This document shows positions 1 through 64,000 of a stretch of DNA of 64,000 nucleotides, one piece after another. The notes beneath the pieces were generated by a model that saw nothing but the letters and a program-made list of their open reading frames with translations, was not told where the DNA came from and searched no databases. The DNA is from Bdellovibrionales bacterium GWA2_49_15 (GTDB taxonomy: Bacteria; Bdellovibrionota; Bacteriovoracia; Bacteriovoracales; Bacteriovoracaceae): contig MEPP01000021.1 in the NCBI GenBank assembly GCA_001769855.1, positions 248,001-312,000 on the forward strand, given 5' to 3'. How positions within the stretch are numbered: position 1 is the stretch's first letter; every line of letters begins with the position of its first letter. The translations under genes and the position numbers were made by a program.

Positions 1-2
1 TT

Positions 3-434
3 TATGATAAGTTAAAAGGCCAGACCCGCGGATATGCCAGTATGGATTATGAATTTACCGGTTACAAGGCAGCCGATCTGGTTAAGCTAGATGTCCTACT
101 CAATGGTGATCCTGTGGATGCGTTGTCCCTCGTCTGTCACCGATCAAATTCCTTTTTCAAGGGCCGCGCCTTGGTGCAAAGGCTGCAAAAAAGTATCGAT
201 CGCCAGCAGTTTGATATCGCCATTCAGGCGGCCATCGGGGCCAAGATTTTGGCCCGTGAAACGGTCAAGGCCTTGCGTAAAAATGTTCTGGCAAAATGTT
301 ACGGCGGTGATATCAGTCGAAAGCGTAAGTTGCTTGAGAAACAGAAAGAAGGAAAAAAACGCATGAAGATGGTGGGAACGGTTGAAGTTCCCCAGGAAGC
401 ATTTCTGGCGGTCCTAAAGATTGATGAGGATTGA
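3..434 (+). CDS. lepA: Elongation factor 4 (LepA), C-terminal part, truncated by window start
   Basis: The reading frame is open from the first bases of the window, so the N-terminal GTPase domain lies upstream and only about 143 C-terminal residues are visible. They carry the LepA-specific C-terminal domain: a GYASMDYE segment, [33 protein letters not shown], and the lysine-rich tail containing [19 protein letters not shown] and [11 protein letters not shown]. LepA is a ribosome-associated GTPase that back-translocates or remodels stalled ribosomes. The tail matches the family closely up to the stop codon, so the gene looks intact at this end. lepB, which often follows lepA in other proteobacteria, is not next; an unrecognised gene follows after about 30 bases. 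Confidence 0.96.
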
Positions 435-466
435 TGAGTCCGGATGTTTGATAGTCGGAGGGAGCA

Positions 467-1096
467 ATGGCGGAAATTTTCGAACATCTTGAGAAGGCCT
501 TGAAGGAATATTCCAGTGGGGACTTTTATCCCATGGTGCTTGAGGCCAAAAAAGAGTACACCATTCTGACCGGACAAATTAACGATGATGATGATGATTA
601 TGAAAACCGTGTTAACGCTTTTAATGACTGGTATGTCCTGCAATATATAATTCCCGAGTTTAAGTTTACCGTAATCGAAGAGTATGCCCGCAAGCATGGG
701 CTGCCGGATGAATTGGTTAAGGCCTATACCAATATCAACCATTCTCTTTTTCAATACGGTGGTGAAACCTTTAAGAAGGTGAAGGTCGTCAAAGATTATT
801 TACATCATGGACATAAACTTACCTTATCCAATGACAGCCCGACCCCCGGACTCCTGAAGGGGGATTTATTTACCGGAAGATTGTTGGATTATAAGGGGGA
901 GCGCTTCCTGCTCAGCGGTTTATGTATTTTGCCGAAGGAAATGGTGGGCCAGCTCGTCAGTGAGGCGCGCAAGGTGCAGCGAACCGGAAGCAGAGAGTTC
1001 GAAACTAATTTTCTCATGAAGCTGGAATATTTCAAAACGAAATGGACGCGTTACTCGCACCTGCCACCCGAGCGTATTTTTCAATTCATGGGATAA
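467..1096 (+). CDS. Conserved-looking hypothetical protein, 209 aa
   Basis: I do not recognise a domain. The ATG is preceded by a good GGAGGGAG ribosome site, and codon use matches the neighbours, so the gene looks real. The protein is soluble: no signal peptide and no membrane helix. It has an acidic run of aspartates near residues 40-45, a mainly helical, aromatic-rich middle, and a C-terminus rich in F/Y/K/R (FKTKWTRYSHLPPERIFQF). It lies 32 bases after lepA and its stop codon sits only three bases before the ATG of the next, glycosyltransferase-like gene, so the three are probably cotranscribed. Function unknown; the coupling to a sugar-transfer gene is the only clue. Confidence 0.72.
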   Translation: MAEIFEHLEKALKEYSSGDFYPMVLEAKKEYTILTGQINDDDDDYENRVNAFNDWYVLQYIIPEFKFTVIEEYARKHGLPDELVKAYTNINHSLFQYGGETFKKVKVVKDYLHHGHKLTLSNDSPTPGLLKGDLFTGRLLDYKGERFLLSGLCILPKEMVGQLVSEARKVQRTGSREFETNFLMKLEYFKTKWTRYSHLPPERIFQFMG

Positions 1097-1099
1097 GTG

Positions 1100-2146
1100 A
1101 TGGTGCGACTGTTCGGTTTTACCCTTCTAAGAAATGGCATTAAATACGATTACTCATTTCGAGAGTCACTTGGCTCACTTGCCTCTGTCTGTGAAAAAAC
1201 CTATCTGGCACTCGGGGCCAGTGAGGACGGTACTGAAGATGCCGTAGGTCAGCTGGGGGGAATCGAGATCATACCCACTGTTTGGGATGAAAAATCGCGG
1301 CAGGGCGGGGTCATCTTGTCGGAGCAAACCAACATCGCCCTTAACCATCTGCGCACGCGGGAGAAGACGACGCCCGAGGCCTGGGGTTTTTATCTTCAGG
1401 CCGATGAAGTTCTGCATGAAGACGATTTTGCTCTGATTCGTTCCGATCTGGAAAAGGCCCATGCAGAGGGGGCAGATGCGGTGGCCTTTCGCTATTTGCA
1501 TTTTTGGCAAACTCACCGACAACTGGCGATCAATAAAAAATGGTACCCGCAAGAGATTCGCGCCATCAAGCTGGATTCGGCCCTGGAGAGCTGGGGGGAT
1601 GCCCAGGGTTTTCGTCCGGCGCAAAAAATTTTTTACTCTGATGCTCGGATTTTTCATTATGGTCATGTGCGCGAAGCCGAGTCCTATAAGATTAAGAAGC
1701 AGGATATTTTGAAGCTGTATCATAGCGACAGTCGGCTGCCCAAATATCAGAAACGCGAGAAACGTTTTGATGCCATCACTGAGGTCATCGCTTATCTTGG
1801 CACGCACCCCAAATTTATGAAGGAACGGATCATTAGATTGGAAAATTTTTGGATTCCAGAAAAACAATCCCGAATTTTTATTGCAGCCAACCCCGCTCTC
1901 TTTTCATCCAAACTTGTGTCTCAAATCTTGGTCGAGCAAATAGAATGGTGTTCAAATCCATGGAAAATCCCGCTCAAAGAGTGGAGCAAGGTCATCATTC
2001 CTTTTCCAAGCCGCTTGCAGAAAGTGTTTTATAGTTCGAGGATTCCCTTGAAAATGCGTAGTAAGTTGGCCCTTCCCTGGCCTCCAGACTTTCTTCTGAC
2101 TCTCAAATTATCTGAAAAAGGTATTGGACTGCTTCCCCTACACTAA
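1100..2146 (+). CDS. Glycosyltransferase-like protein (family 2-like), paralogue of the gene at 6001-6897
   Basis: The N-terminus (LFGFTLLRNGIKYDYSFRES) and the later YLQADEVLHEDD segment resemble GT-A-fold family 2 glycosyltransferases, where an acidic DxD-like site binds the nucleotide-sugar metal; here QADEV would take that place. The segments LSEQTNIAL, YLHFW, DAQGF, an HYGHVRE motif and LYHSD recur in the same order in the minus-strand protein at 6001-6897, so the two are paralogues. I use the ATG at 1100 because GGGA lies six bases upstream; a GTG three bases earlier is possible. The 3' end overlaps the convergent flippase-like gene by nine bases. The donor and acceptor sugars cannot be read from the sequence; an envelope polysaccharide role fits the neighbouring UDP-glucose dehydrogenase. 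Confidence 0.72.
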   Translation: MVRLFGFTLLRNGIKYDYSFRESLGSLASVCEKTYLALGASEDGTEDAVGQLGGIEIIPTVWDEKSRQGGVILSEQTNIALNHLRTREKTTPEAWGFYLQADEVLHEDDFALIRSDLEKAHAEGADAVAFRYLHFWQTHRQLAINKKWYPQEIRAIKLDSALESWGDAQGFRPAQKIFYSDARIFHYGHVREAESYKIKKQDILKLYHSDSRLPKYQKREKRFDAITEVIAYLGTHPKFMKERIIRLENFWIPEKQSRIFIAANPALFSSKLVSQILVEQIEWCSNPWKIPLKEWSKVIIPFPSRLQKVFYSSRIPLKMRSKLALPWPPDFLLTLKLSEKGIGLLPLH

Positions 2147-3193
2147 TGATTTGTCTGGCTCGCCTTCTTCCACAGGGGGATGGGCCTTAAACATGAGATA
2201 GGGGAAAACACCCATCAAGTTAATTGAGACGGTAATGATGAAATAGAGATTGAAGAGGGAAGCACCGTTGAAAGTCCCATAAAGTTTAAAGAGACCATCG
2301 AAGATGGCATGGCCGACGCCAAGCCCTGCGGGAGAGATGGGAACCGCCACGGCCATCATCCCTACGGGCATAAAAGTAAAAATGTGGGGGAAGCTGATCG
2401 GCACCTGATAAAATGGGGCGGTGATGGACCAAAAACCTAAAATATTAAAAAACTGCGAACATAAGCTCATGCCAAGGCATAGAAGAATAGTCCCGTGGGA
2501 TTGTCCCATCAGCCAAACTTGCTCCAGGGTTTTGTGAATGCGCTCCCCTAAAAATGGGACTCGCAAGGTCCAAGGTAAAATTTTGGCCTGGATGGTCTTG
2601 GGGAGAAAGATGGACAAGAAAAAGATAAAAACGCCGATGAAGAGTAAAAAGTTAAAATGAATTAAGTGTGCCAGACTGGGGGAGATCGCGGTGACCTCGC
2701 GGTATGAATAGAGGCTGAAGCCACCTAGCAAAAAGAGCAGGCCGATTAACCCGATAATTCTATCCATCAGAACCGACATAATCAGGAAGGTCTTGGTCAG
2801 TTTGGGGTCTAGGTGCTTGGCGTAAAATATTTTCAAGATATCCCCAGTGACAGCACCAGGCAAAACAGAGCTAAAAAAAAGTCCGATCCAGCTCAGCTTC
2901 AAAATGGGCACAAAGGGGAGATTGCGACCGGCCTTGATCTCCACCAATTTTTTCCAGCGCCATGCGCCGAAAAGGTTGGTTGTGAGCACTAAAAAGATCG
3001 TCAGCATGGGCCATTTTGGATCTTGGAAGGCCTTACCTATCAGACTAAAGTCGAGCTTCCCCTGATGGATGAGCCAAAAGAGAATGGCGGCCGCAAAAAG
3101 TAGTTTTAAAAGAATCTTCACGATATACCCTATCTGTCCTTTCCATAAAAATAATACCCATTTTGTGGCCTTTTCCTTAGAATGTAAGGCCAT
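2138..3193 (-). CDS. Flippase-like integral membrane protein (lysylphosphatidylglycerol synthase transmembrane / YbhN / AglD-like)
   Basis: About 350 residues with seven to eight hydrophobic helices. The family signature is visible: WRWKKL followed by a helix, LSWIGLFFSSVLPGAVTGDILK, MDRIIGLIGL, and a late PVGMMAVAVPISPAGLGVGHA segment. This group (UPF0104, flippase-like domain) occurs in glycan and lipid biosynthesis loci and is thought to help move lipid-linked precursors or lipids across the inner membrane, but biochemical proof is thin. I prefer the ATG at 3193; an ATG at 3223 would add ten residues but would overlap the ribosome site of the divergent ugd gene. Any promoter must then lie inside ugd. 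The gene fits the surrounding envelope-sugar set. Confidence 0.82.
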   Translation of the reverse strand: MALHSKEKATKWVLFLWKGQIGYIVKILLKLLFAAAILFWLIHQGKLDFSLIGKAFQDPKWPMLTIFLVLTTNLFGAWRWKKLVEIKAGRNLPFVPILKLSWIGLFFSSVLPGAVTGDILKIFYAKHLDPKLTKTFLIMSVLMDRIIGLIGLLFLLGGFSLYSYREVTAISPSLAHLIHFNFLLFIGVFIFFLSIFLPKTIQAKILPWTLRVPFLGERIHKTLEQVWLMGQSHGTILLCLGMSLCSQFFNILGFWSITAPFYQVPISFPHIFTFMPVGMMAVAVPISPAGLGVGHAIFDGLFKLYGTFNGASLFNLYFIITVSINLMGVFPYLMFKAHPPVEEGEPDKSLV

Positions 3194-3225
3194 ATGATGA
3201 TTTTTTCTTGCGATTGGAGGCATTG

Positions 3226-4548
3226 ATGAAAGTTTCAGTGATTGGAACTGGCTATGTGGGTCTCGTGACAGGAACTTGCTTTGCCGAACTTGGTCACCAT
3301 GTCACATGTATTGATATAGATGAAAAAAAGATTCAGATTTTAAGAGATGGCAAATGCCCCATTTACGAGCCGGGTTTGCAAGAACTTATTGATCGAAATG
3401 TTAAGGCCCGACGTTTGGCCTTTGCCAACGATTACTCCTCTGTCGCCAGCTCTAAAACGGTTTTTTTGGCGGTGGGAACTCCCTCGCAAGAAAATGGTGA
3501 CGCGGATTTAAGCTACCTGCGGGAAGCCGCCATTACCGTGGCAAAAACTTTGGACGAGAATGGAATCGTGGTGATCAAATCGACTGTTCCCGTCGGCACG
3601 TCAAAGGAAATCAAGGAATTAATCGGCAAGCATACCAGGAGCAAATTCCATTTGGTGAGCAATCCTGAGTTTCTCAAGGAAGGGACGGCGGTTGAGGATT
3701 TTATGCGACCGGACCGAGTCATTATTGGCCATGCCGATCCTGAGGCCGCGCTAGTGATGGAAGAGCTCTATGCTCCGCTTGTTCGTCAGGGAAATCCCAT
3801 TTTCAAAATGTCCAACCTTTCGGCCGAGGTGGCCAAGTATGCTGCCAATTGTTTTTTGGCAACAAAGATTTCCTTCATCAATGAGATTGCAAAATTTTGT
3901 GATTTGAGTGGGGCGGATATTGAAGAAGTACGGCGCGGAATAATGTCCGACAAGCGCATCGGTTCTCACTTCCTTTATCCCGGTCCGGGCTATGGCGGGA
4001 GCTGTTTTCCCAAAGATGTCAAGGCCCTGGTTTCCACGGCGCAAAAGCTGGGAATGAATCTGTCGATTGTGGAGGCGGTGGAGAAGGTTAATAAGCAGCA
4101 AAAAACCTATATGTTCGCCAAAATCATGAAGCATTTTAAAAATGATTTGAAGGGCAAGACCTTTGGGATTTGGGGAGTCGCTTTCAAACCCAATACGGAC
4201 GATATCCGAGAGGCCCCGGCGATTGAAACTGTTTTAAGTCTGCTCCGCGCCGGTGCTCAGATCAGAATTTACGATCCTGTGGCCTCAGAGAATTTTATGG
4301 CCTTGATCAGTCAGTATAGCGAGGCGAAGGGGAAGGTGAAGGCCTGTATCGATAAGTATGAGGTTTTGGATCATGCCTCTGGCGTTGTGGTAATGACGGA
4401 GTGGCGTGAATTTAAAGTTCCGGACTTTGAGCTTTTGAAGGCCAACATGAAAGAACGAGTCATCTTCGATGCCCGCAATATCTATATTCCCCAAGAAGTT
4501 GAAGCACAGGGCTTCACCTATTATGCGATAGGAAGACAATGGAAGTAA
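3226..4548 (+). CDS. ugd: UDP-glucose 6-dehydrogenase
   Basis: Oxidises UDP-glucose to UDP-glucuronate with two NAD+, feeding acidic polysaccharide and lipid A sugar synthesis. The 440-residue protein starts with the Rossmann motif VIGTGYVGL, carries VGTPSQENGDADL, KSTVPVGTS, SNPEFLKEGTAVEDF and RPDRVIIG, and has the catalytic cysteine at residue 260 in GPGYGGSCFPKD. The C-terminal UDP-binding half includes GKTFGIWGVAFKPNTDDIREAP. The ATG at 3226 is chosen because GGAGG ends five bases upstream; an in-frame ATG at 3208 lacks a site. The gene overlaps the next one (amidase) by ten bases, so the two are translationally coupled. All catalytic motifs are present. Confidence 0.97.
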   Translation: MKVSVIGTGYVGLVTGTCFAELGHHVTCIDIDEKKIQILRDGKCPIYEPGLQELIDRNVKARRLAFANDYSSVASSKTVFLAVGTPSQENGDADLSYLREAAITVAKTLDENGIVVIKSTVPVGTSKEIKELIGKHTRSKFHLVSNPEFLKEGTAVEDFMRPDRVIIGHADPEAALVMEELYAPLVRQGNPIFKMSNLSAEVAKYAANCFLATKISFINEIAKFCDLSGADIEEVRRGIMSDKRIGSHFLYPGPGYGGSCFPKDVKALVSTAQKLGMNLSIVEAVEKVNKQQKTYMFAKIMKHFKNDLKGKTFGIWGVAFKPNTDDIREAPAIETVLSLLRAGAQIRIYDPVASENFMALISQYSEAKGKVKACIDKYEVLDHASGVVVMTEWREFKVPDFELLKANMKERVIFDARNIYIPQEVEAQGFTYYAIGRQWK

Positions 4549-5330
4549 AAGTTGCCATTCTCCAACTCAACTCAAAGTTGGATTTTAAAGAAAATCTTCT
4601 TTCCATTCAAAGACTCATCTCCGAGGCATGCGAGCTTGGGATCAAATATCTTTTTTTGCCTGAATGTTTTTATTCCATGTCCGATGGCACCAAGCCAACA
4701 CCTCATCTCGTCACCTTTGCCAATGAGCACTTCAAACACATTCAGAAGTTAGCTTCCGATAATCACGTTTTTTTGTTGGGCGGTTCGGTCGCCTTTCTTG
4801 AAGATGATAAAGTTTTAAATCGCTCTTTAAATTTTGATGATCAGGGAAGGCTTCTCGGGTATTACGATAAGATGCATTTGTTTGCCTGTGATTTAAAAGA
4901 GGGGAATCGGGCCAATACAATTACGGAGTCTGATATCTATACGCCTGGAAAAACGCCCAAGCTAATTCAAGCAGGCCCGCTTAAAATTGGTTTATCAATT
5001 TGCTTTGATCTTCGTTATCCGGACATGTTTCGCCAGTACGTTTTGGATGGGGCACAAATCTTGAGTGTCAGTGCCGCTTTTACCGTGCCGACGGGCAAGG
5101 CCCATTGGCATACTCTGCTGCGAGCGAGGGCGATTGAGAACCAGTGCTTTGTTCTTGCACCGGCCCAATATGGAAGGCATAATGAGAAGATAGAAACATT
5201 TGGCCACTCGCTTATTATCGGCCCTTGGGGCGATGTGCTTGCCGATGGCGGCGAAGGCGAGAAGCTTGTTTGGGCCACATTGGATTTAGCACAAATTAAG
5301 GCCGTACGTTCGGCCGTCAAAGTTTTTTAG
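4539..5330 (+). CDS. Carbon-nitrogen hydrolase of the Nit1/NitFhit group (probable deaminated glutathione amidase)
   Basis: A 263-residue nitrilase-superfamily enzyme with the Glu-Lys-Cys triad in place: Glu in LFLPECFY, Lys in YDKMHLF, Cys in SICFDLRYPD. The combination YDKMHLFACDL and CFDLRYPDMFR is typical of the Nit1/YbeM branch, which hydrolyses deaminated glutathione or omega-amides in metabolite repair, rather than of true nitrilases. The start overlaps the 3' end of ugd. The stop is followed within 11 bases by the OmpR-type regulator, so the three genes form a likely operon. The exact substrate is inferred from family resemblance only. Confidence 0.88.
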   Translation: MEVKVAILQLNSKLDFKENLLSIQRLISEACELGIKYLFLPECFYSMSDGTKPTPHLVTFANEHFKHIQKLASDNHVFLLGGSVAFLEDDKVLNRSLNFDDQGRLLGYYDKMHLFACDLKEGNRANTITESDIYTPGKTPKLIQAGPLKIGLSICFDLRYPDMFRQYVLDGAQILSVSAAFTVPTGKAHWHTLLRARAIENQCFVLAPAQYGRHNEKIETFGHSLIIGPWGDVLADGGEGEKLVWATLDLAQIKAVRSAVKVF

Positions 5331-5341
5331 GAGTTGAATTC

Positions 5342-6004
5342 TTGCGCACCATTTTGATTATTGAGGATAGTGAAGATCAGCGTAACTTGTTGGGAAGCTT
5401 ACTTGGCAGCCGATATCGACTTTTTATGGAAGGCACGGCTGAAGAAGGCCTGAAACGCGCTTTGGTTGTGAAGCCTGAGCTGATTCTCCTCGATCTGGGT
5501 CTCCCCGAGATGGATGGCTACGAATTGTGCAATCGAATTCGATCCATTCCGGATTTGGAATCGGTGCCAATTATTATCTTGTCAGGTCAGCAGGGGGTTG
5601 AGGCCCATTCCAAGGCGTATCGTTTAGGCGCGGATAACTACCTGGAAAAACCATTTGAGAAAGAAGAGCTGCTGGCAATCATTGAATCGAAGTTAAAATA
5701 TGCCAATAAGTTAATGCGAAAAACTATTGGTAATCTCACCGTCGACCTCAAAAATGGTGCCGCGATGATCAACGGAGAGAAGCTCGATTTAACTCCCAAA
5801 GAGTTCAAAATTCTGGCGATTCTCTGGGAGAGCGTGGATCAGGTGGTCTCACGGGAAGCCATTTTAAAATATGTATGGGACAAAACCCATGTCTCCGATC
5901 GTGTCATTGACAATCATGTCACGGCCCTCAGGAAAAAAATCAAAGAGGCATCCGTGCGCATTGAAAGTATCTACGCTCAGGGTTACAAGCTGCTCTCGAA
6001 CTAG
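5342..6004 (+). CDS. OmpR/PhoB-family response regulator, orphan
   Basis: Residues 1-120 form a receiver domain with the acidic pair E8/D9, phospho-acceptor D51 (LLDLGLPEMDG), S81 and K103 (EKPF). Residues about 128-220 form a winged-helix OmpR-type DNA-binding domain (LTPKEFKILAILWE, VVSREAILKYVW, RVIDNHVTALRKKI, GYKL). No histidine kinase gene lies nearby, so its partner must be elsewhere. Translation starts at a TTG, chosen because TAGGAG sits seven bases upstream and no ATG exists before the conserved first strand. The gene converges with the glycosyltransferase-like gene on the minus strand, the two stop codons sharing the palindrome CTAG at 6001-6004. The targets are unknown; the operon partners are ugd and a Nit amidase. 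Confidence 0.95.
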   Translation: MRTILIIEDSEDQRNLLGSLLGSRYRLFMEGTAEEGLKRALVVKPELILLDLGLPEMDGYELCNRIRSIPDLESVPIIILSGQQGVEAHSKAYRLGADNYLEKPFEKEELLAIIESKLKYANKLMRKTIGNLTVDLKNGAAMINGEKLDLTPKEFKILAILWESVDQVVSREAILKYVWDKTHVSDRVIDNHVTALRKKIKEASVRIESIYAQGYKLLSN

Positions 6005-6897
6005 ATTTTTTTTATCACCTTAAATCCCTTGTACTCTCCCAGGCGAAACCCCGTCATCTTTTCAAGTGCATCCGACAAGGCAAGTCCAAGATCTGAGATC
6101 TGAAAGGATAATGGTAGCTGCATGATATCGAGAGGATTGTGATGGGCGAGGGTCCAGGCCTGCATGCAGCGGGGATGTGTTTGGTTAAAACGCTCCAGAC
6201 CCCAAACTCGCTGATAGGTGAAATCAGGGTTTTCAAACTGGTCACCGTGATAAAGTTTGCCGAAGCTTTTGACTTTTTTGTTCATGACAATTTCTTTTCT
6301 GGCCCAACCATAGTGATAGATGGAAGCCGCAATTTGAGCACAGGGAATTTTAGCGCCACCCGGATAGCGAAATCCTTGGGCGTCCAACCAGCTCACAATA
6401 TTTTTGCCGTTGCGAATAAGTCGCACCTCGCGGCGATAGACTTTGCGGGTTCGGCGAATAATGTCGATGTTGCCGTAGAAGTGAAGATAATTGTAGATCA
6501 GTCCATCGAGAGCTGAGTTTTGGTCGAGGCACGTAACCCCTGCCGAAATCAAGGGCAGATCTTTTTCATGGATGGCCTCATCGCCTTGGATATACTGGCA
6601 ATACTCGCCCTGGCATGCCTTGAGCGCGATATTGGTTTGCTCGGAGAGGACGAGTCCCTGCTCCTTTTGGAGAGGATTCCAATAGCTTTTTAAAATTTTA
6701 TATTTTGCACCTTTCAGATTATTTTCCAGATGCTGAAAGGTGCCATCGTCTTTTTTTAGGTCTGGATCATCAAAACCAACATTGACAATAATTTCATCAC
6801 AAAATGGGTCAATACTCTGAATACTTTCCAAAAATGGATAACCCAGAGTCAAGCCGTGCTTGATAAAGGTGAATCCTGAAATTTTGATTTGTGACAT
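6001..6897 (-). CDS. Glycosyltransferase-like protein, paralogue of the gene at 1100-2146
   Basis: About 298 residues from the ATG at 6897, starting MSQIKISGFTFIKHG. A longer reading from 6948 would overlap the rsmE-like stop and adds non-conserved residues. The sequence shares an ordered set of motifs with the plus-strand protein at 1100-2146: LSEQTNIAL, QGDEAIHEKD (in place of QADEVLHEDD), YLHFYG, EVRLIRNGK, DAQGFR, YHYGWARKE and LYHGDQF. GDEAIHE could be the metal/nucleotide-sugar site of a GT-A fold. It is the last gene of the minus-strand unit GT4 - rsmE-like - this gene. Sugar specificity cannot be told; an envelope polysaccharide role is inferred from context. Confidence 0.72.
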   Translation of the reverse strand: MSQIKISGFTFIKHGLTLGYPFLESIQSIDPFCDEIIVNVGFDDPDLKKDDGTFQHLENNLKGAKYKILKSYWNPLQKEQGLVLSEQTNIALKACQGEYCQYIQGDEAIHEKDLPLISAGVTCLDQNSALDGLIYNYLHFYGNIDIIRRTRKVYRREVRLIRNGKNIVSWLDAQGFRYPGGAKIPCAQIAASIYHYGWARKEIVMNKKVKSFGKLYHGDQFENPDFTYQRVWGLERFNQTHPRCMQAWTLAHHNPLDIMQLPLSFQISDLGLALSDALEKMTGFRLGEYKGFKVIKKI

Positions 6898-6904
6898 AGA
6901 ACGA

Positions 6905-7633
6905 TTATGCCAGAAAAAAGCGTCGGGCGTGAAGCTGGGAAAGTGCACTAATAACGGCCACCTCTATGCGTAAGATTGAGGGATAAACCTTGACCGGTGT
7001 CATGCCCATCTTAAGAAAGCGCGCTTCCTCTTCTATGGTTAGGCCTCGTTCTGGACCAAAGACCAATGTTACCTCTGCCGCTTCGAGCTTAGTGGTAAAT
7101 AAGGTTTGTCGCCCCGTGGTCGAGCAGAGAATGGCGGGTGAGTCGGGAGCTTGGGTGGGAAAATAGGGCGATACGGTTACCTGGGGCAGCTGAAAGTAAA
7201 TTCCTGATTGGGCCAAACCGAGGGCCAGATGATGGCGTTGATTTTCCGGTTCAAAGATCTTTGAAGTCAGGTAACTTTTTTCTGAAAGTTCGGCCTTGAA
7301 AAAGCGAATCCTGCCGACTCTCATGGCGGTGGCATATTCAAAAATCTTTTTAACCGTTTGCGGTCGGCAGGCCCCGACCCAGATCTCATCGACAAGATAC
7401 TGTTTCTTGTCCTGGTCTATTGGGGACACACACAGTCGCAGACTGCTTTCATCAAGGTGGAGAATCTTGGCCTCTCCGAGACCGGAATTGATGGCAACAA
7501 TTCGAATATCATCACCGACCTGGGCCTTCAGAACCTCACGGACGTGTTTGGGGCGCAAATCATCATGAAGCACAATTTCGCGATCATGACGAAGAGAAGC
7601 AATTTCTTCTGGATACAAAAAGACTCGATTCAT
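6905..7633 (-). CDS. rsmE: RsmE-like 16S rRNA uridine-N3 methyltransferase, with atypical motifs
   Basis: RsmE methylates U1498 of 16S rRNA using S-adenosylmethionine and has an N-terminal PUA-like domain and a C-terminal SPOUT trefoil knot. Both are recognisable: HVREVLKAQVGDDIRI at residues 30-45, then WVGACRPQTVKKIFEYATAMRVGRI, and the knot segments LVFGPERGLTIEE and SILRIEVAVISAL. Length (242 aa) is normal. Two knot motifs differ from the family: GPEGG is GPERG, and the usual LGxxILRxETA is YPSILRIEVA, so the threonine and glycine that line the cofactor pocket are changed. Activity is therefore uncertain. The gene lies 11 bases after the GT4 gene and seven before the next gene in the same unit. 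Confidence 0.85.
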   Translation of the reverse strand: MNRVFLYPEEIASLRHDREIVLHDDLRPKHVREVLKAQVGDDIRIVAINSGLGEAKILHLDESSLRLCVSPIDQDKKQYLVDEIWVGACRPQTVKKIFEYATAMRVGRIRFFKAELSEKSYLTSKIFEPENQRHHLALGLAQSGIYFQLPQVTVSPYFPTQAPDSPAILCSTTGRQTLFTTKLEAAEVTLVFGPERGLTIEEEARFLKMGMTPVKVYPSILRIEVAVISALSQLHARRFFLA

Positions 7634-7644
7634 GCCGTAGAGTT

Positions 7645-8874
7645 CTAGGCCACTTTCTTCTTTTTATCAACTGCTGAGGATGACTGTTGTGGGAAAGGGA
7701 TAACTTGAGCCTCTGATCTCGTTTCCAGGCCGCGCTCAACGCGAGACTGATGGATCAGTTCTGAGTAAAGGTTGATGTGACCTTGGATCATCTTGTCCAT
7801 TGTATACATGTTCTCAAAGCGCTGGCGCCCCATGGCCCCCATTCGTTTGGCTTCAATGGGATTGTTAAAAAGATAGTTGAGCGCCTCACCTAAAAGTTCC
7901 GAATTGCGAGGGGGAACAATCAAATTTGTCCGCCCCGGTTCGCCTACGACCGGAACCCCGGATTTTAGATCCGTTGTAATTACCGGCTTGGAGGCACACA
8001 TGGCTTCGAGCTGAATCATTCCGAAATTTTCGGCCGGTGTCACACTTGGAAGCACGACCATCTGGCAAGAGTGATAAAGCGCTCTGAAGAGCTCTTGATT
8101 TTCGACACTGCCGAAGAAATGAATCCTGTCTTGAAGCTGGTGTTGCGCCACCAAGGCCTCAAGTCTGCTGCGTTCAAGGCCGTCACCGGCAATAATGAGG
8201 TTATGTTTCACATCACGCATGGCCTCGATCAGAAAATCCAAACCCTTGTAAGAAACCAGTCGTCCCAGGAATAAGGCGTAAGGGCCATATTTGCTTTGCA
8301 GCTCTTTTCCTATCACATTCGAGACAATATTTTTTTCCATGCTGGCGGGGTCCAGGCCAAAAGGAATCAGGGTGCATTTATCCTGTAAATCCTTCAGACC
8401 GGCACCATAGCGGATATGATTCACGGTCGGGACAATAATGCGATCCACCGCCCGTAGAAACATTTTTTGCAACGGATAGTAAAAGGGCAGGAGCCATTTT
8501 TGGCGAATCACATCGGAGTGATAAGTAATCACCACCGGACAGTGCTTTGGGGCGAGTAGAAAAGATAATTCTGCCAAGGGATTGGGGCAGTGAATATGAA
8601 TGAGGTCAGCTTCCTGGGCCAGATCTTTATAAACATCAGGCCAGGTGGGAGTAAACGGCTGAGAGGCGATCACGCCTAGCTGTGGAACTTTTACAACCTT
8701 GACTCCCTCAATTTCTCTTGTCATGGAGGACCAACGTTTCTCCATCGAACACATAACCGTGACATCCATTCCGGCATTTGCCAATCCTTCGCTGAGGGAT
8801 TGCGTGACAGATTCGATTCCCCCGCGATAGGGAAAATAGAATTTGCCTATCTGGAGAATCTTAAATTTCGCCAC
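7645..8874 (-). CDS. GT4-family glycosyltransferase
   Basis: A 409-residue GT-B-fold retaining glycosyltransferase. The N-terminal domain starts ILQIGKFYFPYRGGIESV, the usual acceptor-side loop of group 1 transferases, followed by IHIHCPNPL and VITYHSD. The C-terminal donor-binding half has LFLGRLVSYKGLDFLIEA, LIIAGDGLERSRLE, IHFFGSVEN, and the E-x7-E region PAENFGMIQLEAMCASKPVI. This group transfers sugars such as mannose or GlcNAc from nucleotide donors in O-antigen, capsule or glycolipid synthesis; the precise sugar cannot be read. Translation starts at GTG with a weak GAGG just upstream. It is the first gene of a three-gene minus-strand unit and is divergent from the helicase gene, across 237 bases. 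Confidence 0.93.
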   Translation of the reverse strand: MAKFKILQIGKFYFPYRGGIESVTQSLSEGLANAGMDVTVMCSMEKRWSSMTREIEGVKVVKVPQLGVIASQPFTPTWPDVYKDLAQEADLIHIHCPNPLAELSFLLAPKHCPVVITYHSDVIRQKWLLPFYYPLQKMFLRAVDRIIVPTVNHIRYGAGLKDLQDKCTLIPFGLDPASMEKNIVSNVIGKELQSKYGPYALFLGRLVSYKGLDFLIEAMRDVKHNLIIAGDGLERSRLEALVAQHQLQDRIHFFGSVENQELFRALYHSCQMVVLPSVTPAENFGMIQLEAMCASKPVITTDLKSGVPVVGEPGRTNLIVPPRNSELLGEALNYLFNNPIEAKRMGAMGRQRFENMYTMDKMIQGHINLYSELIHQSRVERGLETRSEAQVIPFPQQSSSAVDKKKKVA

Positions 8875-9028
8875 GGCCTCGATCCATTTTGCTCATTAAG
8901 GAGCACGCTTTTAGTTTATTCATAAGATCGTTTGTCCTTTCTTGGCTAACTCTTCGGAACATTAGAAACTTATTCGAACTTTTTTTTTACCAGTGTACTT
9001 TTGTGCATCAATTCTGAAATAGCAGACT

Positions 9029-9105
9029 TTGTCAGTCGGAGCTAGAAGGCGCTAGAAATATTCAGATGTTAAAAATAACAGTACGTTAACCATCTTGCAG
9101 GATGG
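9029..9105 (+). promoter_or_regulatory. Candidate promoter and leader of the helicase-recO unit
   Basis: TTGTCA (9029-9034) and TAGAAA (9053-9058) are 18 bases apart, an imperfect sigma-70-like pair. The heptamer GCTAGAA occurs twice, at 9041-9047 and 9051-9057, exactly ten bases apart, the second copy lying on the -10 box, as an operator would. Further down, CCATC (9090-9094) and GATGG (9101-9105) can form a small hairpin that covers the AGGA ribosome site of the helicase. The rest of the divergent gap 8875-9028 is AT-rich and holds a small inverted repeat (TGCTC...GAGCA near 8890-8905) in the GT4 leader. All of this is pattern evidence only. Confidence 0.4.
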
Positions 9106-9111
9106 ACGGCC

Positions 9112-10236
9112 ATGACCGACTTTTTACTTCTCCTTGCTCCCATTGCCGCAGGTAAAACCTCGGCCATTTTAGAAATGGCCCGACAGATGCATGAGAGAGG
9201 CGGCGGTGCCATCGTCTATCTTTCTCCCTTGCGATCACTGGCGAATGATTTTTTTCGTCGATGTCATGAGACGCTCCATGATTTACCAATCGTTATCCAG
9301 GCACCTAAAAACGTACTGGAATTTAATGAGACGGATCACAGGGCGGCCTTCGGCGGTTCAGAAATTTTAATTATGACCTTCGAAATTTTTTCCGGTCCAA
9401 GGGCCCGGAAGCTTATGACTCGTTCAGATGCCATATTTATTTTGGATGAGTTTCATCTGCTTTATTACTGGGGATTTGGGTTCAGACCTAAATTAATTGA
9501 AACCTTTTTTGATCTATCCCACGCCCACGGGCCCGTCATCGGTCTGACCGCCACTTTCGACGAAGCCTTGCAATCAGAGTGGCGGGACACCGCTAACTTA
9601 GGTTTTACAAACGTCATGTTTCTCAATTATGGGAATCATCATTTTCGCTTCTCTCCCAAGAGAATGACCATCTTCCCGGCCTTTCCCGCGGGGAGGAAAA
9701 TGTTAGAGGCGGTACTCTGGTGGAAATTATATTTCAAGAAACGGGAGCGTTGTCTGATTTTCTGTCGCTATCGCGAGGAGGTCTTTCAGCGGGTCAAGTT
9801 ACTTCAAAAATTGGGCTTCCAGGCGCTCGGGATGGTTGGTGGTCAGTCAAGTGAGTTTAGTGAGGCCCTTGCCAAGTGTGACGGCGGCCTGCAAATTCTC
9901 GTGGCCACCACCGCCTTGAGTCATGGTGTCAATCTTCCCTCCATTCAAAATGTTTTTATCACGTATGAGGTTGAAGCTTATGATCTTTGGTTTCAGATGG
10001 TGGGACGAGGCGGAAGAGATGGGGGGGCCTTTGCGGTATATTCTCTGCCCCACCCACATTCACCGCGTACCCCGCTCAAGCTTCGAGACAAACTTTATGG
10101 AATTTGGTTTACTCATGTTTCGGCCTATTTATGTAAAGGGAGGCGCGTCCCGTCCCGGGCAGTACATACATGCAGAGAAAAGTTGAAGGTTTGGTACTTT
10201 CTAAAATTCCGTACCAGGACAGACATGTTATTATGA
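9112..10236 (+). CDS. Compact superfamily 2 DEAD/DEAH-type helicase
   Basis: 374 residues carrying the SF2 motifs in order: Walker A LAPIAAGKTSA at residues 8-18, motif Ia YLSPLRSLAND, motif II DEFH, motif III LTATF, motif IV-like LIFCRYREEV, motif V VATTALSHGVNLP, motif VI QMVGRGGRDG. The Walker A begins almost at the N-terminus, so there is no Q-motif or N-terminal extension, and beyond motif VI only about 75 residues follow. Activity predicted: ATP-driven DNA or RNA unwinding. The ATG has AGGA nine bases upstream. The final 67 bases overlap the start of recO in another frame, implying tight coupling to recombination repair. It is not a standard RecQ or RecG; the exact family is unresolved. 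Confidence 0.85.
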   Translation: MTDFLLLLAPIAAGKTSAILEMARQMHERGGGAIVYLSPLRSLANDFFRRCHETLHDLPIVIQAPKNVLEFNETDHRAAFGGSEILIMTFEIFSGPRARKLMTRSDAIFILDEFHLLYYWGFGFRPKLIETFFDLSHAHGPVIGLTATFDEALQSEWRDTANLGFTNVMFLNYGNHHFRFSPKRMTIFPAFPAGRKMLEAVLWWKLYFKKRERCLIFCRYREEVFQRVKLLQKLGFQALGMVGGQSSEFSEALAKCDGGLQILVATTALSHGVNLPSIQNVFITYEVEAYDLWFQMVGRGGRDGGAFAVYSLPHPHSPRTPLKLRDKLYGIWFTHVSAYLCKGRRVPSRAVHTCREKLKVWYFLKFRTRTDMLL

Positions 10237-10964
10237 AGCTACTCCTGCGCGATGGGCAGGTTGCCCATGTGTTGCTCTATGGAGGGCGCGGGGGAGGCAA
10301 GCACCAGAAGGGAAGTGATATCGAGCTGGGACATCTGTGCCATGGCGTGGTCAGCGGTCGTTCTTCCTCTGATGGACTGTTGGCGGGAAAAGAATTTGAG
10401 GCCACCTGGTGCCATCAGAAGATCAGGCACGATTACAAGGCCTATGCCCTCTGCTGCTTTTTTCTTGAAACGATAAACAAGCTGGCCCCCCAGGCCTCGA
10501 TTCATGATTGGGAGGAGGTTGATGAAAATGAGTCTGTTCACAATGATGAGATGGTGGGTTTTTTTCGCGTTCTGAGTAATGCCCTCATTTATCTGGATCG
10601 CTCTCTCAACACTCAAGCCAATCTGCCCGGTCAGCTGGCCCTTTTTGTCAGCAAATTAATGCTCGAGCTTGGGATCTTTCCGCTACTGGAAAAATGCGTT
10701 CTATCCGGGGTGCCCCTTTCCTCCCAGCTGCGCCTGGGCCTTTTGGCGGAGAAAGGGGGATTTGCCGATGCCGGCCTGATCGCGGATGGCAGGCATGGGG
10801 CTTCTCAAACACCTTTGTGGAAATTTCTGCTCCAGGTGCGGGAAACGCGCTATCCAGATTTTACCTTTTCAGAGGACATATCGGTGAAGGAACTGGTGGA
10901 TTATTTTCTATTTCACGTCCATTTGCATCCTTTCGATTTCAAAACACTTTCACTCGTCATATAA
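10170..10964 (+). CDS. recO: DNA repair protein RecO
   Basis: RecO binds SSB and RecR and loads RecA onto gapped DNA. The 264-residue protein has the N-terminal OB fold (GLVLSKIPYQDRHVIMKLLL, followed by a glycine-rich GGRGGGKHQKGSDIE loop), a helical core, and the C-terminal HVHLHPFDFKTLSLV segment characteristic of the family. I see no clear four-cysteine zinc site of the kind present in some RecO proteins; a single cysteine sits in LEKCVLSG. The ATG at 10170 is 67 bases inside the helicase gene, and its N-terminus matches where RecO should begin, so the overlap is real. The MsbA-like gene follows after 12 bases. Confidence 0.85.
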   Translation: MQRKVEGLVLSKIPYQDRHVIMKLLLRDGQVAHVLLYGGRGGGKHQKGSDIELGHLCHGVVSGRSSSDGLLAGKEFEATWCHQKIRHDYKAYALCCFFLETINKLAPQASIHDWEEVDENESVHNDEMVGFFRVLSNALIYLDRSLNTQANLPGQLALFVSKLMLELGIFPLLEKCVLSGVPLSSQLRLGLLAEKGGFADAGLIADGRHGASQTPLWKFLLQVRETRYPDFTFSEDISVKELVDYFLFHVHLHPFDFKTLSLVI

Positions 10965-10976
10965 TGGCCATTCATT

Positions 10977-12710
10977 ATGAATAAAAGTTTTTTTCAACGC
11001 CTCTACCCGTATCTTGTTCACCATAAAGGAAAAGTGATCGGGGCGTTGATCTTTTCGTTCTTACTGGCCTTACTCAAGGCCTGGCAAGCTTACCTGGTGA
11101 AGCCCATTTTTGATCAAGGCCTCAGTGCCACTTCAAATCTAAACGACGCTTTGGGGTTGGCGGGACTGTTGCTCTTTATCATGATCCTTAATTTCCCCTG
11201 CCGCTTTTATCATTTTTACTGGCTTCGCTATGTGGTTGATCAAACCACCTGTCGGGTGCGAGAGCAGTTTTATCGCAAGATTCAAAGTCTCCCTTTAAGT
11301 TTTTTTAATGATCAAAAGCAAGGGGCGCTGGTCAGCGGTCTTATCAATGACACCCATATTTTTTCCCAAGGTTTAAAAGGTGCCATCGATATTGTCCGTG
11401 AACCTCTGACCGCCGTGTTCATGTTTGGCTTGGCGCTTTATCGTGATTGGCAGCTAACCTTGGTGATCTTGCTGACCGCTCCGCTGTTCATTTATATTTT
11501 TAGCAAAAGTGGCAGATTGGTGCGCAAGAATCAGCATCACGTTCAGGAGGAGCTGGGTGGGCTGACTCATACCCTTTCCGAAGGCATCATTGGCAATAAA
11601 GTGATCAAGGCCTTTAGCTTGCAAAATTTGGCATCCCTTCGTTTCTTGCGCGTGCAAGATCAGTACTTCAACCATCTGATGAAAACCACAATGGTAGAGG
11701 AGATCGCCCATCCCATGGTCGAGCTGGTGGGCGCTTTGGCCTTTTCCGGTATTATTGTTTTTGCTCATTATCGTATTCACTCAGGCGCTATTACCACCGG
11801 CGATTTTGTGAGCTTCATTACCGCCATGGCCTTACTCATGGACCCTATTCGCAAGTATGCCCAAGCCAATATCAAGTTAAACCAGGCCCAGGCGGCGGGA
11901 GAGCGCATCTTCCATTTTTTCGATCTGCCTGAAGAAATTGATCAGGGGACCCATGCCCCCACGACCTTCTCTGACAAGATCGTCGCGCGCAATCTTTCTT
12001 TTTCCTATGGCGAAAATGAGGTGGTAAAAAATGTGAACTTTACCATCAATAAGGGTGAACGCGTGGCCTTTGTAGGTCCGTCAGGTGCCGGAAAAACCAC
12101 CTTGATAAATTTATTTTTAGGACTGTATAACCTACCCCCCGGCATGTTGTTTATCGATGGCAAAGACGTCTGTGATACTAAAAATACCGCCAGACGCAAC
12201 CTCTTTGGACTCGTCGGTCAGGATGTTTTTCTCTTCAACGACACCATTGCCTTCAATCTTTGTCTGACCCTGGACAAACCCGCACCGGAAGATGAGCAGA
12301 TGGGACGTTTAAGGGATGCTCTGAAAACCGCCTACGCCACTTCTTTTGTGCAGGCGATGCCGGAGAAGGATCAAACGATTATCGGAGATCGCGGAGTAAA
12401 ATTGTCGGGAGGACAGCAGCAAAGAATCACCTTGGCGCGGGCCTTGATGCGGAACCCTCCAATCTACCTGTTCGACGAAGCCACCTCGGCCCTTGATAAT
12501 GAGTCGGAGCGCTTTGTGCAAAAGGCGATGGGAGAGTTGGGGGCCGACAAGACGATTATTGCAGTGGCCCATAGGCTTTCGACTATTGCCGACTTTGATC
12601 GTATTTATGTTATGCGCAACGGAGAAATTGTGGAGCAAGGAAAACACACTGAGCTTTTGTCTAAACAAGGCGAGTATTTCAAGCTGTATCAGCTCGGGCA
12701 ATCCAGTTAA
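10977..12710 (+). CDS. msbA: MsbA-like lipid exporter (ABC transporter, fused membrane and ATPase domains)
   Basis: A 577-residue half-transporter: six hydrophobic helices in residues 20-310, then an ATPase domain with Walker [10 protein letters not shown] near residue 367, Q-loop [16 protein letters not shown], signature LSGGQQQR near 475, Walker [13 protein letters not shown] and H-loop AVAHRLSTI. Length and layout match MsbA, which flips lipid A-core across the inner membrane as a homodimer; a general lipid or multidrug exporter of the same family is the alternative. The [18 protein letters not shown] segment (coupling region) is typical of MsbA. It follows recO by 12 bases and precedes glyQS. 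All catalytic residues are present. Confidence 0.9.
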
Positions 12711-12784
12711 AGCGGAAAAAGGGCCGACAACTTGACCCCTTCTTGTTACACTTCCCAAAAATTACATCACGAGGAGTCAGTGCT

Positions 12785-14110
12785 GTGGGCCTAACAGACT
12801 TAAAATCCATGAATGATCTCGTCAGCCTTTGCAAGCAACGAGGTTTCATTTTTCAGAGTTCAGAAATTTACGGCGGCTTTGGCGGCTGCTGGGATTTTGG
12901 CCCACTTGGTGTCGAACTCAAACTCAATGTCAAAAATAGCTGGTGGAAATCCATGACCTTCCGTGAGGATGTGGTTGGGGTTGATGCATCTATTCTCATG
13001 CACCCAACCGTCTGGAAGGCCTCTGGCCATGTGGATGGCTTCTCTGACCCCTTGGTGGATTGTAAGAGCTGTAAAGAGCGTTTTCGAACCGATCAAATTA
13101 ATCTCACGGCACCTTGCCCCAAGTGCGGTGCCAAAGGCCAGTTCACGGAGTCCCGAGATTTCAACCTCATGTTCAAAACCCAAGTCGGCCCCGTGGAAAA
13201 TACCGCTTCCGTGGCCTATCTCCGTCCTGAAACCGCCCAGGGAATTTTCGTCAATTTTTTAAATGTCCAAAGTTCCATGCGTAAGAAACTTCCCTTCGGC
13301 ATCGCTCAGATAGGCAAGGCCTTCAGAAATGAAATTACTCCGGGAAATTTTATCTTTCGGACGCGTGAATTTGAGCAGATGGAAATGCAGTATTTTATCA
13401 AACCCGGTGAGCAGAAAGCGGCGATGGAAATGTGGAAGGACCTTCGCTGGAAATGGCATCTTGAAAATGGTCTGCGCGCTGAAAAATTGCGTTGGGCACC
13501 CCATCCTGCCGACAAGCTGGCCCATTACGCCGATGCGGCGGTTGATATTGAGTATGAATTTCCCATCGGCTGGGGTGAAATGGAGGGGATTCACTCCCGC
13601 ACCGATTTTGATCTCACGGCCCATCAGCAGTTCTCCGGAAAAAACCAGCAGTATGTCGATCAGGTCGATGGTAATAAAAAGTACATTCCTTTCGTGATAG
13701 AGACCTCGGTGGGATGTGACCGCCATATCTTGGCCCTGCTTTGTGATGCCTATCGGGTGGAAAATGCCGGTAATCCTGAAACTGAAAGAACTGTTCTGAT
13801 GTTGCGCCCTTCCATGGCCCCCATCAAAGTCGCGGTGATGCCGCTCATGAAAAAGCCCGAGCTGGAAGAGGTGGCGCAGAAAATTTTTCAGGAGATTCAG
13901 AAAAAATATCGCGCGGAGTACGATACCGCCGGCTCAATTGGTAAGCGCTATCGCCGCCAAGATGAGATCGGGACGCCCTACTGCCTTACGGTGGATTATG
14001 ACTCACTTAAGGACCAGGCCGTCACCGTGCGCGATCGCGACAGCATGACACAAGAACGGGTCGGCATGGATAAGTTAGGTCAATATTTGCAAGATCATTT
14101 GAAATTATAG
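12785..14110 (+). CDS. glyQS: Glycyl-tRNA synthetase, single-chain dimeric type
   Basis: Charges tRNA-Gly with glycine. The 441-residue class II enzyme shows [18 protein letters not shown], the FGPLGVELK segment, a C4 zinc-like insertion (CKSC...CPKC), motif 2 region [17 protein letters not shown] followed by [13 protein letters not shown], and motif 3 [12 protein letters not shown], with a C-terminal anticodon-binding domain from about residue 340. It belongs to the eukaryote/archaeal-like alpha2 type, not the alpha2beta2 type of E. coli. The start is the GTG at 12785: GAGGAG sits eight bases before it, while the earlier in-frame ATG at 12743 has no site. ppdK follows after 19 bases. Confidence 0.96.
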
Positions 14111-14129
14111 ATCAAAGTTGGAGTAAAAC

Positions 14130-16799
14130 ATGGCAACAAAAAAATGGGTTTATCGTTTCAGCGCCGAACAGACGGAAGGTAACCGCAACATGAAAGATTT
14201 GTTGGGGGGGAAGGGAGCCAACTTATCAGAGATGGCCTCACTGGGGTTGCGTGTCCCCCCAGGTTTTACCATCTCCACCGAAGCTTGCATTGATTATCAA
14301 AATAATAAAAAGGTCATTAACGACGACGTCAGGGGGCAAGTCTTAGACTCTCTGAGTTTTATTGAAAAAATAACCCAGAAAAAATTCGGTGATCCTGCCT
14401 CGCCACTTCTATTCTCCGTCCGCAGTGGCGCCCGGGCCAGTATGCCTGGCATGATGGACACCGTCCTGAATCTGGGATTAAACGAAAAAACAGTCGAGGG
14501 TCTGGCGCGTGAAACAAACAATCCTCGTTTCGCCTGGGACTCTTACCGTCGCTTCATTCAAATGTATGCCAACGTGGTCATTGGGCTGAACATCTCCTTG
14601 CTTGAGGCCTGCATGGAGGACATGAAAGAGGCGCGCGGCTATCACTTGGATACTGACTTGCAGGCCAGCGATCTCAAAGAATTGGTGGGACATTACCGGC
14701 GTATCATTTTGGAAGAAACCGGTAAGGCCTTTCCAACCGATCCCGCCGAGCAATTATGGATGGCGGTGGGGGCCGTCTTCGGATCATGGAATAATACTCG
14801 CGCCATCAAGTATCGCAATCTGCACAACATTCCCCATAATTGGGGTACTGCGGTCAATATTCAGTCAATGGTTTTTGGCAATCTCGGCGAGGATTCGGCC
14901 ACGGGTGTTTGTTTTACTAGAGACCCTGGTACAGGTCAGAGGCGCTTTTTTGGCGAATATTTGTTAAATGCTCAGGGCGAAGATGTGGTGGCCGGAATCA
15001 GAACTCCCGGGCCGATCAATAACTTTTCTAAAAATGATGGCAATCGCTCGCTCAAGACGCTTGAGGAAGTGATGCCAGTGGTTTACGGGGAACTCTGTGA
15101 TGTTTATCAAAAGCTCGAGCATCACTATCGCGACATGCAGGATATCGAGTTCACGGTTGAAAAACAAAAGCTTTATATTTTACAAACCAGGAATGGAAAA
15201 CGCACCGCCAATGCCGGCATTCAGATAGCCGTCGATTTAGTTAGGGAAAAAATTCTTACTGAAAAAGAAGCTTTAATGCGCGTGAATCCGGAAGATTTAA
15301 ATCAACTCCTGCATCCCAGGCTTGACCCCAACGCCAAGAAAGAAGTTTTGGCCCAAGGTCTGCCTGCCTCACCCGGTGCCGCCTCCGGTGAAATAGTTTT
15401 TACCGCCGATCAAGCGGTAAAGCTTCATGAGGCCGGTAAAAAAGTGATGTTGGTTCGCCAAGAGACCAGCCCCGAAGATATTGCCGGAATGGTGGCGGCC
15501 GAAGGTATTGTGACGGCACGGGGAGGCATGACCTCCCACGCAGCGGTGGTGGCCCGTGGGATGGGCAAGCCCTGCGTCGCTGGTTGCTCGGCGCTTAAAG
15601 TCGATCATGAAAATAGAATACTCACCATCAAAGACCGTGAGTACAAGGAAGGAGACTTTCTCACCATCGATGGCGCTACAGGCGAGGTCATGGAAGGAAT
15701 TGTTCCGACCCTTGAAGCAAAAGTTTCCGATAGCTTTGGTGAATTTATGAAATGGGCCGATGCCGTCCGCCGGCTCAAGGTACGGGCCAACGCTGACAAT
15801 CCTCAAGATGCCTTCATCGCTCGCAAATTCGGCGCTCAGGGTATCGGCCTTTGCCGAACAGAACATATGTTTTTTGACCCTGAGAGAATCTTGGCCGTTC
15901 GCGAGATGATCTTTGCCAAAAATAAGACGGAACGTGAGCGCGCTTTGGCCAAACTACTGCCATTTCAGCGGGATGACTTTTTTGGAATTTTTAAGGCCAT
16001 GGACGGATTGCCAAGTAATATTCGCTTGCTTGATCCACCCCTGCATGAATTTTTGCCTCACGAGTTGCATGAAAAGGAAGAGTTAGCGCGAGCGCTCCAC
16101 GTAAGTTTGCTCGAGGTAGACGAGCGTGCAAAGCAGTTGCATGAGTTCAATCCCATGCTCGGGCATCGGGGCTGTCGCTTGGGCATCACCTTCCCGGAAA
16201 TTTATAAGGTCCAGGTTCGCGCCATCTTGGAGGCCGGGATCATGGCCCAGACCCAGGGAATTAAGGTCTATCCTGAAATTATGATTCCCCTGGTGGCCAC
16301 ACTCAAGGAGCTGACCATTCTGAAGCAAGATTTAGAAGAGGTGGCGAAACAGGTGTTTGCGGAGAAAAAGCAGACCATCGAATACAAAGTCGGAACAATG
16401 ATTGAGCTGCCAAGGGCCGCGATCATGGCCGGCGAGTTGGCGCAAGTGGCGGAGTTTTTCAGCTACGGAACCAATGATCTCACCCAAACAACTTTTGGTC
16501 TTTCGCGCGACGATGCGGGAAAATTTTTAGGTGAGTACGTAGCCAAGGGTATTTTGGATGCGGACCCGTTTATTACCCTCGATCAGTCTGGCGTAGGCTT
16601 TTTAATCGAGTACTCCAATAAGATTGGGAAGGAGAAAAACCCCAAGCTCCACACTGGTATCTGTGGTGAGCATGGTGGTGAGTCGCGCTCCATCCAATTC
16701 TGTCATCGGGCCGGATTGGATTATGTCAGCTGCTCTCCCTTCAGGGTGCCCATTGCTCGTTTGGCGGCGGCCCAAGCTGCGATTGAACACGGAAAATAA
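14130..16799 (+). CDS. ppdK: Pyruvate, phosphate dikinase
   Basis: Interconverts pyruvate, ATP and phosphate with PEP, AMP and pyrophosphate. The 889-residue protein has the usual three domains: N-terminal ATP-grasp (DLLGGKGANLSEMASLGLRVPPGFTI; LFSVRSGARASMPGMMDTVLNLG), the central phospho-histidine domain with GGMTSHAAVVARGMGKPCVAG around residue 470, and the C-terminal PEP/pyruvate TIM barrel (GIGLCRTEHMFF, GHRGCRLGI, FFSYGTNDLTQTTFGLSRDD, HTGICGEHGGE). GGAG precedes the ATG by six bases. It suggests a gluconeogenic or pyrophosphate-linked carbon economy. The SxxK hydrolase gene begins five bases after its stop. Confidence 0.98.
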   Translation: MATKKWVYRFSAEQTEGNRNMKDLLGGKGANLSEMASLGLRVPPGFTISTEACIDYQNNKKVINDDVRGQVLDSLSFIEKITQKKFGDPASPLLFSVRSGARASMPGMMDTVLNLGLNEKTVEGLARETNNPRFAWDSYRRFIQMYANVVIGLNISLLEACMEDMKEARGYHLDTDLQASDLKELVGHYRRIILEETGKAFPTDPAEQLWMAVGAVFGSWNNTRAIKYRNLHNIPHNWGTAVNIQSMVFGNLGEDSATGVCFTRDPGTGQRRFFGEYLLNAQGEDVVAGIRTPGPINNFSKNDGNRSLKTLEEVMPVVYGELCDVYQKLEHHYRDMQDIEFTVEKQKLYILQTRNGKRTANAGIQIAVDLVREKILTEKEALMRVNPEDLNQLLHPRLDPNAKKEVLAQGLPASPGAASGEIVFTADQAVKLHEAGKKVMLVRQETSPEDIAGMVAAEGIVTARGGMTSHAAVVARGMGKPCVAGCSALKVDHENRILTIKDREYKEGDFLTIDGATGEVMEGIVPTLEAKVSDSFGEFMKWADAVRRLKVRANADNPQDAFIARKFGAQGIGLCRTEHMFFDPERILAVREMIFAKNKTERERALAKLLPFQRDDFFGIFKAMDGLPSNIRLLDPPLHEFLPHELHEKEELARALHVSLLEVDERAKQLHEFNPMLGHRGCRLGITFPEIYKVQVRAILEAGIMAQTQGIKVYPEIMIPLVATLKELTILKQDLEEVAKQVFAEKKQTIEYKVGTMIELPRAAIMAGELAQVAEFFSYGTNDLTQTTFGLSRDDAGKFLGEYVAKGILDADPFITLDQSGVGFLIEYSNKIGKEKNPKLHTGICGEHGGESRSIQFCHRAGLDYVSCSPFRVPIARLAAAQAAIEHGK

Positions 16800-16804
16800 T
16801 CGTC

Positions 16805-17743
16805 ATGCAGCTACAACCAGCTTTGTCGGAAGCGCAGGAAATTATCTCTCGACTTTGGCCGGCGCAAAATTTTGATCAGCTCGCCTTTGGGGTGGTTGAT
16901 TTTCAGACTGCCGGCCAGGAATTTTTTGAGTGGGGCAGAGTTGAGAGTCATCCCTCCCCGCATGGCTGGTATTTTGATCTCGCCTCCGTGACCAAGCCCA
17001 TGATCCTCGGAATTAGCTATCTGCTCCGACCCGAGATTTTTTCTCCTGAAGCCATCCTTTGCCTTGAGCATCGTGGTGGACTTCCCGCCTGGGGGCGACT
17101 GTCTTGCGACTCTTGGCGCGAAAAAATAAATTCTTTTAAAATCACTTCATCCCCGGAGCTGTATTCGGACTATTCGGCAATTCGGGCACAGTTAATGGCC
17201 GAAGAGAAACTCGGGCAGTCACTTTACACACTCTGCCGCTCTGTGCATGACTCAGAAATGTGCCATTGGACTGAGCTTCCCAAAGCGGCCGTTTGCCCTG
17301 TGACCGGAACTCGTCAGGGGAAAGCTGTTCAAGGTAAGGTCCATGACGACAATGCCTTCTATATTAGGGAAAAAGTTGCCCATGCCGGCCTGTTTTCCAC
17401 CATCTCTGGCGTCGGCAAAACGCTCTTGAATTTGCAAAAGAAAACCGATTTCTTGTCAAAAATGATCGATTATATTCGTGCCGGCAAAAGTTCGGGGCAC
17501 GAACCTCGTTTTGTCCGAGGCTGGGATCGTGTGCAGAATCCTGAGACGACACTGGCAGGAAAGGGTGCAGGTCCGTTAACCTTTGGCCATCTGGGTTTTA
17601 CCGGAACATCCGTGTGGATTAATCCCGAGCAAAAGCTGGGGTATATTCTGCTCACTAATGGAACAACTCAATATTGGTACGCCAAGGACAATCTCAATAC
17701 TCTTCGACGAGAACTTGGTGCAGCGGTTTGGAAATTGCGATAA
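16805..17743 (+). CDS. Serine beta-lactamase-related (SxxK) hydrolase without signal peptide
   Basis: The class C beta-lactamase / DD-peptidase fold signature is visible: S61-V-T-K64 in FDLASVTKPM, a Y-S-D triad at Tyr120 in LYSDYSA taking the place of YxN, and H262-L-G in FGHLGFTGTSVWINPE in place of KTG. These fit the serine-hydrolase, esterase or peptidase branch of the family more than true beta-lactamases. The 312-residue protein has no signal peptide and no membrane helix, so it should be cytoplasmic, unlike most relatives. It sits between ppdK (5 bases) and mpl (about 30 bases). Pairing with the muropeptide ligase suggests it trims a recycled cell-wall peptide; this is inference. Confidence 0.85.
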   Translation: MQLQPALSEAQEIISRLWPAQNFDQLAFGVVDFQTAGQEFFEWGRVESHPSPHGWYFDLASVTKPMILGISYLLRPEIFSPEAILCLEHRGGLPAWGRLSCDSWREKINSFKITSSPELYSDYSAIRAQLMAEEKLGQSLYTLCRSVHDSEMCHWTELPKAAVCPVTGTRQGKAVQGKVHDDNAFYIREKVAHAGLFSTISGVGKTLLNLQKKTDFLSKMIDYIRAGKSSGHEPRFVRGWDRVQNPETTLAGKGAGPLTFGHLGFTGTSVWINPEQKLGYILLTNGTTQYWYAKDNLNTLRRELGAAVWKLR

Positions 17744-17774
17744 AATTTGAGTAAGAGTCTACGTGGAGAAAATT

Positions 17775-19235
17775 ATGACAGTTCCAGGCGGCGCTTTGTC
17801 TGTTCATGACTTGGCCTTACGAAAAAATAAAATAAAAAAAATATTCATGTACCGCATTTGCGGAACGGGCATGGGTGCGACCGCTTGTCTCCTCAAAGAA
17901 AAGGGATATCACATCGAAGGATGTGATCAACGTTTTTATCCTCCCATGGGAGACTATCTCAAGAAGACCGGCATTCCCTTGCACGATCTGAGTCAACTGA
18001 CCACCGATGCGCAAATTCAGGCGTTACTCTCGCAGTTCGATATGGTGGTTGTGGGTAATGTTATCCCGAAGGGCGGGGTCGATGCTTTGCGGATTGAAAA
18101 ATCAGGCGTGCCCTACTGTTCATTTCCCGCCGCACTTGGTGGCCTGATTCTGGGAGATGTGAATGTGGTAGGCATTGCCGGGACTCACGGCAAAACCACA
18201 TCGACTTATCTTTTAGAACAAATATTCATGAAGATCGGAATGCACCCCGGACATTTCATCGGTGGAGTGATTGATGAGCTGGCTCCGGCCGCAATGGGCG
18301 ATGGGCGCTTTTTCTTTATTGAGTCCGACGAGTATGACAGTGCCTACTTTGAGAAATACTCAAAATTTCGCAGCTACTCCATCGATAACCTGATCCTGAC
18401 ATCTCTGGAATTCGATCACGGGGATATCTTTAACAACGTGGAAGAAATTAAAGAGCAGTTCCGCCTGGCCATGCCGGAAATTAAAAAGACCATTGTGGCC
18501 TGTGCGGACTATCCTGCGATCTTAGAGCTGGCGCAAGAATGTGGCGGGAAAGATTCCTGGATTTTTTATGGAGATAATAAGGAGTGTGGGCCCTATATTG
18601 AACAGTTAACGCCCGAAGGCTCGCGCTTTCGTCTAAAATTCAAAGGACGCGATTATACTTTTAATACCAATCTGGTGGGCCGTCACAATGTCCTCAACTT
18701 GGCAGCAGGCCTGCTTTATGCCCTGGCTGAAGGGATTTCGGGTGAAGTCCTCAGTCATGCGATTTCAGATTTGAAAATGGTGAAGCGTCGTCAAGAGGTG
18801 CGGGGAGTTTATCGATCATCACTGGTCATTGATGATTTCGCCCATCACCCACGGGCCGTGGAATATACAATTGAGAGTATCAAGCTGCAGTTTCCTCAGA
18901 AAAAAATCTGGGTTGTTCTCGATCCCGCCTCGGCAACGGCCAGGAGCGATGTTTTTCAAAAAGAATTTGTGAACTCTCTCATGAATAGTGATGGAGTTAT
19001 CCTTGCTAAGCCCGAGCGGGCCAGTACGGTCAAAGGACGTGGCAATCTCGATTGCGAGCAGCTGGTCAGTGATCTCAATAAACGCGGTAAGGAGTCCCAT
19101 CTGGCCAAGAATGCCAGCGAGATCTTGCAACAGCTTAATAGGTTGGCCAACCCTTCAACACTCTTTCTTGTTCTTTCTAACACCACCTGCCTGGGCCTGT
19201 GGGAATCCGACTTTATCCGGTCATTAGAAAGATAG
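17775..19235 (+). CDS. mpl: UDP-MurNAc : L-Ala-gamma-D-Glu-meso-DAP ligase, Mpl
   Basis: Mpl re-attaches recycled tripeptide to UDP-MurNAc, bypassing MurC-MurE. The protein begins with a Rossmann-like segment (MYRICGTGMGATACLLKEKG), has the Mur-ligase P-loop GIAGTHGKTTST near residue 137, and the Mpl hallmark FIESDEYDSAYFEKYSKF, then the C-terminal ligase domain with DDFAHHPRAV. The ATG at 17775 is chosen because GTGGAG ends six bases before it; the in-frame GTG at 17763 is part of that site. The N-terminus has a short extension before the Rossmann strand. With the adjacent SxxK hydrolase it forms a probable peptidoglycan-recycling unit. MurC is the closest alternative, but the EYDSAYFEKYSKF motif favours Mpl. 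Confidence 0.93.
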   Translation: MTVPGGALSVHDLALRKNKIKKIFMYRICGTGMGATACLLKEKGYHIEGCDQRFYPPMGDYLKKTGIPLHDLSQLTTDAQIQALLSQFDMVVVGNVIPKGGVDALRIEKSGVPYCSFPAALGGLILGDVNVVGIAGTHGKTTSTYLLEQIFMKIGMHPGHFIGGVIDELAPAAMGDGRFFFIESDEYDSAYFEKYSKFRSYSIDNLILTSLEFDHGDIFNNVEEIKEQFRLAMPEIKKTIVACADYPAILELAQECGGKDSWIFYGDNKECGPYIEQLTPEGSRFRLKFKGRDYTFNTNLVGRHNVLNLAAGLLYALAEGISGEVLSHAISDLKMVKRRQEVRGVYRSSLVIDDFAHHPRAVEYTIESIKLQFPQKKIWVVLDPASATARSDVFQKEFVNSLMNSDGVILAKPERASTVKGRGNLDCEQLVSDLNKRGKESHLAKNASEILQQLNRLANPSTLFLVLSNTTCLGLWESDFIRSLER

Positions 19236-19239
19236 AGAT

Positions 19240-20931
19240 ATGTGGACTGTTTGGTTTCTTCTATCCTCAATATTATTTTCATTGTCTGCCCGGGCGTCCG
19301 AGAGCAAAGATTTCGGTGCCCAAATCTCCCCCAGTACCTTGCATCAGTATCGGGAAATAAGCAGGCAGTATGTGCGAGAACTTTGCTCCTCTGGAACGGA
19401 AAATACTTATTATAAAAGACTGGCTGCCTTTAACGGGGACGGCAGTTTTATACCGCTCCTGCCTGATGGTTCGCTCGATTCGGACACGATTATTCAACAT
19501 GTCCCTCTGATTGAGGAGAAAATCACCTGGATCGAGAAGAATCTGGTTTTATTAGATGGGAATCATGACTTTCAAGAGATCAATTCCCAGATAGACGTGA
19601 TTGAGAAAAAGGTCGACCTGGCCCTTGACCTTAAAAAAGATTTTTTTGAGAGCACAGATGTCGTTTCCAAGGGCGAACTACAGCAAAAATCTTCAATCCT
19701 GATCAAGGAAATTCAGGCACTTTTTGAGGCCGTGCTGCATGATGCTCCCTTTTTAAAACCCTTTAAGTATCCGGTCAATCATCTCAGAATGCGGGGAGAA
19801 TATGATCGTTTCAAATTTAGAGAAGACGTTCTTGGAAATCGCTTTTCCAATAGAATTTTCTTTGCTCGGCGTATTTTGGAAGATGGAGCACCTACGCATA
19901 ATCAATCAAAAAGCGATATTTTTTTTCGTACACTCGTCAATACGTTGCATTTTAATTTAGCGCATGAGCAAATTTTTTTAGAAGAGAATAATCGCTATGA
20001 TTTGTCCTCTTTCATCACGATTACCCGAAATATTCTTGCTCGCGGGCATGCTGAAAGTCGCCTTCGTTTAAGCGATTGGAGAAATCGAGAATTAAGAAAA
20101 CTCAATTACTATCGGTTGATTTTGCGCAACCTTATTTATCAGGAGGGAGGGCAACCCATAACCGTGGCAGAATATATTGCCCAGAAACTTAAAGCGCGTG
20201 ACGAGCTGAAAAAGTTTGTGATGGAAAAATATGTCAATGTCTATCAGTTCTGGAGCAAGCACGCGGAAATTTATCAGGCACTCTTTGCCATGGAGACGAT
20301 TCTTTTTAATGAAGTTGGAACCATGGATGGTCCAAATTCTCTCGAACGTCGCGATGTGCTACGGGTCGTAAAGAAGCGACATGGTATTAGCTTTTATGCC
20401 AATTTGAGTGAAAGAGAACCACTCTTTTTGACTCTGATACAACAGAAAGCTTCTCATCTGGCCAAGAATACCTGGATCAATCTTTTGCTCAAAGAAGGCG
20501 AGTTTTCCTTTACCTACTATTATATGCATGGGGCCCCAAAGATCTTTTGTCCGGATGGCTCTGGTTCAGGTGAAAGATTGCGAAAAGAGAATCTGGACTT
20601 ATCACTCAGCATTCTCAAAGAGACCGATAGCTACGAGGGGGTGCGCTATTTTTCAAGGGCTTCCATGGTCGGTCGTATCAATATGGCCTCATTATGGGAC
20701 GATTTTGTCCCTTTACCGGAGGGGGCCGGCGGATTAATTCCTCATTGGAAAGCATTGTGGAAGGTCTATCAGGCTGGGCAGTATCGATTTTATTACTATT
20801 TTTTTGATTCTCAGGGGCAAACCTTCAAGGTTGTTGAAATCAATGAAAAGACCTACGTGGTGCCTTTTACCGGCGAAGGTGTTTACTACTACCGTGATCC
20901 CAATTTATTCCGTTTTTTTGCCACCCGCTAA
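19240..20931 (+). CDS. Secreted hypothetical protein, 563 aa
   Basis: The first 19 residues (MWTVWFLLSSILFSLSARA) form a signal peptide with a plausible cleavage after ARA, so the protein should be periplasmic or outer. The mature part is mostly helical and charged, with a coiled-coil-like stretch around residues 85-150 (repeated LEEKI, IEKK, LALDLKKD) and an aromatic-rich C-terminus (YRFYYYFFDSQGQ, GVYYYRDPNLFRFF). I recognise no enzymatic motif; two cysteines (CSS near the N-terminus and FCPDG near residue 438) might pair. It begins four bases after mpl and is probably cotranscribed, so a cell-wall or envelope role is possible. It ends just before the metK promoter. Confidence 0.8.
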   Translation: MWTVWFLLSSILFSLSARASESKDFGAQISPSTLHQYREISRQYVRELCSSGTENTYYKRLAAFNGDGSFIPLLPDGSLDSDTIIQHVPLIEEKITWIEKNLVLLDGNHDFQEINSQIDVIEKKVDLALDLKKDFFESTDVVSKGELQQKSSILIKEIQALFEAVLHDAPFLKPFKYPVNHLRMRGEYDRFKFREDVLGNRFSNRIFFARRILEDGAPTHNQSKSDIFFRTLVNTLHFNLAHEQIFLEENNRYDLSSFITITRNILARGHAESRLRLSDWRNRELRKLNYYRLILRNLIYQEGGQPITVAEYIAQKLKARDELKKFVMEKYVNVYQFWSKHAEIYQALFAMETILFNEVGTMDGPNSLERRDVLRVVKKRHGISFYANLSEREPLFLTLIQQKASHLAKNTWINLLLKEGEFSFTYYYMHGAPKIFCPDGSGSGERLRKENLDLSLSILKETDSYEGVRYFSRASMVGRINMASLWDDFVPLPEGAGGLIPHWKALWKVYQAGQYRFYYYFFDSQGQTFKVVEINEKTYVVPFTGEGVYYYRDPNLFRFFATR

Positions 20932-20934
20932 GTG

Positions 20935-20963
20935 TTGCTTGACCTATCGCCATAGTGTATAAA
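20935..20963 (+). promoter_or_regulatory. Sigma-70-type promoter of metK
   Basis: TTGCTT (20935-20940) and TATAAA (20958-20963) are separated by exactly 17 bases, and the metK ATG with its GAGGAG site lies about 40 bases downstream. The -35 box begins right after the stop codon of the preceding gene. The leader is too short for a SAM riboswitch and none of its conserved elements is seen, so metK is probably driven by this plain promoter. Confidence 0.7.
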
Positions 20964-21001
20964 CTTTCAGGCATTTTTGTTCATTCATTGAGGAGATAGT
21001 C

Positions 21002-22150
21002 ATGTTAAAAGATTACGTATTTACTTCTGAGTCTGTTACCGAAGGCCATCCTGATAAAATGGCTGATCAGATTAGTGACGCTGTTTTAGACTCAATGCTT
21101 GCCCAGGACCAATACTCACGAGTGGCCTGTGAAACTCTGATCACAACAGGTTTAGTCGTCGTGGCCGGTGAAATTACCACCAAGGCCCAGGTCGATCTCC
21201 AGCAGATCGTGCGAAATAAGATTCGTCAAATTGGATATGATCATAGCGATAAGGGTTTCGACGCCGGAACTTGCGGTGTCATGGTGACCTTGGATAGACA
21301 ATCACCCGACATTGCAATGGGTGTTGATGAGAAAGGGAACAAAGAGCAAGGGGCCGGTGATCAGGGTCTCATGTTCGGATATGCTAATAACGAGACACAG
21401 AGTTATATGCCTCTCACCATTGATCTCGCCCATCGTTTGGCGTTGCGCTTGAGTGAAGTGCGGAAAAATGGAACCTGCAAAGATTTTCGTGCGGATGGCA
21501 AGACCCAGGTATCTGCCCAGTATGTTAATGGAAAGGTAAAGCGTCTCGAAGCCGTGGTTGTTTCAACCCAGCACGCAGCCAATATGACCTTGAAACAAAT
21601 TGAAGAAGCAATTCGTGAAGAGGTTATTAAAAAAGTCATTCCCGCTGAATTGCTCGATAACAAGACCAAGTTCTTCATTAACCCAACTGGTAAATTTGTA
21701 ACCGGTGGACCGATGGGAGACTGCGGACTCACCGGACGAAAAATTATTGTCGATACTTATGGTGGTCATGGGGCCCATGGTGGTGGAGCATTCTCCGGTA
21801 AAGACCCGTCAAAAGTGGATCGTTCAGCTGCCTATGCTGCTCGCCATATTGCCAAACATATTGTGGCCGCAGGACTGGCTGAGCGTGCTCTCGTTCAGGT
21901 CGCCTATGCCATTGGCGTGGCCCAACCAATGTCCCTCCTGGTGGATACCTCAGGGACGGAAAAAGTTGATTTGACCAAGCTCACTGAAGTTGTGAACAAG
22001 CTGTTTGATATGCGGCCAAAGGCCATTATTGAACGACTGGACCTGTTGCGCCCTATCTATGCCGATACTGCTGCTTACGGACATTTTGGGCGAACACAAT
22101 TTCCATGGGAACGTCTTGATAAGCTTGATGAATTGAAATCCCATTTTTAA
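21002..22150 (+). CDS. metK: S-adenosylmethionine synthetase
   Basis: Makes S-adenosylmethionine from methionine and ATP. The 382-residue protein has the N-terminal [24 protein letters not shown] with the catalytic His of GHPDK, the signature [12 protein letters not shown], and the glycine-rich [21 protein letters not shown], in the usual three-domain layout. GAGGAG precedes the ATG by seven bases, and a 17-spaced promoter lies just upstream. A small two-helix membrane protein gene follows after seven bases, which would be cotranscribed. Confidence 0.98.
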
Positions 22151-22157
22151 GCAATAA

Positions 22158-22379
22158 ATGGACATTCTTGTTTTCATTTTGCGATATACGCCTTTTTGGG
22201 CCATCCCAATGATGCTGATCTGTGCCCAGTTTGCGTACATCTTTTGGCTGAAATCAATTCGACCTGTGGCCTACGCCATGACCTCTATGGGGTTGTTCTG
22301 CCTATTGCTCGTAGTCTTCTACTATTGGGTGGGAGGGCCAGAAAAAGTAGGGCCCTTCATTCAGAAGCTTTTGCATTAG
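22158..22379 (+). CDS. Small two-helix membrane protein, 73 aa
   Basis: Two hydrophobic segments are clear (residues 3-28, WAIPMMLICAQFAYIFWL, and 38-60, AMTSMGLFCLLLVVFYYWVGG) with a short basic link (KSIRPV) between them, so an inner-membrane hairpin with a short C-terminal tail (PEKVGPFIQKLLH) is expected. It starts seven bases after metK without an obvious ribosome site, suggesting translational coupling. I do not recognise a family. Codon use and the hydrophobic pattern support a real gene; the small size keeps confidence moderate. Confidence 0.6.
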   Translation: MDILVFILRYTPFWAIPMMLICAQFAYIFWLKSIRPVAYAMTSMGLFCLLLVVFYYWVGGPEKVGPFIQKLLH

Positions 22380-22526
22380 GGCCACGAGAGGATAGAACTC
22401 ATTGATATTACAATGTGACGGGGAATGCTTGGGCCAGTGTCTGAAAATTGACACGAATGGCGGTATTGTTCTAGGATTATTTCTAGGGTCTGTTTTCAAG
22501 TCAGAAACCCTTGAGCACACACACAC

Positions 22527-24197
22527 ATGAGAGATGTTGATTTTTTGAAGGATTCTTACAAGCGCGGAGACGAGGGTCAGTCGCCCGATGCGCTTGGCAA
22601 ATCCATGGCCACACCTTCGATTGTCATTGTAGAGGATGACAAACTTTTAGGACCATCTGTCGTACGCTTTCTAAAGTCTCGCTTTCAGATTCCTATTGTA
22701 CTTTTCACCACCCCAGAGTCATTTTTGGAGCAGAAGGAATTTTACGGGCCAACGGGTATGCCCTTCGTCTTGCTTACGGATATGACCTTCGATCCCGGTG
22801 GACTTGATGGGCTCATGCTCATTGATATTTTAAAAGATCGTGGCGCGCGTTTTTCATCCGTTGTGATGACGGGGTTTGGAACTATCGAAACCGCCATTGC
22901 CGCCACCAAGAAAGGGGTCTTTCACTATTTGACCAAGCCATTTGATCTCAACGTCTTAGATAGATTGCTGGAAGATGCATTGACCACCAGCCTGACGTAC
23001 ACGGGGATCGAATTGCAGAGCTTTCGTTGCATGGGGCATGCCCATGATTCGATGAATTCTGAGTCTCGGCCCCTATCATCGAAAATGCGTCGATTAAAAT
23101 TGGAATTGCCGGAGAGTGCCGATTTGTTTTGTGGCATGGTCGGACGTTCCCAGAAAATGAAAGAAATTTTTGAGCGGGTAAAAAAAGTAGCCAGTTCCGA
23201 TTCCACGGTTTTAATTTCCGGTCCATCCGGAACGGGTAAGGAACTTATCGCCAATGCTCTTCATCAGTTATCAAGCAGGACCAAAAATAAACTGGTTTCA
23301 GTCAATTGTGGCGCTATTCCGGGTGAGCTGCTCGAGAGTGAATTATTTGGGCACATTCGCGGCTCTTTTACCGGGGCCATCTCTGATCGGATGGGACGTT
23401 TCGAAACCGCCAATACCGGGACTTTATTTTTAGATGAAATTGGCGATATGCCGTTGTTACTCCAGGTGAAGCTATTGCGCGCTATTCAGGGCCGTACGAT
23501 TGAACCAGTGGGGAGCAATCGTACTATCCCTATTGATGTGCGGATTATTACCGCCACCCATCGCAATCTCGAGGAAAGGGTGGAAAAGGGCGATTTTCGC
23601 GAAGATCTCTACTATCGTTTGAATGTCATCCCAATCAGAATCCCCTCATTGGCCGAGAGACGAGAGGATATTCCACTCTTGGTTGCTTATTTCTTAAAAA
23701 AATATGTCAGCGCCGACGGTCGAAATGCCATTGATTTTGAAGACAAGGCCCTTGAGGCGTTAATGCTCTATGATTGGCCCGGCAATGTCCGAGAGTTGGA
23801 AAATCTCATTGAACGCTTGGTGATTTTGAAAGGGGGCAATAAGGTAAAGTTGGCAGATCTCCCTCTGAAAATGGTGGAAGGGCAGTCCGTTCCAGGGCTT
23901 TACGAACATTGCGTGACTCTTCCTGACGAGGGAATAGACTTGAAGCAGGCACTGGCCGATATTGAAGACTCCTTAATAGTGCAGGCGCTTGAGCGAACCG
24001 GCGGAAACAAGAACCAGGCCTCGAAGCTTCTGCGTGTAAATAGAACTACGCTAATAGAGAAGCTCAAGAAGAAGGGCATGATGGATGATGTCGCTCAGAT
24101 CGCCGCTCCCGGCCCCAATCAATCGGATCTCAGTACCCTTGTCCGGTGCCAAAATGTCACTTCGGAATTCCCTGTAAATTCTTCAGAAGGTTTATAA
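22527..24197 (+). CDS. NtrC-family sigma-54 activator (response regulator), probable flagellar regulator
   Basis: A three-domain bacterial enhancer-binding protein. The receiver domain has E/D acids in VIVEDDKLL, phospho-acceptor D85 (LLTDMTFDPGGLDG) and K in YLTKPFD. A linker of about 50 residues follows. The AAA+ domain has Walker A SGPSGTGKEL, the sigma-54 contact loop as GSFTGA (a natural variant of GAFTGA), Walker B LFLDEIGDM, R-finger FREDLYYRLNVIPIR and DWPGNVREL. The C-terminus is a Fis-type helix-turn-helix (GGNKNQASKLLRVNRTTLIEKLKKK) followed by about 40 extra residues. The ATG at 22527 lies at the end of a CACACACACACA run and has no ribosome site; an ATG at 22605 would start just before the receiver. 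Position suggests control of the flagellar genes. Confidence 0.93.
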   Translation: MRDVDFLKDSYKRGDEGQSPDALGKSMATPSIVIVEDDKLLGPSVVRFLKSRFQIPIVLFTTPESFLEQKEFYGPTGMPFVLLTDMTFDPGGLDGLMLIDILKDRGARFSSVVMTGFGTIETAIAATKKGVFHYLTKPFDLNVLDRLLEDALTTSLTYTGIELQSFRCMGHAHDSMNSESRPLSSKMRRLKLELPESADLFCGMVGRSQKMKEIFERVKKVASSDSTVLISGPSGTGKELIANALHQLSSRTKNKLVSVNCGAIPGELLESELFGHIRGSFTGAISDRMGRFETANTGTLFLDEIGDMPLLLQVKLLRAIQGRTIEPVGSNRTIPIDVRIITATHRNLEERVEKGDFREDLYYRLNVIPIRIPSLAERREDIPLLVAYFLKKYVSADGRNAIDFEDKALEALMLYDWPGNVRELENLIERLVILKGGNKVKLADLPLKMVEGQSVPGLYEHCVTLPDEGIDLKQALADIEDSLIVQALERTGGNKNQASKLLRVNRTTLIEKLKKKGMMDDVAQIAAPGPNQSDLSTLVRCQNVTSEFPVNSSEGL

Positions 24198-24219
24198 CCT
24201 CCGACTGATCATCTCAGTG

Positions 24220-24339
24220 ATTAACACGTTAATAGATTAAATGCTTGAAAGTGAGTCCGGTTTCGGCGCTTGCGAAAGGTCGACAGTCTTACACTGTCAA
24301 TATTTCCCTAGGAAAATTCTCCCCCCAGCAAAATTTTCC
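24220..24339. promoter_or_regulatory. Cluster of three inverted repeats between activator and flagellar region
   Basis: The gap 24198-24433 holds three symmetrical elements: ATTAAC-2-GTTAAT at 24220-24233, GACAGT-5-ACTGTC at 24282-24298, and GGAAAATT-13-AATTTTCC at 24311-24339, the last followed by TTTTAAAAAA. The third could act as a weak terminator of the activator gene or as an operator; the first two look like dimer-binding sites. I found no GG-N10-GC sigma-54 promoter at the right spacing here. Function is inferred from symmetry only. Confidence 0.45.
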
Positions 24340-24433
24340 TTTTAAAAAATCCACCAACGGTTAGAATGGGAAATAGAGCGTGGCCTGTGCGTCCTTTTTG
24401 CCGGGCCCTTTCTCGTGGAACAGGAAGTTTCAT

Positions 24434-27169
24434 TTGAAGATATTAGGATTATTGACATTGCCTTTACGTCACCCTTTTTGGTTATTTATAATCCTTGCGC
24501 TAATCTTCGGCGATTCCAAGTTTGGTTACGCTCAGACTTTGGTTCAGGAGAATTTCAAGACTCATTTGCGGTGGTCTGTTATGGCCCCCAAAGACCTGCT
24601 TCTCATTGAAGGACACCCTGAACAGCTGGTGCTGCGCTCACTGGATTTTACCTTTCTGGAAAAGGTTGCGGAGCAGTTGAGCAAAATAGATCTTCAGAAA
24701 AAGTATTTTAAAACTGTCAATTTCACCAAAGAAGTTACGGAAGGCAAAAAACCTGAAATTACTATTTCCCTGGCCAGTGCCCAGGTCGAGATCTTCAACT
24801 TCTATAAGGATGCCGATAATAAGTACATTATTGATTTTTGGATCGATGAGGGAACACCGAGTAAGGTCGAAGTTCCGGTGTTGAGCAATAGTGGTTCTGA
24901 CCGGACGGAAAAGGTTGTCCGGCCCGTTAAGATTGCCGCAAAGACCAACCCCGAACCTGCTCGTACTCCCTCACCTGTCGCGGTTCAGCCTGAGGCCGCA
25001 CTGCAGTCTTCCAAAGCCGAGGAAAAACCATACCGAGATTTTCGCTATGGGGCCGCGTTTTTTTGGGATTATAGCGCCCTCGCTCCGAAATTTGATTCTG
25101 GTATAAATTTGGATCGCAAGGGGCCGGAGCATTTCTTTCCAATTAAGGATCGCCTTTTTGAAAAGGATGAAAAAGAAGCTCACATGCAGCTGACGATTAA
25201 CCTCTTTCGAAAAAATAAGTACGGACTGATGTTTAAGTCCATCACACTCTACGAGCAAAAATACGGGGAAGATTCCAACCTGCTGATGAACGAATATCTC
25301 AAGGCCAACGCCATTATCAAGGAAGGTATTCGAAAAGGAGATTTAGGGCCCGTGCGTATGGCCTTACAAACCCTGGATGCTCTTTCGGAAAGAACAAAAG
25401 ATTACAATATGGCCCGGGGAATTTTGAAGTATCAGCTGGCCTATCACATAGAGAAAAAGGACTACGTCCAGGCATTAAACAAGGCCAAAAGACTCTATGT
25501 GAAGAGCAAAGAAAATTTTGATTATGAGGAATCCAGCTCGGCCGGTGAGGGTATCCTGCACTGCTTGGCCCAATTGGGACAGATTGATCAGTTGGAAGAT
25601 TTCCTAGGTGAAAAAACGGTTGAGAAACTCTTGCCAGGACAAATTCGCTTGGCCTATTTGATCTTTACAGAGCTTAAGCTTGGACATACCGAAAACGTGG
25701 TTCGCGCCTTTGAAAAACAAAAGGCATCTTTGGTGAAGCCTATTCATCCCACGATCCTTCTCAACGTCGCGGAATCCTATTTCCGGCGCGCCCAGTATGA
25801 AGAAGCGATTCCATTATATGATGTGTTTATTTCCGATTATTCCCAGTATACCGAAGCCGCTCGCGCCAGGGTCCGCCTGGGTCTGGTCTATGAAATCACC
25901 GACCGTGAACCAACACTGACTTTAGCTCTCTACAAAAATGCCATTGATCGCTCTCAAGATGCCATGGTTCGCTATGAGGCCCAAATTCGCTACGCCGCTC
26001 TTCGCAACTTAAGAAAAATCAAAATAGCTCCCTCGGATAAGGAAGCGCGAGTGTTTTTAGAGAGCCCCGTCAGCTCAGATGCCCTGATCGATTTCAATAC
26101 TAAAAAGTTGCTTTGGTTGGTTCGCCTGCGATCCCTCATCGTCGACCATGAATTTAAAAAGGCGTTATCCTATCTGGCTGCGATTCCCTTGGCCGGGATG
26201 GGGGCACGTGATGCAAAAGTCTTCGAGGAAGATGGGGCGGAGATAATTGTGGGAATGCTCTTTGAGGCCTACAAAAATGCCGATTACCCTATGGTCATCA
26301 AAACCTGGGAACTCTACAAGGATAAGTACATCAGAAAAGTCGCCTTTGATCCGGAAACTAATTTTCTCGCCGCTCAAAGTTACTTGATGATGGGATTAAC
26401 TGAGGGGACGCAGGCAATCTATGACGATTTGGCCAAGCTAAAAGAGGCGCCAGAGAAGAGTTACCCTTACTGGGTTGAACGTTCAAGTGTTAAAACGGTC
26501 AATGAGTATCTTCTCGAGCTGAAAATCTCAATGTTGCTGAAAAATAAAGATTGGAAACAATTGGCAGAGGAAATCGAGAAATTGGCCCAGGCTTCGGGGC
26601 AGAATAATAAGAAGGTCCTTATGTATCGCGGTCTTGAGTCGTATGCCAGAAAGGACTATTCCGCGGCCATTAAGTGGCTGGAGCGTTTTTTTCTTGAGAA
26701 GAATCCAAGTGACATTCGCGGAGTAACTGAAGCCGCAGACCTCATGAAGATCTATACTGATTCGATCTATGAGTCGGGTGATTTAACCAAGTTTAGGAGT
26801 GTCGCAAAGGCCCTCCTAAATGACACCAAGATGTTCGGGACAAGTGACTTTTATGTGGAGAGTGTGAAGCAGAGAATTCACTATCTTTTAATTGAGTCGA
26901 TTGCATCCCAGCGAAATTCCGACAATTCTGGTGAGGTAGATAAGCAAATCATGGCCGAAATTGGCCAGTTTCAGGAGAGCTTTAAAAAGTCTAGTTACAA
27001 GGGAAGGCTTGATTATTTGATGGCACTTTCCTTGCTAGGAGGCAATAGGGTAGATGAGGGTAGGGCCATTTTAAATGGGCTCCTTCAGGATGAAAGTGTC
27101 TCAGAGTATATAAAGGAGATGGCCCGCTCAGAACTATCGTTGCTTAAGATTAAGGAGAAAACGATCTAA
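24434..27169 (+). CDS. Large exported repeat (TPR-like) protein at the head of the flagellar region
   Basis: About 911 residues. A TTG at 24434 is chosen: AGGAAG lies six bases upstream, and starting there gives a clean signal peptide (MKILGLLTLPLRHPFW... ending FGYA-Q). An in-frame GTG at 24380 adds 18 residues. Residues 30-130 form a separate N-terminal part, residues about 145-185 are a Pro/Ala/Glu linker, and the rest is helical with TPR-like units (ESYFRRAQYEEAIPLYDVFI; RARVRLGLVYEITDREPTLALYK-like; GLESYARKDYSAAIKWLERFF). TPR scaffolds of this kind assemble protein complexes in the periplasm. Its place between two regulators and flgB suggests a flagellar or motility-envelope role. I cannot name the family more exactly. 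Confidence 0.85.
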   Translation: MKILGLLTLPLRHPFWLFIILALIFGDSKFGYAQTLVQENFKTHLRWSVMAPKDLLLIEGHPEQLVLRSLDFTFLEKVAEQLSKIDLQKKYFKTVNFTKEVTEGKKPEITISLASAQVEIFNFYKDADNKYIIDFWIDEGTPSKVEVPVLSNSGSDRTEKVVRPVKIAAKTNPEPARTPSPVAVQPEAALQSSKAEEKPYRDFRYGAAFFWDYSALAPKFDSGINLDRKGPEHFFPIKDRLFEKDEKEAHMQLTINLFRKNKYGLMFKSITLYEQKYGEDSNLLMNEYLKANAIIKEGIRKGDLGPVRMALQTLDALSERTKDYNMARGILKYQLAYHIEKKDYVQALNKAKRLYVKSKENFDYEESSSAGEGILHCLAQLGQIDQLEDFLGEKTVEKLLPGQIRLAYLIFTELKLGHTENVVRAFEKQKASLVKPIHPTILLNVAESYFRRAQYEEAIPLYDVFISDYSQYTEAARARVRLGLVYEITDREPTLTLALYKNAIDRSQDAMVRYEAQIRYAALRNLRKIKIAPSDKEARVFLESPVSSDALIDFNTKKLLWLVRLRSLIVDHEFKKALSYLAAIPLAGMGARDAKVFEEDGAEIIVGMLFEAYKNADYPMVIKTWELYKDKYIRKVAFDPETNFLAAQSYLMMGLTEGTQAIYDDLAKLKEAPEKSYPYWVERSSVKTVNEYLLELKISMLLKNKDWKQLAEEIEKLAQASGQNNKKVLMYRGLESYARKDYSAAIKWLERFFLEKNPSDIRGVTEAADLMKIYTDSIYESGDLTKFRSVAKALLNDTKMFGTSDFYVESVKQRIHYLLIESIASQRNSDNSGEVDKQIMAEIGQFQESFKKSSYKGRLDYLMALSLLGGNRVDEGRAILNGLLQDESVSEYIKEMARSELSLLKIKEKTI

Positions 27170-27197
27170 ATTCATCTTCCAGGATTGGAGGATGCAA

Positions 27198-28148
27198 ATG
27201 ACAGGAGGTCAAATGGATACAGTAAGAGTCGAACTTTTCGGTCAGGATCCCAAAGTGCAGAAGGCCATCTCAATGGCCAGGAATGTGTCGGTTACCAAGG
27301 CACCAGTTCTCATCATGGGTGAGAATGGAATTGGCAAGCGCACATTGGGGCGGTATGTGCATCAAAATTCCACACGTGCCACGCGCCCGTTGTGTCTTGT
27401 GGACTGCGCACAGTCACCGGAAGATGTGGAAAATGCGATTCTTGGTCATCGTGATGCCGAGTCCGGTAAGTTCAATCGCGGCATTCTCGAACAGGCCAAT
27501 GGCGGCACCGTCATTTTCGCCAACATTGATTGTCTGACCGAAGATTTCCAAAAGAAACTTCATAAAATTCTAAATGAACTTCCTGACTACGACATCGACG
27601 TTCGACTCATTTCAACAACCACGAAGAATCTTTCAAAGTTGGTTGGTGCAGGTCGCTTCTATCGTGGTCTTTATAATCAATTGGCGTCCAACACTATCTC
27701 ACTGATGCCTCTGCGTGATCGACCGAATGATCTCGAGCAGGTGGCCCGTTCTATCGTCAAAGAATTGGCAGGCGAGGAGAGAGTGATTAATCTTGATCAG
27801 AGTGCCATGGATAAAATTTTATCCCACTACTGGTCTTTTAATTTAGAAGAGCTTCGCGATGTGCTGGAAGAGTCAATCTCCGCCTTTGAGGGCGAGACCT
27901 TGTCAGAGCAGCATTTGAGCATCGGTGAGAAGCGTACTCAGATTGCCATTCAAGATGATGAAAGTGAAGGCATTCGTCTGATGTCGCTGAAAGATGCTGA
28001 GAAACTTCTGATTAAGAAGGCCCTGATTCACACCAGCGAAAACAGAACTCAAGCGGCCAAGATCCTCGGTGTTTCAATTCGTACTCTCAGAAATAAAATT
28101 AATGAGTACAGAAATGGTGGCAGCTCATATTTTGTAAATTTGAGGTGA
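27198..28148 (+). CDS. Degenerate sigma-54-activator-like protein: inactive AAA+ domain plus Fis-type HTH
   Basis: Residues 15-245 align with the AAA+ domain of NtrC-type activators, and 270-310 form a Fis-type helix-turn-helix (NRTQAAKILGVSIRTLRNKINEY). Walker A is GENGIGKRT (41-49). Key functions are lost: the GAFTGA loop is replaced by GHRDAESGKF (83-92), Walker B is VIFANID (105-111) instead of LFLDEIG, and the R-finger FREDLYYRL has become FYRGLYNQL. There is no receiver domain. It should bind DNA and perhaps other activators but not hydrolyse ATP or contact sigma-54. Two starts are good (27198 with GGAGG six bases upstream, 27213 with AGGAGG four bases upstream). The stop is four bases before flgB, so it is coupled to the flagellar operon. 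Confidence 0.85.
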   Translation: MTGGQMDTVRVELFGQDPKVQKAISMARNVSVTKAPVLIMGENGIGKRTLGRYVHQNSTRATRPLCLVDCAQSPEDVENAILGHRDAESGKFNRGILEQANGGTVIFANIDCLTEDFQKKLHKILNELPDYDIDVRLISTTTKNLSKLVGAGRFYRGLYNQLASNTISLMPLRDRPNDLEQVARSIVKELAGEERVINLDQSAMDKILSHYWSFNLEELRDVLEESISAFEGETLSEQHLSIGEKRTQIAIQDDESEGIRLMSLKDAEKLLIKKALIHTSENRTQAAKILGVSIRTLRNKINEYRNGGSSYFVNLR

Positions 28149-28152
28149 GTGG

Positions 28153-28557
28153 ATGGAGATAGAGGATAAGACACTCAAGGCCCTGGCAACGTCGCTCAAT
28201 TTCCGACAGATGCGCCAAGATCTCCTGTCGGCAAATGTGGCCAACGCAGAAACGCCTGGCTACAAAGCAAAACGTTTGGAATTTGAAGCGGCACTTTCAC
28301 GTGCCTTGGATGTGGATGGAGAAGAATCAATGGCAACGCAAGATGATCGTCATTACGATGTAGGCGGTGGTGGCTTCACCAATTTAGAGCCTGAAGTATT
28401 TGATGAGGCCAATGGAATCGTCACGGAAAATGGTAATAATGTGAATGTCGATCAGGAATTGGCGTTGATGGCTGAAAACAAAATTCTCTATGATGCCTCT
28501 ATTCAACTCTTGAACAAAAAACTTGGGATGAAGAAGTATATCCTCGGCGCTGACTAG
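28153..28557 (+). CDS. flgB: Flagellar basal-body rod protein FlgB
   Basis: A proximal rod subunit exported by the flagellar type III apparatus. The 134-residue protein has the rod-family N-terminal segment (LSANVANAETPGYKAKRLEFE, matching the SNIANANTPGY motif) and the C-terminal NNVNVDQELALMAENKILYDASIQLL helix. It opens the basal-body gene run four bases after the degenerate activator gene and is followed by flgC after 23 bases. Length is normal and both end motifs are intact. Confidence 0.95.
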   Translation: MEIEDKTLKALATSLNFRQMRQDLLSANVANAETPGYKAKRLEFEAALSRALDVDGEESMATQDDRHYDVGGGGFTNLEPEVFDEANGIVTENGNNVNVDQELALMAENKILYDASIQLLNKKLGMKKYILGAD

Positions 28558-28580
28558 CACGAGGATGAAGGAATAAGAAC

Positions 28581-29021
28581 ATGGATTTTTTGACGGGTTT
28601 AAAAATAAGTAGTTCGGGGATGGCGGCGAACAAGAAGCGTATGGGGGCCATATCCTCCAATATCGCAAACGCTCAGACCACCCGAACTGCGGAAGGTGGA
28701 CCTTATCGCAAAAAAGAAGTGGTTTTTGGCGCTGAGCCTGCGCGCGAGACATTTTCGGAAATGCTAGAAGGCGAGCTGGGTGAAAATGCCCAGACAGTCC
28801 AGGCGACCGAGGTGATCTCAACAGACAAGCCGCCGGTTCTGAAATATGAGCCAAATAATCCCGAGGCCAATGAGCAAGGCTATGTTGCCTACCCAGATAT
28901 TAATATGATGGAAGAAATGGCCAACATGATTGCCACATCTCGGGCCTATGAAGCAAACTTAGCGGCCTTTAACACGACAAAGAGCATGGCTTTGAAATCG
29001 CTGGAAATTGGGAACAAGTGA
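28581..29021 (+). CDS. flgC: Flagellar basal-body rod protein FlgC
   Basis: A proximal rod subunit. The protein (146 aa) shows the N-terminal ISSSGMAANKKRMGAISSNIANAQTT segment (SSNIANAxTT rod motif), a YEPNNPEANEQGYVAYPDIN motif and a C-terminal MANMIATSRAYEANLAAFNTTK helix, all typical of FlgC. AAGGA lies nine bases before the ATG. It is cotranscribed with flgB and fliE, the order found in most flagellar operons. Confidence 0.96.
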   Translation: MDFLTGLKISSSGMAANKKRMGAISSNIANAQTTRTAEGGPYRKKEVVFGAEPARETFSEMLEGELGENAQTVQATEVISTDKPPVLKYEPNNPEANEQGYVAYPDINMMEEMANMIATSRAYEANLAAFNTTKSMALKSLEIGNK

Positions 29022-29040
29022 TCTTAAATAGGGGGATAGC

Positions 29041-29385
29041 ATGAGTATTGAAACAGTGGGACGAATGAACAACATACTTGGAAATCATGCTGCTGGTTCG
29101 TGGACCAAAGAAGTTGACCTCAAATCAGTTGTACCCGAAGCCTTTGAGTTAAATGGAACTAAGAAAAGTAGCTTTATGGAAATGCTCTCGGATTCAGTGG
29201 CACAGGTCAATGGCCTTCAGCAAGAAGCCAATGTGGCGATTGAAAAACTTGTCACTGGTGAGAGCAAGAATCTCCAGGAAACTTTGTTGGCGGTGGAAAA
29301 GGCCGATATTGCCTTTAAAACCGTCAATCAGATAAGACTTAAGGTTATCGACGCATATAAAGAAATAATGAAGATGCAGGTATAA
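29041..29385 (+). CDS. fliE: Flagellar hook-basal body protein FliE
   Basis: FliE joins the MS-ring to the rod and is among the first exported subunits. The 114-residue protein has a variable N-terminus and the family C-terminal pattern: FMEMLSDSVAQVNGLQQEAN, then EKLVTGESKNLQETLLAVEKADIAFKTVNQIRLKVIDAYKEIMKMQV, in which LQETLLAVEKA and the VIDAYKEIMKMQV end are diagnostic. GGGGATAGC precedes the ATG. It lies between flgC and fliF as usual. Confidence 0.95.
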   Translation: MSIETVGRMNNILGNHAAGSWTKEVDLKSVVPEAFELNGTKKSSFMEMLSDSVAQVNGLQQEANVAIEKLVTGESKNLQETLLAVEKADIAFKTVNQIRLKVIDAYKEIMKMQV

Positions 29386-29416
29386 TGCCTGATCATCGCC
29401 CATAAGGAGGGGCCCC

Positions 29417-31105
29417 GTGCAAGATTTTGTACGAAAAGTACTCCGAAATTTTAGTGACTTCTATGGGACTTTGAGCCCCGCCCGTCGTATTGGAATGATT
29501 CTTCTCGGAAGTTTCATTATCATAACTTTGGTGAGCATCATAACCTGGGCGGTACAGACCCGCTATGCCACGCTCTACGCGGACTTAAACAAGGAAGACG
29601 CTAAACAGTTGGGAGTTTTATTAGAGGAAAAAAAGATTCCTTATCAAACCAGCGAGGATGGAAAAACGATTAAAATTCCAGAAGAGATGGTGAATCGTTT
29701 TCGCATGCAGATCGCCACCATGGGCGTTAATTTTTCCGGCACTGTCGGGTACGAGGTCTTTGATAAGCAAGCTTTTGGAACTTCAAACTTTGTTCAGCGG
29801 GTGAATCGTCAACGGGCCTTGGAGGGTGAGATCACCAAAAGTATCCGCTATATCCAAGGGGTCAAGCGCGCCCGTGTGCATTTAACCATTCCAGAATCGA
29901 GTCCCTTTGTTTCTGATAAGCGCCCGCCTTCAGCTTCTGTCATCGTGGAGCTTGATAATGGAGTAAGTCTGACTCCTGCGGAAATCAAAGGAATTGGCTC
30001 ACTGGTGTCCTCCTCCGTCGAGGGAATGAGATCGGAGCATGTGGTAATTTTAGATGGCCGTGGCAAAAAGCTCTCTGAAAATGTCGGCGATGCCATGACT
30101 CAGGAGACCGCCAATAAGATGGCGCTCGAGTCTAAAATGGGTCGCGAGTATGAAAAGCAAATTGAAGAAATCTTGGGCAGGGTTGTGGGTGATGGAAAAG
30201 TGGTCGCCAAAGTTGCCGTAAATTTGGATTTTACGGAATCTGTCTCAACCGAGACAAAATACGATGGCGAGAACTCCGCCGTGCTGTCCGAGGTGCAAAA
30301 TACGCAAAGGATCAATGGCAGCCGGCCTTCGCCCCAGGGTATTCCCGGTGCCAGAAGCAATTTGCCGGGGGAAGATCCGCAGCCCGGTATTCCTGAAACG
30401 AAAAACAATGTCGATAAGGACATGAAGACCCGAAATTATAATGTTCCCACCAAAGTGACCAATTCCAAAACACCGACCGCCGGTGTGAAGAAAATCAGTG
30501 CTGCCGTCATGATCGATGGCCATCGCATCACTTCGGTTGACGGGAAAGGCAAGGTCGTTCTCGATGACCAAGGCCGCGCCGTCATGAAAGTTGAAAAGTG
30601 GAGTGAGGCCGATTTGGCCAATTTTAGTGCCATTGTCGCTTCGACCTTAGGTCTAAACGAAAAAAGAGGTGACAGTCTGGTCATAAAAAATATGGAATTT
30701 GCGCAGGAAGATCTGATGGCGTCAGAGGCCATGATGCGGGAGAAGGAAAATCGCGAGCTCATTCGCAATGTCGTGAAGTACCTTTCGATCGGCCTTGTGA
30801 TCTCGTTATTTTTCTTCATTGTCGTAAGGCCATTTATTCAGTGGGTAACGGACAATACGGTCGAGTCTGTAGAGGACTTTCTGCCCCGAACCTTGGAAGA
30901 ACTTGAAAAAGTTCAGGCCAATCAGAAGTTGCCTGGCCTAGAGGAGGCCTTGCCGCAGATTGAAGAGCGATTAAATCCAGAAAAGATTGAAGGCAATATG
31001 CTCCGTGAAAAAATCGTTTCATTAGTGGAAGCCAACCCGTCCAAGGCGGCCCAGATTATTCATGAAATGATTCACTCACAGGAATCGGATAAGCAGATCG
31101 CCTAG
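29417..31105 (+). CDS. fliF: Flagellar MS-ring protein FliF
   Basis: FliF forms the MS-ring in the inner membrane, on which the rod and export gate assemble. The 562-residue protein has a first membrane helix at residues 25-45 (GMILLGSFIIITLVSIITWA), the YscJ-like ring-building domains (LYADLNKEDAKQLGVLLEEKKIPY; FGTSNFVQRVNRQRALEGEI; ARVHLTIPESSPFV), a flexible Pro/Gly-rich middle around residue 295-330, and a second helix at about 455-475 before the C-terminal FliG-binding tail. Translation starts at GTG with AAGGAGGGG seven bases upstream. It is followed by fliG after 15 bases. The tail after the second helix is of normal length. Confidence 0.97.
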   Translation: MQDFVRKVLRNFSDFYGTLSPARRIGMILLGSFIIITLVSIITWAVQTRYATLYADLNKEDAKQLGVLLEEKKIPYQTSEDGKTIKIPEEMVNRFRMQIATMGVNFSGTVGYEVFDKQAFGTSNFVQRVNRQRALEGEITKSIRYIQGVKRARVHLTIPESSPFVSDKRPPSASVIVELDNGVSLTPAEIKGIGSLVSSSVEGMRSEHVVILDGRGKKLSENVGDAMTQETANKMALESKMGREYEKQIEEILGRVVGDGKVVAKVAVNLDFTESVSTETKYDGENSAVLSEVQNTQRINGSRPSPQGIPGARSNLPGEDPQPGIPETKNNVDKDMKTRNYNVPTKVTNSKTPTAGVKKISAAVMIDGHRITSVDGKGKVVLDDQGRAVMKVEKWSEADLANFSAIVASTLGLNEKRGDSLVIKNMEFAQEDLMASEAMMREKENRELIRNVVKYLSIGLVISLFFFIVVRPFIQWVTDNTVESVEDFLPRTLEELEKVQANQKLPGLEEALPQIEERLNPEKIEGNMLREKIVSLVEANPSKAAQIIHEMIHSQESDKQIA

Positions 31106-31120
31106 CGAAGGAGTACGAAC

Positions 31121-32158
31121 ATGGCAGTCAATGATGTAAGCCTAGACCCCGAAGTCGAATATTCCCTGATGTCGGGTCAGGAAAAGGCCGGCGTTCTCCT
31201 CTCTTCACTGGGGATGCAAACCAGTCAGCTGATTTTTACACATATGCGGGACAATGATGTGAAGCGGATGATTAACGTCATGTCCAATGTAAAAAAAGCG
31301 CCTATCTGGCTGGTCAAAAAGGTTTTGGCGGAATTCTACTCCATGCTGAACGAAGATGCCGATCTGTTGTTTGCCGAGAACAGAGGGCGTGACTTTATCA
31401 TTAACGCTCTTGGGGAAGAGCGCGCCAAACAACTGCTCGGCCAAATCGTCGAAGTCGGTACCTCAAATACTTTGGAGTCTTTGGAACTTGTTGATACAAG
31501 AACCTTGGCAAACTTCCTGATTAACGAGCACCCCCAGACGATCGCCCTGATTGTGGCGCATCTTCCGCCTGAGAGGAAGGTCGATGTTCTCCGTCGCTTG
31601 CCGGAAGGCCTGCAGGCCGAGGTCGTTCTCAGAGTCGCGAACCTGGATTACGTGTCTCCGGAGCTGATCGCACAGCTTGATGATGTGTTGAAAACAGAAC
31701 TCTCGACACTCGGTTCGATCGATACCAATCAGCTGGGCGGTGTGGAACCTATCGCCGATATGTTGAACTTGATGGACAAAAATACAGAGAAAAACATCAT
31801 GGCCCGGGTGGAAGAAAAAGACCCAGAATTGGCTGAAGAGATCAGAAAACTCATGTTTGTCTTCGAAGATCTGGTGTTCGTCGACGATCGTGGTATTCAG
31901 TCACTCCTCAAGGAAGTGGATCAGCAGAAGCTGGTTATTGCAATGAAAACTGCGCCTGAAGAAATCAAGGCCAAGCTCTTTAAAAATATGTCGAATCGTG
32001 CGGCCCAGCTTCTCATGGAGGATTTGGAGGCCCTTGGACCTACCAAGTTGTCTGACGTTGAGAAGGCCCAGGCCGAAGTGGTTCAGAAGTGTAAGGAACT
32101 TGAAGGTCAAGGCAAAGCGATCATCTCCAGAGGCGGTGATGGGGATGCTCTGGTTTGA
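31121..32158 (+). CDS. fliG: Flagellar motor switch protein FliG
   Basis: FliG is the rotor component that contacts the stator and sets rotation direction with FliM/FliN. The 345-residue protein has the N-terminal MS-ring-binding domain (EKAGVLLSSLG), the EHPQTIALIVAHLPPERKVDVLRRLP motif of the middle domain, and the C-terminal motor domain with MFVFEDLVFVDDRGIQSLLKEVDQQ, whose charged residues carry torque. The tail ends with a longer KCKELEGQGKAIISRG segment. GGAG lies about nine bases before the ATG; fliH follows after 21 bases. All regions expected for a working switch are present. Confidence 0.98.
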   Translation: MAVNDVSLDPEVEYSLMSGQEKAGVLLSSLGMQTSQLIFTHMRDNDVKRMINVMSNVKKAPIWLVKKVLAEFYSMLNEDADLLFAENRGRDFIINALGEERAKQLLGQIVEVGTSNTLESLELVDTRTLANFLINEHPQTIALIVAHLPPERKVDVLRRLPEGLQAEVVLRVANLDYVSPELIAQLDDVLKTELSTLGSIDTNQLGGVEPIADMLNLMDKNTEKNIMARVEEKDPELAEEIRKLMFVFEDLVFVDDRGIQSLLKEVDQQKLVIAMKTAPEEIKAKLFKNMSNRAAQLLMEDLEALGPTKLSDVEKAQAEVVQKCKELEGQGKAIISRGGDGDALV

Positions 32159-32179
32159 TAAGGAAGAGGTTAGACAATT

Positions 32180-33016
32180 ATGGCAAATCAATCATCTCCT
32201 TCTCGCACGGCCACTGTCACTGATGCCAAAGACTATGTCTTTAACAACTTTGATGGCGTGATTGCCGACAATGAGAAAATTGATAAGATGGAGTTCAAAG
32301 AGCTGGGCGGGCGGGAGAAATTTAGCACCCCGGAACATCAAAAAATTATTAAGCAGGAAAGACAATTATCCTCTGATTTGAAATTTCTGATTTCTCCTAT
32401 TGTGAAACAGCATCGGGGTATGAATGACCAGGAGAAAACCGAACGGGATATCCATCTGGAAGAGCAGATCGAAAAACGCCTTTCAAAAATTCATGAGGAA
32501 GCATTCAACGCTGGATATCAGGAAGGTTTAACCCGAGGTCATAAGGATGCGGTAGAGGCAACCAGAAAGGAGGGCGTCACGCATCTGACAGCTCTCGATG
32601 AAATGATCACAAATGTCCTGACCACCGAGGCAGGCATCTTAAAAAAGCAAAAAACCGAAATTTACACACTGATTAGGACGCTTACGAAGTGGGTGATTCT
32701 GCGAGAGTTAAAAGATGATGGTCAGTACATCATGAGACTTTTAGAAAAATTAGTTTCTGAGATAGGTCAAAAAGATCACCTGCTGATCCAGGTTAATAAG
32801 AATGATTTTGAGCGGATGCCGGAAATCTTGGAAGCCGTAGAGACAAAAATTGGGAAGCTTTCCAATGTCCGCTATGAGTGTGATCAGGATGTGTCCGGTC
32901 CTGGAGTGATCTTGGAGTCCATCAACAGTATTGTGCGAGGAACGTTAGATGATCAACTCGCTAATCTGGACAAACTCTTTGAGAGCGTTGATGAGAGTGT
33001 GAATGACAAACCTTGA
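32180..33016 (+). CDS. fliH: Flagellar assembly protein FliH
   Basis: FliH is the stator-like regulator of the export ATPase FliI. The 278-residue protein has a variable charged N-terminus, a helical middle with the glycine-spaced HEEAFNAGYQEGLTRGHKDAVEA (the GxxxG-type repeat region of FliH), and a C-terminal VNKNDFERMPEILEAVETKIG...DQDVSGPGVILESINSIVRGTLDDQLANLDKLFE, the FliH/VATPase-E fold. It is somewhat longer than the E. coli protein at the N-terminus. It overlaps fliI by 14 bases, in line with their working as a complex. Confidence 0.92.
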   Translation: MANQSSPSRTATVTDAKDYVFNNFDGVIADNEKIDKMEFKELGGREKFSTPEHQKIIKQERQLSSDLKFLISPIVKQHRGMNDQEKTERDIHLEEQIEKRLSKIHEEAFNAGYQEGLTRGHKDAVEATRKEGVTHLTALDEMITNVLTTEAGILKKQKTEIYTLIRTLTKWVILRELKDDGQYIMRLLEKLVSEIGQKDHLLIQVNKNDFERMPEILEAVETKIGKLSNVRYECDQDVSGPGVILESINSIVRGTLDDQLANLDKLFESVDESVNDKP

Positions 33017-34379
33017 CCTATCTTCCATTCATCGCTCATATGAATATTCACTTCCCTACACTAAAATAGGAAAGGTTCACGCCAATCGTGGCATGCTCTA
33101 TGAAATTTCACTACCGAAGGCGGTTATTGGGAGTACGGTGGAATTTATCACGGAGTTCGGGGAACGATCTCTTGGGGAAGTGGTGGCCATTAACGGAAGC
33201 CGCTGTATGGCCATGCCCTATGACGAATTGGCGGGGATCAATTCGGAAACGCGGGTCGTGCTCAAGGGGCTTACCACCTTTGTTAAAATTTCTGAAAATA
33301 TGCTTGGTCGGGTGGTGGATTTTCAGGGCAATCCGATCGATGGCAAAGGTCCCATCGCAGGACCTTTTGAGGTCCGAAGCATCTTTGGAAAGCCCATCCC
33401 CCCGTTAGACCGTCCAGTTATCCGTGAGCCTATGGACACTGGCGTGCATGCCATTAATGCCTTTATGACGGCCGGCAAAGGACAACGCTTGGCGATTCTC
33501 GCCGGTTCCGGTGTCGGCAAGTCGGTTCTGATGGGCATGATCGCGCGACATACCAAGGCCCAGGTTAATGTGATTGCGTTGGTGGGAGAACGAGGGCGAG
33601 AGGTTTTGGAGTTTATTGATAATGAATTAGGTGAGGAAGGTTTAAAGCGTTCGGTGGTTGTTGTGGCAACTTCTGATTTATCTCCGCTGATTCGGATTAA
33701 GGCGGCCTATACCGCCACCACGATGGCGGAATATTTTAGAGATCAAAATCTCGATGTTATGCTTATGATGGATTCCATCACCCGGTTTGCTATGGCGAAT
33801 CGTGAAATTTCTCTCAGTAGCGGTGAACCTCCCGGACAAAAGGGTTACACTCCCAGCGTTTTTAGTAAACTTCCGAAGCTGATGGAGCGGGCGGGAACAA
33901 AAAAAGGCTCTGGCTCTATTACCGGTTTTTATACGGTCTTGGTCGAAGGTGGTGATATGGATGAGCCCATCACCGATGCCGTTCGTGCTATTTCAGATGG
34001 CCACATTCAGCTCAGTCGCCAGCTCGCATCCAGAAACCACTTCCCGGCCATCGACGTCCTGGCCTCTATTTCACGGGTCATGCCCAAAGTAACGACGGGA
34101 GAGCATCGGGTTGTTGCGTCCCATTTAAGGGACCTCCTGGCGGCCTATAAAGAAACTGAAGATTTGATTAATGTTGGCGCCTATGCCAAGGGCTCAAATG
34201 CAAAGGTCGATAAGGCCTTGGCCATTTATGATGATCTGTTGTCACTGCTCAAGCAGGATGTCGACAGTACTGAAGTTTTAACCATCGATGAGCTCTATGA
34301 CCGTATGGTTGAGCTGGCCCGTAAGGCCGAGAAGTCCGTTAATCCTCATCTCTTTGACGATAAAAAAGAGGCACCATAG
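33003..34379 (+). CDS. fliI: Flagellum-specific ATP synthase FliI
   Basis: FliI is the hexameric ATPase of the flagellar type III export apparatus. The 458-residue protein matches F1-beta-like enzymes: N-terminal beta-barrel, Walker A LAGSGVGKSVLMGMIAR near residue 160, VALVGERGREVLEF, Walker B VMLMMDSITRFAMANREI, the catalytic GEPPGQKGYTPSVFSKLPKLMERAG stretch, and a helical C-terminus. The ATG lies inside the end of fliH (14-base overlap). fliJ follows after 22 bases. No substitutions in the catalytic motifs. Confidence 0.98.
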   Translation: MTNLDLSSIHRSYEYSLPYTKIGKVHANRGMLYEISLPKAVIGSTVEFITEFGERSLGEVVAINGSRCMAMPYDELAGINSETRVVLKGLTTFVKISENMLGRVVDFQGNPIDGKGPIAGPFEVRSIFGKPIPPLDRPVIREPMDTGVHAINAFMTAGKGQRLAILAGSGVGKSVLMGMIARHTKAQVNVIALVGERGREVLEFIDNELGEEGLKRSVVVVATSDLSPLIRIKAAYTATTMAEYFRDQNLDVMLMMDSITRFAMANREISLSSGEPPGQKGYTPSVFSKLPKLMERAGTKKGSGSITGFYTVLVEGGDMDEPITDAVRAISDGHIQLSRQLASRNHFPAIDVLASISRVMPKVTTGEHRVVASHLRDLLAAYKETEDLINVGAYAKGSNAKVDKALAIYDDLLSLLKQDVDSTEVLTIDELYDRMVELARKAEKSVNPHLFDDKKEAP

Positions 34380-34401
34380 CGGTGAGAGTAAAGGAACGTG
34401 A

Positions 34402-34857
34402 ATGGCCTATAAATTCAAACTTCAGGCCTTACTCAAAGTGCGAGAGTTTAAGGAAAATAATTTAAAGATTGAGCTAGGAAGAATTGTGCAAGACAGGGAA
34501 AGCACAAACGCCAGAATTGAGCAGATCAACAAAGATATTGATGAAGGCTATCGTGCTCAGAATGAATTGATGAATAATGATATTACAGGAAATGAGCTGC
34601 AGTTTTTCCCTTATTACCTGCGTGGGAAAAAAGATGATATGGAGCGAACGGTAAGAAAGCTTGCCGAGGTGGAAACGGCTTTGCAAAAGAAGTTGCAGGA
34701 ATTGGCCGTGGCCCGTGGAGAAAGTAAGCTTTTAGAAAATATGCGGGCGAATGATTTTGAGAAATTCAAAAAAGATTTAGAAAAGAAGCAGCATGCTCAG
34801 GTTGAAGAACTCTTTATTATGCGTGCCGGGCGTGTTGAGAAAGGAGAGGAGTCATGA
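34402..34857 (+). CDS. fliJ: Flagellar export chaperone/escort protein FliJ
   Basis: A 151-residue, almost wholly helical, charged protein beginning MAYKFKLQALLKVREFKENNLKIELG, the usual FliJ opening, and forming a long antiparallel coiled coil (KLAEVETALQKKLQELAVARGE; FEKFKKDLEKKQHAQVEELF). FliJ occupies the centre of the FliI ring and links it to FlhA. Position directly after fliI is diagnostic. Its last four bases overlap the start codon of the MotE-like gene (ATGA). Confidence 0.88.
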   Translation: MAYKFKLQALLKVREFKENNLKIELGRIVQDRESTNARIEQINKDIDEGYRAQNELMNNDITGNELQFFPYYLRGKKDDMERTVRKLAEVETALQKKLQELAVARGESKLLENMRANDFEKFKKDLEKKQHAQVEELFIMRAGRVEKGEES

Positions 34858-35423
34858 AAAAAATTATCTTAGCTCTATTGATCACAATGTTGAGCGTGAC
34901 CTTGGCCGGAGCCATTGAGCAGAAAACGCCCCCCAACCCTGCAGTGACAGAAAAACGTGAATATACTCCCGCCGAATTTCACAAAGCTGTCTTGGAGGAA
35001 GTCGAGAAGGTGCTGGTGAAAACCAAGCAGGAAAAGTTTGTGGAAATTACAAAAGAACTCTTGAATAAGGAGCAAGAATTTAAGTTGCAGGCCTTGAGTC
35101 TTGAGAAAGAGCGGGAACAATTGAATTTGAATAAGCGAGAATTTGAAAAAAAAATACAGGCCTTCTATAGTATTCAGCAGAAACTGATTGGTTGCTTGGA
35201 ATCTCAGGACAATTTAAAGGATAAGCGAGTTGATCATATGGTTGACGTTGTTTCGAATATGAAACCGGACAGCGCCGCTCAGTTGTTGTCGGCCCAAGAG
35301 GTCGATCTTGCCGTTTCTATTCTCGGAAAGCTGGAAGCGGTGAAAGTTTCCAAGATTTTTAACCTCATGGATAAGGAAATATCTGCCCGGCTTCAAAAAC
35401 AATACCTTAATATGAAAAGATAG
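34854..35423 (+). CDS. motE: MotE-like periplasmic flagellar protein
   Basis: A 189-residue protein with an N-terminal signal peptide (MKKIILALLITMLSVTLAGA), a central coiled coil (residues about 65-110) and a C-terminal MgtE-N-like domain (NMKPDSAAQLLSAQEVDLAVSIL...VSKIFNLMDKEISARLQKQY). This is the MotE arrangement; MotE is a periplasmic chaperone for the stator protein MotC in alphaproteobacteria, and similar genes follow fliJ in several other phyla. It overlaps fliJ by four bases and precedes fliK by five. Whether the signal segment is cleaved or stays as an anchor cannot be told. The role is inferred from resemblance. Confidence 0.8.
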   Translation: MKKIILALLITMLSVTLAGAIEQKTPPNPAVTEKREYTPAEFHKAVLEEVEKVLVKTKQEKFVEITKELLNKEQEFKLQALSLEKEREQLNLNKREFEKKIQAFYSIQQKLIGCLESQDNLKDKRVDHMVDVVSNMKPDSAAQLLSAQEVDLAVSILGKLEAVKVSKIFNLMDKEISARLQKQYLNMKR

Positions 35424-35428
35424 ACACA

Positions 35429-36805
35429 ATGCGTAACGTGGCAACAAATCTTTCACCCGATATCCTAGGACTCCTACTTCAGAGTAGCAGTGCGTCCCGC
35501 GCTAAGGCAGGACAGTCGACCTCGGGACTTGAGGCCCTCCTTGAAAATGGCGGGAATGAGGGTCAGGATCAGGCCACCGGTGAAGGTTTTGAGGACATTC
35601 TTTCGATGCTCACGTTTGGTCAAGGCGAGACTCCTCAAGTAAGTGAAGACATGGCGGCGGCCCCCAAGTCATCAGATGATGGTCTGTCAGAGCTGCTGGC
35701 GTCTCTCAATCTTCAACCAGCAAAAGTCCCGACACAGACACAGACACAAATAAATAGCTCTTCGCAGAACACCCAGAAAAATGCGAAATTTGCTGAACGT
35801 GAAATTCCGTCCGCCCCCCAAGCTCCTAACTTGGATTTGCAATCAATTCTTGCGAAGGCAAGGCCGAAGGTTGCCATGGCGAAGTCGGGACAGGCCGAGG
35901 CCGCCGTGAACCAGCTGACAGCTATGCCCACCGAAGAAGACGCCATGGAGATGAGTCTTTTCAAACGCGATGTGGAACAATCATCCATCGTGCCGGGTAA
36001 ACTTACTCCGAAAACTAAAGGGCTTTTAACCGGTGGCGATTTTGTTGGTTTGAAGAATGGCTTCGAGCAAAACCAATTAGAGACAGTTGGTCAAAGTGCT
36101 CTGGACATGAAGAGGCCGATTCCCGCATCATATCAAGCTGAGCAAAGTAAAATGATGAATAACTTGGCCACAAAAAAGCAATCCGGAGTCGATGAAGGTT
36201 CTTCGCTCTTTACGAGCAAAGCTTCAGAACTGCCGTTGGCTTCGAGTGCCGTTTTTGAAAAAGAAGCGAATACCCAGCGCTTCGAGAATGCTCTGAAGAC
36301 CGTGAATATGAAGGGACACGCAGATTTGAAGACCGGAGCTGGACCTGATACCAAAGTTCAGGACGTCATGGGAAAAATTAGTGATTATATCGTCCAGGCA
36401 AAATTTGATAAAAATAACTCCCTTGATGTCACTTTACGACACAATGAAATTGGACAATTCCAAATGAAGGTGAGTAAGGCCGCGAGTGGTTCCGGCCTTG
36501 ATATTATGATTCGCCCGCATTCGACAGAGTCGCAGCGATTCTTCGCTGACAATCAGCAGTCTCTTGTAAAAGGGTTGGGTGAGTCTGGTCTTAAGATTGT
36601 TGACTTTAAGGTCAGCTCTCCGCTCTCAGGGAGTCAAGTCTTCAGTGAGAGCAAGCCAGATAATTCAAACAGTCAGTTCGCCGGGGCACGCCAAAATTCG
36701 CAAAATTTTCAATCGCCTTCAAACAACGATGAACAGCACGATAGCCAGCGGCGAAGACAGTTGTGGGAACAAGCAAGAGAGAGGTTAGAGACACAATATG
36801 CCTGA
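35429..36805 (+). CDS. fliK: Flagellar hook-length control protein FliK
   Basis: A 458-residue protein with a long, low-complexity Ser/Gln/Ala-rich N-terminal part (residues 1-300, acting as the molecular ruler) and a conserved C-terminal domain at about 310-400: LDVTLRHNEIGQFQMKVS, IMIRPHSTESQRFFADNQQSL, LGESGLKIVDFKVSS, matching the LRLHPEELG-type substrate-switch domain. The end is a polar, Gln/Asn-rich tail. It follows the MotE-like gene by five bases and overlaps flgD by eight. The hydrophilic, weakly conserved N-terminus is expected for this family. Confidence 0.88.
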   Translation: MRNVATNLSPDILGLLLQSSSASRAKAGQSTSGLEALLENGGNEGQDQATGEGFEDILSMLTFGQGETPQVSEDMAAAPKSSDDGLSELLASLNLQPAKVPTQTQTQINSSSQNTQKNAKFAEREIPSAPQAPNLDLQSILAKARPKVAMAKSGQAEAAVNQLTAMPTEEDAMEMSLFKRDVEQSSIVPGKLTPKTKGLLTGGDFVGLKNGFEQNQLETVGQSALDMKRPIPASYQAEQSKMMNNLATKKQSGVDEGSSLFTSKASELPLASSAVFEKEANTQRFENALKTVNMKGHADLKTGAGPDTKVQDVMGKISDYIVQAKFDKNNSLDVTLRHNEIGQFQMKVSKAASGSGLDIMIRPHSTESQRFFADNQQSLVKGLGESGLKIVDFKVSSPLSGSQVFSESKPDNSNSQFAGARQNSQNFQSPSNNDEQHDSQRRRQLWEQARERLETQYA

Positions 36806-37652
36806 AATCGGACGGGCCAATTCTGAGACTCCCAATCCCTTCGCCGAGGTCGGTATGGCCCCTCGTCGTGCGGCATCCGGGAAGAATGACAACAGCGCCG
36901 TAGGCGATGAGCTGAATGCCATGGCCGGAAATAAAGTTCAGAAAGGCGTCAAGTTTGTTGACGGAAAAAAGCATAATCAGTTAGGTCAAAATGAGTTTAT
37001 GAAATTGTTAACGGTTCAGCTGGCAAATCAGGACCCGATGAATCCGGTTGATCAGAAAAAACTGAGTGGTGATCTTGCTCAATTTTCACAGCTTGAGCAG
37101 CTCACCAACATGAATAGCAAGTTGGACAAGCTGGGAACCAACGCTTCCCCAGAGCTTAAATATTACGGTGCAAGTTTTCTTGGTAAGAAAGTTGCGACAA
37201 AAGGGACTACGATCGACTATAAGGGCGAGGGGAATCCCATCAGAATTCCATTTGAATTGCCCCAGGTTGGTAAGAATGTGATCGCGCGGATTTCGGATGA
37301 AAAAGGCCAAGTGATCGGAGAAATCCCGGCCCAAAATCTTCCGGCAGGACCTAATAATTTGACCTGGAGCGGGCAGGCCTTAGATGGGCAGGATGCTGGA
37401 AAAGGAATGTATAAAGTTTCCGTTCTCGCCTTTGACGAGATGGGAAATAAGATTGATGCGAAAACAAAAACAGAAGGCGTCGTAACGGGTGTGAATTTCG
37501 AAGATGGGGAAACGATTTTAGAAGTTGATTCCAATCGGAGAGTTTTTCTGAGAGATGTTGAAAGTTTCAGCCTCGGAGATGCCATTAAAATGCCTGTCAA
37601 TAAGGCGATGGCCCAAAAATATGCCGGAGCAGAGGAGTCTGTGAAGCCATGA
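36798..37652 (+). CDS. flgD: Flagellar hook-capping protein FlgD
   Basis: FlgD caps the growing hook. The diagnostic N-terminal motif is present at residues 65-105: NEFMKLLTVQLANQDPMNPVDQKKL, DLAQFSQLEQLTNMNSKLD. It is followed by the tudor/fibronectin-like pair (FLGKKVATKGTTIDYKGEG; GPNNLTWSGQALDGQDAGKGMYKVSVLAFD). The first 60 residues are a charged, poorly conserved extension. It overlaps fliK by eight bases and the next gene by four, so the three are translationally coupled. 284 residues is a little longer than the E. coli protein. Confidence 0.95.
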   Translation: MPEIGRANSETPNPFAEVGMAPRRAASGKNDNSAVGDELNAMAGNKVQKGVKFVDGKKHNQLGQNEFMKLLTVQLANQDPMNPVDQKKLSGDLAQFSQLEQLTNMNSKLDKLGTNASPELKYYGASFLGKKVATKGTTIDYKGEGNPIRIPFELPQVGKNVIARISDEKGQVIGEIPAQNLPAGPNNLTWSGQALDGQDAGKGMYKVSVLAFDEMGNKIDAKTKTEGVVTGVNFEDGETILEVDSNRRVFLRDVESFSLGDAIKMPVNKAMAQKYAGAEESVKP

Positions 37653-38113
37653 GTACGATTCGCCCAGACGTACCGCAGCTAAAGGCCTTGAAGGCCTATG
37701 GACAGGATGTCCCGAGTGCCGGCGTGAGCAGGATGCGGTCGCCGGCCTATGGGGCCGCTTCAGGTACGCCGGCGACTTCGCCTGAGGTGGCGCGCGAGAG
37801 TGGCAAAGAATTTAGATCGGCACTCCAGGAAATTTTGCAGGGGGAAGCCAATAATGTCGGAATGAAGCTATCCGGACATGCCGCCAAAAGAATGGAAGAA
37901 CGACAGCTCGATATGGATACGAACGAATTTTTTAAATTGCGATCGGCACTTGATCAATTAAAGAAAAAAGGAGGCAACAACTCATTGGTGGTCACGAATA
38001 AGGCCGCCTATATAGTGGATGTGGGTAATGACACGATTGTTACGGCCATTGATAAGGAAAGCATGGCCGAGAATGTCTTTACCAAAATTGATTCGACACT
38101 TTTTATTAATTAA
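37649..38113 (+). CDS. Flagellar operon protein of the TIGR02530 type
   Basis: A 154-residue protein whose last 90 residues match the small 'flagellar operon protein' family found between flgD and flgE in many phyla: KLSGHAAKRMEERQLDM, SLVVTNKAAYIVDV, VITAIDKESMAENVF-type ending (here TIVTAIDKESMAENVFTKID). The first 55 residues form an Ala/Pro/Gly-rich extension not seen in short members. Its molecular role is not established; the position suggests hook assembly. It overlaps flgD by four bases. Confidence 0.88.
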   Translation: MSTIRPDVPQLKALKAYGQDVPSAGVSRMRSPAYGAASGTPATSPEVARESGKEFRSALQEILQGEANNVGMKLSGHAAKRMEERQLDMDTNEFFKLRSALDQLKKKGGNNSLVVTNKAAYIVDVGNDTIVTAIDKESMAENVFTKIDSTLFIN

Positions 38114-38114
38114 C

Positions 38115-38178
38115 GCTGAGAAACGGCTGGTCCGCCTGGAAGCCTTTTCCTAAGATCTTTTGTATCTTGGGACTCAGC
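38115..38178 (+). promoter_or_regulatory. Structured leader of flgE (possible three-way junction RNA)
   Basis: The 87-base gap before flgE can fold as a closed junction. Closing stem: GCTGAG (38115-38120) with CTCAGC (38173-38178). Inside it, a weak hairpin GGCT (38125-38128)/AGCC (38141-38144), and a stronger eight-pair hairpin CCTAAGAT (38149-38156)/ATCTTGGG (38164-38171) with a seven-base loop and one wobble. The AGGAGGG ribosome site of flgE starts 11 bases later at 38189. No T-run follows, so it is not a terminator. An RNA control element or RNase target that tunes hook synthesis is possible. Confidence 0.4.
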
Positions 38179-38200
38179 AAAGATGTCTAGGAGGGACAGT

Positions 38201-39481
38201 ATGAGTATTTTACGCTCTTTTAACATTGGTGTTTCCGGTCTGCGCGCAGCTGGTAGTGGAATGGGAGTTATCGGTGATAACATCTCAAACGCAGGCACTA
38301 ATGGTTTCAAGTCATCCCGCGCCGAATTTCAAGATGTCTTGGCAACTTCCCTAAAAGGAATTGACGGCGGTGACCAAATGGGTGCTGGCGTAAGACTTGC
38401 CCACATTAAACCTGTTATGTCTCAAGGTGACGTCACCCGTACCGAAAGTATTACTGACTTGGCCATCAATGGGAACGGTTTTTTTCTCGTCGATGCCGGT
38501 TTTGGTCGTGGCTACACCCGTGATGGTTCTTTGAACTTTGATAAAGATGGAAGATTGGTCACGGGCGATAGCTTTCCCGTTCTGGGTTTTGGTGCCGATG
38601 CCAAGGGCAAGATCACCAATAAAATAGAGCCGATAAAGTTGGGCAATACCACCATCAATGCCAAGGCGACTGAAGAAGTTGTTCTGAGCATGAATCTTGA
38701 TTCTCGAGAAAATGTTGAAAAGTTTGATATCACGAATGCTGAGAAAACCGCCAACTACTCCAGTACCATGACCGTGTATGACAATATTGGTACCGCTCGT
38801 TTGATCACTCTTTATTACAATAAAGGTGAAAACAATGTGTGGGAATATCATGCTGTTGCCGATGGTAAAGATACCCAAGGCGGGAAAGAAGGTCAGTTGT
38901 ACGAGATGGCCACCGGTAAATTGGTTTTCAATGATAAAGGACTTTTGCAGGAAGAGGTGGAAGGCAAGAATGCCTTTAACTTCAACAAAGGTGCCTCTCA
39001 AGGTCAGAAAATCAAATTCGACTGGGGTAAATCAATTAAAGAAGGCGGCGAAGGGATGGATGCTTCGACCCAGTTTGGTTCGAAATCCACAGTGGCCCGA
39101 CATACGCAGAATGGTCATACCGCTGCGACTCTTACTTCTCTTTCATTCAATGACAGCGGTATTCTCACTGCGGTCTATGATAATGGGGAGAGCCGCGACA
39201 TTGCCCAAATTGCCGTTGGAAAATTTGAAAACAATGAAGGGCTTTTTAAGGTGGGTAAAAACCTCTTTAAAGAAAGTAAACTCTCTGGCCAGGCCGCCAT
39301 TGGAAAACCAGGCGAAGGTGGCCGCGGGGAAGTCCTTTCAAAATCCCTCGAACTTTCTAACGTGGACTTGGCCGCTGAGTTCGTGGCCATGATGGGTGCT
39401 CAGAGAAACTTCACCGCCAATGCGAAGACCTTAACGGCCGCGGATCAGATGCTGCAAGATGTTCTGGGAATTAAACGATAA
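38201..39481 (+). CDS. flgE: Flagellar hook protein FlgE
   Basis: The hook subunit, exported and assembled under the FlgD cap. 426 residues from the ATG at 38201, which has AGGAGGG ending five bases upstream; an earlier in-frame ATG at 38183 has no site. The N-terminal rod/hook motif is SGLRAAGSGMGVIGDNISNAGTNGFKSSRAEF, then an SITDLAINGNGFFLV segment (FlgE/F/G signature) and GYTRDGSLNFDKDG. The C-terminus has LELSNVDLAAEFVAMMGAQRNFTANAKTLTAADQMLQDVLGIKR, all typical. The middle is variable and surface exposed. A strong terminator follows after 25 bases and closes the operon. Confidence 0.96.
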   Translation: MSILRSFNIGVSGLRAAGSGMGVIGDNISNAGTNGFKSSRAEFQDVLATSLKGIDGGDQMGAGVRLAHIKPVMSQGDVTRTESITDLAINGNGFFLVDAGFGRGYTRDGSLNFDKDGRLVTGDSFPVLGFGADAKGKITNKIEPIKLGNTTINAKATEEVVLSMNLDSRENVEKFDITNAEKTANYSSTMTVYDNIGTARLITLYYNKGENNVWEYHAVADGKDTQGGKEGQLYEMATGKLVFNDKGLLQEEVEGKNAFNFNKGASQGQKIKFDWGKSIKEGGEGMDASTQFGSKSTVARHTQNGHTAATLTSLSFNDSGILTAVYDNGESRDIAQIAVGKFENNEGLFKVGKNLFKESKLSGQAAIGKPGEGGRGEVLSKSLELSNVDLAAEFVAMMGAQRNFTANAKTLTAADQMLQDVLGIKR

Positions 39482-39506
39482 TAAGCGAGACTAGTTTCTA
39501 ATGGAG

Positions 39507-39535
39507 GAGGCCCCAATTTTTGGGGCCTCTTTTTT
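39507..39535 (+). terminator. Rho-independent terminator of the flagellar operon
   Basis: Perfect eight-pair stem GAGGCCCC (39507-39514)/GGGGCCTC (39522-39529) with a seven-base loop AATTTTT, followed by a run of six T residues. It lies 25 bases after the flgE stop. Read on the other strand it lacks a T-run, so it serves only the plus-strand flagellar transcripts. Confidence 0.92.
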
Positions 39536-39540
39536 ATTTA

Positions 39541-39771
39541 TTATCCGTCTCGGCCAATTGCAAGAACCGGACAAATATCAAAGGCCCGCATACATTCATC
39601 AATTTCCTGGGGATTGGTGGGCTGCTTAAAGACATAGGCGTAGCCGCCAATCTTGTTCATCACGAAGAAACGAGGTGCTTCCACGATGCACGCATCACAG
39701 GCAATACACTGGTCATCAACATAGAAGACTCCAGGTATATTGTCTGGCCCTCGATTGTTTTTGTCAGCCAA
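39541..39771 (-). CDS. Small single-cluster ferredoxin
   Basis: A 76-residue protein with cysteines in CIACDACIVEAP and, near the end, CMRAFDICPVLAIG. The CxxCxxC plus CP arrangement supports one [4Fe-4S] (or [3Fe-4S]) cluster of the low-potential ferredoxin type, and VDDQCIACDACIVEAPRFF is a typical opening. The gene is monocistronic or coupled with ppiD, which lies upstream on the same strand with a 14-base gap. Its redox partner cannot be told from this window. Confidence 0.85.
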   Translation of the reverse strand: MADKNNRGPDNIPGVFYVDDQCIACDACIVEAPRFFVMNKIGGYAYVFKQPTNPQEIDECMRAFDICPVLAIGRDG

Positions 39772-39785
39772 GTGGGAACCTCTGC

Positions 39786-41291
39786 CTAAGAGGCAAAATC
39801 GTTGCGGTACATTTTGACCTTAACACTGTCCTCGAGGGATTTGATTATATCTTGCCCGAGCTTACGTGAGACTTGGCCGTTTATTTTTTCGATCTCTTCT
39901 TCTTTTCGAATAGTATGGGTTTCCTTGTCTTTCGCCGTTAACTCGCTCTTTTTTACCGCAATGGTCGATAAGGTATCTGCGAAGACAAAAATCCCTTTCT
40001 CCCCCTCGCCGGAAAATACTTGCTGAACTTGGGCAGGGGTAAGTTTGATCTGACCTAGAGACCCGTCAAGGCGATTCACAATCACGTCCGAGAGATGAGT
40101 CAATTCATACTTTTTAATCAAGGCAGCCAATTCTGGAGATTTTTTGTTCGCCAAAAGATTTTTAACTTGCTGAGAAAGTGTCGCGATCAGTTGATCTAAC
40201 TCTTTGGTTTTCTCTCCTTGCAAAAGTTCCCGTGCCAGTTCTTCTTGGTGTTCTTTTAGAAGGGCTTCTTTGCCAGCTCGATGAGCTTCCACCAGGATGA
40301 TGTGGACCCCATAAGATGTTTTGATGGGTTCAGAAATCGTATTTGGTTTTAACTCAAAAGCGACTTTTTCAAATTCTGGAACCATCTGGCCGCGCTCAAA
40401 CCAATCCAGGGCCCCACCTTTCCCCTTGCCTGAAGGATCTTCGGTCTTTTTGTCAGCTAATTTAGCAAAGTTTGCGAGGGTGAGTTCCTTTCTCAGGGCC
40501 GCCGCCTCTTTTTCAAGCTCTTCAATTTTTTTCTTGCTTCCTTGGGTGGTTAAAAGGATATGTCGGCCTTTAACGGCTTCAGCCAAATCGAGGGATTTTT
40601 TGCGAGAGCCAAAGAGATTCTTGATACGTTCCATATTCGTCGGCTGGGCCACAAATTTATCCACTTCACTCTTTGTCACATCGACAAATTTGGTCAGGTT
40701 ACGTCTATTTAATTGAATTGCATCCAGCTTGGTGATTTCTGATTTGTACTTGATGATATCGGCGATGTAAGAGTCAGAGAGGGGGTAGGATGAGATAAGG
40801 TCTTGGGCATTTTGGGCCTTTATCTGATCAGTTATATCTTCTTCAAAATCCGCAGGAGTAATTCTGGCATTGGCCAAAATCGCTTTATATCGTTGGATAT
40901 CAAACTCGCCGTTGGTTTTAAAATATTCCAACTCTTTTACCTTAGCTTTAATCTGCTCAGGAGCGGGTGTAATGCCCATGCGCTCGGCGAAATTGATAAA
41001 TAGCCGCCGGCTCACCAACGACTTCATGGTGTTTTCCCTGATCCCAAAGTTCCGAATCTGCTCCTCGGTCAGGGCATTTCCTCCTGACATGTAATTGGAA
41101 TAGAACTGCACCTGGCGCTCATATTCTTGCTGATACTCTCGGATTTTAATGGCATGTTTGCCAACCTTGGCAACCGTGTCCGGAGTGCCTTTCATGGAGT
41201 CATACCCGGTAAACATAAATGAAATAATAATCAGACCGATCAGGCCGGACACGAGAATACTGGAAGTTTTGTGTTGGAACGACTCTTTCAT
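39786..41291 (-). CDS. ppiD: PpiD/SurA-like peptidyl-prolyl isomerase, membrane anchored
   Basis: About 501 residues with one N-terminal membrane helix (TSSILVSGLIGLIIISFMFTG), a SurA-N-like helical chaperone domain (residues 45-200) and a parvulin rotamase domain at about 240-340 (GRHILLTTQG, LAKLADKKTEDPSGKGKGGALDWFERGQMVPEFEKVAF, IKTSYGVHIILVEAH). This is the PpiD layout: a periplasmic foldase facing the Sec translocon exit. The ATG at 41291 is chosen since GAGG sits about six bases upstream; an in-frame TTG at 41303 is weaker. The C-terminal 150 residues are helical and charged. It precedes the ferredoxin gene. Confidence 0.88.
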   Translation of the reverse strand: MKESFQHKTSSILVSGLIGLIIISFMFTGYDSMKGTPDTVAKVGKHAIKIREYQQEYERQVQFYSNYMSGGNALTEEQIRNFGIRENTMKSLVSRRLFINFAERMGITPAPEQIKAKVKELEYFKTNGEFDIQRYKAILANARITPADFEEDITDQIKAQNAQDLISSYPLSDSYIADIIKYKSEITKLDAIQLNRRNLTKFVDVTKSEVDKFVAQPTNMERIKNLFGSRKKSLDLAEAVKGRHILLTTQGSKKKIEELEKEAAALRKELTLANFAKLADKKTEDPSGKGKGGALDWFERGQMVPEFEKVAFELKPNTISEPIKTSYGVHIILVEAHRAGKEALLKEHQEELARELLQGEKTKELDQLIATLSQQVKNLLANKKSPELAALIKKYELTHLSDVIVNRLDGSLGQIKLTPAQVQQVFSGEGEKGIFVFADTLSTIAVKKSELTAKDKETHTIRKEEEIEKINGQVSRKLGQDIIKSLEDSVKVKMYRNDFAS

Positions 41292-41438
41292 GAAATCCCT
41301 CAATTTTTGGAGTAAACAGGGGGAATTATCCCTTGGCCGGATTTAAGAGTAAAGTTTCCCTTGAACTTAATTTGGCCATGACTAGTCGAAAACATAAAGA
41401 TTCGTTAACCTAAGATGGTATTGTTCGAAGGAGTCTCT

Positions 41439-42329
41439 TTGGCTTTGCATATTTTTCAAAATGAGGCCCAGCGCTATAAGGCCATTATTAACTGTGTCGT
41501 CTTGATTGCAGCACTTGTAGGTGTTTCGCAGCAGAGTGACACAGTAAGCCAGCAATCTGTCTTTGAAGAATTTTTGGCGGATACCTTGGCCCCTTTGCAG
41601 AAGGCGGTAAACTCCACTCACCACGCTGTGGTCACAGTCATTGAAGATTATGTGCTCAACATCAACGCTCGTCGTGACAATCGTCTTCTCACAGAGCGAA
41701 TCGGCGAATTACATCAGAAATTATTTGCCATGACCGAGCTGGAGCTGGAAAACAAACGTTTAAAATCTCTTCTGGCGTTTGGCGAGGAAATGCAAATTGG
41801 GCGAGTCTTGGCGCAGATTGTGGCCTGGGATGCCAATAGCGATTTTAAAGTCATGCGTGTTAACAAAGGGCTCAACGACGGTGTCAAACTTCAGGCGACC
41901 GTTGTTACTGCGGGGGGACTCGTTGGTTATGTCTACCGTCTCTCCCAGCACTACTCGGATATTTTAACCATTCTTGATTCTAATAATCGCGTTGACGGAA
42001 TTCTTCAAAGAACACGCTCCCATGGAATCGTAGAGGGAGTTTCGAAAGACAAATGCATGATGAAGTACGTGGCCAGAACCGAACCAGTTATTTTAAACGA
42101 CATCATCCTAACCTCGGGATTGGGAAATATTTATCCCAAAGGGATTAAGGTGGGCGTCGTTTCCAGGATTGAACGAGAAAGTTATGGAATCACCCAGGCG
42201 ATTGAGGTGACTCCGGCCGTTAACTTTAGCCAGCTGGAAGAGGTCATTATTTTAGTTGGCCCTGAAAATGAAACACGACATTTTGAGTGGGAGGCCCTCG
42301 ATGCCGCCGGATCTGAAAAGTATAAGTAG
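41439..42329 (+). CDS. mreC: Rod-shape-determining protein MreC
   Basis: MreC is a periplasmic scaffold that links MreB-guided synthesis to PBP2. The protein has an N-terminal membrane helix (AIINCVVLIAALVGVS), a coiled coil (residues 75-115: LLTERIGELHQKLFAMTELELENKRLKSLL) and the MreC beta domains (AQIVAWDANSDFKVMRVNKGLNDGV, VVTAGGLVGYV, ILTSGLGNIYPKGIKVGVV). I prefer the TTG at 41439, since AAGGAG lies five bases upstream; an ATG at 41415 has no good site. It opens mreC-mreD-mrdA-rodA; mreB is not in the window. Confidence 0.92.
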   Translation: MALHIFQNEAQRYKAIINCVVLIAALVGVSQQSDTVSQQSVFEEFLADTLAPLQKAVNSTHHAVVTVIEDYVLNINARRDNRLLTERIGELHQKLFAMTELELENKRLKSLLAFGEEMQIGRVLAQIVAWDANSDFKVMRVNKGLNDGVKLQATVVTAGGLVGYVYRLSQHYSDILTILDSNNRVDGILQRTRSHGIVEGVSKDKCMMKYVARTEPVILNDIILTSGLGNIYPKGIKVGVVSRIERESYGITQAIEVTPAVNFSQLEEVIILVGPENETRHFEWEALDAAGSEKYK

Positions 42330-42337
42330 GGGGAGTG

Positions 42338-42865
42338 ATGAAAGTTCAGTTGAAAGATTTGATCCCTGCCATGATGTGGACAATTATGCTCCTTGTTTTG
42401 GTGGAAATTTTTGGCACCGCCCTCTTTCCGGTGATTGGCGGGTATAAGTATCGTTTGCCTTTTAATATCCTCATCATCCTCTTTCTGGGGTTCAAATTGG
42501 AAACGCCATTTTTGGGGCTACTGATTTTAACCATCCAATGTGTCCATGCTCTCTTTTCGGTTGAGGGGTGGGCCATGGGCACCCTGGCCGGAGTTTCAGT
42601 GTGCCTGATCATCAGCTACCTTCGCGAGCTGATTCACTTCAATACGATCTGGATGACCATGTTGATTACCCAGCTTTTCCAGATAATATGGTTTGGCATC
42701 GTCTTCGGTCTTTTTTATATGAAAAATAATGATATGAATTTTTTAGTAGGGAGATTCTATCGTTTCATTCCCGAAAGCATTGTGATTTCCCTCTTGTCAC
42801 CATCGGTGTTTTATTTACTCGATCGCGTGTGGCATGCCAAAGATGAACGACTGCTGGATAGCTAG
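42338..42865 (+). CDS. mreD: Rod-shape-determining protein MreD
   Basis: A 175-residue integral membrane protein with five or six helices, beginning LKDLIPAMMWTIMLLVLVEIFG and containing YRLPFNILIILFLGF, LLGLLILTIQCVHAL and IPESIVISLLSPSVFYLL. MreD works with MreC and RodA in the elongasome. GGGGGAG precedes the ATG at 42338, and a GTG three bases earlier is also possible. It lies eight bases after mreC and 21 bases before mrdA, so identity rests on position as well as on the hydrophobic profile. Confidence 0.85.
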   Translation: MKVQLKDLIPAMMWTIMLLVLVEIFGTALFPVIGGYKYRLPFNILIILFLGFKLETPFLGLLILTIQCVHALFSVEGWAMGTLAGVSVCLIISYLRELIHFNTIWMTMLITQLFQIIWFGIVFGLFYMKNNDMNFLVGRFYRFIPESIVISLLSPSVFYLLDRVWHAKDERLLDS

Positions 42866-42886
42866 AGCAAGCCATGAGAGTAACTT

Positions 42887-44875
42887 ATGTTTGGTGAAGA
42901 AGATCTAGTCAAATCCCATCGAGCGCGCGCCGAAATTATTGGCAATGTTTTGATGGTGGCATTTGGGTTGCTTCTGGCCAGGCTGTGGTACCTTCAAATT
43001 TTTCAAGGAAAAATATTTTATCAGTATTCATTGGAAAATCGCTTGCGCAAAGAGATTGTAAAAGCGCCCCGGGGAATGGTTTTTAGCCGCAACAATGAAT
43101 TGTTAATTCACAACATGCCAAGTTTTGATGCCGTCATTATTCCTCAATACCTGACGAACAAACCAGAAGTGCTCATGAAGTTATCTCTTGTCTTAGACAT
43201 GCCCGTGGATACTATTCGAGGGATTTTGCAAAAAAATTCCGGACAGGCCCGATATCGTCCCGTGGTGATAAAGAAAAATGTTTCACGCAAAGAGGTGGCG
43301 ATTATCGAGACAGAATCGGCCAAAATGCCAGGAGTGTTCATCCAGCCCTTTATCAGCAGGGCCTATACAGATTTGGATATCGGCGGGCACCTTTATGGAT
43401 ATATTTCAGAAATTTCAACGGTCATGCTGCCCAAGCTACGCCGTAGGGATGAAGTTTTTTATAAGCTGGGTGATTTTATTGGACATGCAGGACTTGAGGA
43501 GCAGTTTGATACAGAGTTAAGAGGAGAGGATGGTCACCAGTATATGGAGGTCGATGCCTCCGGCAGGGTGAGACGCGCACTGGCCTCAACGATTTTTAAA
43601 GATATTGAAAATCGTGCCTCTAATCCCGGTTTGAATGTGCGGTTGACTATTGATCGTGACCTGCAAATTGCCGCCTATAAGGCGCTAGAAGGAAAAGTGG
43701 GTAGCGCCGTTGCGGTTGATGTTAACACCGGTGAGATTTTATCCATGGTTTCCAGGCCTTCGTATGATCCATCGCAATTTTCGACAGGTATCTCGACGAG
43801 CTATTGGGGCGAGCTGACCTCGGATGAAAATAATCCTCTACGTGATCGCGCCATTCAAGAGCATTATCCACCCGGTTCAACCTTCAAGACGTTGGTCTTG
43901 CTAGCTGCGCTTGAGGAAGGACTTATTGATGCCTCCACTGAGGTAAGTTGCCCCGGACATTTCAGTCTTGGAAAGCGGAAGTTTCACTGCTGGAAAAAAG
44001 GCGGACATGGGAAAGTCGATATGTATCGTGCCCTTCGTGAGTCCTGTGATGTTTTTTTCTATAGGATTGCCACCCGGCTGGACATTGATACCTTGGCCAA
44101 ATATGCTTTTCTTTTTGGGTTAGGTCATAAAACCGGTATTTCGTTGCCCAGAGAAATTAGCGGCCTCGTCCCGACCAAGGAATGGAAAGCGAAGCGCAAT
44201 GGAACGGAATGGCAGTTAGGGGAAACCCTAAGCTGTGCTATCGGACAATCATATGTATTGACGACTCCTCTTCAGATGGCGATGTTTTACGCTGCTATCG
44301 CCAATGGGGGGAAACTTTTTCGGCCTTATGTGATCAAGGAAATGTTTTCCAATACGGGAGAGATCGTTAAAAGAGGAAAGCCGGAAATCATGAGTCAGAT
44401 CGAAGTTAAGCCTGAGACTTTTACCATCGTGCGGAAAGGTCTTTTTCAAGTCGTGAATTCCCCTGCCGGTACGGCATATTGGTCGAGGGGGCAGGGGATT
44501 CAAATGGCAGGAAAAACCGGAACCAGCCAGGTGGCCAGAATATCGGCAGAAAAGATCTACGCTAAATGCGAAGAGCGGGAATACAAATTGCGCCATCACG
44601 CTCTCTTTGCCGCTTTTGCCCCCCATGATGATCCAAAAATTGCCGTAGCGGTGATCGTTGAGCATGGTTGTCATGGATCGACCGCAGCAGCACCGGTGGC
44701 CCGGGACATTATTACGACTTACATTGAAAAATATTATCCCGATCTACGGCATCAAATTATGATTGCTGAAAAAATCATTTCACCAAAGGCAAATCGTGCG
44801 GCCATACCTGTTGCACCCGCCGCGGGCATGGATACGAGTAATAGGATAAAAAATCTATCAGATGATGAGGAATAA
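42887..44875 (+). CDS. mrdA: Penicillin-binding protein 2 (elongasome transpeptidase)
   Basis: The monofunctional class B transpeptidase that crosslinks side-wall peptidoglycan with RodA. The 662-residue protein has an N-terminal membrane helix (NVLMVAFGLLLARLWYLQIF), the pedestal domain with the PRGMVFSRNNELL motif, and the transpeptidase domain with S331-T-F-K (HYPPGSTFKTLV), S386-C-D (LRESCDVFFYRIA) and K543-T-G-T. An AVIVEHG block near the end is typical. A roughly 30-residue polar tail follows. All three active-site motifs are intact. It lies between mreD and rodA with a three-base gap to the latter. Confidence 0.97.
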   Translation: MFGEEDLVKSHRARAEIIGNVLMVAFGLLLARLWYLQIFQGKIFYQYSLENRLRKEIVKAPRGMVFSRNNELLIHNMPSFDAVIIPQYLTNKPEVLMKLSLVLDMPVDTIRGILQKNSGQARYRPVVIKKNVSRKEVAIIETESAKMPGVFIQPFISRAYTDLDIGGHLYGYISEISTVMLPKLRRRDEVFYKLGDFIGHAGLEEQFDTELRGEDGHQYMEVDASGRVRRALASTIFKDIENRASNPGLNVRLTIDRDLQIAAYKALEGKVGSAVAVDVNTGEILSMVSRPSYDPSQFSTGISTSYWGELTSDENNPLRDRAIQEHYPPGSTFKTLVLLAALEEGLIDASTEVSCPGHFSLGKRKFHCWKKGGHGKVDMYRALRESCDVFFYRIATRLDIDTLAKYAFLFGLGHKTGISLPREISGLVPTKEWKAKRNGTEWQLGETLSCAIGQSYVLTTPLQMAMFYAAIANGGKLFRPYVIKEMFSNTGEIVKRGKPEIMSQIEVKPETFTIVRKGLFQVVNSPAGTAYWSRGQGIQMAGKTGTSQVARISAEKIYAKCEEREYKLRHHALFAAFAPHDDPKIAVAVIVEHGCHGSTAAAPVARDIITTYIEKYYPDLRHQIMIAEKIISPKANRAAIPVAPAAGMDTSNRIKNLSDDEE

Positions 44876-44878
44876 GAG

Positions 44879-45991
44879 ATGAATTTTACCGGATTCGTGA
44901 GTTCGTTGCGTCGATATGATTTCAGCTTTTTTGGAATTAGCGCGGTGATCTTCTTAATAGGGGTGATTAATTTATATTCTGCAACCCATACTACCCCGCA
45001 CGCAGAGGTCAGTTCTCTCTTTCGGGCGCAGATTGGATGGTACTTTGTTTCTCTTGTAATCGGAATTTCGGTCAGTTTTATTCAACCAAAAAACTTTTAT
45101 CGCCTGGCCTATTTCCTTTACCTTGGCTCCATCCTGTTTCTCATTTTAACTTTGGTCATGGGGCAAATCGGAATGGGGGCGCGTCGTTGGTTAGCTTTTG
45201 GGGCCCTGCGCTTTCAGCCTTCAGAACTGATGAAATTATTTGTAGTTTTAGGTCTGGCACGATTTTTCGCCAAGGAAAATCCGGATCGAGAATTAGGTCT
45301 CAAAGAACTTATTATCCCCGCCTTGTTGACTCTTGTCCCGGTTATTCTTATCATGGCCCAGCCAGATTTGGGGACGGCGCTGTTACTCCTGTTAGTCTCA
45401 TTTTCCGTTTGTTTTTATAGGAAGCTGAAACTTAAGACCTTACTTATCTTGGCCATCTTAGGCCTGCTCATTTCGGGAGGCATGTATAAATTTGGCCTCA
45501 GAGATTATCAAAAGAAAAGGATAACCACTTTTATTGATCCGGAAACTGACGTGAAAGGTTCCGGATATAATGCCGTTCAATCAAAAATCGCCATTGGGTC
45601 CGGGCAATTTTTTGGTAAAGGGTTTAATAAATCTTCGCAGGCATCTTTTAATTATCTGCCGGAGAACCACACCGATTTTGCCTTTTCGGTTTTTAATGAG
45701 GAGCATGGTTTTTTCGGTGCCTTGATCTTGATTTCATTTTATGTGATCTTGTTCTACCGCTTTCTATGGCTGGCTTCGAATGTTACCCGCATTTTTGAAT
45801 CCGTGGTTGCCATAGGACTGATGTCCATTCTCTTCTGGCACACCTTCATCAACATGGGGATGGTTATGGGCATCTTGCCCATTGTGGGTGTTCCTCTTCC
45901 TTATGTCTCCTACGGCGGCACCAGTCTTCTTACCTTCGGCATTGCCTGTGGAATCGTCACTTCCATTTCCAACGCGCGGAACCTTTTCTAG
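44879..45991 (+). CDS. rodA: Peptidoglycan glycosyltransferase RodA
   Basis: The SEDS-family polymerase of the elongasome. The 370-residue protein has about ten membrane helices and the family signatures RRWLAFGALRFQPSELMKLFVVL, MAQPDLGTALLLLL, GSGYNAVQSKIAIGSGQFFGKGF, LPENHTDFAFSVFNEEHGFFGAL and GVPLPYVSYGGTSLLTFGIACGI. The acidic and basic residues of the catalytic loop (HTDF; GFNKSSQ) are in place. It starts three bases after mrdA, in agreement with the two acting as a complex, and is the last gene of the shape cluster; no clear terminator follows. Confidence 0.97.
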   Translation: MNFTGFVSSLRRYDFSFFGISAVIFLIGVINLYSATHTTPHAEVSSLFRAQIGWYFVSLVIGISVSFIQPKNFYRLAYFLYLGSILFLILTLVMGQIGMGARRWLAFGALRFQPSELMKLFVVLGLARFFAKENPDRELGLKELIIPALLTLVPVILIMAQPDLGTALLLLLVSFSVCFYRKLKLKTLLILAILGLLISGGMYKFGLRDYQKKRITTFIDPETDVKGSGYNAVQSKIAIGSGQFFGKGFNKSSQASFNYLPENHTDFAFSVFNEEHGFFGALILISFYVILFYRFLWLASNVTRIFESVVAIGLMSILFWHTFINMGMVMGILPIVGVPLPYVSYGGTSLLTFGIACGIVTSISNARNLF

Positions 45992-46053
45992 GCACCCGGC
46001 TTGCACATCTCTTCTGAGAATGATGTTAAATGGTGGTAACTAAAGGAATTTCC

Positions 46054-46344
46054 ATGTCCGGACTGTCTAAAAATTTGACAATCGCCTTATTTCTGCTTTT
46101 TGTTCTTTCAATTCGCACTGTCATTGCTGGGGACTGTCGGCCACAGGATTCTTTGCAGTTCAGCGAGAAGGTATTCTGCACAGTTCGCTCTGAATTATGG
46201 CTGATCGGTGCCACATCCTCGTTCAATAATCACCACGACGTTGTCCAAAATACCACCAATAATTATCCTGAAGAACTCACCCGACCTCTTGGAAATGCCC
46301 TGTGGCCGCCCCATGAGTACCGAGGCGATCGAAGCCGGCCTTGA
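46054..46344 (+). CDS. Small exported protein, 96 aa, unknown
   Basis: The ATG at 46054 has AGGA six bases upstream and starts a signal peptide (MSGLSKNLTIALFLLFVLSIRTVIAG) followed by a polar mature part of about 70 residues with two cysteines (GDCRPQ and VFCTVR) that might form a disulfide. An in-frame GTG... at 46030 would add eight residues without a ribosome site. I recognise no family. The stop lies at the -35 box of the MarR promoter, so it is a small separate transcription unit or the tail of the rodA unit. The signal peptide is the main support for its being real. Confidence 0.5.
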   Translation: MSGLSKNLTIALFLLFVLSIRTVIAGDCRPQDSLQFSEKVFCTVRSELWLIGATSSFNNHHDVVQNTTNNYPEELTRPLGNALWPPHEYRGDRSRP

Positions 46345-46393
46345 TTGACCTCCGGGATTCACTCTGTCATAATTAGTCTCAATGTCAGACTAA
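46345..46393 (+). promoter_or_regulatory. Promoter with overlapping operator of the MarR-type gene
   Basis: TTGACC (46345-46350) and CATAAT (46368-46373) are 17 bases apart. A perfect inverted repeat, TTAGTCT (46373-46379) and AGACTAA (46387-46393) with a seven-base spacer, begins in the -10 box and ends 21 bases before the start codon. Its length and place are what a MarR dimer uses to block its own transcription, so autorepression is likely. Confidence 0.75.
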
Positions 46394-46414
46394 CCGGAAT
46401 GTGATAGAGTCAAA

Positions 46415-46852
46415 ATGAAAAATGTGGCAAGTATTGGGGGACTCCTTAAAAAGATATATCGAGTCTATTCCCAGAAATTATTGATGCTTTTGGAGGCGAA
46501 GGGGTTCACTGATCTGCGGCCCTCCTTCTTGGAAGTCCTGAAGTTCATCAGCGACAGCGACGGACCTAGTATTCGGATCATTGGGGAGGCCTTGGGTTTG
46601 AAGAAGCAGACCATGACGAGCCATCTCAACGAACTGGAGAAGCGTGGGTATATTGTGAGAAAGCAAAACGAAGTCGATCGACGAGAGCAAAATGTATTTT
46701 TGACCGAGTATGGGCAAAAATTTAAATTTGCCCTCGGTCAATGTATGGAAGTGGTGGAAAAGCAGTACATTGATACAGTCGGTTTTGTTGAGTTAGAGAG
46801 AATAGATCTGCAACTTCAAAAATTTTATCAGAAGATTAAGCCGACTTCGTGA
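46415..46852 (+). CDS. MarR-family transcriptional regulator
   Basis: A 145-residue winged-helix protein: helices at 10-50, the helix-turn-helix IRIIGEALGLKKQTMTSHLNELEKRGYI (residues 54-81), the wing with the DRREQNVFLTEYG motif (RxxNxxxLT type, basic Asp-Arg-Arg), and a C-terminal helical dimer region. MarR proteins bind palindromes as dimers and usually respond to phenolic or oxidant ligands; the ligand here is unknown. A palindrome overlapping its own promoter lies just upstream. The gene converges with the rhodanese gene, with a 17-base overlap of the two 3' ends. No transporter or efflux pump is adjacent, so the regulon beyond itself is not visible. Confidence 0.9.
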   Translation: MKNVASIGGLLKKIYRVYSQKLLMLLEAKGFTDLRPSFLEVLKFISDSDGPSIRIIGEALGLKKQTMTSHLNELEKRGYIVRKQNEVDRREQNVFLTEYGQKFKFALGQCMEVVEKQYIDTVGFVELERIDLQLQKFYQKIKPTS

Positions 46853-47357
46853 GAGTATTTTTTTGCAATTCTGCAGTTTGATGTCCCGGCCAAAACTGAT
46901 GGCCGCCGCTGATATTATTAATATTAAAGAAACCTCTCTTGATCAACTGTTCGCAGGCCAGAATGGAGTTTAGCCCATCCTCAGAAATAACCAGGATTGG
47001 AGTGATGCGGCTGGGGATTTCGCCGGCCCGTTTTTCCAGAGAAAGAAAAGGAATATGGATCGCCCCTTCAATCCGTTTGGGGAGTTTATAATCAGCGCTC
47101 GAAACATCGACAATTATAAAATCCATATCCTGATTTTGGAAAATCTCATAGGCCTTGGCGGGAGATAAATCGTTATAGGGTTTTCCATACAGAATCATAT
47201 TGTCATCGACATCCTCACCATTTTTTACTCGAATCAAATGGTTGCGTTGGAGAGCGATTGAAAAATCCAGTTTCTCATCGATGCGAGAAATGTTTTTTTC
47301 AATATTGCCCAGCCTGGCATTGATTAAATCCAACATCTGAAAAACTTTTAAATCCAT
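46836..47357 (-). CDS. Rhodanese-like protein with N-terminal helix, catalytic cysteine replaced
   Basis: The ATG at 47357 has AGGAGA about seven bases upstream; an earlier ATG at 47375 lacks a site. Residues 1-45 are helical, possibly a coiled coil; residues about 65-165 form a rhodanese fold: DFIIVDVSSADYKLPKRIEGAIHIPFLSLEK, then the active-site loop, then GFFNINNISGGHQFWPG. At the loop, where sulfurtransferases have C-x4-R, the sequence is ISEDGLNS with Ser125 at the catalytic position, so it cannot carry a persulfide. It more likely acts as a binding module. It is a single gene converging with the MarR gene. Confidence 0.8.
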   Translation of the reverse strand: MDLKVFQMLDLINARLGNIEKNISRIDEKLDFSIALQRNHLIRVKNGEDVDDNMILYGKPYNDLSPAKAYEIFQNQDMDFIIVDVSSADYKLPKRIEGAIHIPFLSLEKRAGEIPSRITPILVISEDGLNSILACEQLIKRGFFNINNISGGHQFWPGHQTAELQKNTLTKSA

Positions 47358-47422
47358 GAAAGAATCTCCTGGCACGGGCCTGCCAAAGGTGACTATTCTA
47401 TTGTAAGGACGGATGCAGGCAG

Positions 47423-48361
47423 TTAAAAGACTGGGTAAAAGCTGCCAAAATCAATGCTGGCGGTGATTATGCCGGTCAAAAAGGCAGAAGTGAAGAAAAG
47501 CACGCCTTCGTACAGCCCTGTTCCGACGCCTGGTCCTTCATGATAGAGCATTTCCATCGAACTTGTGGCATTGATCCCAACGCCGTGGACTGGAGCAATG
47601 GCCCCAGATTCATCTTTGAGCTGATAAATGAGGGATAGCCCTTGCTTAAAGAGCGGGAAGACAATGGCCGACAAAATTATTTTGAGTAGAAATTGAATCG
47701 AATAACTTTTTAAATCAACTAAATCATGTTCGAGCGAGTTGGTGACAAGCAGAGTCCAACCCCAAATAAAACCGGTATAGGAAAAGGCCACCGCAATATT
47801 TTTTTGGGCCAGTAATTTGTGGAAGGGAAGTTTTGAGATGAGATCAAAACCCTTCATGGCGATTCCAGTGATGGCCATGGCGAAAAGCCAAAGGATGCTC
47901 AACATGATGAGGGATTCTTTGCTGATGCTTAAAATGGCTTTGGCCAAATAGGCCATGGCAAGAGAGTTAGCGAAGCAGATGATGCCGTAACTTAAGTTTT
48001 TACGTTTCAAAACCTCATCAGAATATTCGTATGAACCAAGAACGATGGATTCGAGAACGTACAGGGAGCCAAGGTAGAGCGCGAAGACGACAATGGTTGA
48101 CAGGAGCAGGTCATAGATCGCCATGCCAAGGCCATTCCCAAGATAGAAGTGAAAGCCTGAAAGAATAATCCCAACGCCCAGAATTCGAGAGAAAAGGTGC
48201 AAGGTATCTGCGGGATTTTTTGACGGATAAAAGGTTCTGAAAAGTTGCTTGCGTGCGGACGGGTAAAAGACAATATGTAAATATTTGTAAAAGATCAGGG
48301 TGAGGCAAATCAGGATGGCAAAAACAATGCGTATGATAAGTTTATCAAAGAGTTCATTCAT
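47423..48361 (-). CDS. Polytopic membrane protein with two DUF350-like repeats
   Basis: 312 residues with about eight hydrophobic helices. Two related halves can be seen: LLLSTIVVFALYLGSLYVLES with NLSYGIICFANSLAMAYLA, and LLKIILSAIVFPLFKQ with KNIAVAFSYTGFIWGWTLLV, each resembling the DUF350 (YjfL) unit in which a polar N-x2-A segment enters a helix. Such proteins are small membrane proteins of unknown function. A GVGINATSSMEMLYHEGPGVGTG loop and a final helix follow. Its start overlaps the stop of the preceding gene by four bases (ATGA), so it is the last gene of a four-gene minus-strand operon. The DUF350 assignment is tentative. Confidence 0.75.
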   Translation of the reverse strand: MNELFDKLIIRIVFAILICLTLIFYKYLHIVFYPSARKQLFRTFYPSKNPADTLHLFSRILGVGIILSGFHFYLGNGLGMAIYDLLLSTIVVFALYLGSLYVLESIVLGSYEYSDEVLKRKNLSYGIICFANSLAMAYLAKAILSISKESLIMLSILWLFAMAITGIAMKGFDLISKLPFHKLLAQKNIAVAFSYTGFIWGWTLLVTNSLEHDLVDLKSYSIQFLLKIILSAIVFPLFKQGLSLIYQLKDESGAIAPVHGVGINATSSMEMLYHEGPGVGTGLYEGVLFFTSAFLTGIITASIDFGSFYPVF

Positions 48362-49038
48362 AGGGATCTACTCCACGACGGTAGCCAGTAAAATTTTTTC
48401 GAATATTCTTTTATGGTGGTTCGTTGGTATTTCCCGGGAACGATATGCTCCGGCCAGTTTGTGGCGATGACGGTACCCTGCGGTCCAAATTCATTGTTCG
48501 GACCATAGAAGGGGATCTCATTATCAACATGGCTTTTGAGTTTGATGTAAAATTCATAGGTGGGGCGCCACTGGCCCCATCCCAGCTCATTCGGAAAGGC
48601 ACGGTAGGCATGAAAAAAAGTCCATATTTTTTGACCGTCGGATAGTGATTCCCAGGTGCCAAATGACGGGTCACCGATAAAAATTGCCCCAGGAGGTGAG
48701 GGAGTTAAATTTTCACTGTTGGCGTGGTCATTTCTTTGAAAGATGGCCAGTCCGAGGTAGCTTTGCATGGTTCGCCAGTAAGCCTTATTGGTTCTGACGA
48801 CGTGGATCTCGGATCTTTTAAAAGCATGAAAGGCGAGTAATTTTACATAATAAGTTTTGATGAATAGTCCGGTATAAAAAGCATCAACGACAATGAGTGA
48901 GAGGGGAGAGCCGATGAACATTCCGGGCAGCACCTGCTCATTTTGGACATAAGCTATATTTTGTTGGATGGGGGCCAGGCTTTTAGATAGACCTAAAAAT
49001 ATTAGAATCAAGATGAGATAGTACGTAAATTTTTTCAT
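48358..49038 (-). CDS. Membrane-anchored or exported hypothetical protein, 226 aa
   Basis: Begins MKKFTYYLILILIFLGLSKSLA, a signal sequence or single anchor. A second hydrophobic stretch lies near residues 45-70 (SLIVVDAFYTGLFIKTYYVKLLAF). The remaining 150 residues are soluble, rich in Trp, Tyr and Phe (FHAYRAFPNELGWGQWRPTYEFYIKLK; YWLPSWSRSL). I recognise no domain. It sits 26 bases after the HD-hydrolase gene and overlaps the polytopic membrane protein by four bases, so the two are likely a membrane pair made together. Confidence 0.75.
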   Translation of the reverse strand: MKKFTYYLILILIFLGLSKSLAPIQQNIAYVQNEQVLPGMFIGSPLSLIVVDAFYTGLFIKTYYVKLLAFHAFKRSEIHVVRTNKAYWRTMQSYLGLAIFQRNDHANSENLTPSPPGAIFIGDPSFGTWESLSDGQKIWTFFHAYRAFPNELGWGQWRPTYEFYIKLKSHVDNEIPFYGPNNEFGPQGTVIATNWPEHIVPGKYQRTTIKEYSKKFYWLPSWSRSL

Positions 49039-49064
49039 ATTATCTTACAATGATATATGGCGTG

Positions 49065-50375
49065 CTAGCTGCCAGCAAGCAGTAGGATCTTTGTTTGTAA
49101 TGCATGGGGCAATTGATTAATCTCACAGTGCAGTCTGTTCACCGCATGGGACTTGCTAAATTTTTGAAAGAGGTCTGTCGCCTCCTCAATATTAAAGTAG
49201 CTTTTCGCTTTTTGACCGGTCAGTTTGCGCACAACCTTCATCTTATATTGTTTTTGCGATTGTGATTCGCTGTAATATTTGGAGAGGCGCCCGCTGGACG
49301 AGCAACGAATAAAATCCACATTTTCTTTTGTGAGAAATTGCTGAAGTTTTTCTAAATTTGCCAGCTGCTGATCGTTGAATGATTCGTAAATTTTTGGGGG
49401 GATATTATTTTTGACAATGGCGGTGGCATGGGGATTTCTGCTGTTGCGTAGAATTTTCATGAGGTAGTGATCATCATGTTCCACATATTGTTCAATATCT
49501 GATGGGATGGCATATTCGCCCGGAGAAGTTTTGAAATACTTTAGAAGCAGCTGCTCCAAGCAGACCGAACGATAATGAAAATACACCATCACAAACATAT
49601 GATAGCGGCTCAATAAAAAGTCATCAAAGGTGACCACGGCCCTTTCGGAAATACCCAAGAAAGCGCTGCTTGCATCAATGCATATCTCTAAGTTATCAAG
49701 CAACCAATCAAGATCAAAATTTCCATAGCTGACACCGCAGAAGTAGCTGTCGCGAAGCAGGTAATCCATTCGATCACAGTCTAATTCACTGCTAATAAGT
49801 TGGTGCAGCAGGGGGAAATAATTAATACCTTCCAAGGTAAAATATTCCGGTCTGGTCGTTTGCCCGACTATCAAATCAGCGACACATCGTCGGTCAACAC
49901 CATAGATCTCTTCGACCTGCTTAAATGATTCTGCCAGTGAGCTGTCTGCGATACTTTTAATCGTGTAATCTTCATGAGTGGCCTGGCGATCCGAAAGCAG
50001 GTCTTTGCCATGCAGAAATTCTTGCGGAATTTTCAGGGCGGACAATTGGGGCATCACACTTTCGGTAGAATGACTGAGAGGGGCATGTCCGACGTCGTGC
50101 AGGAGGCACGCCAGCTTGAAGGTTTCACGCAAGCGTTGAATCTCATGATTGGGATGGCCGTTCACTTGCTCAAATAATTTATTGAAGGCCCGTTCGCCAA
50201 CGGACATCACACCAATTGAATGAATGAAACGGGTGTGAGTCGCGCCAGGAAAGATGTACTCTGAGAGTCCCAACTGTTTTATGTTTCGCAGTCGCTGGAA
50301 AAACTCTGCTCGGATTATAGGAACTTCCTGATCCAAGATATGAATATTGCCATGAACGGGGTCGCGAATTTCCAT
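49065..50375 (-). CDS. HD-domain phosphohydrolase of the SAMHD1/YwfO (COG1078) type
   Basis: 436 residues, beginning MEIRDPVHGNIHI, the usual opening of this family. The metal site is complete: H52 in THTRFIHSIGV, H93-D94 in LLHDVGHAPLSHS, and the aspartates of SSELDCDRMDYLLRDS at about 199-204. Relatives hydrolyse dNTPs or other nucleoside polyphosphates to the nucleoside plus triphosphate, often under allosteric nucleotide control. The C-terminal 150 residues are charged and less conserved. The start codon shares one base with the stop of the preceding charge-segregated protein (TAATG), so translation is coupled. Two membrane-protein genes follow in the same operon. Confidence 0.9.
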   Translation of the reverse strand: MEIRDPVHGNIHILDQEVPIIRAEFFQRLRNIKQLGLSEYIFPGATHTRFIHSIGVMSVGERAFNKLFEQVNGHPNHEIQRLRETFKLACLLHDVGHAPLSHSTESVMPQLSALKIPQEFLHGKDLLSDRQATHEDYTIKSIADSSLAESFKQVEEIYGVDRRCVADLIVGQTTRPEYFTLEGINYFPLLHQLISSELDCDRMDYLLRDSYFCGVSYGNFDLDWLLDNLEICIDASSAFLGISERAVVTFDDFLLSRYHMFVMVYFHYRSVCLEQLLLKYFKTSPGEYAIPSDIEQYVEHDDHYLMKILRNSRNPHATAIVKNNIPPKIYESFNDQQLANLEKLQQFLTKENVDFIRCSSSGRLSKYYSESQSQKQYKMKVVRKLTGQKAKSYFNIEEATDLFQKFSKSHAVNRLHCEINQLPHALQTKILLLAGS

Positions 50376-51094
50376 TACAGATCGTCTTCGCTTGCACCGC
50401 GAGCATAGAGCTCGTCCTCGTCGAGATCATCTTCCTTGCTTTCAGACTCGTCTTCGGGCTTGTCGAAGGTATCGGAGTATCCCCAGCCATAGGAACGCTG
50501 GTTCTCAGGTGTTTCTTCGTGGTCCTCGTCGGGGTTATATTCTTCAAGCTGACTATTCGCTTCTCGGCGTTTAGCGCCAAAATTGCCTTCTTCATCTTCT
50601 TCTACATCATCGAGGACCTCTTCATCTTCATCCCCTAGATGTTCAAAATCATCCAACTCTTTGTCGGCAAAATCTTTCTCATATTTATCATTGTCACTGT
50701 CCGCGTCGAAGTCCTCTTCTAACTGTCGCTCCTCCTCTTCAGACATGTCCACACTGCCTTTGGCCGCTTTATATTTCTTGATGGCCTCTTCTCGTGTTAC
50801 GAGTTTGGCTTTTTTCCCAACATTGGGCGTCGGGGCGACTTTAGCGCCAGTTTTTTTAATCTCGGCTGCTTTGGTTTTTACTTCCTTTTCCTTGCCCTTC
50901 TTGGCCACAGCTTTCTTGCTTGGGGCAGGACTCTTGCTGGCACTCGATTTTGAAGTTTTCGCGGCGGTTTTTTTGGCGATAACCTTCACGGCCTTTTTGG
51001 TGTCTTTTTTAGCTTCTTTCTTAACTTCTTTTTTTGCACCTTTTGATTTCCCTGCCGTCTTTGAGGCTGCGGGTTTTTTACTTTTTGTGGCCAT
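50375..51094 (-). CDS. Charge-segregated protein: histone-H1-like basic N-terminus, strongly acidic C-terminus
   Basis: 239 residues in two opposite halves. Residues 1-110 are Lys/Ala/Ser/Pro-rich (KKPAASKTAGKSKG, KKEVKKEAKKDTKK, KTAAKTSKSSASKS), like bacterial H1-type or AlgP-like nucleoid proteins. After a short linker containing LVTREEAIKKYKAAKG, residues 120-239 are dominated by Asp and Glu (EEEERQLEEDFDADSD, LGDEDEEVLDDVEEDEEG, DLDEDELYARGASEDDL). The ATG has AAGGA nine bases upstream and a consensus promoter about 60 bases upstream. Its stop overlaps the HD gene start. The basic part could bind nucleic acid with the acidic part shielding it; function unknown. Confidence 0.82.
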   Translation of the reverse strand: MATKSKKPAASKTAGKSKGAKKEVKKEAKKDTKKAVKVIAKKTAAKTSKSSASKSPAPSKKAVAKKGKEKEVKTKAAEIKKTGAKVAPTPNVGKKAKLVTREEAIKKYKAAKGSVDMSEEEERQLEEDFDADSDNDKYEKDFADKELDDFEHLGDEDEEVLDDVEEDEEGNFGAKRREANSQLEEYNPDEDHEETPENQRSYGWGYSDTFDKPEDESESKEDDLDEDELYARGASEDDL

Positions 51095-51143
51095 AATTCA
51101 AAATCCTTGTTGATAAAAATACCAGTTAAAGAATCTGCGCGAC

Positions 51144-51172
51144 ATTATACGCTGGCGTATTGTGGGACACAA
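51144..51172 (-). promoter_or_regulatory. Consensus sigma-70 promoter with palindromic operator, four-gene minus operon
   Basis: Read on the minus strand: -35 TTGTGT (51172-51167), 17-base spacer, perfect -10 TATAAT (51149-51144). A perfect palindrome ATACGC-CA-GCGTAT (51147-51160) covers the upstream half of the -10 box and the spacer, as a repressor operator would. It lies between the stop of the TadG-like gene and the charge-segregated gene, and would drive the operon down to 47423. Confidence 0.75.
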
Positions 51173-51202
51173 GAGTTCAGAGCACAAGACCAACTTGGAT
51201 GA

Positions 51203-53983
51203 TTAATATTCAAAAGTTGGAAAAAGCGAAAGCTGCGTTGTGTCGAGGGAGTTTTTTGAGTTTGGCCCATCACTGCCATAGATAGAGGTTGCATTAACTC
51301 CCCCCCCCATAGAGCCCGAATTTTCAAGATAGGCCGAAAAATTGCTATTAAAGTAGCCTTGATTGGAAAGCAGGTTACTGATGCTAACGAACTTTACGGA
51401 GTAATAATTTCGTTTGGCAATAACTTCTGAATCTCCGGAAAACGGATGTTTAATTTCCCCTGTACTTTCCTCGGCTCCTTGCCGGGCCCCTGGCATAAAA
51501 CCTGTCATGAAGATACCCGGAGTTCCTGATGCCGTATTTTCTACGGTTCCCCCATCGGGCAGCACAAACTGTGAAGTAAGATATTTATCCCCACCATTAA
51601 GGGTGATTCTATTAAAGTACGTTAAAAAAGTTTCGTTAATGGGAACTATCCCGCAGCGCTTGCCTGTAGGTTGGCTCTGGAAAAAATAGGCAAATTTGCT
51701 GGCCATTGGAATTTTGGCACAGGTGGGATCAGCGGGGTCTGCTGCTGCTGCGGTGAGAATGTTACGATGGGAACTCACGTCTGGGGTTATGCCATCGGGA
51801 TAAATGAGGTTGGCTGCTTCTGTCAATCCGGCGCCATCATCGTAATCGTTGGCACCGGCCGTGGGCGTGTCTCGAATCCACTTGGCTACATTTTCAAAAC
51901 CTTTTAGGTAGGTGACGACAGCCGATGCGCTGTTATCAATATGATTGCCGATCATGGTTAACAGGTCTATGGATGACGGAAAGAGAGTCCCTGCACCGAT
52001 AAGAGGGGCGTAGAGTTGGTAATTGACGTAGGGAATGGCCAGGTCGTTCTCAACATTGCCAACCACAACACTTGGTCCTTCAAATGAGGAGCTTCCGGTT
52101 GGATAATAGGCGGGGATGAGATAGTTCATGGCTTCATATTTGGTCGGTCGTCTTATTTTGAGGATTCCCTTGGCCACATCAGTGGCCGAAGGGCCTGTGA
52201 CCGGATTCATGTCCAGTTGTGAAAAAAAGGCCTTAAACTGATCTTGCTGATAGAGTCCTTTTGCATCGTCTGCGGGGAAATCAGTCCCATCCCCGGCCTG
52301 AAAAGGTCTGCAATCACCAGTAATGGGTTTTAAGAGGATAAGGGGCAATGGCCCTGATTCATGCTTGGGCATATCCGCCCCCGGCAAATAGTCGTAAACC
52401 AAATTTGGAATGGCGAAGGCCGCGGATTGACCTGCAACGGGAGTTCCCCCAATTGTACGACCGGTATCGGTGACATAAAAGTCGAGCGTCGCCGGAATTG
52501 GTTTTCCTTTTGCAAAGCCTGCACTCAACGTACCAGGATCAAGCCCCACAGCTTCATGGACTGTCCTATAAGGGCTTTCCCCTCGCGGGTATACAGAAGA
52601 AACATCCGTTTTAAAGTTCCGAGGCCCAATTCGTCCTCCCATAGGTTTTGCCGCAGCATATGCCGTGAGAGTGATGCCATCGTTCTTTTCAAAAGGGTAA
52701 AAGAGCCCAATGAATTTGGCTTCGCCTTTAACGGCATAATAGGTAACGATATTGGGATTTTTCACAAATCCCACAGGAAGTCCCGGAACGGGAATGGCCG
52801 TCTTGGAACCAATACACTCACCTTCAGATCTGACCTCCGCGAGTTCTCCGACTGTGGAGACGAAGGCCGTGAAGAAGATGGCATAATTCATCGGGAACAT
52901 CTGAAGATCCACATAGTGTTTGGTTAAGGCCGTCGAGCCTCCCTCAGGTGGCGGGTATTCTGTCGCTGGAATAAGATAGCCACTCAAAGTGTCAGCGCCA
53001 AATGTACTTGATTTCGGCGGCAGCTCATGAAGCTTAAAAGTGCCTTTTAAATCTTGGTGATTGGGACTATCGCCCCCATCGAGATTTCTCCAGGCGGAGT
53101 AAAAGGCCTTGAGCGGTCTTTCATTTAAAGCCGAGCCGTCTTGCAGGGTGGTGCCGGGACTTGCCGAGCAGCCATCAAAGCAGATGGAGGGTATGGGAGG
53201 GCGATTGATCAGCATTTCAAGATTGCGGATTCTGAAGGCCAATTCCATGGCCTTCGGCCATACCCCGGTTCGATCGGCGGCAATGGAAAAACCCTGATTG
53301 GCGACACCGTCTTGTCCCCCTCCGGGACCAAAGGTCCAAATCATCCCCGTACCAAAGTTGAGATCAGTACGGCGGGAACAGTCTTTGGCCTTTTCGGCAA
53401 CTACAGTATTGAGAAACTCTTCCGTTTTTTCACTGATAGAAGGAAGTCCCACGGTATTGAAGCGGGGAATTCCAGGAACGTTGGCCCTGGCGCAGATATT
53501 GACACTGCTGCCTGGGTGGATACAAATGGTGGGGATATTAAATGGGTCGTAGGCCTCTTTGTGGTAGCCTAAGTTTGGTACTGCACCTCCGCCTCGGTTC
53601 GGTTCAAAGGATTTCGCGCGGAATCGGGTCATGCCTGTGCCACCGTTGGCCCCCTCATCGAGGACCGCAGGATTTCCTAGCTGACCTAAAACGTAATATT
53701 TAAACAACCACTCCTTGTAGTTGTTTCGCATTTCCCAATTCACGTAGGCGATTTGAGTTAAGAGTCGTGCTTGGCTTGCGGCCCCAGAATAGGCTGCGGC
53801 ATCCACGGCGTTTTGCAGATTGATTTTGGCCCGCACAAACAGTCCCACGTTAATGATGAAGGCAATGAGACAAATAATAATAATCAGCGTCACCCCCATG
53901 AACATGGACAGCTGACCCGCCTGGGCTGCTCTTGCTGCCAAAAAACCTGGGAGTAAACGAATTTTGCGAAGTTTTTGCATCAT
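51203..53983 (-). CDS. Large TadG-like (Flp pilus type) exported protein, 926 aa
   Basis: The N-terminus is typical of TadE/TadG-like pseudopilins: a basic start, then a helix (AGQLSMFMGVTLIIIICLIAFIINVGLFV) followed by RAKINLQNAVDAAAYSGA, the Tad-type motif, at residues 50-72. The remaining 850 residues are Gly, Pro, Asn and Thr-rich, with paired cysteines scattered (ICIHPGSSVNICARA; CFDGCSA; RCGIVP), pointing to a large extracytoplasmic domain. TadG proteins are linked to Flp pilus assembly in the cell envelope. No other tad gene is nearby. A possible minus-strand promoter (TTGACC 54044-54039, TAGCAT 54021-54016, 17 spacing) lies just upstream. Confidence 0.8.
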   Translation of the reverse strand: MMQKLRKIRLLPGFLAARAAQAGQLSMFMGVTLIIIICLIAFIINVGLFVRAKINLQNAVDAAAYSGAASQARLLTQIAYVNWEMRNNYKEWLFKYYVLGQLGNPAVLDEGANGGTGMTRFRAKSFEPNRGGGAVPNLGYHKEAYDPFNIPTICIHPGSSVNICARANVPGIPRFNTVGLPSISEKTEEFLNTVVAEKAKDCSRRTDLNFGTGMIWTFGPGGGQDGVANQGFSIAADRTGVWPKAMELAFRIRNLEMLINRPPIPSICFDGCSASPGTTLQDGSALNERPLKAFYSAWRNLDGGDSPNHQDLKGTFKLHELPPKSSTFGADTLSGYLIPATEYPPPEGGSTALTKHYVDLQMFPMNYAIFFTAFVSTVGELAEVRSEGECIGSKTAIPVPGLPVGFVKNPNIVTYYAVKGEAKFIGLFYPFEKNDGITLTAYAAAKPMGGRIGPRNFKTDVSSVYPRGESPYRTVHEAVGLDPGTLSAGFAKGKPIPATLDFYVTDTGRTIGGTPVAGQSAAFAIPNLVYDYLPGADMPKHESGPLPLILLKPITGDCRPFQAGDGTDFPADDAKGLYQQDQFKAFFSQLDMNPVTGPSATDVAKGILKIRRPTKYEAMNYLIPAYYPTGSSSFEGPSVVVGNVENDLAIPYVNYQLYAPLIGAGTLFPSSIDLLTMIGNHIDNSASAVVTYLKGFENVAKWIRDTPTAGANDYDDGAGLTEAANLIYPDGITPDVSSHRNILTAAAADPADPTCAKIPMASKFAYFFQSQPTGKRCGIVPINETFLTYFNRITLNGGDKYLTSQFVLPDGGTVENTASGTPGIFMTGFMPGARQGAEESTGEIKHPFSGDSEVIAKRNYYSVKFVSISNLLSNQGYFNSNFSAYLENSGSMGGGVNATSIYGSDGPNSKNSLDTTQLSLFPTFEY

Positions 53984-54353
53984 GCTTTATGGGGAAAAAA
54001 TTGCTTAGTGGCTTAATGCTACTGGAGCCATTCGTTGTGGTCAAATTGAAGTCATCATCACCGGCGATACCTGATTGAATTTCAAGGTATAGTTCGAGTT
54101 ACGTATTGGCACCCATTTTGAAGTCATAGGAGAGAGGCCATGGTAGGCCCGGTGCCAAGGCCAGCAGGACGTTGGATGAAATCGGGTAATCCCTCCCACG
54201 AAAACTTTTCAATCATTTCCCGCTTTTTCCTACCTTTAACCTCGGGCCCCGAAGGGGGCCTGGCGGCCTATCTACGGTGAACGGGCAATTTTAGACCCGT
54301 ATTATGACGTAATCATCGACCTTATAATAAATAGGCAATGGAGACTGAAAAAA
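53984..54353. other. Non-coding stretch of 370 bases with inverted repeats and a short open frame
   Basis: No gene of normal size. It contains: a candidate minus-strand promoter for the TadG-like gene (54016-54044); a perfect 8+8 inverted repeat TTGGCACC (54106-54113)/GGTGCCAA (54151-54158); a GC-rich hairpin GGCCCC (54245-54250)/GGGGCC (54255-54260) without a T-run; and a TATAAT box at 54323-54328 near the start of the next plus-strand gene. On the minus strand a 30-codon frame runs from an ATG at 54216 to a stop at 54124 (MIEKFSWEGLPDFIQRPAG...). I checked for tmRNA, SRP RNA, RNase P and tRNA features and saw none. It may hold a structured leader or a small peptide gene. Confidence 0.4.
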
Positions 54354-54773
54354 GTGAAAGCTAACCATAAAGACCCCCAGATACATCCCATGATCGAGTT
54401 ACGAACCTACAAAGTGAAAAATTCGGCCTTGGATTTTTACTGTCCTTTGTGCCGCATGGAGCGCCAGGTCTCTTGCCGGGTCGGTCTTTCCCCCCTGAAT
54501 TATGTCCAAATTACAATGGTGTCATTTGTTTTGGTCACCCTAACTTTTTCCAGAATGGAAGCCATTGCCTTGGTATGGCCTTTTTTAGTCTGGGCCAGCT
54601 TTGAAATTGCTCGACGCTTGCTTTTTAAGAGAGATGTACCTTGTCCTCATTGCGGTTTTGATGCGACATGGTATAAAAGGGACGTCAAGATGGCCCGCAA
54701 ACTCGTGGCTGAATTCTGGGAAAAGAAAAAATCTCCTTCTCCGCCGACTAAAATTTCACACCCAAATAAGTAG
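54354..54773 (+). CDS. Hypothetical membrane protein with two CxxC pairs, 139 aa
   Basis: Translation starts at GTG with GGAG ten bases upstream. The protein has a CPLCRM pair at about residue 36, a hydrophobic stretch of roughly 40 residues (VQITMVSFVLVTLTF and AIALVWPFLVWASFEIA, one or two helices), and a second pair CPHCG near residue 101, then a basic tail ending in KSPSPPTKISHPNK. The two CxxC pairs could jointly bind zinc as a rubredoxin-like knuckle on the cytoplasmic face. I do not recognise a family. It is followed by ssb after about 130 bases. Confidence 0.68.
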   Translation: MKANHKDPQIHPMIELRTYKVKNSALDFYCPLCRMERQVSCRVGLSPLNYVQITMVSFVLVTLTFSRMEAIALVWPFLVWASFEIARRLLFKRDVPCPHCGFDATWYKRDVKMARKLVAEFWEKKKSPSPPTKISHPNK

Positions 54774-54905
54774 AAACAGTTATTTCAGTGGGTTATCTTC
54801 CAAGTAGGCTTCGGATTATTGCACAACTATTGTCCGACAAGAAAACTTCAGATTGTAAAAGAAAAATGTCTGGGGCATGATTTGTCATCCATTGGAGGAA
54901 TTATT

Positions 54906-55412
54906 ATGAGCGTGAATAAAGTCATCTTATTAGGTCGTCTGGGACAAGATCCAGAATTGAAATACACCCCAAATGGTTCTGCGGTGTGTAGCTTTTCTTT
55001 GGCCACTTCAGAAAATTGGGTGGACAAGGGTGGGCAAAAACAAGAGCGAACCGAGTGGCACCGAATTGTGGTGTGGGGCAAACTCGGAGAGTTATGCAAT
55101 CAATATTTGGCCAAAGGCCGTCAGTGTTTTCTTGAAGGACGTATTCAAACGCGTTCATGGGACGACAAGGAAGGACAGAAGCGCTACATGACAGAGATAA
55201 ATGCGACCACCGTGCAATTTCTTGGTGCAAACAGCGAACGCGGGGCCCAAACATCTGCCTCTGATCGACCAAATCAGCGCCCTGAGGGAAAGCGTGATGA
55301 CTCTAATTCTACCAACAACGGCCCTGCGGCCAACAATGGCGGTGGAGTGCTTGATAGGGATTATCAGATGAATCCAGATGCAACCTTTACCGCTGATGAC
55401 ATCCCGTTTTAG
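54906..55412 (+). CDS. ssb: Single-stranded DNA-binding protein
   Basis: A 168-residue SSB with an N-terminal OB fold ([73 protein letters not shown]), a low-complexity Gln/Asn/Gly linker, and the acidic tip ending DIPF that recruits repair proteins such as RecO. The ATG at 54906 is preceded by TTGGAGGAATTATT, giving a strong site; an ATG in the same frame at 54819 lacks one. A terminator follows 30 bases after the stop. Full length and both functional ends are present. Confidence 0.98.
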
Positions 55413-55442
55413 TCGGGTTTAAGGTCCAATGTACCATATTAT

Positions 55443-55469
55443 AAGGGCCCAAAAGGGCCCTTTTTTTTT
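55443..55469 (+). terminator. Rho-independent terminator after ssb
   Basis: Eight-pair stem AAGGGCCC (55443-55450)/GGGCCCTT (55455-55462) with an AAAA loop, followed by an unbroken run of T residues to 55468. It lies about 30 bases after the ssb stop and closes that unit before the HD-GYP gene. Confidence 0.92.
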
Positions 55470-55532
55470 ATGGCCGGCCTGGGTTTCTGCCGAAAAGCAA
55501 TTTGTAGTGGTTTAAGTAATCGGTAGGAACAC

Positions 55533-56681
55533 GTGAGTTATTTTTCTATTCCTTTTGAGTTTGTCGTGATGGGGTCAAAGATGCTCTTTGACCTGTATGT
55601 GAATTCATCCACCCATGATGTGCGTGAGCATTTTGTGCGCATTTTTCCGAAGGGCCAAGTCTTAACAGCTTATGATCTTGATATTTTTCGCCAAAAATAT
55701 CATCAACTCTATGTTTCAGAGACGCAACGCGATTTATATTTGGCGAGTCTCTCGTCCAATACAAATCTTACGGAAACTAAAAAAACTGAAGTGATCAAAG
55801 AGTCAGCAATCAAATATCTATCCACTCTTTTTGATGCAAAAAAACAATTTACGACTGAGCTCCTGCACGACACGATTAGTGGTTGCCGCGAATCTATTGA
55901 GTCGATGGTGCATGTAATCAAAGGGAAAGACATTAGTGATGTGCAAAAATTGATTGGAGATTTAAGTTTTCACGATTTTTATACCTATGATCATTCGATT
56001 AATGTGGCGATGTATTCCATGGCCCTTTTTCAGGCGGCCAAGGGAAATGCCTCCAAAGCGGAAATTGTCACTGCCGGTCTTGGTGGCTTACTCCACGATC
56101 TGGGCAAGCTCAAAATCTCAACTCAGATCATCAATAATCCAGATAAATTATCTGATAAAGATTTTTTAATTATTAAAAACCATCCCAGGCTTGGAAAAGA
56201 ATTATTTGAAAAAAATAAACTGGCCATGAGCGGGATTGATTTGGGTACCATTGAAAGAATCATCTTTGAACACCATGAAAATTTCAATGGCACAGGTTAT
56301 CCAAATCAACTCGAAGGCGAGAACATTCATCTGATGGCGCGCGTGACGGCGATTGCCGATTTCTTTGATGCGATCACGACGAAGCGTTCTTATCACGAAG
56401 TTTTGAGTACGGAGGATGCTTTGGCCATTATGGCCAATTCAGCCAGTAAGAAAATTGACCCGGTCTTGTTTACGATGTTTACCACCCGAGTGAAAAATCT
56501 TGTTCTCAACGGTAAAAATCATTTTTGCGTGAAAGATGACTTCGATCCTTGTCAGCCTCATCGCGTGCTTCCTGTTGAAAAAATTCCACCCAGCAAGCAG
56601 GAACATAATCTATTTGAAAAAGAGAATAAATTCGGCTCAGTCAAAGCTGATGGCGATGTCGCCAAGAAAAAAGCTGCTTAA
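55533..56681 (+). CDS. HD-GYP domain protein (probable cyclic di-GMP phosphodiesterase)
   Basis: Residues 150-330 form an HD-GYP domain: YDHSINVAMYSMALFQ, H188-D189 in LLHDLGKLKIS, H247-H248-E249 in FEHHENFNGTGYP, and RVTAIADFFDAITTKRSYHE. The GYP motif is kept, as NGTGYP. Such enzymes degrade cyclic di-GMP, which controls motility and attachment and, in Bdellovibrio, predatory life. The first 145 residues are helical and unlike a known sensor. The start is GTG with TAGGA about six bases upstream. The gene converges with secG seven bases after its stop. A polar tail of about 45 residues follows the catalytic domain. Confidence 0.92.
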   Translation: MSYFSIPFEFVVMGSKMLFDLYVNSSTHDVREHFVRIFPKGQVLTAYDLDIFRQKYHQLYVSETQRDLYLASLSSNTNLTETKKTEVIKESAIKYLSTLFDAKKQFTTELLHDTISGCRESIESMVHVIKGKDISDVQKLIGDLSFHDFYTYDHSINVAMYSMALFQAAKGNASKAEIVTAGLGGLLHDLGKLKISTQIINNPDKLSDKDFLIIKNHPRLGKELFEKNKLAMSGIDLGTIERIIFEHHENFNGTGYPNQLEGENIHLMARVTAIADFFDAITTKRSYHEVLSTEDALAIMANSASKKIDPVLFTMFTTRVKNLVLNGKNHFCVKDDFDPCQPHRVLPVEKIPPSKQEHNLFEKENKFGSVKADGDVAKKKAA

Positions 56682-56688
56682 ATCTATC

Positions 56689-57075
56689 TTACTTTTTGTC
56701 GGTCTTAGTATCGGTGGCCTTTGCTGCGGGAGCAGTGGATTCTGTGGCTTTGGCATCTTTGGCTGCAGCAGGCGCGTCAGCTTTTTTAGCGTCTGAGCTG
56801 AGAGGACGAGTAACGGGCGCTTCAGTATCCAGAATTGACTTGGAGGTATAATTCGACTGCAACCGTGCTAAAAAAAGAGAATTGATAAGAAAGAGCGTCG
56901 CTAAGACGGCCGTGATTTTACCCAGAATATTCCCGCGCTGAGAGCCAGACAAGACAGCATCTGAAGCACCGCCTCCCATGAGACCTACCTCAGCACCTTT
57001 TCCAAACTGAAGTAATACACAGAGAATCAGCAGAATTGAGATAGAAGCCTGTAAAACCATCAACATTGTTATCAT
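56689..57075 (-). CDS. secG: Preprotein translocase subunit SecG
   Basis: The small SecYEG subunit, with two membrane helices: residues 3-22 (TMLMVLQASISILLILCVLL) and 52-70 (LGKITAVLATLFLINSLFLA). Between them is the hallmark QFGKGAEVGLMGGGASDAVLSGSQRGN. The protein carries an extended C-terminal tail of about 45 residues rich in Ala, Lys, Asp and Thr (AKKADAPAAAKDAKATESTAPAAK), longer than in E. coli. AAGGA precedes the ATG. It lies downstream of pgk on the same strand, across a gap of about 100 bases that holds its own promoter and a palindrome. Confidence 0.93.
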   Translation of the reverse strand: MITMLMVLQASISILLILCVLLQFGKGAEVGLMGGGASDAVLSGSQRGNILGKITAVLATLFLINSLFLARLQSNYTSKSILDTEAPVTRPLSSDAKKADAPAAAKDAKATESTAPAAKATDTKTDKK

Positions 57076-57128
57076 ATTTTTTCCTTAAGCCTGTGAGTCA
57101 TTTTGAGATTTTGATATTTAGCTGCACA

Positions 57129-57158
57129 GTAATAATTGAAAGTGCGGCACTTTGGCAA
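57129..57158 (-). promoter_or_regulatory. Candidate secG promoter spanning a perfect palindrome
   Basis: On the minus strand, TTGCCA (57158-57153) and TATTAC (57134-57129) are 18 bases apart, an acceptable though weak pair. A perfect 15-base palindrome, AAAGTGC-G-GCACTTT (57139-57153), fills the spacer, so a repressor or activator dimer could sit there. It may instead be a hairpin at the 3' end of the pgk transcript; there is no T-run. Confidence 0.4.
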
Positions 57159-57177
57159 GTATTGCGCACCGCCACTT

Positions 57178-58368
57178 TTAGTGCACGCCAAATTTTAAAG
57201 CATTAATGCCTACCAATGAACCTTCCTCAATGTATTCAAGGCTAGCTCCGCCTCCGGTGGACACATGACCAATTTTCTTTTCGACGCCTGATTGTTTGAC
57301 CGCGCTCACTGAATCTCCACCGCCAACCAAAGTGAAGGCATTGGAAAGTTCAGATAAGATTTGGGCAACGGCAAAGGTACCAGAAGCAAAATTAGAGTTT
57401 TCAAAGTATCCCATCGGGCCATTCCACAGAACCGTTTTGCAATTCTTCAAGGTTTCCTTGAATTTTTTCAAAGTGTTTGGGCCGATGTCTAGGCCAATTA
57501 AATTGTCTGGAATTTCTGCCGTACTAACTGGAATAGGTTTGCCTTCTAGAGAGTCACTGACGATATGGTCGATCGGGAGCATAATTTTCTGACCGGTAGG
57601 GAGCTGTAAAATGCTCTTGGCCAATTTGACGTCTTCTGCGGAACAAAGCGATTTACCAATATTAACCCCTTTCGCCGCCAGGAAAGGGTAGGCCATGGCC
57701 CCGCCAATCAAAAGTTGGTCCACTTCACTGAGAATGTTTTCAATAATTTTGATTTTGTCAGAAACTTTTGCCCCACCCATGATGGCGACAAAAGGATGCT
57801 GGGGCTTATGAACGATTTTATCGAGTGCTTCAATTTCACGACGGAGCAGAAGTCCACCAAGGGCCTTGTTTTTAAAATGCTGAACAACTCCGTAGGTGGA
57901 TGCATGTTTCCTGTGGGCCGTCCCAAAAGCGTCATTGACGAAATACTCTGCGTAACTCGCGAGGGTTTTTGCAAAAGCCGGATCGTTGGCCTCTTCTTCC
58001 TTTTGAAAGCGCAAATTTTCCAGCAGAATCAAACGAGGATGGCTTAGGGTTAAAAGTGTTTTTATGCCAGCATCAACAGCTGATTCAGTAAGAACAACCT
58101 CCTCCTCCAGTTTTTGCGCCAGATAGGTGGCCACTGGCAAAAGAGAGTATTTTTTTTCAGGTCCCTTTGGACGACCGAGATGACTCATCATGATGAGTTT
58201 TTTCACGCCCATCTTAATAAGAAGGTTAATCGTCGACAGGGCTTCATCAATCCGAGTTGTATCGGTGATTTTGCTTGAGTCTGCTTTGTCGAGGGGAACA
58301 TTGAAATCAAAACGTGCTAAGACCGTTTTGCCTTTCAGATCAACTTCGTCAATAAATTTAATCGCCAT
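57178..58368 (-). CDS. pgk: Phosphoglycerate kinase
   Basis: Transfers phosphate between 1,3-bisphosphoglycerate and ADP. The 396-residue protein has the N-terminal RFDFNVPLD, the MSHLGRPKG loop, LLENLRFQKEEEAND, AFGTAHRKHAST, MGGAKVSDKIKIIENIL, and the C-terminal nucleotide site GPMGYFENSNFASGT and VGGGDSVSA followed by HVSTGGGASLEYIE. Its start codon overlaps the gap stop (TAATG), so pgk and gap are translated as a coupled pair. All family motifs are present. Confidence 0.98.
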   Translation of the reverse strand: MAIKFIDEVDLKGKTVLARFDFNVPLDKADSSKITDTTRIDEALSTINLLIKMGVKKLIMMSHLGRPKGPEKKYSLLPVATYLAQKLEEEVVLTESAVDAGIKTLLTLSHPRLILLENLRFQKEEEANDPAFAKTLASYAEYFVNDAFGTAHRKHASTYGVVQHFKNKALGGLLLRREIEALDKIVHKPQHPFVAIMGGAKVSDKIKIIENILSEVDQLLIGGAMAYPFLAAKGVNIGKSLCSAEDVKLAKSILQLPTGQKIMLPIDHIVSDSLEGKPIPVSTAEIPDNLIGLDIGPNTLKKFKETLKNCKTVLWNGPMGYFENSNFASGTFAVAQILSELSNAFTLVGGGDSVSAVKQSGVEKKIGHVSTGGGASLEYIEEGSLVGINALKFGVH

Positions 58369-59378
58369 TACAACTTTGCTCCAATAAAGGCCGCCAAATC
58401 AAGAACGCGGTTCGAGAATCCAATTTCATTGTCATACCAAGCAACCACTTTGGCCGTGTTGCCAATAACATTGGTCAGTGTTGCATCAAAAATCGAAGAA
58501 TGTCGATTGCGAATAAAATCCTGAGAGACGAGTTCTAAATTATTGTAGGCAAGGATTCCCTTTAGGCTTGTTTCAGAGGCTTCCTTCATGGCGGCATTGA
58601 TCTCATCTTTGCTCGCCGCTTTCTTCAAGATTGCCGTGAAGTCTACCATCGATACATCTGGAGTTGGAACGCGAACGGCATATCCATCTAATTTGCCTTT
58701 TAACTCCGGAATAACTTCACCAACGGATTTCGCTGCCCCCGTCGTTGTCGGAATCATAGAAAGGCTGGCTGCGCGGCCGCGACGAACATCTGAGTGATAG
58801 CCGTCGAGGAGAGTTTGATCAGAAGTATAGGCATGCACTGTCAGCATGAAACCATTTTCTATTCCCCATCTCTCATGGAGAACTTTGGCGACGGGGGCCA
58901 AACAGTTGGTTGTGCAGCTTGCATTGGAAATGATGTTATGTTTTTTGGCATCATAAGTTTGATGGTTAATACCCATGACAAAGGTTCCATCCAATCCCTT
59001 CCCTGGAGCGCACATGATTACTTTTTGTACAGTCCCGCGACGATGGAGACCTAGACCTTCCTTATCTTTAAAAATTCCAGTGCTATCGATAACGATATCA
59101 ATCTTGTTATCGGCCCAGGGAATTTGAGAGGGATCTTTATGTGAGTAAAATTTGAGGGTCTTGCCGTCGATATGGAGGTTACCGTTCTCGTACTTTACTT
59201 CACCGGGAAAGGTACCGTGAACGGAATCAAACTTGAGCAGATGAGTATGGACATTTAAATCGCCAAGATCGTTGAGCGCAACAATTTCAAAGTCGCTGAT
59301 CTTCCGAGATAAATATTCACGTAAAATTGTTCTACCGATTCTTCCGACACCGTTAATTCCAACTCTAAGTTTTGGCAT
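58368..59378 (-). CDS. gap: Glyceraldehyde-3-phosphate dehydrogenase
   Basis: Oxidises glyceraldehyde-3-phosphate with NAD+ and phosphate. 336 residues; the Rossmann opening is RVGINGVGRIGRTILR, the NAD-specificity loop NDLGD has Asp, the catalytic cysteine is in ISNASCTTNCLAP, and the C-terminus has the WYDNEIGFSNRVLDL motif. GGAG lies about eight bases before the ATG. It precedes pgk in a coupled pair, the usual glycolytic order, and is divergent from the YhaM-like gene across 130 bases. Confidence 0.98.
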   Translation of the reverse strand: MPKLRVGINGVGRIGRTILREYLSRKISDFEIVALNDLGDLNVHTHLLKFDSVHGTFPGEVKYENGNLHIDGKTLKFYSHKDPSQIPWADNKIDIVIDSTGIFKDKEGLGLHRRGTVQKVIMCAPGKGLDGTFVMGINHQTYDAKKHNIISNASCTTNCLAPVAKVLHERWGIENGFMLTVHAYTSDQTLLDGYHSDVRRGRAASLSMIPTTTGAAKSVGEVIPELKGKLDGYAVRVPTPDVSMVDFTAILKKAASKDEINAAMKEASETSLKGILAYNNLELVSQDFIRNRHSSIFDATLTNVIGNTAKVVAWYDNEIGFSNRVLDLAAFIGAKL

Positions 59379-59508
59379 GGTTCATACTCCGTAATAGAAT
59401 GATTTTTCAGTGCCCAAAAATATGCCACAACCACTTCGCCTTGGGTAGACATTTTGGGCCTATCAGGTATGATGCGGAATTAGTCCTTTTTGGCTTCGGA
59501 GAGTTACT

Positions 59509-60684
59509 GTGAAAGAGCAATTTGTGTCAGATTTAAACGTCAAAGATGACGTAGATTCTTTTTTTCTAGTTAAACACATAGCAGTAATGGAGGCCAAAGA
59601 CGGGAAAAATTATTTGAATGTTGTCCTGGCCGATGCCACTGGAGATTTAGAATCACGCAAATGGCATAATGCACAAGAGGTGGCGGATGCCGTCATCCGT
59701 GGCGATTATGTGCGAGCGACAGGAAAAATTAACCATTTTCAGGGGCGTCTGCAACTCATCATCCAAACGATTAGCAAGATTGATAACCGTGAGATTGATA
59801 AGAGTGATTTTACCCCTAAGTCGACCTCCAATGCGGACCAGATGATGGAGGAACTGCTCAAACATGTGAACGATTTGGATGATGTCTATATTCGAGATCT
59901 TCTCCAAAATATGCTTTTTGATACCGACATCGCTCGCAGATTAAAGTGCTGGTACGCTGGAAAAAGTATCCATCACGCTTATGAATCAGGCCTGCTCGAA
60001 CATATTCTTTCATGCACACGCTTGGCCGTGCATTTATCCAACGTGTACAAGGTCAATCACAATTATGTTGTGGCCGGTGCCGTTTTACATGATCTCTGTA
60101 AAATTTATGAATTGAGCGAGGGACCTTTGGTGGATTATACCGACGAAGGGAAATTAATCGGCCATCTGATGAAGGCCACTGAGATTGTGGATCATTTTGC
60201 GAGCAAGATTCGCGGATTTCCATCGAGCATTAAAGTCCATTTAAAGCATATTATTATTTCACACCATGGCGAGATTGCTTACGGCTCTCCCAAAGTTCCA
60301 CAAACAGCCGAGGCCTATTTGGTTCATTTGATCGACATGATGGATTCAAAGATGAACTCTGTGGCCCGTGCTATTAATGCTGATCGCACGATCGGTCGCT
60401 GGACGGGTATGATTAAGCATCTGGATTGTGTCTTATATAAGCATGAGCTTATGACTCACACCGAATATCTACCTGAACCTGAGCCACAGGAACGGCGGGT
60501 GAAAGGTGCCGCTTCGGCTCCGGCCACTGTTCCTGATGCGCCTTCAGAGAAAGTGATGCCACTCGAAAAATCGGAAGAGAGGGCCAAGACCAAGAGTGAG
60601 AAAAAAAAAGATGGGACTCTAACCTACACTATGGCCCGCATGCTTGAAGGTCTGAAAGACAATCAGGCCCCTGACGAAGAATAA
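59509..60684 (+). CDS. OB-fold plus HD-domain nuclease, YhaM-like 3'-5' exoribonuclease
   Basis: 391 residues: an N-terminal OB-like part (VMEAKDGKNYLNVVLADATGDLESRKW, VIRGDYVRATGKI) and an HD domain from about residue 150: HHAYESGLLEHILSCTRLA, HD in GAVLHDLCKIYEL, IISHHGEIAYGSPKVPQTAEAYLVHLIDMMDSK. This order is that of YhaM/CBF1-type enzymes, which trim RNA or single-stranded DNA 3' ends and are best known in Firmicutes. The final 80 residues are a Pro/Ala/Lys/Glu-rich linker. Start is GTG with CGGAGAG about six bases upstream. It is divergent from gap and converges with tatD, the stops lying two bases apart. Confidence 0.88.
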   Translation: MKEQFVSDLNVKDDVDSFFLVKHIAVMEAKDGKNYLNVVLADATGDLESRKWHNAQEVADAVIRGDYVRATGKINHFQGRLQLIIQTISKIDNREIDKSDFTPKSTSNADQMMEELLKHVNDLDDVYIRDLLQNMLFDTDIARRLKCWYAGKSIHHAYESGLLEHILSCTRLAVHLSNVYKVNHNYVVAGAVLHDLCKIYELSEGPLVDYTDEGKLIGHLMKATEIVDHFASKIRGFPSSIKVHLKHIIISHHGEIAYGSPKVPQTAEAYLVHLIDMMDSKMNSVARAINADRTIGRWTGMIKHLDCVLYKHELMTHTEYLPEPEPQERRVKGAASAPATVPDAPSEKVMPLEKSEERAKTKSEKKKDGTLTYTMARMLEGLKDNQAPDEE

Positions 60685-60686
60685 GC

Positions 60687-61535
60687 TTATATCTTGTAAA
60701 ACAGTTGATGCGTATTCTGATAAATCTGTGAAAGTAGAGTTCGGGCTTCGATTTTTTTCTGTTGCGCCATGCTATCGGCAATAAACGGAAGATAAAAGGG
60801 AGCATTTTCTCTACCCCGAAATGGCATGGGCGTTAAAAACGGAGCATCTGTTTCCAGGACAATTCTCTCGATCGGTGTGACCGCAAGACTTTCGCGAACA
60901 TTTTGCGCACTTTTAAAGGTAATGATGCCATTAAATCCCACGTAAAATTCCTGCTCAAGGGCGAAGTCAAGGAGAGGCCTCTCCGAGGTAAAAGAATGAA
61001 TGACGCCCTTGCGAGTTAAGTCTGGCATGTACTCACTCAAAATATTGATGGTGTCGCTATCGGCTTCGCGAGAGTGCACGATAATCGGGAGGTCGAATTC
61101 GATGGATAACTCCAACTGGCGTCGGAAAACTTTTTTCTGCACATCAGGGGGCGAGTGATTATAAAAGTAGTCGAGTCCAATCTCACCAATCGCAACAACC
61201 TTAGGATGTGTCGCGTTTTGTTTCATAATTTCTTCGAGCTGCTCATTCCACTCGATTGCATGATGAGGATGGATACCCTGGGTGGTAAAAAGTCCTTCAT
61301 TGTTGAGGGCCAAGGGTAGCACTTCGGCGATGTTTGAGGCACTCACGCTAATGGTAATGGCCTTGGTGATGCCGAGGGATTGTGCGAAGGTCATGATATC
61401 TTTTGGATCGGCCTGCTTCAGGTAATCAAGATGAAAGTGGGTTTCGACAATAGGAGAGTGTAACTGCCAGCTGCTTTTATCCATCAGCCCAACGCTGGTT
61501 TTTAAGAGGGCTTCGGTTATTTTATTTTTGTCCAT
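60687..61535 (-). CDS. tatD: TatD-family metal-dependent DNase
   Basis: A TIM-barrel hydrolase with the family metal ligands: HFHLDYL (two His), Glu in AIGEIGLDYFYNHSP, IVHSREAD, VIHSFTSE, and Asp in VLETDAPFLTP. The usual opening is (M)xDSHCHLD; here the ligand pair is reached only about 40 residues after the chosen ATG at 61535, so the N-terminus carries an extra KNKITEALLK segment. Starts at 61553 or 61484 are also possible and none has a clear ribosome site. It overlaps the VKOR-DsbA gene by about 14 bases. TatD proteins act as 3'-5' exonucleases in DNA repair and quality control. Confidence 0.9.
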   Translation of the reverse strand: MDKNKITEALLKTSVGLMDKSSWQLHSPIVETHFHLDYLKQADPKDIMTFAQSLGITKAITISVSASNIAEVLPLALNNEGLFTTQGIHPHHAIEWNEQLEEIMKQNATHPKVVAIGEIGLDYFYNHSPPDVQKKVFRRQLELSIEFDLPIIVHSREADSDTINILSEYMPDLTRKGVIHSFTSERPLLDFALEQEFYVGFNGIITFKSAQNVRESLAVTPIERIVLETDAPFLTPMPFRGRENAPFYLPFIADSMAQQKKIEARTLLSQIYQNTHQLFYKI

Positions 61536-62673
61536 TTCTTCGGAGGAGCTCATCACACAAAATAAAAAGCTGGTTAAGGGGGAGGACGCCTTCAATCTTC
61601 ACGCCGTTCAGTAAGAGCGTTGGAGTGGATTGCACGTTGAATGAATTTCCGGTCTCGATGAGATCGACGATTTTTTTGCGTGTGTCTGGACTTTCAAAGC
61701 AACTGGTCACACCTAGATCCGCAGCATAGCGCTTGAGCCATGCCGAATTGATGTCTTCCTGATGGGCAAAAATTTGATCATGTACTTCAGGGAAGCGATC
61801 ACCTGTGCATGTGGCCAGGTAGGCTGCCGTACAAGCAGAATCATGCACCGAATGAGTCATCTTGGAGTTACAGCTTGAATCCAGGGGGAAAAAATAATAT
61901 TGAATATTTATCTGTCCCTTGTATTTCCGGGCCATTGCTCCCAAGGCCTCGGAGAGCGCCTTGCAAGCAGGACATTGGAAATCACTGAAAATGGAAAGAC
62001 GCAAAGGGGCGTCTTCAAAATTTGGTGTTGCGCTGGTTATTCGATGGGGGGACGGGATTTTTGGATTGCCTAAATTAGCATAGCTATCAAAATCTTTGAT
62101 CAGAGAATCGGCAATGAGGAGTTGTTCCCGCTTTTTGCTTTTATCGTAAAAATGCAGGCTTCCACCGGCCATTAACTGGACCAGGCCAAAGAGCACGAGA
62201 ATTTTGGCTGAAGGGGTCCTGTACTCACTTTTGAAATGAAATAAGGCAAGGGTGAGAAATGACAAAATGTAATAAACGGTACAAAAAGGACAGAGTGAGC
62301 CGAGTGCAATGAGCGAGTATAGGGCAAGGGCAAGGCAACCGATGGCGTTAAGGAGCAATGTAAAATAGAGGCTACCTTCCACGAAGACACTTCTAAATAA
62401 ATAGTTCGACAAAATGAACAGCCCGATCATCAAACCAAAGATTCCGATAGGTGCGCCGAAAATATTGCTCAATTTGGAATGAGTCGCGGCATCACAGTTA
62501 AAAAAACTGCTAAGATCACATATACTCCCTCCGCCGAGTCCGGTCGGATACAAAGCATCAAAATAATGTTTGGTGAGATAAAGGGTGGTTGCCATTATCC
62601 CAAGGCCAAGCAAAACAAGCACGAGGTGAATCGTGGTATTGCCGCCTAGAATAATTGATCTTTTGTTTTCCAT
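61522..62673 (-). CDS. VKOR-DsbA fusion: disulfide-bond-forming membrane protein
   Basis: A natural fusion. Residues about 10-170 form a VKOR domain of four or five helices with the loop cysteines (SICDLSSFFNCDAATHS) and the active-site CxxC in LCPFCTVYY. Residues 200-380 form a DsbA-like thioredoxin domain: LSIFSDFQCPACKALSEALGAMAR (CPAC), a helical insert with CNSKMTHSVHDSACTAAYLATC, and SFNVQSTPTLLLNGVKIEGV with the cis-proline. The fusion would oxidise exported proteins and be reoxidised by quinone, replacing DsbA plus DsbB. It overlaps tatD and precedes the pgeF gene by 18 bases. All five expected cysteines are present. Confidence 0.93.
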   Translation of the reverse strand: MENKRSIILGGNTTIHLVLVLLGLGIMATTLYLTKHYFDALYPTGLGGGSICDLSSFFNCDAATHSKLSNIFGAPIGIFGLMIGLFILSNYLFRSVFVEGSLYFTLLLNAIGCLALALYSLIALGSLCPFCTVYYILSFLTLALFHFKSEYRTPSAKILVLFGLVQLMAGGSLHFYDKSKKREQLLIADSLIKDFDSYANLGNPKIPSPHRITSATPNFEDAPLRLSIFSDFQCPACKALSEALGAMARKYKGQINIQYYFFPLDSSCNSKMTHSVHDSACTAAYLATCTGDRFPEVHDQIFAHQEDINSAWLKRYAADLGVTSCFESPDTRKKIVDLIETGNSFNVQSTPTLLLNGVKIEGVLPLNQLFILCDELLRRNGQK

Positions 62674-62691
62674 ACTGCCCTCTTCCTTACT

Positions 62692-63330
62692 TCAAAAATT
62701 AGGTCTGAAAATATTATAGTTTCGTTGTTTGGCATTACCCCGACGGTAGCTGTGCAAACGCTGGTCGCAAAAAGTACAAAGGTCGGAATACTCAATTTGA
62801 ATTCTACCAAATATTTCTCGCATCTGAAAGCTGGCTTCTGCCTGCAGGCCGAAATACCACTGCGCATCCTTCAATTGAAGGCCCGGACTCTTGGGAAAAT
62901 GCTCTTGAAACTCTGGACCCACTTGATAGCAATTCTGACAGATGTGAGGGCCGATAAAGGCATAGTCGGGTTTTAATTTTTGGACGAGATCATGCTGCAG
63001 AATTTTTTGCTCCAAACCGCGCCAGCCAGCATGCAGCATGGCCCCACCGATTTTGGAACCTAAAAAAACAGGTAAACAGTCAGCCGTTTTGATCAGAAAA
63101 TTTGTCTTGGTGACAGGTAAAATTTCCTCACGGAAATAAACAATTCCGTCGGCCTGGAAAGTCGATATTTCTTGGGGAGTATGGGAGGGCATGCATTGAA
63201 TAATTTTAGCGCTATGTATTTGCGTAACCTGCATAAATTTATGCTGGGAAATTCCTTCGACGGAGGTGTAGACCTCAAAAATACCGTACGGGGTATGTTT
63301 TTGAATGAGAGGGGTCGTGATATCCGTCAT
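62692..63330 (-). CDS. pgeF: PgeF/YfiH-type multicopper-like purine nucleoside hydrolase (peptidoglycan editing factor)
   Basis: A 212-residue member of the Cu/Zn laccase-domain family: VTQIHSAKI, AADG-like segment QADGIV, TADCLPVFLG, MLHAGWRG, GPHICQNCYQVG and CDQRLHSYRRGNAKQRN. The conserved His and Cys ligands in these motifs hold zinc. Members act on adenosine or remove wrongly placed serine from UDP-MurNAc-L-Ala precursors (PgeF); both functions are reported for relatives. The gene is 18 bases upstream of the VKOR gene and seven bases after the RluD-type gene on the minus strand. Confidence 0.9.
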   Translation of the reverse strand: MTDITTPLIQKHTPYGIFEVYTSVEGISQHKFMQVTQIHSAKIIQCMPSHTPQEISTFQADGIVYFREEILPVTKTNFLIKTADCLPVFLGSKIGGAMLHAGWRGLEQKILQHDLVQKLKPDYAFIGPHICQNCYQVGPEFQEHFPKSPGLQLKDAQWYFGLQAEASFQMREIFGRIQIEYSDLCTFCDQRLHSYRRGNAKQRNYNIFRPNF

Positions 63331-63336
63331 AGGCCT

Positions 63337-64000
63337 TTATTCTGCGCTCAGTCTTCTTCCCTCTGCAAGGATATCTTGAAAAACTTTGGGAGCGGGAACC
63401 TCAAAACGTAGTTTTTTTTGTGAAATGGGATGTCGAATGCCCAAAATTTTGGCATGGAGTAGAGGGTGGGGATATGACTCAAGAATATCACTTATCGCGG
63501 TTCCCATGCGACGCCGGTGCTCCCCCGGATTGCCATAGAGAGAATCATTCAGAATAGGTGTATGAAGCAGGGAAGCCAGGTGAACTCGAATTTGATGGGT
63601 GCGGCCAGTTTCAAGACGAAGCTCAATATGTGTCAGTTTGCCAAAATTTTGAACCACTTTGTAGTGTGTTTTTGCCGGCCTGCCTTGCTGGGTTATGGCC
63701 ATTTTAAGACGATTTTGGGGATGTCTCCCAATGGGACCTTCCAGAATCCCTGCTTGAGGAATTTCATGTGCCGTGGGGATAAGGGCTTCATAACATCGCT
63801 CAATATTGTGCTTGGAAAAATCAATGCATAATTGCTCGTGTGCCTTCTGACCTTTGGCCGCGATCATCACACCCGTGGTACCCATGTCGAGACGGTGGAC
63901 GATGCCTGGTCGCAATTCGTGTCCTATACCTTTGAGGTCCCGGCAGTGGAATAGCAGGGCGTTGACCAAGGTTCCTGTCATGTGTCCTGGAGCGGGGTGA
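63337..64000 (-). CDS. rluD: RluA-family 23S rRNA pseudouridine synthase (RluD type), truncated by window end
   Basis: The reading frame continues past the right end of the window, so the N-terminal S4-like domain is missing. What remains starts HPAPGHMTGTLVNALLFH and includes the catalytic GIVHRLDMGTTGVMIAA (Asp in HRLD), RCYEALIPT, KTHYKVVQNFGKLTHIELRLETGRTHQIRVHL with the RTHQIR motif, and LYGNPG plus HPLLHAKILGIRHPIS. RluD makes pseudouridines 1911, 1915 and 1917 in 23S rRNA; other RluA members modify other sites, so the exact target is inferred. An ATG inside at 63981 is not the start. pgeF follows after seven bases. Confidence 0.92.
   Translation of the reverse strand, partial: HPAPGHMTGTLVNALLFHCRDLKGIGHELRPGIVHRLDMGTTGVMIAAKGQKAHEQLCIDFSKHNIERCYEALIPTAHEIPQAGILEGPIGRHPQNRLKMAITQQGRPAKTHYKVVQNFGKLTHIELRLETGRTHQIRVHLASLLHTPILNDSLYGNPGEHRRRMGTAISDILESYPHPLLHAKILGIRHPISQKKLRFEVPAPKVFQDILAEGRRLSAE

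Follow-up and report, generated by a model that had tools for sequence, protein, structure and literature searches.

Two proposed, separable gene modules around an H1-like protein, an HD phosphohydrolase and a DUF350 membrane protein in Bacteriovoracaceae

Four minus-strand genes, designated Chg, HD, Anch and D350 according to their predicted products, were analyzed in a 64,000-nucleotide stretch of genomic DNA (the window) from Bdellovibrionales bacterium GWA2_49_15. They are best read as the middle of a longer operon made of two modules, a nucleoid/dNTP-pool module and a separable inner-membrane DUF350 module, and this explanation as a whole is given about an even chance of being right. The evidence that carries it is the gene order inside and outside the window's family, in which the two modules have separate histories. 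A preliminary description of the locus, made from the sequence of the window, had combined nucleotide turnover and a strongly charged protein into one system of four genes; the gene order within the family and the link between Chg and HD were borne out, but not one system joining all four.

Layout of the locus

The source genome (4.86 Mb) belongs to the family Bacteriovoracaceae (phylum Bdellovibrionota; families are numbered below, with the window's family as f1), and its near relatives are the MAGs behind the loci L035 and L036. The four genes were found exactly in the described order and with the described joints: a one-base overlap (TAATG) between Chg and HD, a 26-base gap between HD and Anch, and a four-base overlap (ATGA) between Anch and D350. 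The term four-gene operon is nevertheless too narrow, as the same-strand run is longer, with Tad before it and Rhod close behind, and both are conserved neighbors of the four genes in the family loci. The real start of Rhod is probably the ATG at 47357. Coordinates are given in Table 1.

Table 1 Features of the locus, with positions counted from the first base of the window
Feature	Position	Strand	Length	Description
Rhod	46836-47375	-		Coiled-coil-like part and rhodanese-like domain, catalytic Cys replaced by an invariant Ser; conserved next gene
D350	47423-48361	-	312 aa	Tandem DUF350, 8 predicted TM helices; family-restricted type
Anch	48358-49038	-	226 aa	N-terminal membrane anchor and periplasmic domain of ~170 residues (predicted); restricted to f1
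HD	49065-50375	-	436 aa	SAMHD1/EF1143-type HD phosphohydrolase
Chg	50375-51094	-	239 aa	Charge-segregated; Lys/Ala-rich H1-like N-terminal half, acidic C-terminal half
Sigma-70-like promoter	51144-51172	-		TTGTGT-N17-TATAAT, ahead of Chg
12-base palindrome	51148-51159	.		TACGCCAGCGTA (TACGC-CA-GCGTA); strand-neutral; left arm not kept in relatives
Tad	51203-53983	-		TadE/G-like N-terminal membrane domain (PF13400, E 6.5e-9); ancient upstream neighbor of Chg

Ahead of Chg, a consensus promoter with an operator-like palindrome had been noted. The −10 element is perfect and, like its spacing, conserved in the genus, but the −35 element matches the consensus at only 3 of 6 positions, which places the promoter below the threshold of a strict scan, where it was hence unlisted. 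Since the −10 element, the 17-base spacing and TTGTNT are kept in the two nearest relatives, L035 and L036 (one −35 position differs), the promoter call is supported. The palindrome is present in the window, but the same two relatives do not keep its left arm; an operator role was therefore rejected, and the palindrome is probably a chance occurrence.

Gene order inside and outside the family

Family loci were collected from 25 relatives, found by one scan. Their common order is ZnR (on the opposite strand), Tad, Chg, Grx, HD, Anch, D350 and Rhod, followed by MarR, RodA and PBP2 on the other strand; Grx, a glutaredoxin-like protein of 82–86 residues (PF00462/PF13417), lies between Chg and HD in most relatives and is absent from the window's genus. 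Among 95 family genomes, D350 was present in 85, Anch in 84 and full-length HD in 84; both Anch and D350 were found in 83, and HD, Anch and D350 together in 78. Anch and D350 were adjacent in 82 of the 83 genomes with both (the one remaining is due to a contig end), with a median gap of −4 in the fetched loci, and HD and Anch were adjacent in 78 of 79, the sole and real exception being G042. The two adjacencies are more than chance. ZnR, Tad, Rhod, MarR, RodA and PBP2 are nearly as conserved within the family as the four genes, so that the family-internal order is weak evidence of joint function.

The co-occurrence and gene order proposed as a check in the preliminary description thus hold at both joints, but the set is broken in three places. 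In genus g15, the four genomes that were read (G014, G082, G089 and G093) show Tad-Chg-Grx-HD-Rhod, from which Anch and D350 are cleanly absent, and a fifth, G234, is likewise without both. In genus g25, the genomes G025 and G063 carry Tad, a charged gene, Anch, D350 and Rhod, with no Grx and no HD. In G042, Anch-D350-Rhod lies beside queC-like and phosphomannomutase-like genes, and HD is found on another contig together with Tad and a charged gene whose sequence consists partly of N. Where neighboring genes are missing together, one deletion may account for the loss. Taken together, these cases mark Anch-D350 as one unit and HD as another, and since they separate the pair from HD in both directions, they lend no support to the earlier idea of nucleotide turnover at the membrane.

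Outside f1, the neighbors of HD were read in 60 loci (HD score > 300 bits), which contain 827 ORFs of 100 aa or more in addition to shorter ORFs. An H1-like ORF with the same orientation as HD immediately precedes it in 29 of the 60 loci, from five families (f8, 16/16; f12, 10/10; f15, 1/1; f19, 1/1; f20, 1/2). The filter for H1-like ORFs, with background counts taken from these fetched loci only, was passed by 30 ORFs, 29 of which were the ORF directly ahead of HD, and a Tad-like protein was encoded upstream of the H1-like ORF in 28 of these 29 loci. The genes downstream of HD vary among these families while Tad-Chg-HD stays joined. HD lies elsewhere in f17 and f24, whose H1-like gene is still accompanied by Tad, the two standing before rpsT. 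Among the loci read, no Chg was seen beside HD in f6 (Bdellovibrionaceae-like), f9, f11, f18 and f21–f23, so HD can work alone; Tad without Chg occurs in f6, f11, f3 and others. On a quick HD tree with an uncertain root, the linked Chg-HD state needs 3 changes. Most simply, Tad-Chg-HD would be an old cluster that broke up in some lineages and that gained Grx and Anch-D350-Rhod in the window's family. A very strong association of Chg with HD, covering the window's family and five further families, is supported. Scattered homologues, or an HD enzyme of the plain housekeeping kind with unlinked neighbors, had been named beforehand as findings that would speak against a common system; half of this picture was found, HD being phylum-wide and unlinked in f6 and others, yet the link to Chg is real.

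These data bear directly on the explanation that the genes share nothing but a neighborhood, that is, a slowly rearranging housekeeping region with a common transcript and no common function. The order kept by Tad, ZnR, Rhod, MarR, RodA and PBP2 in the family agrees with it, as does the status of HD as a phylum-wide core gene. A conserved background of this kind, however, does not lead one to expect that Tad-Chg-HD stays joined outside the family where the genes downstream of HD differ, that 29 of 30 H1-like ORFs lie directly ahead of HD, or that Anch and D350 overlap by 4 bases, moved jointly in G042 and were lost jointly in g15. Neighborhood without function is therefore regarded as a substantial minority possibility, and the two-module reading is preferred.

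Products of the two proposed modules

The charge segregation previously noted for Chg is real: residues 1–112, with 38 Lys, have a net charge of +31 and the remainder, with 56 Asp+Glu, a net charge of −45, which was reached by none of 20,000 shuffles. The protein has the Lys/Ala-rich low complexity of a bacterial histone H1-like protein. Its relatives in the family combine long KKxAKK repeats of variable length with a conserved C-terminal motif, YGWGY.D.FDKP.D...DEDELYA. A phylum-wide search with a profile of this motif gave no match outside f1; the wider distribution of Chg came from reading the HD neighbors, not from the motif profile, and outside f1 Chg was recognized by composition and position. 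There, the H1-like ORFs have the layout MAKKK...AAPKK..., with an acidic tail in most and a tail down to a few residues in some f8 genomes. A common origin of Chg inside and outside f1 is likely, not proven. By analogy with AlgP and PhaF, whose H1-like tails contact DNA (PMC9239181), Chg is likely a nucleoid protein.

Chg could instead serve the Tad-like surface/envelope protein, or position storage granules in the manner of AlgP and PhaF, with HD as a mere frequent neighbor. The H1-like tail of AlgP does position polyphosphate granules (PMC9239181), Tad precedes Chg in nearly all linked loci outside the family (28 of 29), and the two stay joined in f17 and f24 despite the relocation of HD. 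Conversely, f6, f11, f3 and others have Tad but no Chg, which indicates that Tad does not need Chg, and no granule-binding domain was seen in Chg. A role of Chg for Tad or for granules is considered improbable.

HD matched Pfam PF01966 (E 6.6e-6, above the cut-off) and, in the PDB, 2hek (E 4e-35), 2o6i (EF1143; E 2e-33) and SAMHD1 (E ~1e-18), with the similarity extending over the catalytic HD core as in EF1143/SAMHD1-type enzymes. The metal ligands of EF1143 (H..HD..D) have their aligned counterparts in H52, H93-D94 and D201, which are invariant in 24 family members; the HD motif and the D201 motif are kept in 79/79, R49-H52 in 77/79. Against the dGTP triphosphohydrolase model TIGR01353 (Dgt), HD scored 30.9 bits, far from the NCBIfam cut-off of 152 bits. 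EF1143 is a tetrameric dNTPase (PMC8177086), and HD is likely a dNTPase as well. A profile search found full-length relatives of HD through most of the phylum. Two further proteins encoded in the same genome, one an HD protein of the same type (485 aa, L002) and the other Dgt-like (L004), make it uncertain that HD serves bulk dNTP housekeeping alone. In Caulobacter, according to one report, dNTP removal is linked to the cell-cycle progression of non-replicating cells (PMC12186491).

The second module consists of two membrane proteins. For D350, the DUF350-like character was confirmed by a match to Pfam PF03994 in two stretches (E 1.6e-14; 54.6 bits, gathering score 26), and both DUF350 halves match in many family genomes. 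D350 is a double DUF350, and its AlphaFold2 model shows eight long helices (mean pLDDT 78). All of 24 sequences begin with the same eight residues, MNELFDKL, an invariant FYP stands at the other end, and the positive loops suggest that both ends of D350 face the periplasm. In genome G026, the folded domain of Anch is deleted and an Anch-type anchor is fused to the D350 N-terminus, which fits, as such a fusion is expected if this N-terminus faces the periplasm. G036 encodes a double-length D350 of 571 residues. For Anch, AlphaFold2 predicted an N-terminal helix (residues 2–21) followed by a confident globular domain at residues ~31–190 (block pLDDT 81–96), in agreement with its initial designation as an anchored protein. 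A Pfam scan of 25 Anch members gave no match supported by more than one member, a PDB fold search gave none better than E 0.4 (Anch) or 0.7 (D350), and a PDB profile search gave no match for D350; the only profile match for Anch, to a ‘tube protein’, was weak (E 0.004) and short (59 residues) and was treated as chance. Neither Anch nor this D350 type was found outside the family among 192 phylum genomes. Anch and D350 are thus a tight pair that occurs only in the window's family and is separable from HD. In Rhod, Ser131 takes the place of the catalytic Cys in 13 of 13 aligned sequences, which sets it apart from active rhodanese; for this reason, it is probably not a sulfurtransferase.

A single membrane module of all four genes would have HD make or remove a nucleotide signal, DUF350 and Anch sense it, and Chg act on nucleic acid. 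HD, Anch and D350 do co-occur in most family genomes (78/95) with HD next to Anch (78/79), and HD and Anch have 4-base overlaps or near-contact in several genomes. This unity is broken by HD and Chg without the pair in g15, by the pair without HD in g25 and by their split in G042, and five other families have Chg-HD but not the pair; the single module is accordingly judged quite improbable. An anti-phage defense cassette acting via dNTP depletion is hardly credible and was rejected: dGTPase-type defense enzymes exist, but the PADLOC matches were weak and partial only (dGTPase, E 7.5e-8) with no other defense gene matched, HD is core across the phylum with a tree that follows the families, and the locus is stable, not patchy.

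Proposed function and comparison with known systems

In the two-module reading, the first module comprises the Tad-like protein, Chg and HD, and would be old, at the level of the phylum. Chg would bind the nucleoid through its lysine-rich half, and its acidic half may limit or regulate this binding or bind partners. The co-expressed HD would hydrolyze dNTPs to deoxynucleosides and triphosphate, and in a non-replicating cell, presumably under growth-phase regulation, the dNTP supply would be held down while the DNA is compacted or organized. The second module would be an inner-membrane pair of Anch and the 8-TM D350, putatively in a complex, with the folded domain of Anch as a periplasmic cap; by analogy, it would probably serve the envelope in the manner of YjfL/DUF350 proteins, with no need for HD or Chg. 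An apparently inactive rhodanese-like protein usually stands behind it.

A role in quiescence is plausible for predators that replicate only in prey. More specifically, and as a tentative proposal that is rather unlikely to hold in full, Chg and HD may be a two-component replication-quiescence module of predatory and related Bdellovibrionota, in which an H1-like nucleoid protein, regulating itself through its acidic tail, compacts or marks the DNA and HD drains dNTPs when the cell does not replicate, and with which Bacteriovoracaceae would co-express a new inner-membrane Anch-DUF350 complex. An H1-like gene beside a SAMHD1-like dNTPase gene in six families suggests a direct tie between DNA packaging and the dNTP pool, and since these predators replicate only inside prey, such a tie could help to explain the non-replicating free-swimming cell. 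A literature search reaching mainly open-access papers, with few subscription journals and preprints, found no paper that connects H1-like proteins with dNTPases in Bdellovibrionota. For the widespread DUF350 membrane family, Anch-D350 is also a compact entry point, with a partner that is nearly always adjacent and the G026 fusion as a clue to topology.

Like the dNTPases of the EF1143/SAMHD1 type (COG1078-like), HD has the HD core, the DxDRxDYxxRD motif and all four metal ligands; unlike them, its gene is linked in six families to that of an H1-like protein, and its C-terminal ~120 residues lie outside the PDB matches. Chg shares long Lys/Ala repeats that vary in length, and a likely DNA contact, with AlgP, PhaF and Hc2, but its repeats are N-terminal with an acidic tail behind them, this tail has its own conserved motif in the window's family, and the protein is tied to an HD enzyme. 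In Leptospira, a DUF350 gene likewise lies near the gene of a DNA-binding protein, hlp (FtF histone); that protein is a different one, however, its neighbors are SMC and methionine aminopeptidase, no HD enzyme is mentioned (PMC12701072), and the resemblance is probably a coincidence.

In PSP-related systems, DUF350 is found with band-7 or PspA, DUF4178 and a membrane spermidine synthase (PMC11237479). The classical DUF350 operon (band-7, DUF4178, DUF350, membrane spermidine synthase, amine oxidase) is a separate locus in the phylum, also within the family, and around D350 of the window no band-7/PspA, DUF4178 or spermidine synthase gene was found, which distinguishes its locus from the YjfL/DUF350 envelope-stress and polyamine operons. 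In common with these operons, D350 has the known 8-TM double form and an adjoining exported or anchored partner (PMC11237479). DUF350 genes repeatedly adjoin the gene of an exported partner, namely lipoproteins in PSP-related systems (PMC11237479) and, in L138 and L139, a secreted protein of 345 residues, and this layout is matched by the Anch-D350 pair.

Genes flanking and interrupting the locus

The product of ZnR, the small gene beside Tad, possibly consists of two zinc-ribbon halves. In the A6 alignment of Rhod, the rhodanese-like neighbour, the catalytic Cys position was invariantly occupied by Ser, and the protein is probably a non-catalytic rhodanese kept across the window's family. Most relatives (fetched loci L037–L056) carried a glutaredoxin-like gene with a CPxC motif between Chg, encoding the H1-like protein, and the SAMHD1-like HD; this gene was absent in the window's genus, in g25 (a genus with Anch-D350 and without HD) and in some others.

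The genus that lost Anch-D350 (g15) carried a large gene whose product, judged by eye from L080, resembles the ferrous iron transporter FeoB. In two families outside the window's own (f17, f24; L236, L240), the gene directly behind Tad and the H1-like gene was, instead of HD, what we take by eye to be rpsT (ribosomal protein S20).

Contigs of many relatives (L040, L041, L042, L045, L054, L056) started within or close to the Lys-rich repeats of Chg, which therefore appear to break assemblies; such breaks can give a false look of gene absence.

Location and context of individual features
Feature	Location	Context
ZnR	54354-54773	divergent from Tad; kept across family
Rhod	46836-47375	N-terminal coiled-coil-like part, rhodanese-like domain (A6 alignment)
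FeoB-like gene, g15	L080:5834-7816; L081:5461-7425; L082:4978-6957	between Rhod and MarR
Anchor-D350 fusion, G026	L087:7727-8737	
Double-length DUF350 protein, G036	L088:9867-11582	
Second DUF350-partner pair	L138:6337-7889; L139:1316-2875	

Variants of D350

In genome G026, an Anch-type membrane anchor was naturally fused to D350, the Anch domain being deleted, and the fusion suggests that the D350 N-terminus is oriented to the periplasm. The 571-residue protein of genome G036 is apparently a tandem of two 8-TM copies.

Other DUF350 loci in Bdellovibrionota

In the second pair, the gene for a DUF350 protein of a different type (172–173 aa) overlaps or abuts that for an exported protein of 345 residues, whose L138 copy had no Pfam match. 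The classical operon of band-7, DUF4178, DUF350, spermidine synthase and amine oxidase was located at L131, L136 and L137, and it is present within the window's family too.
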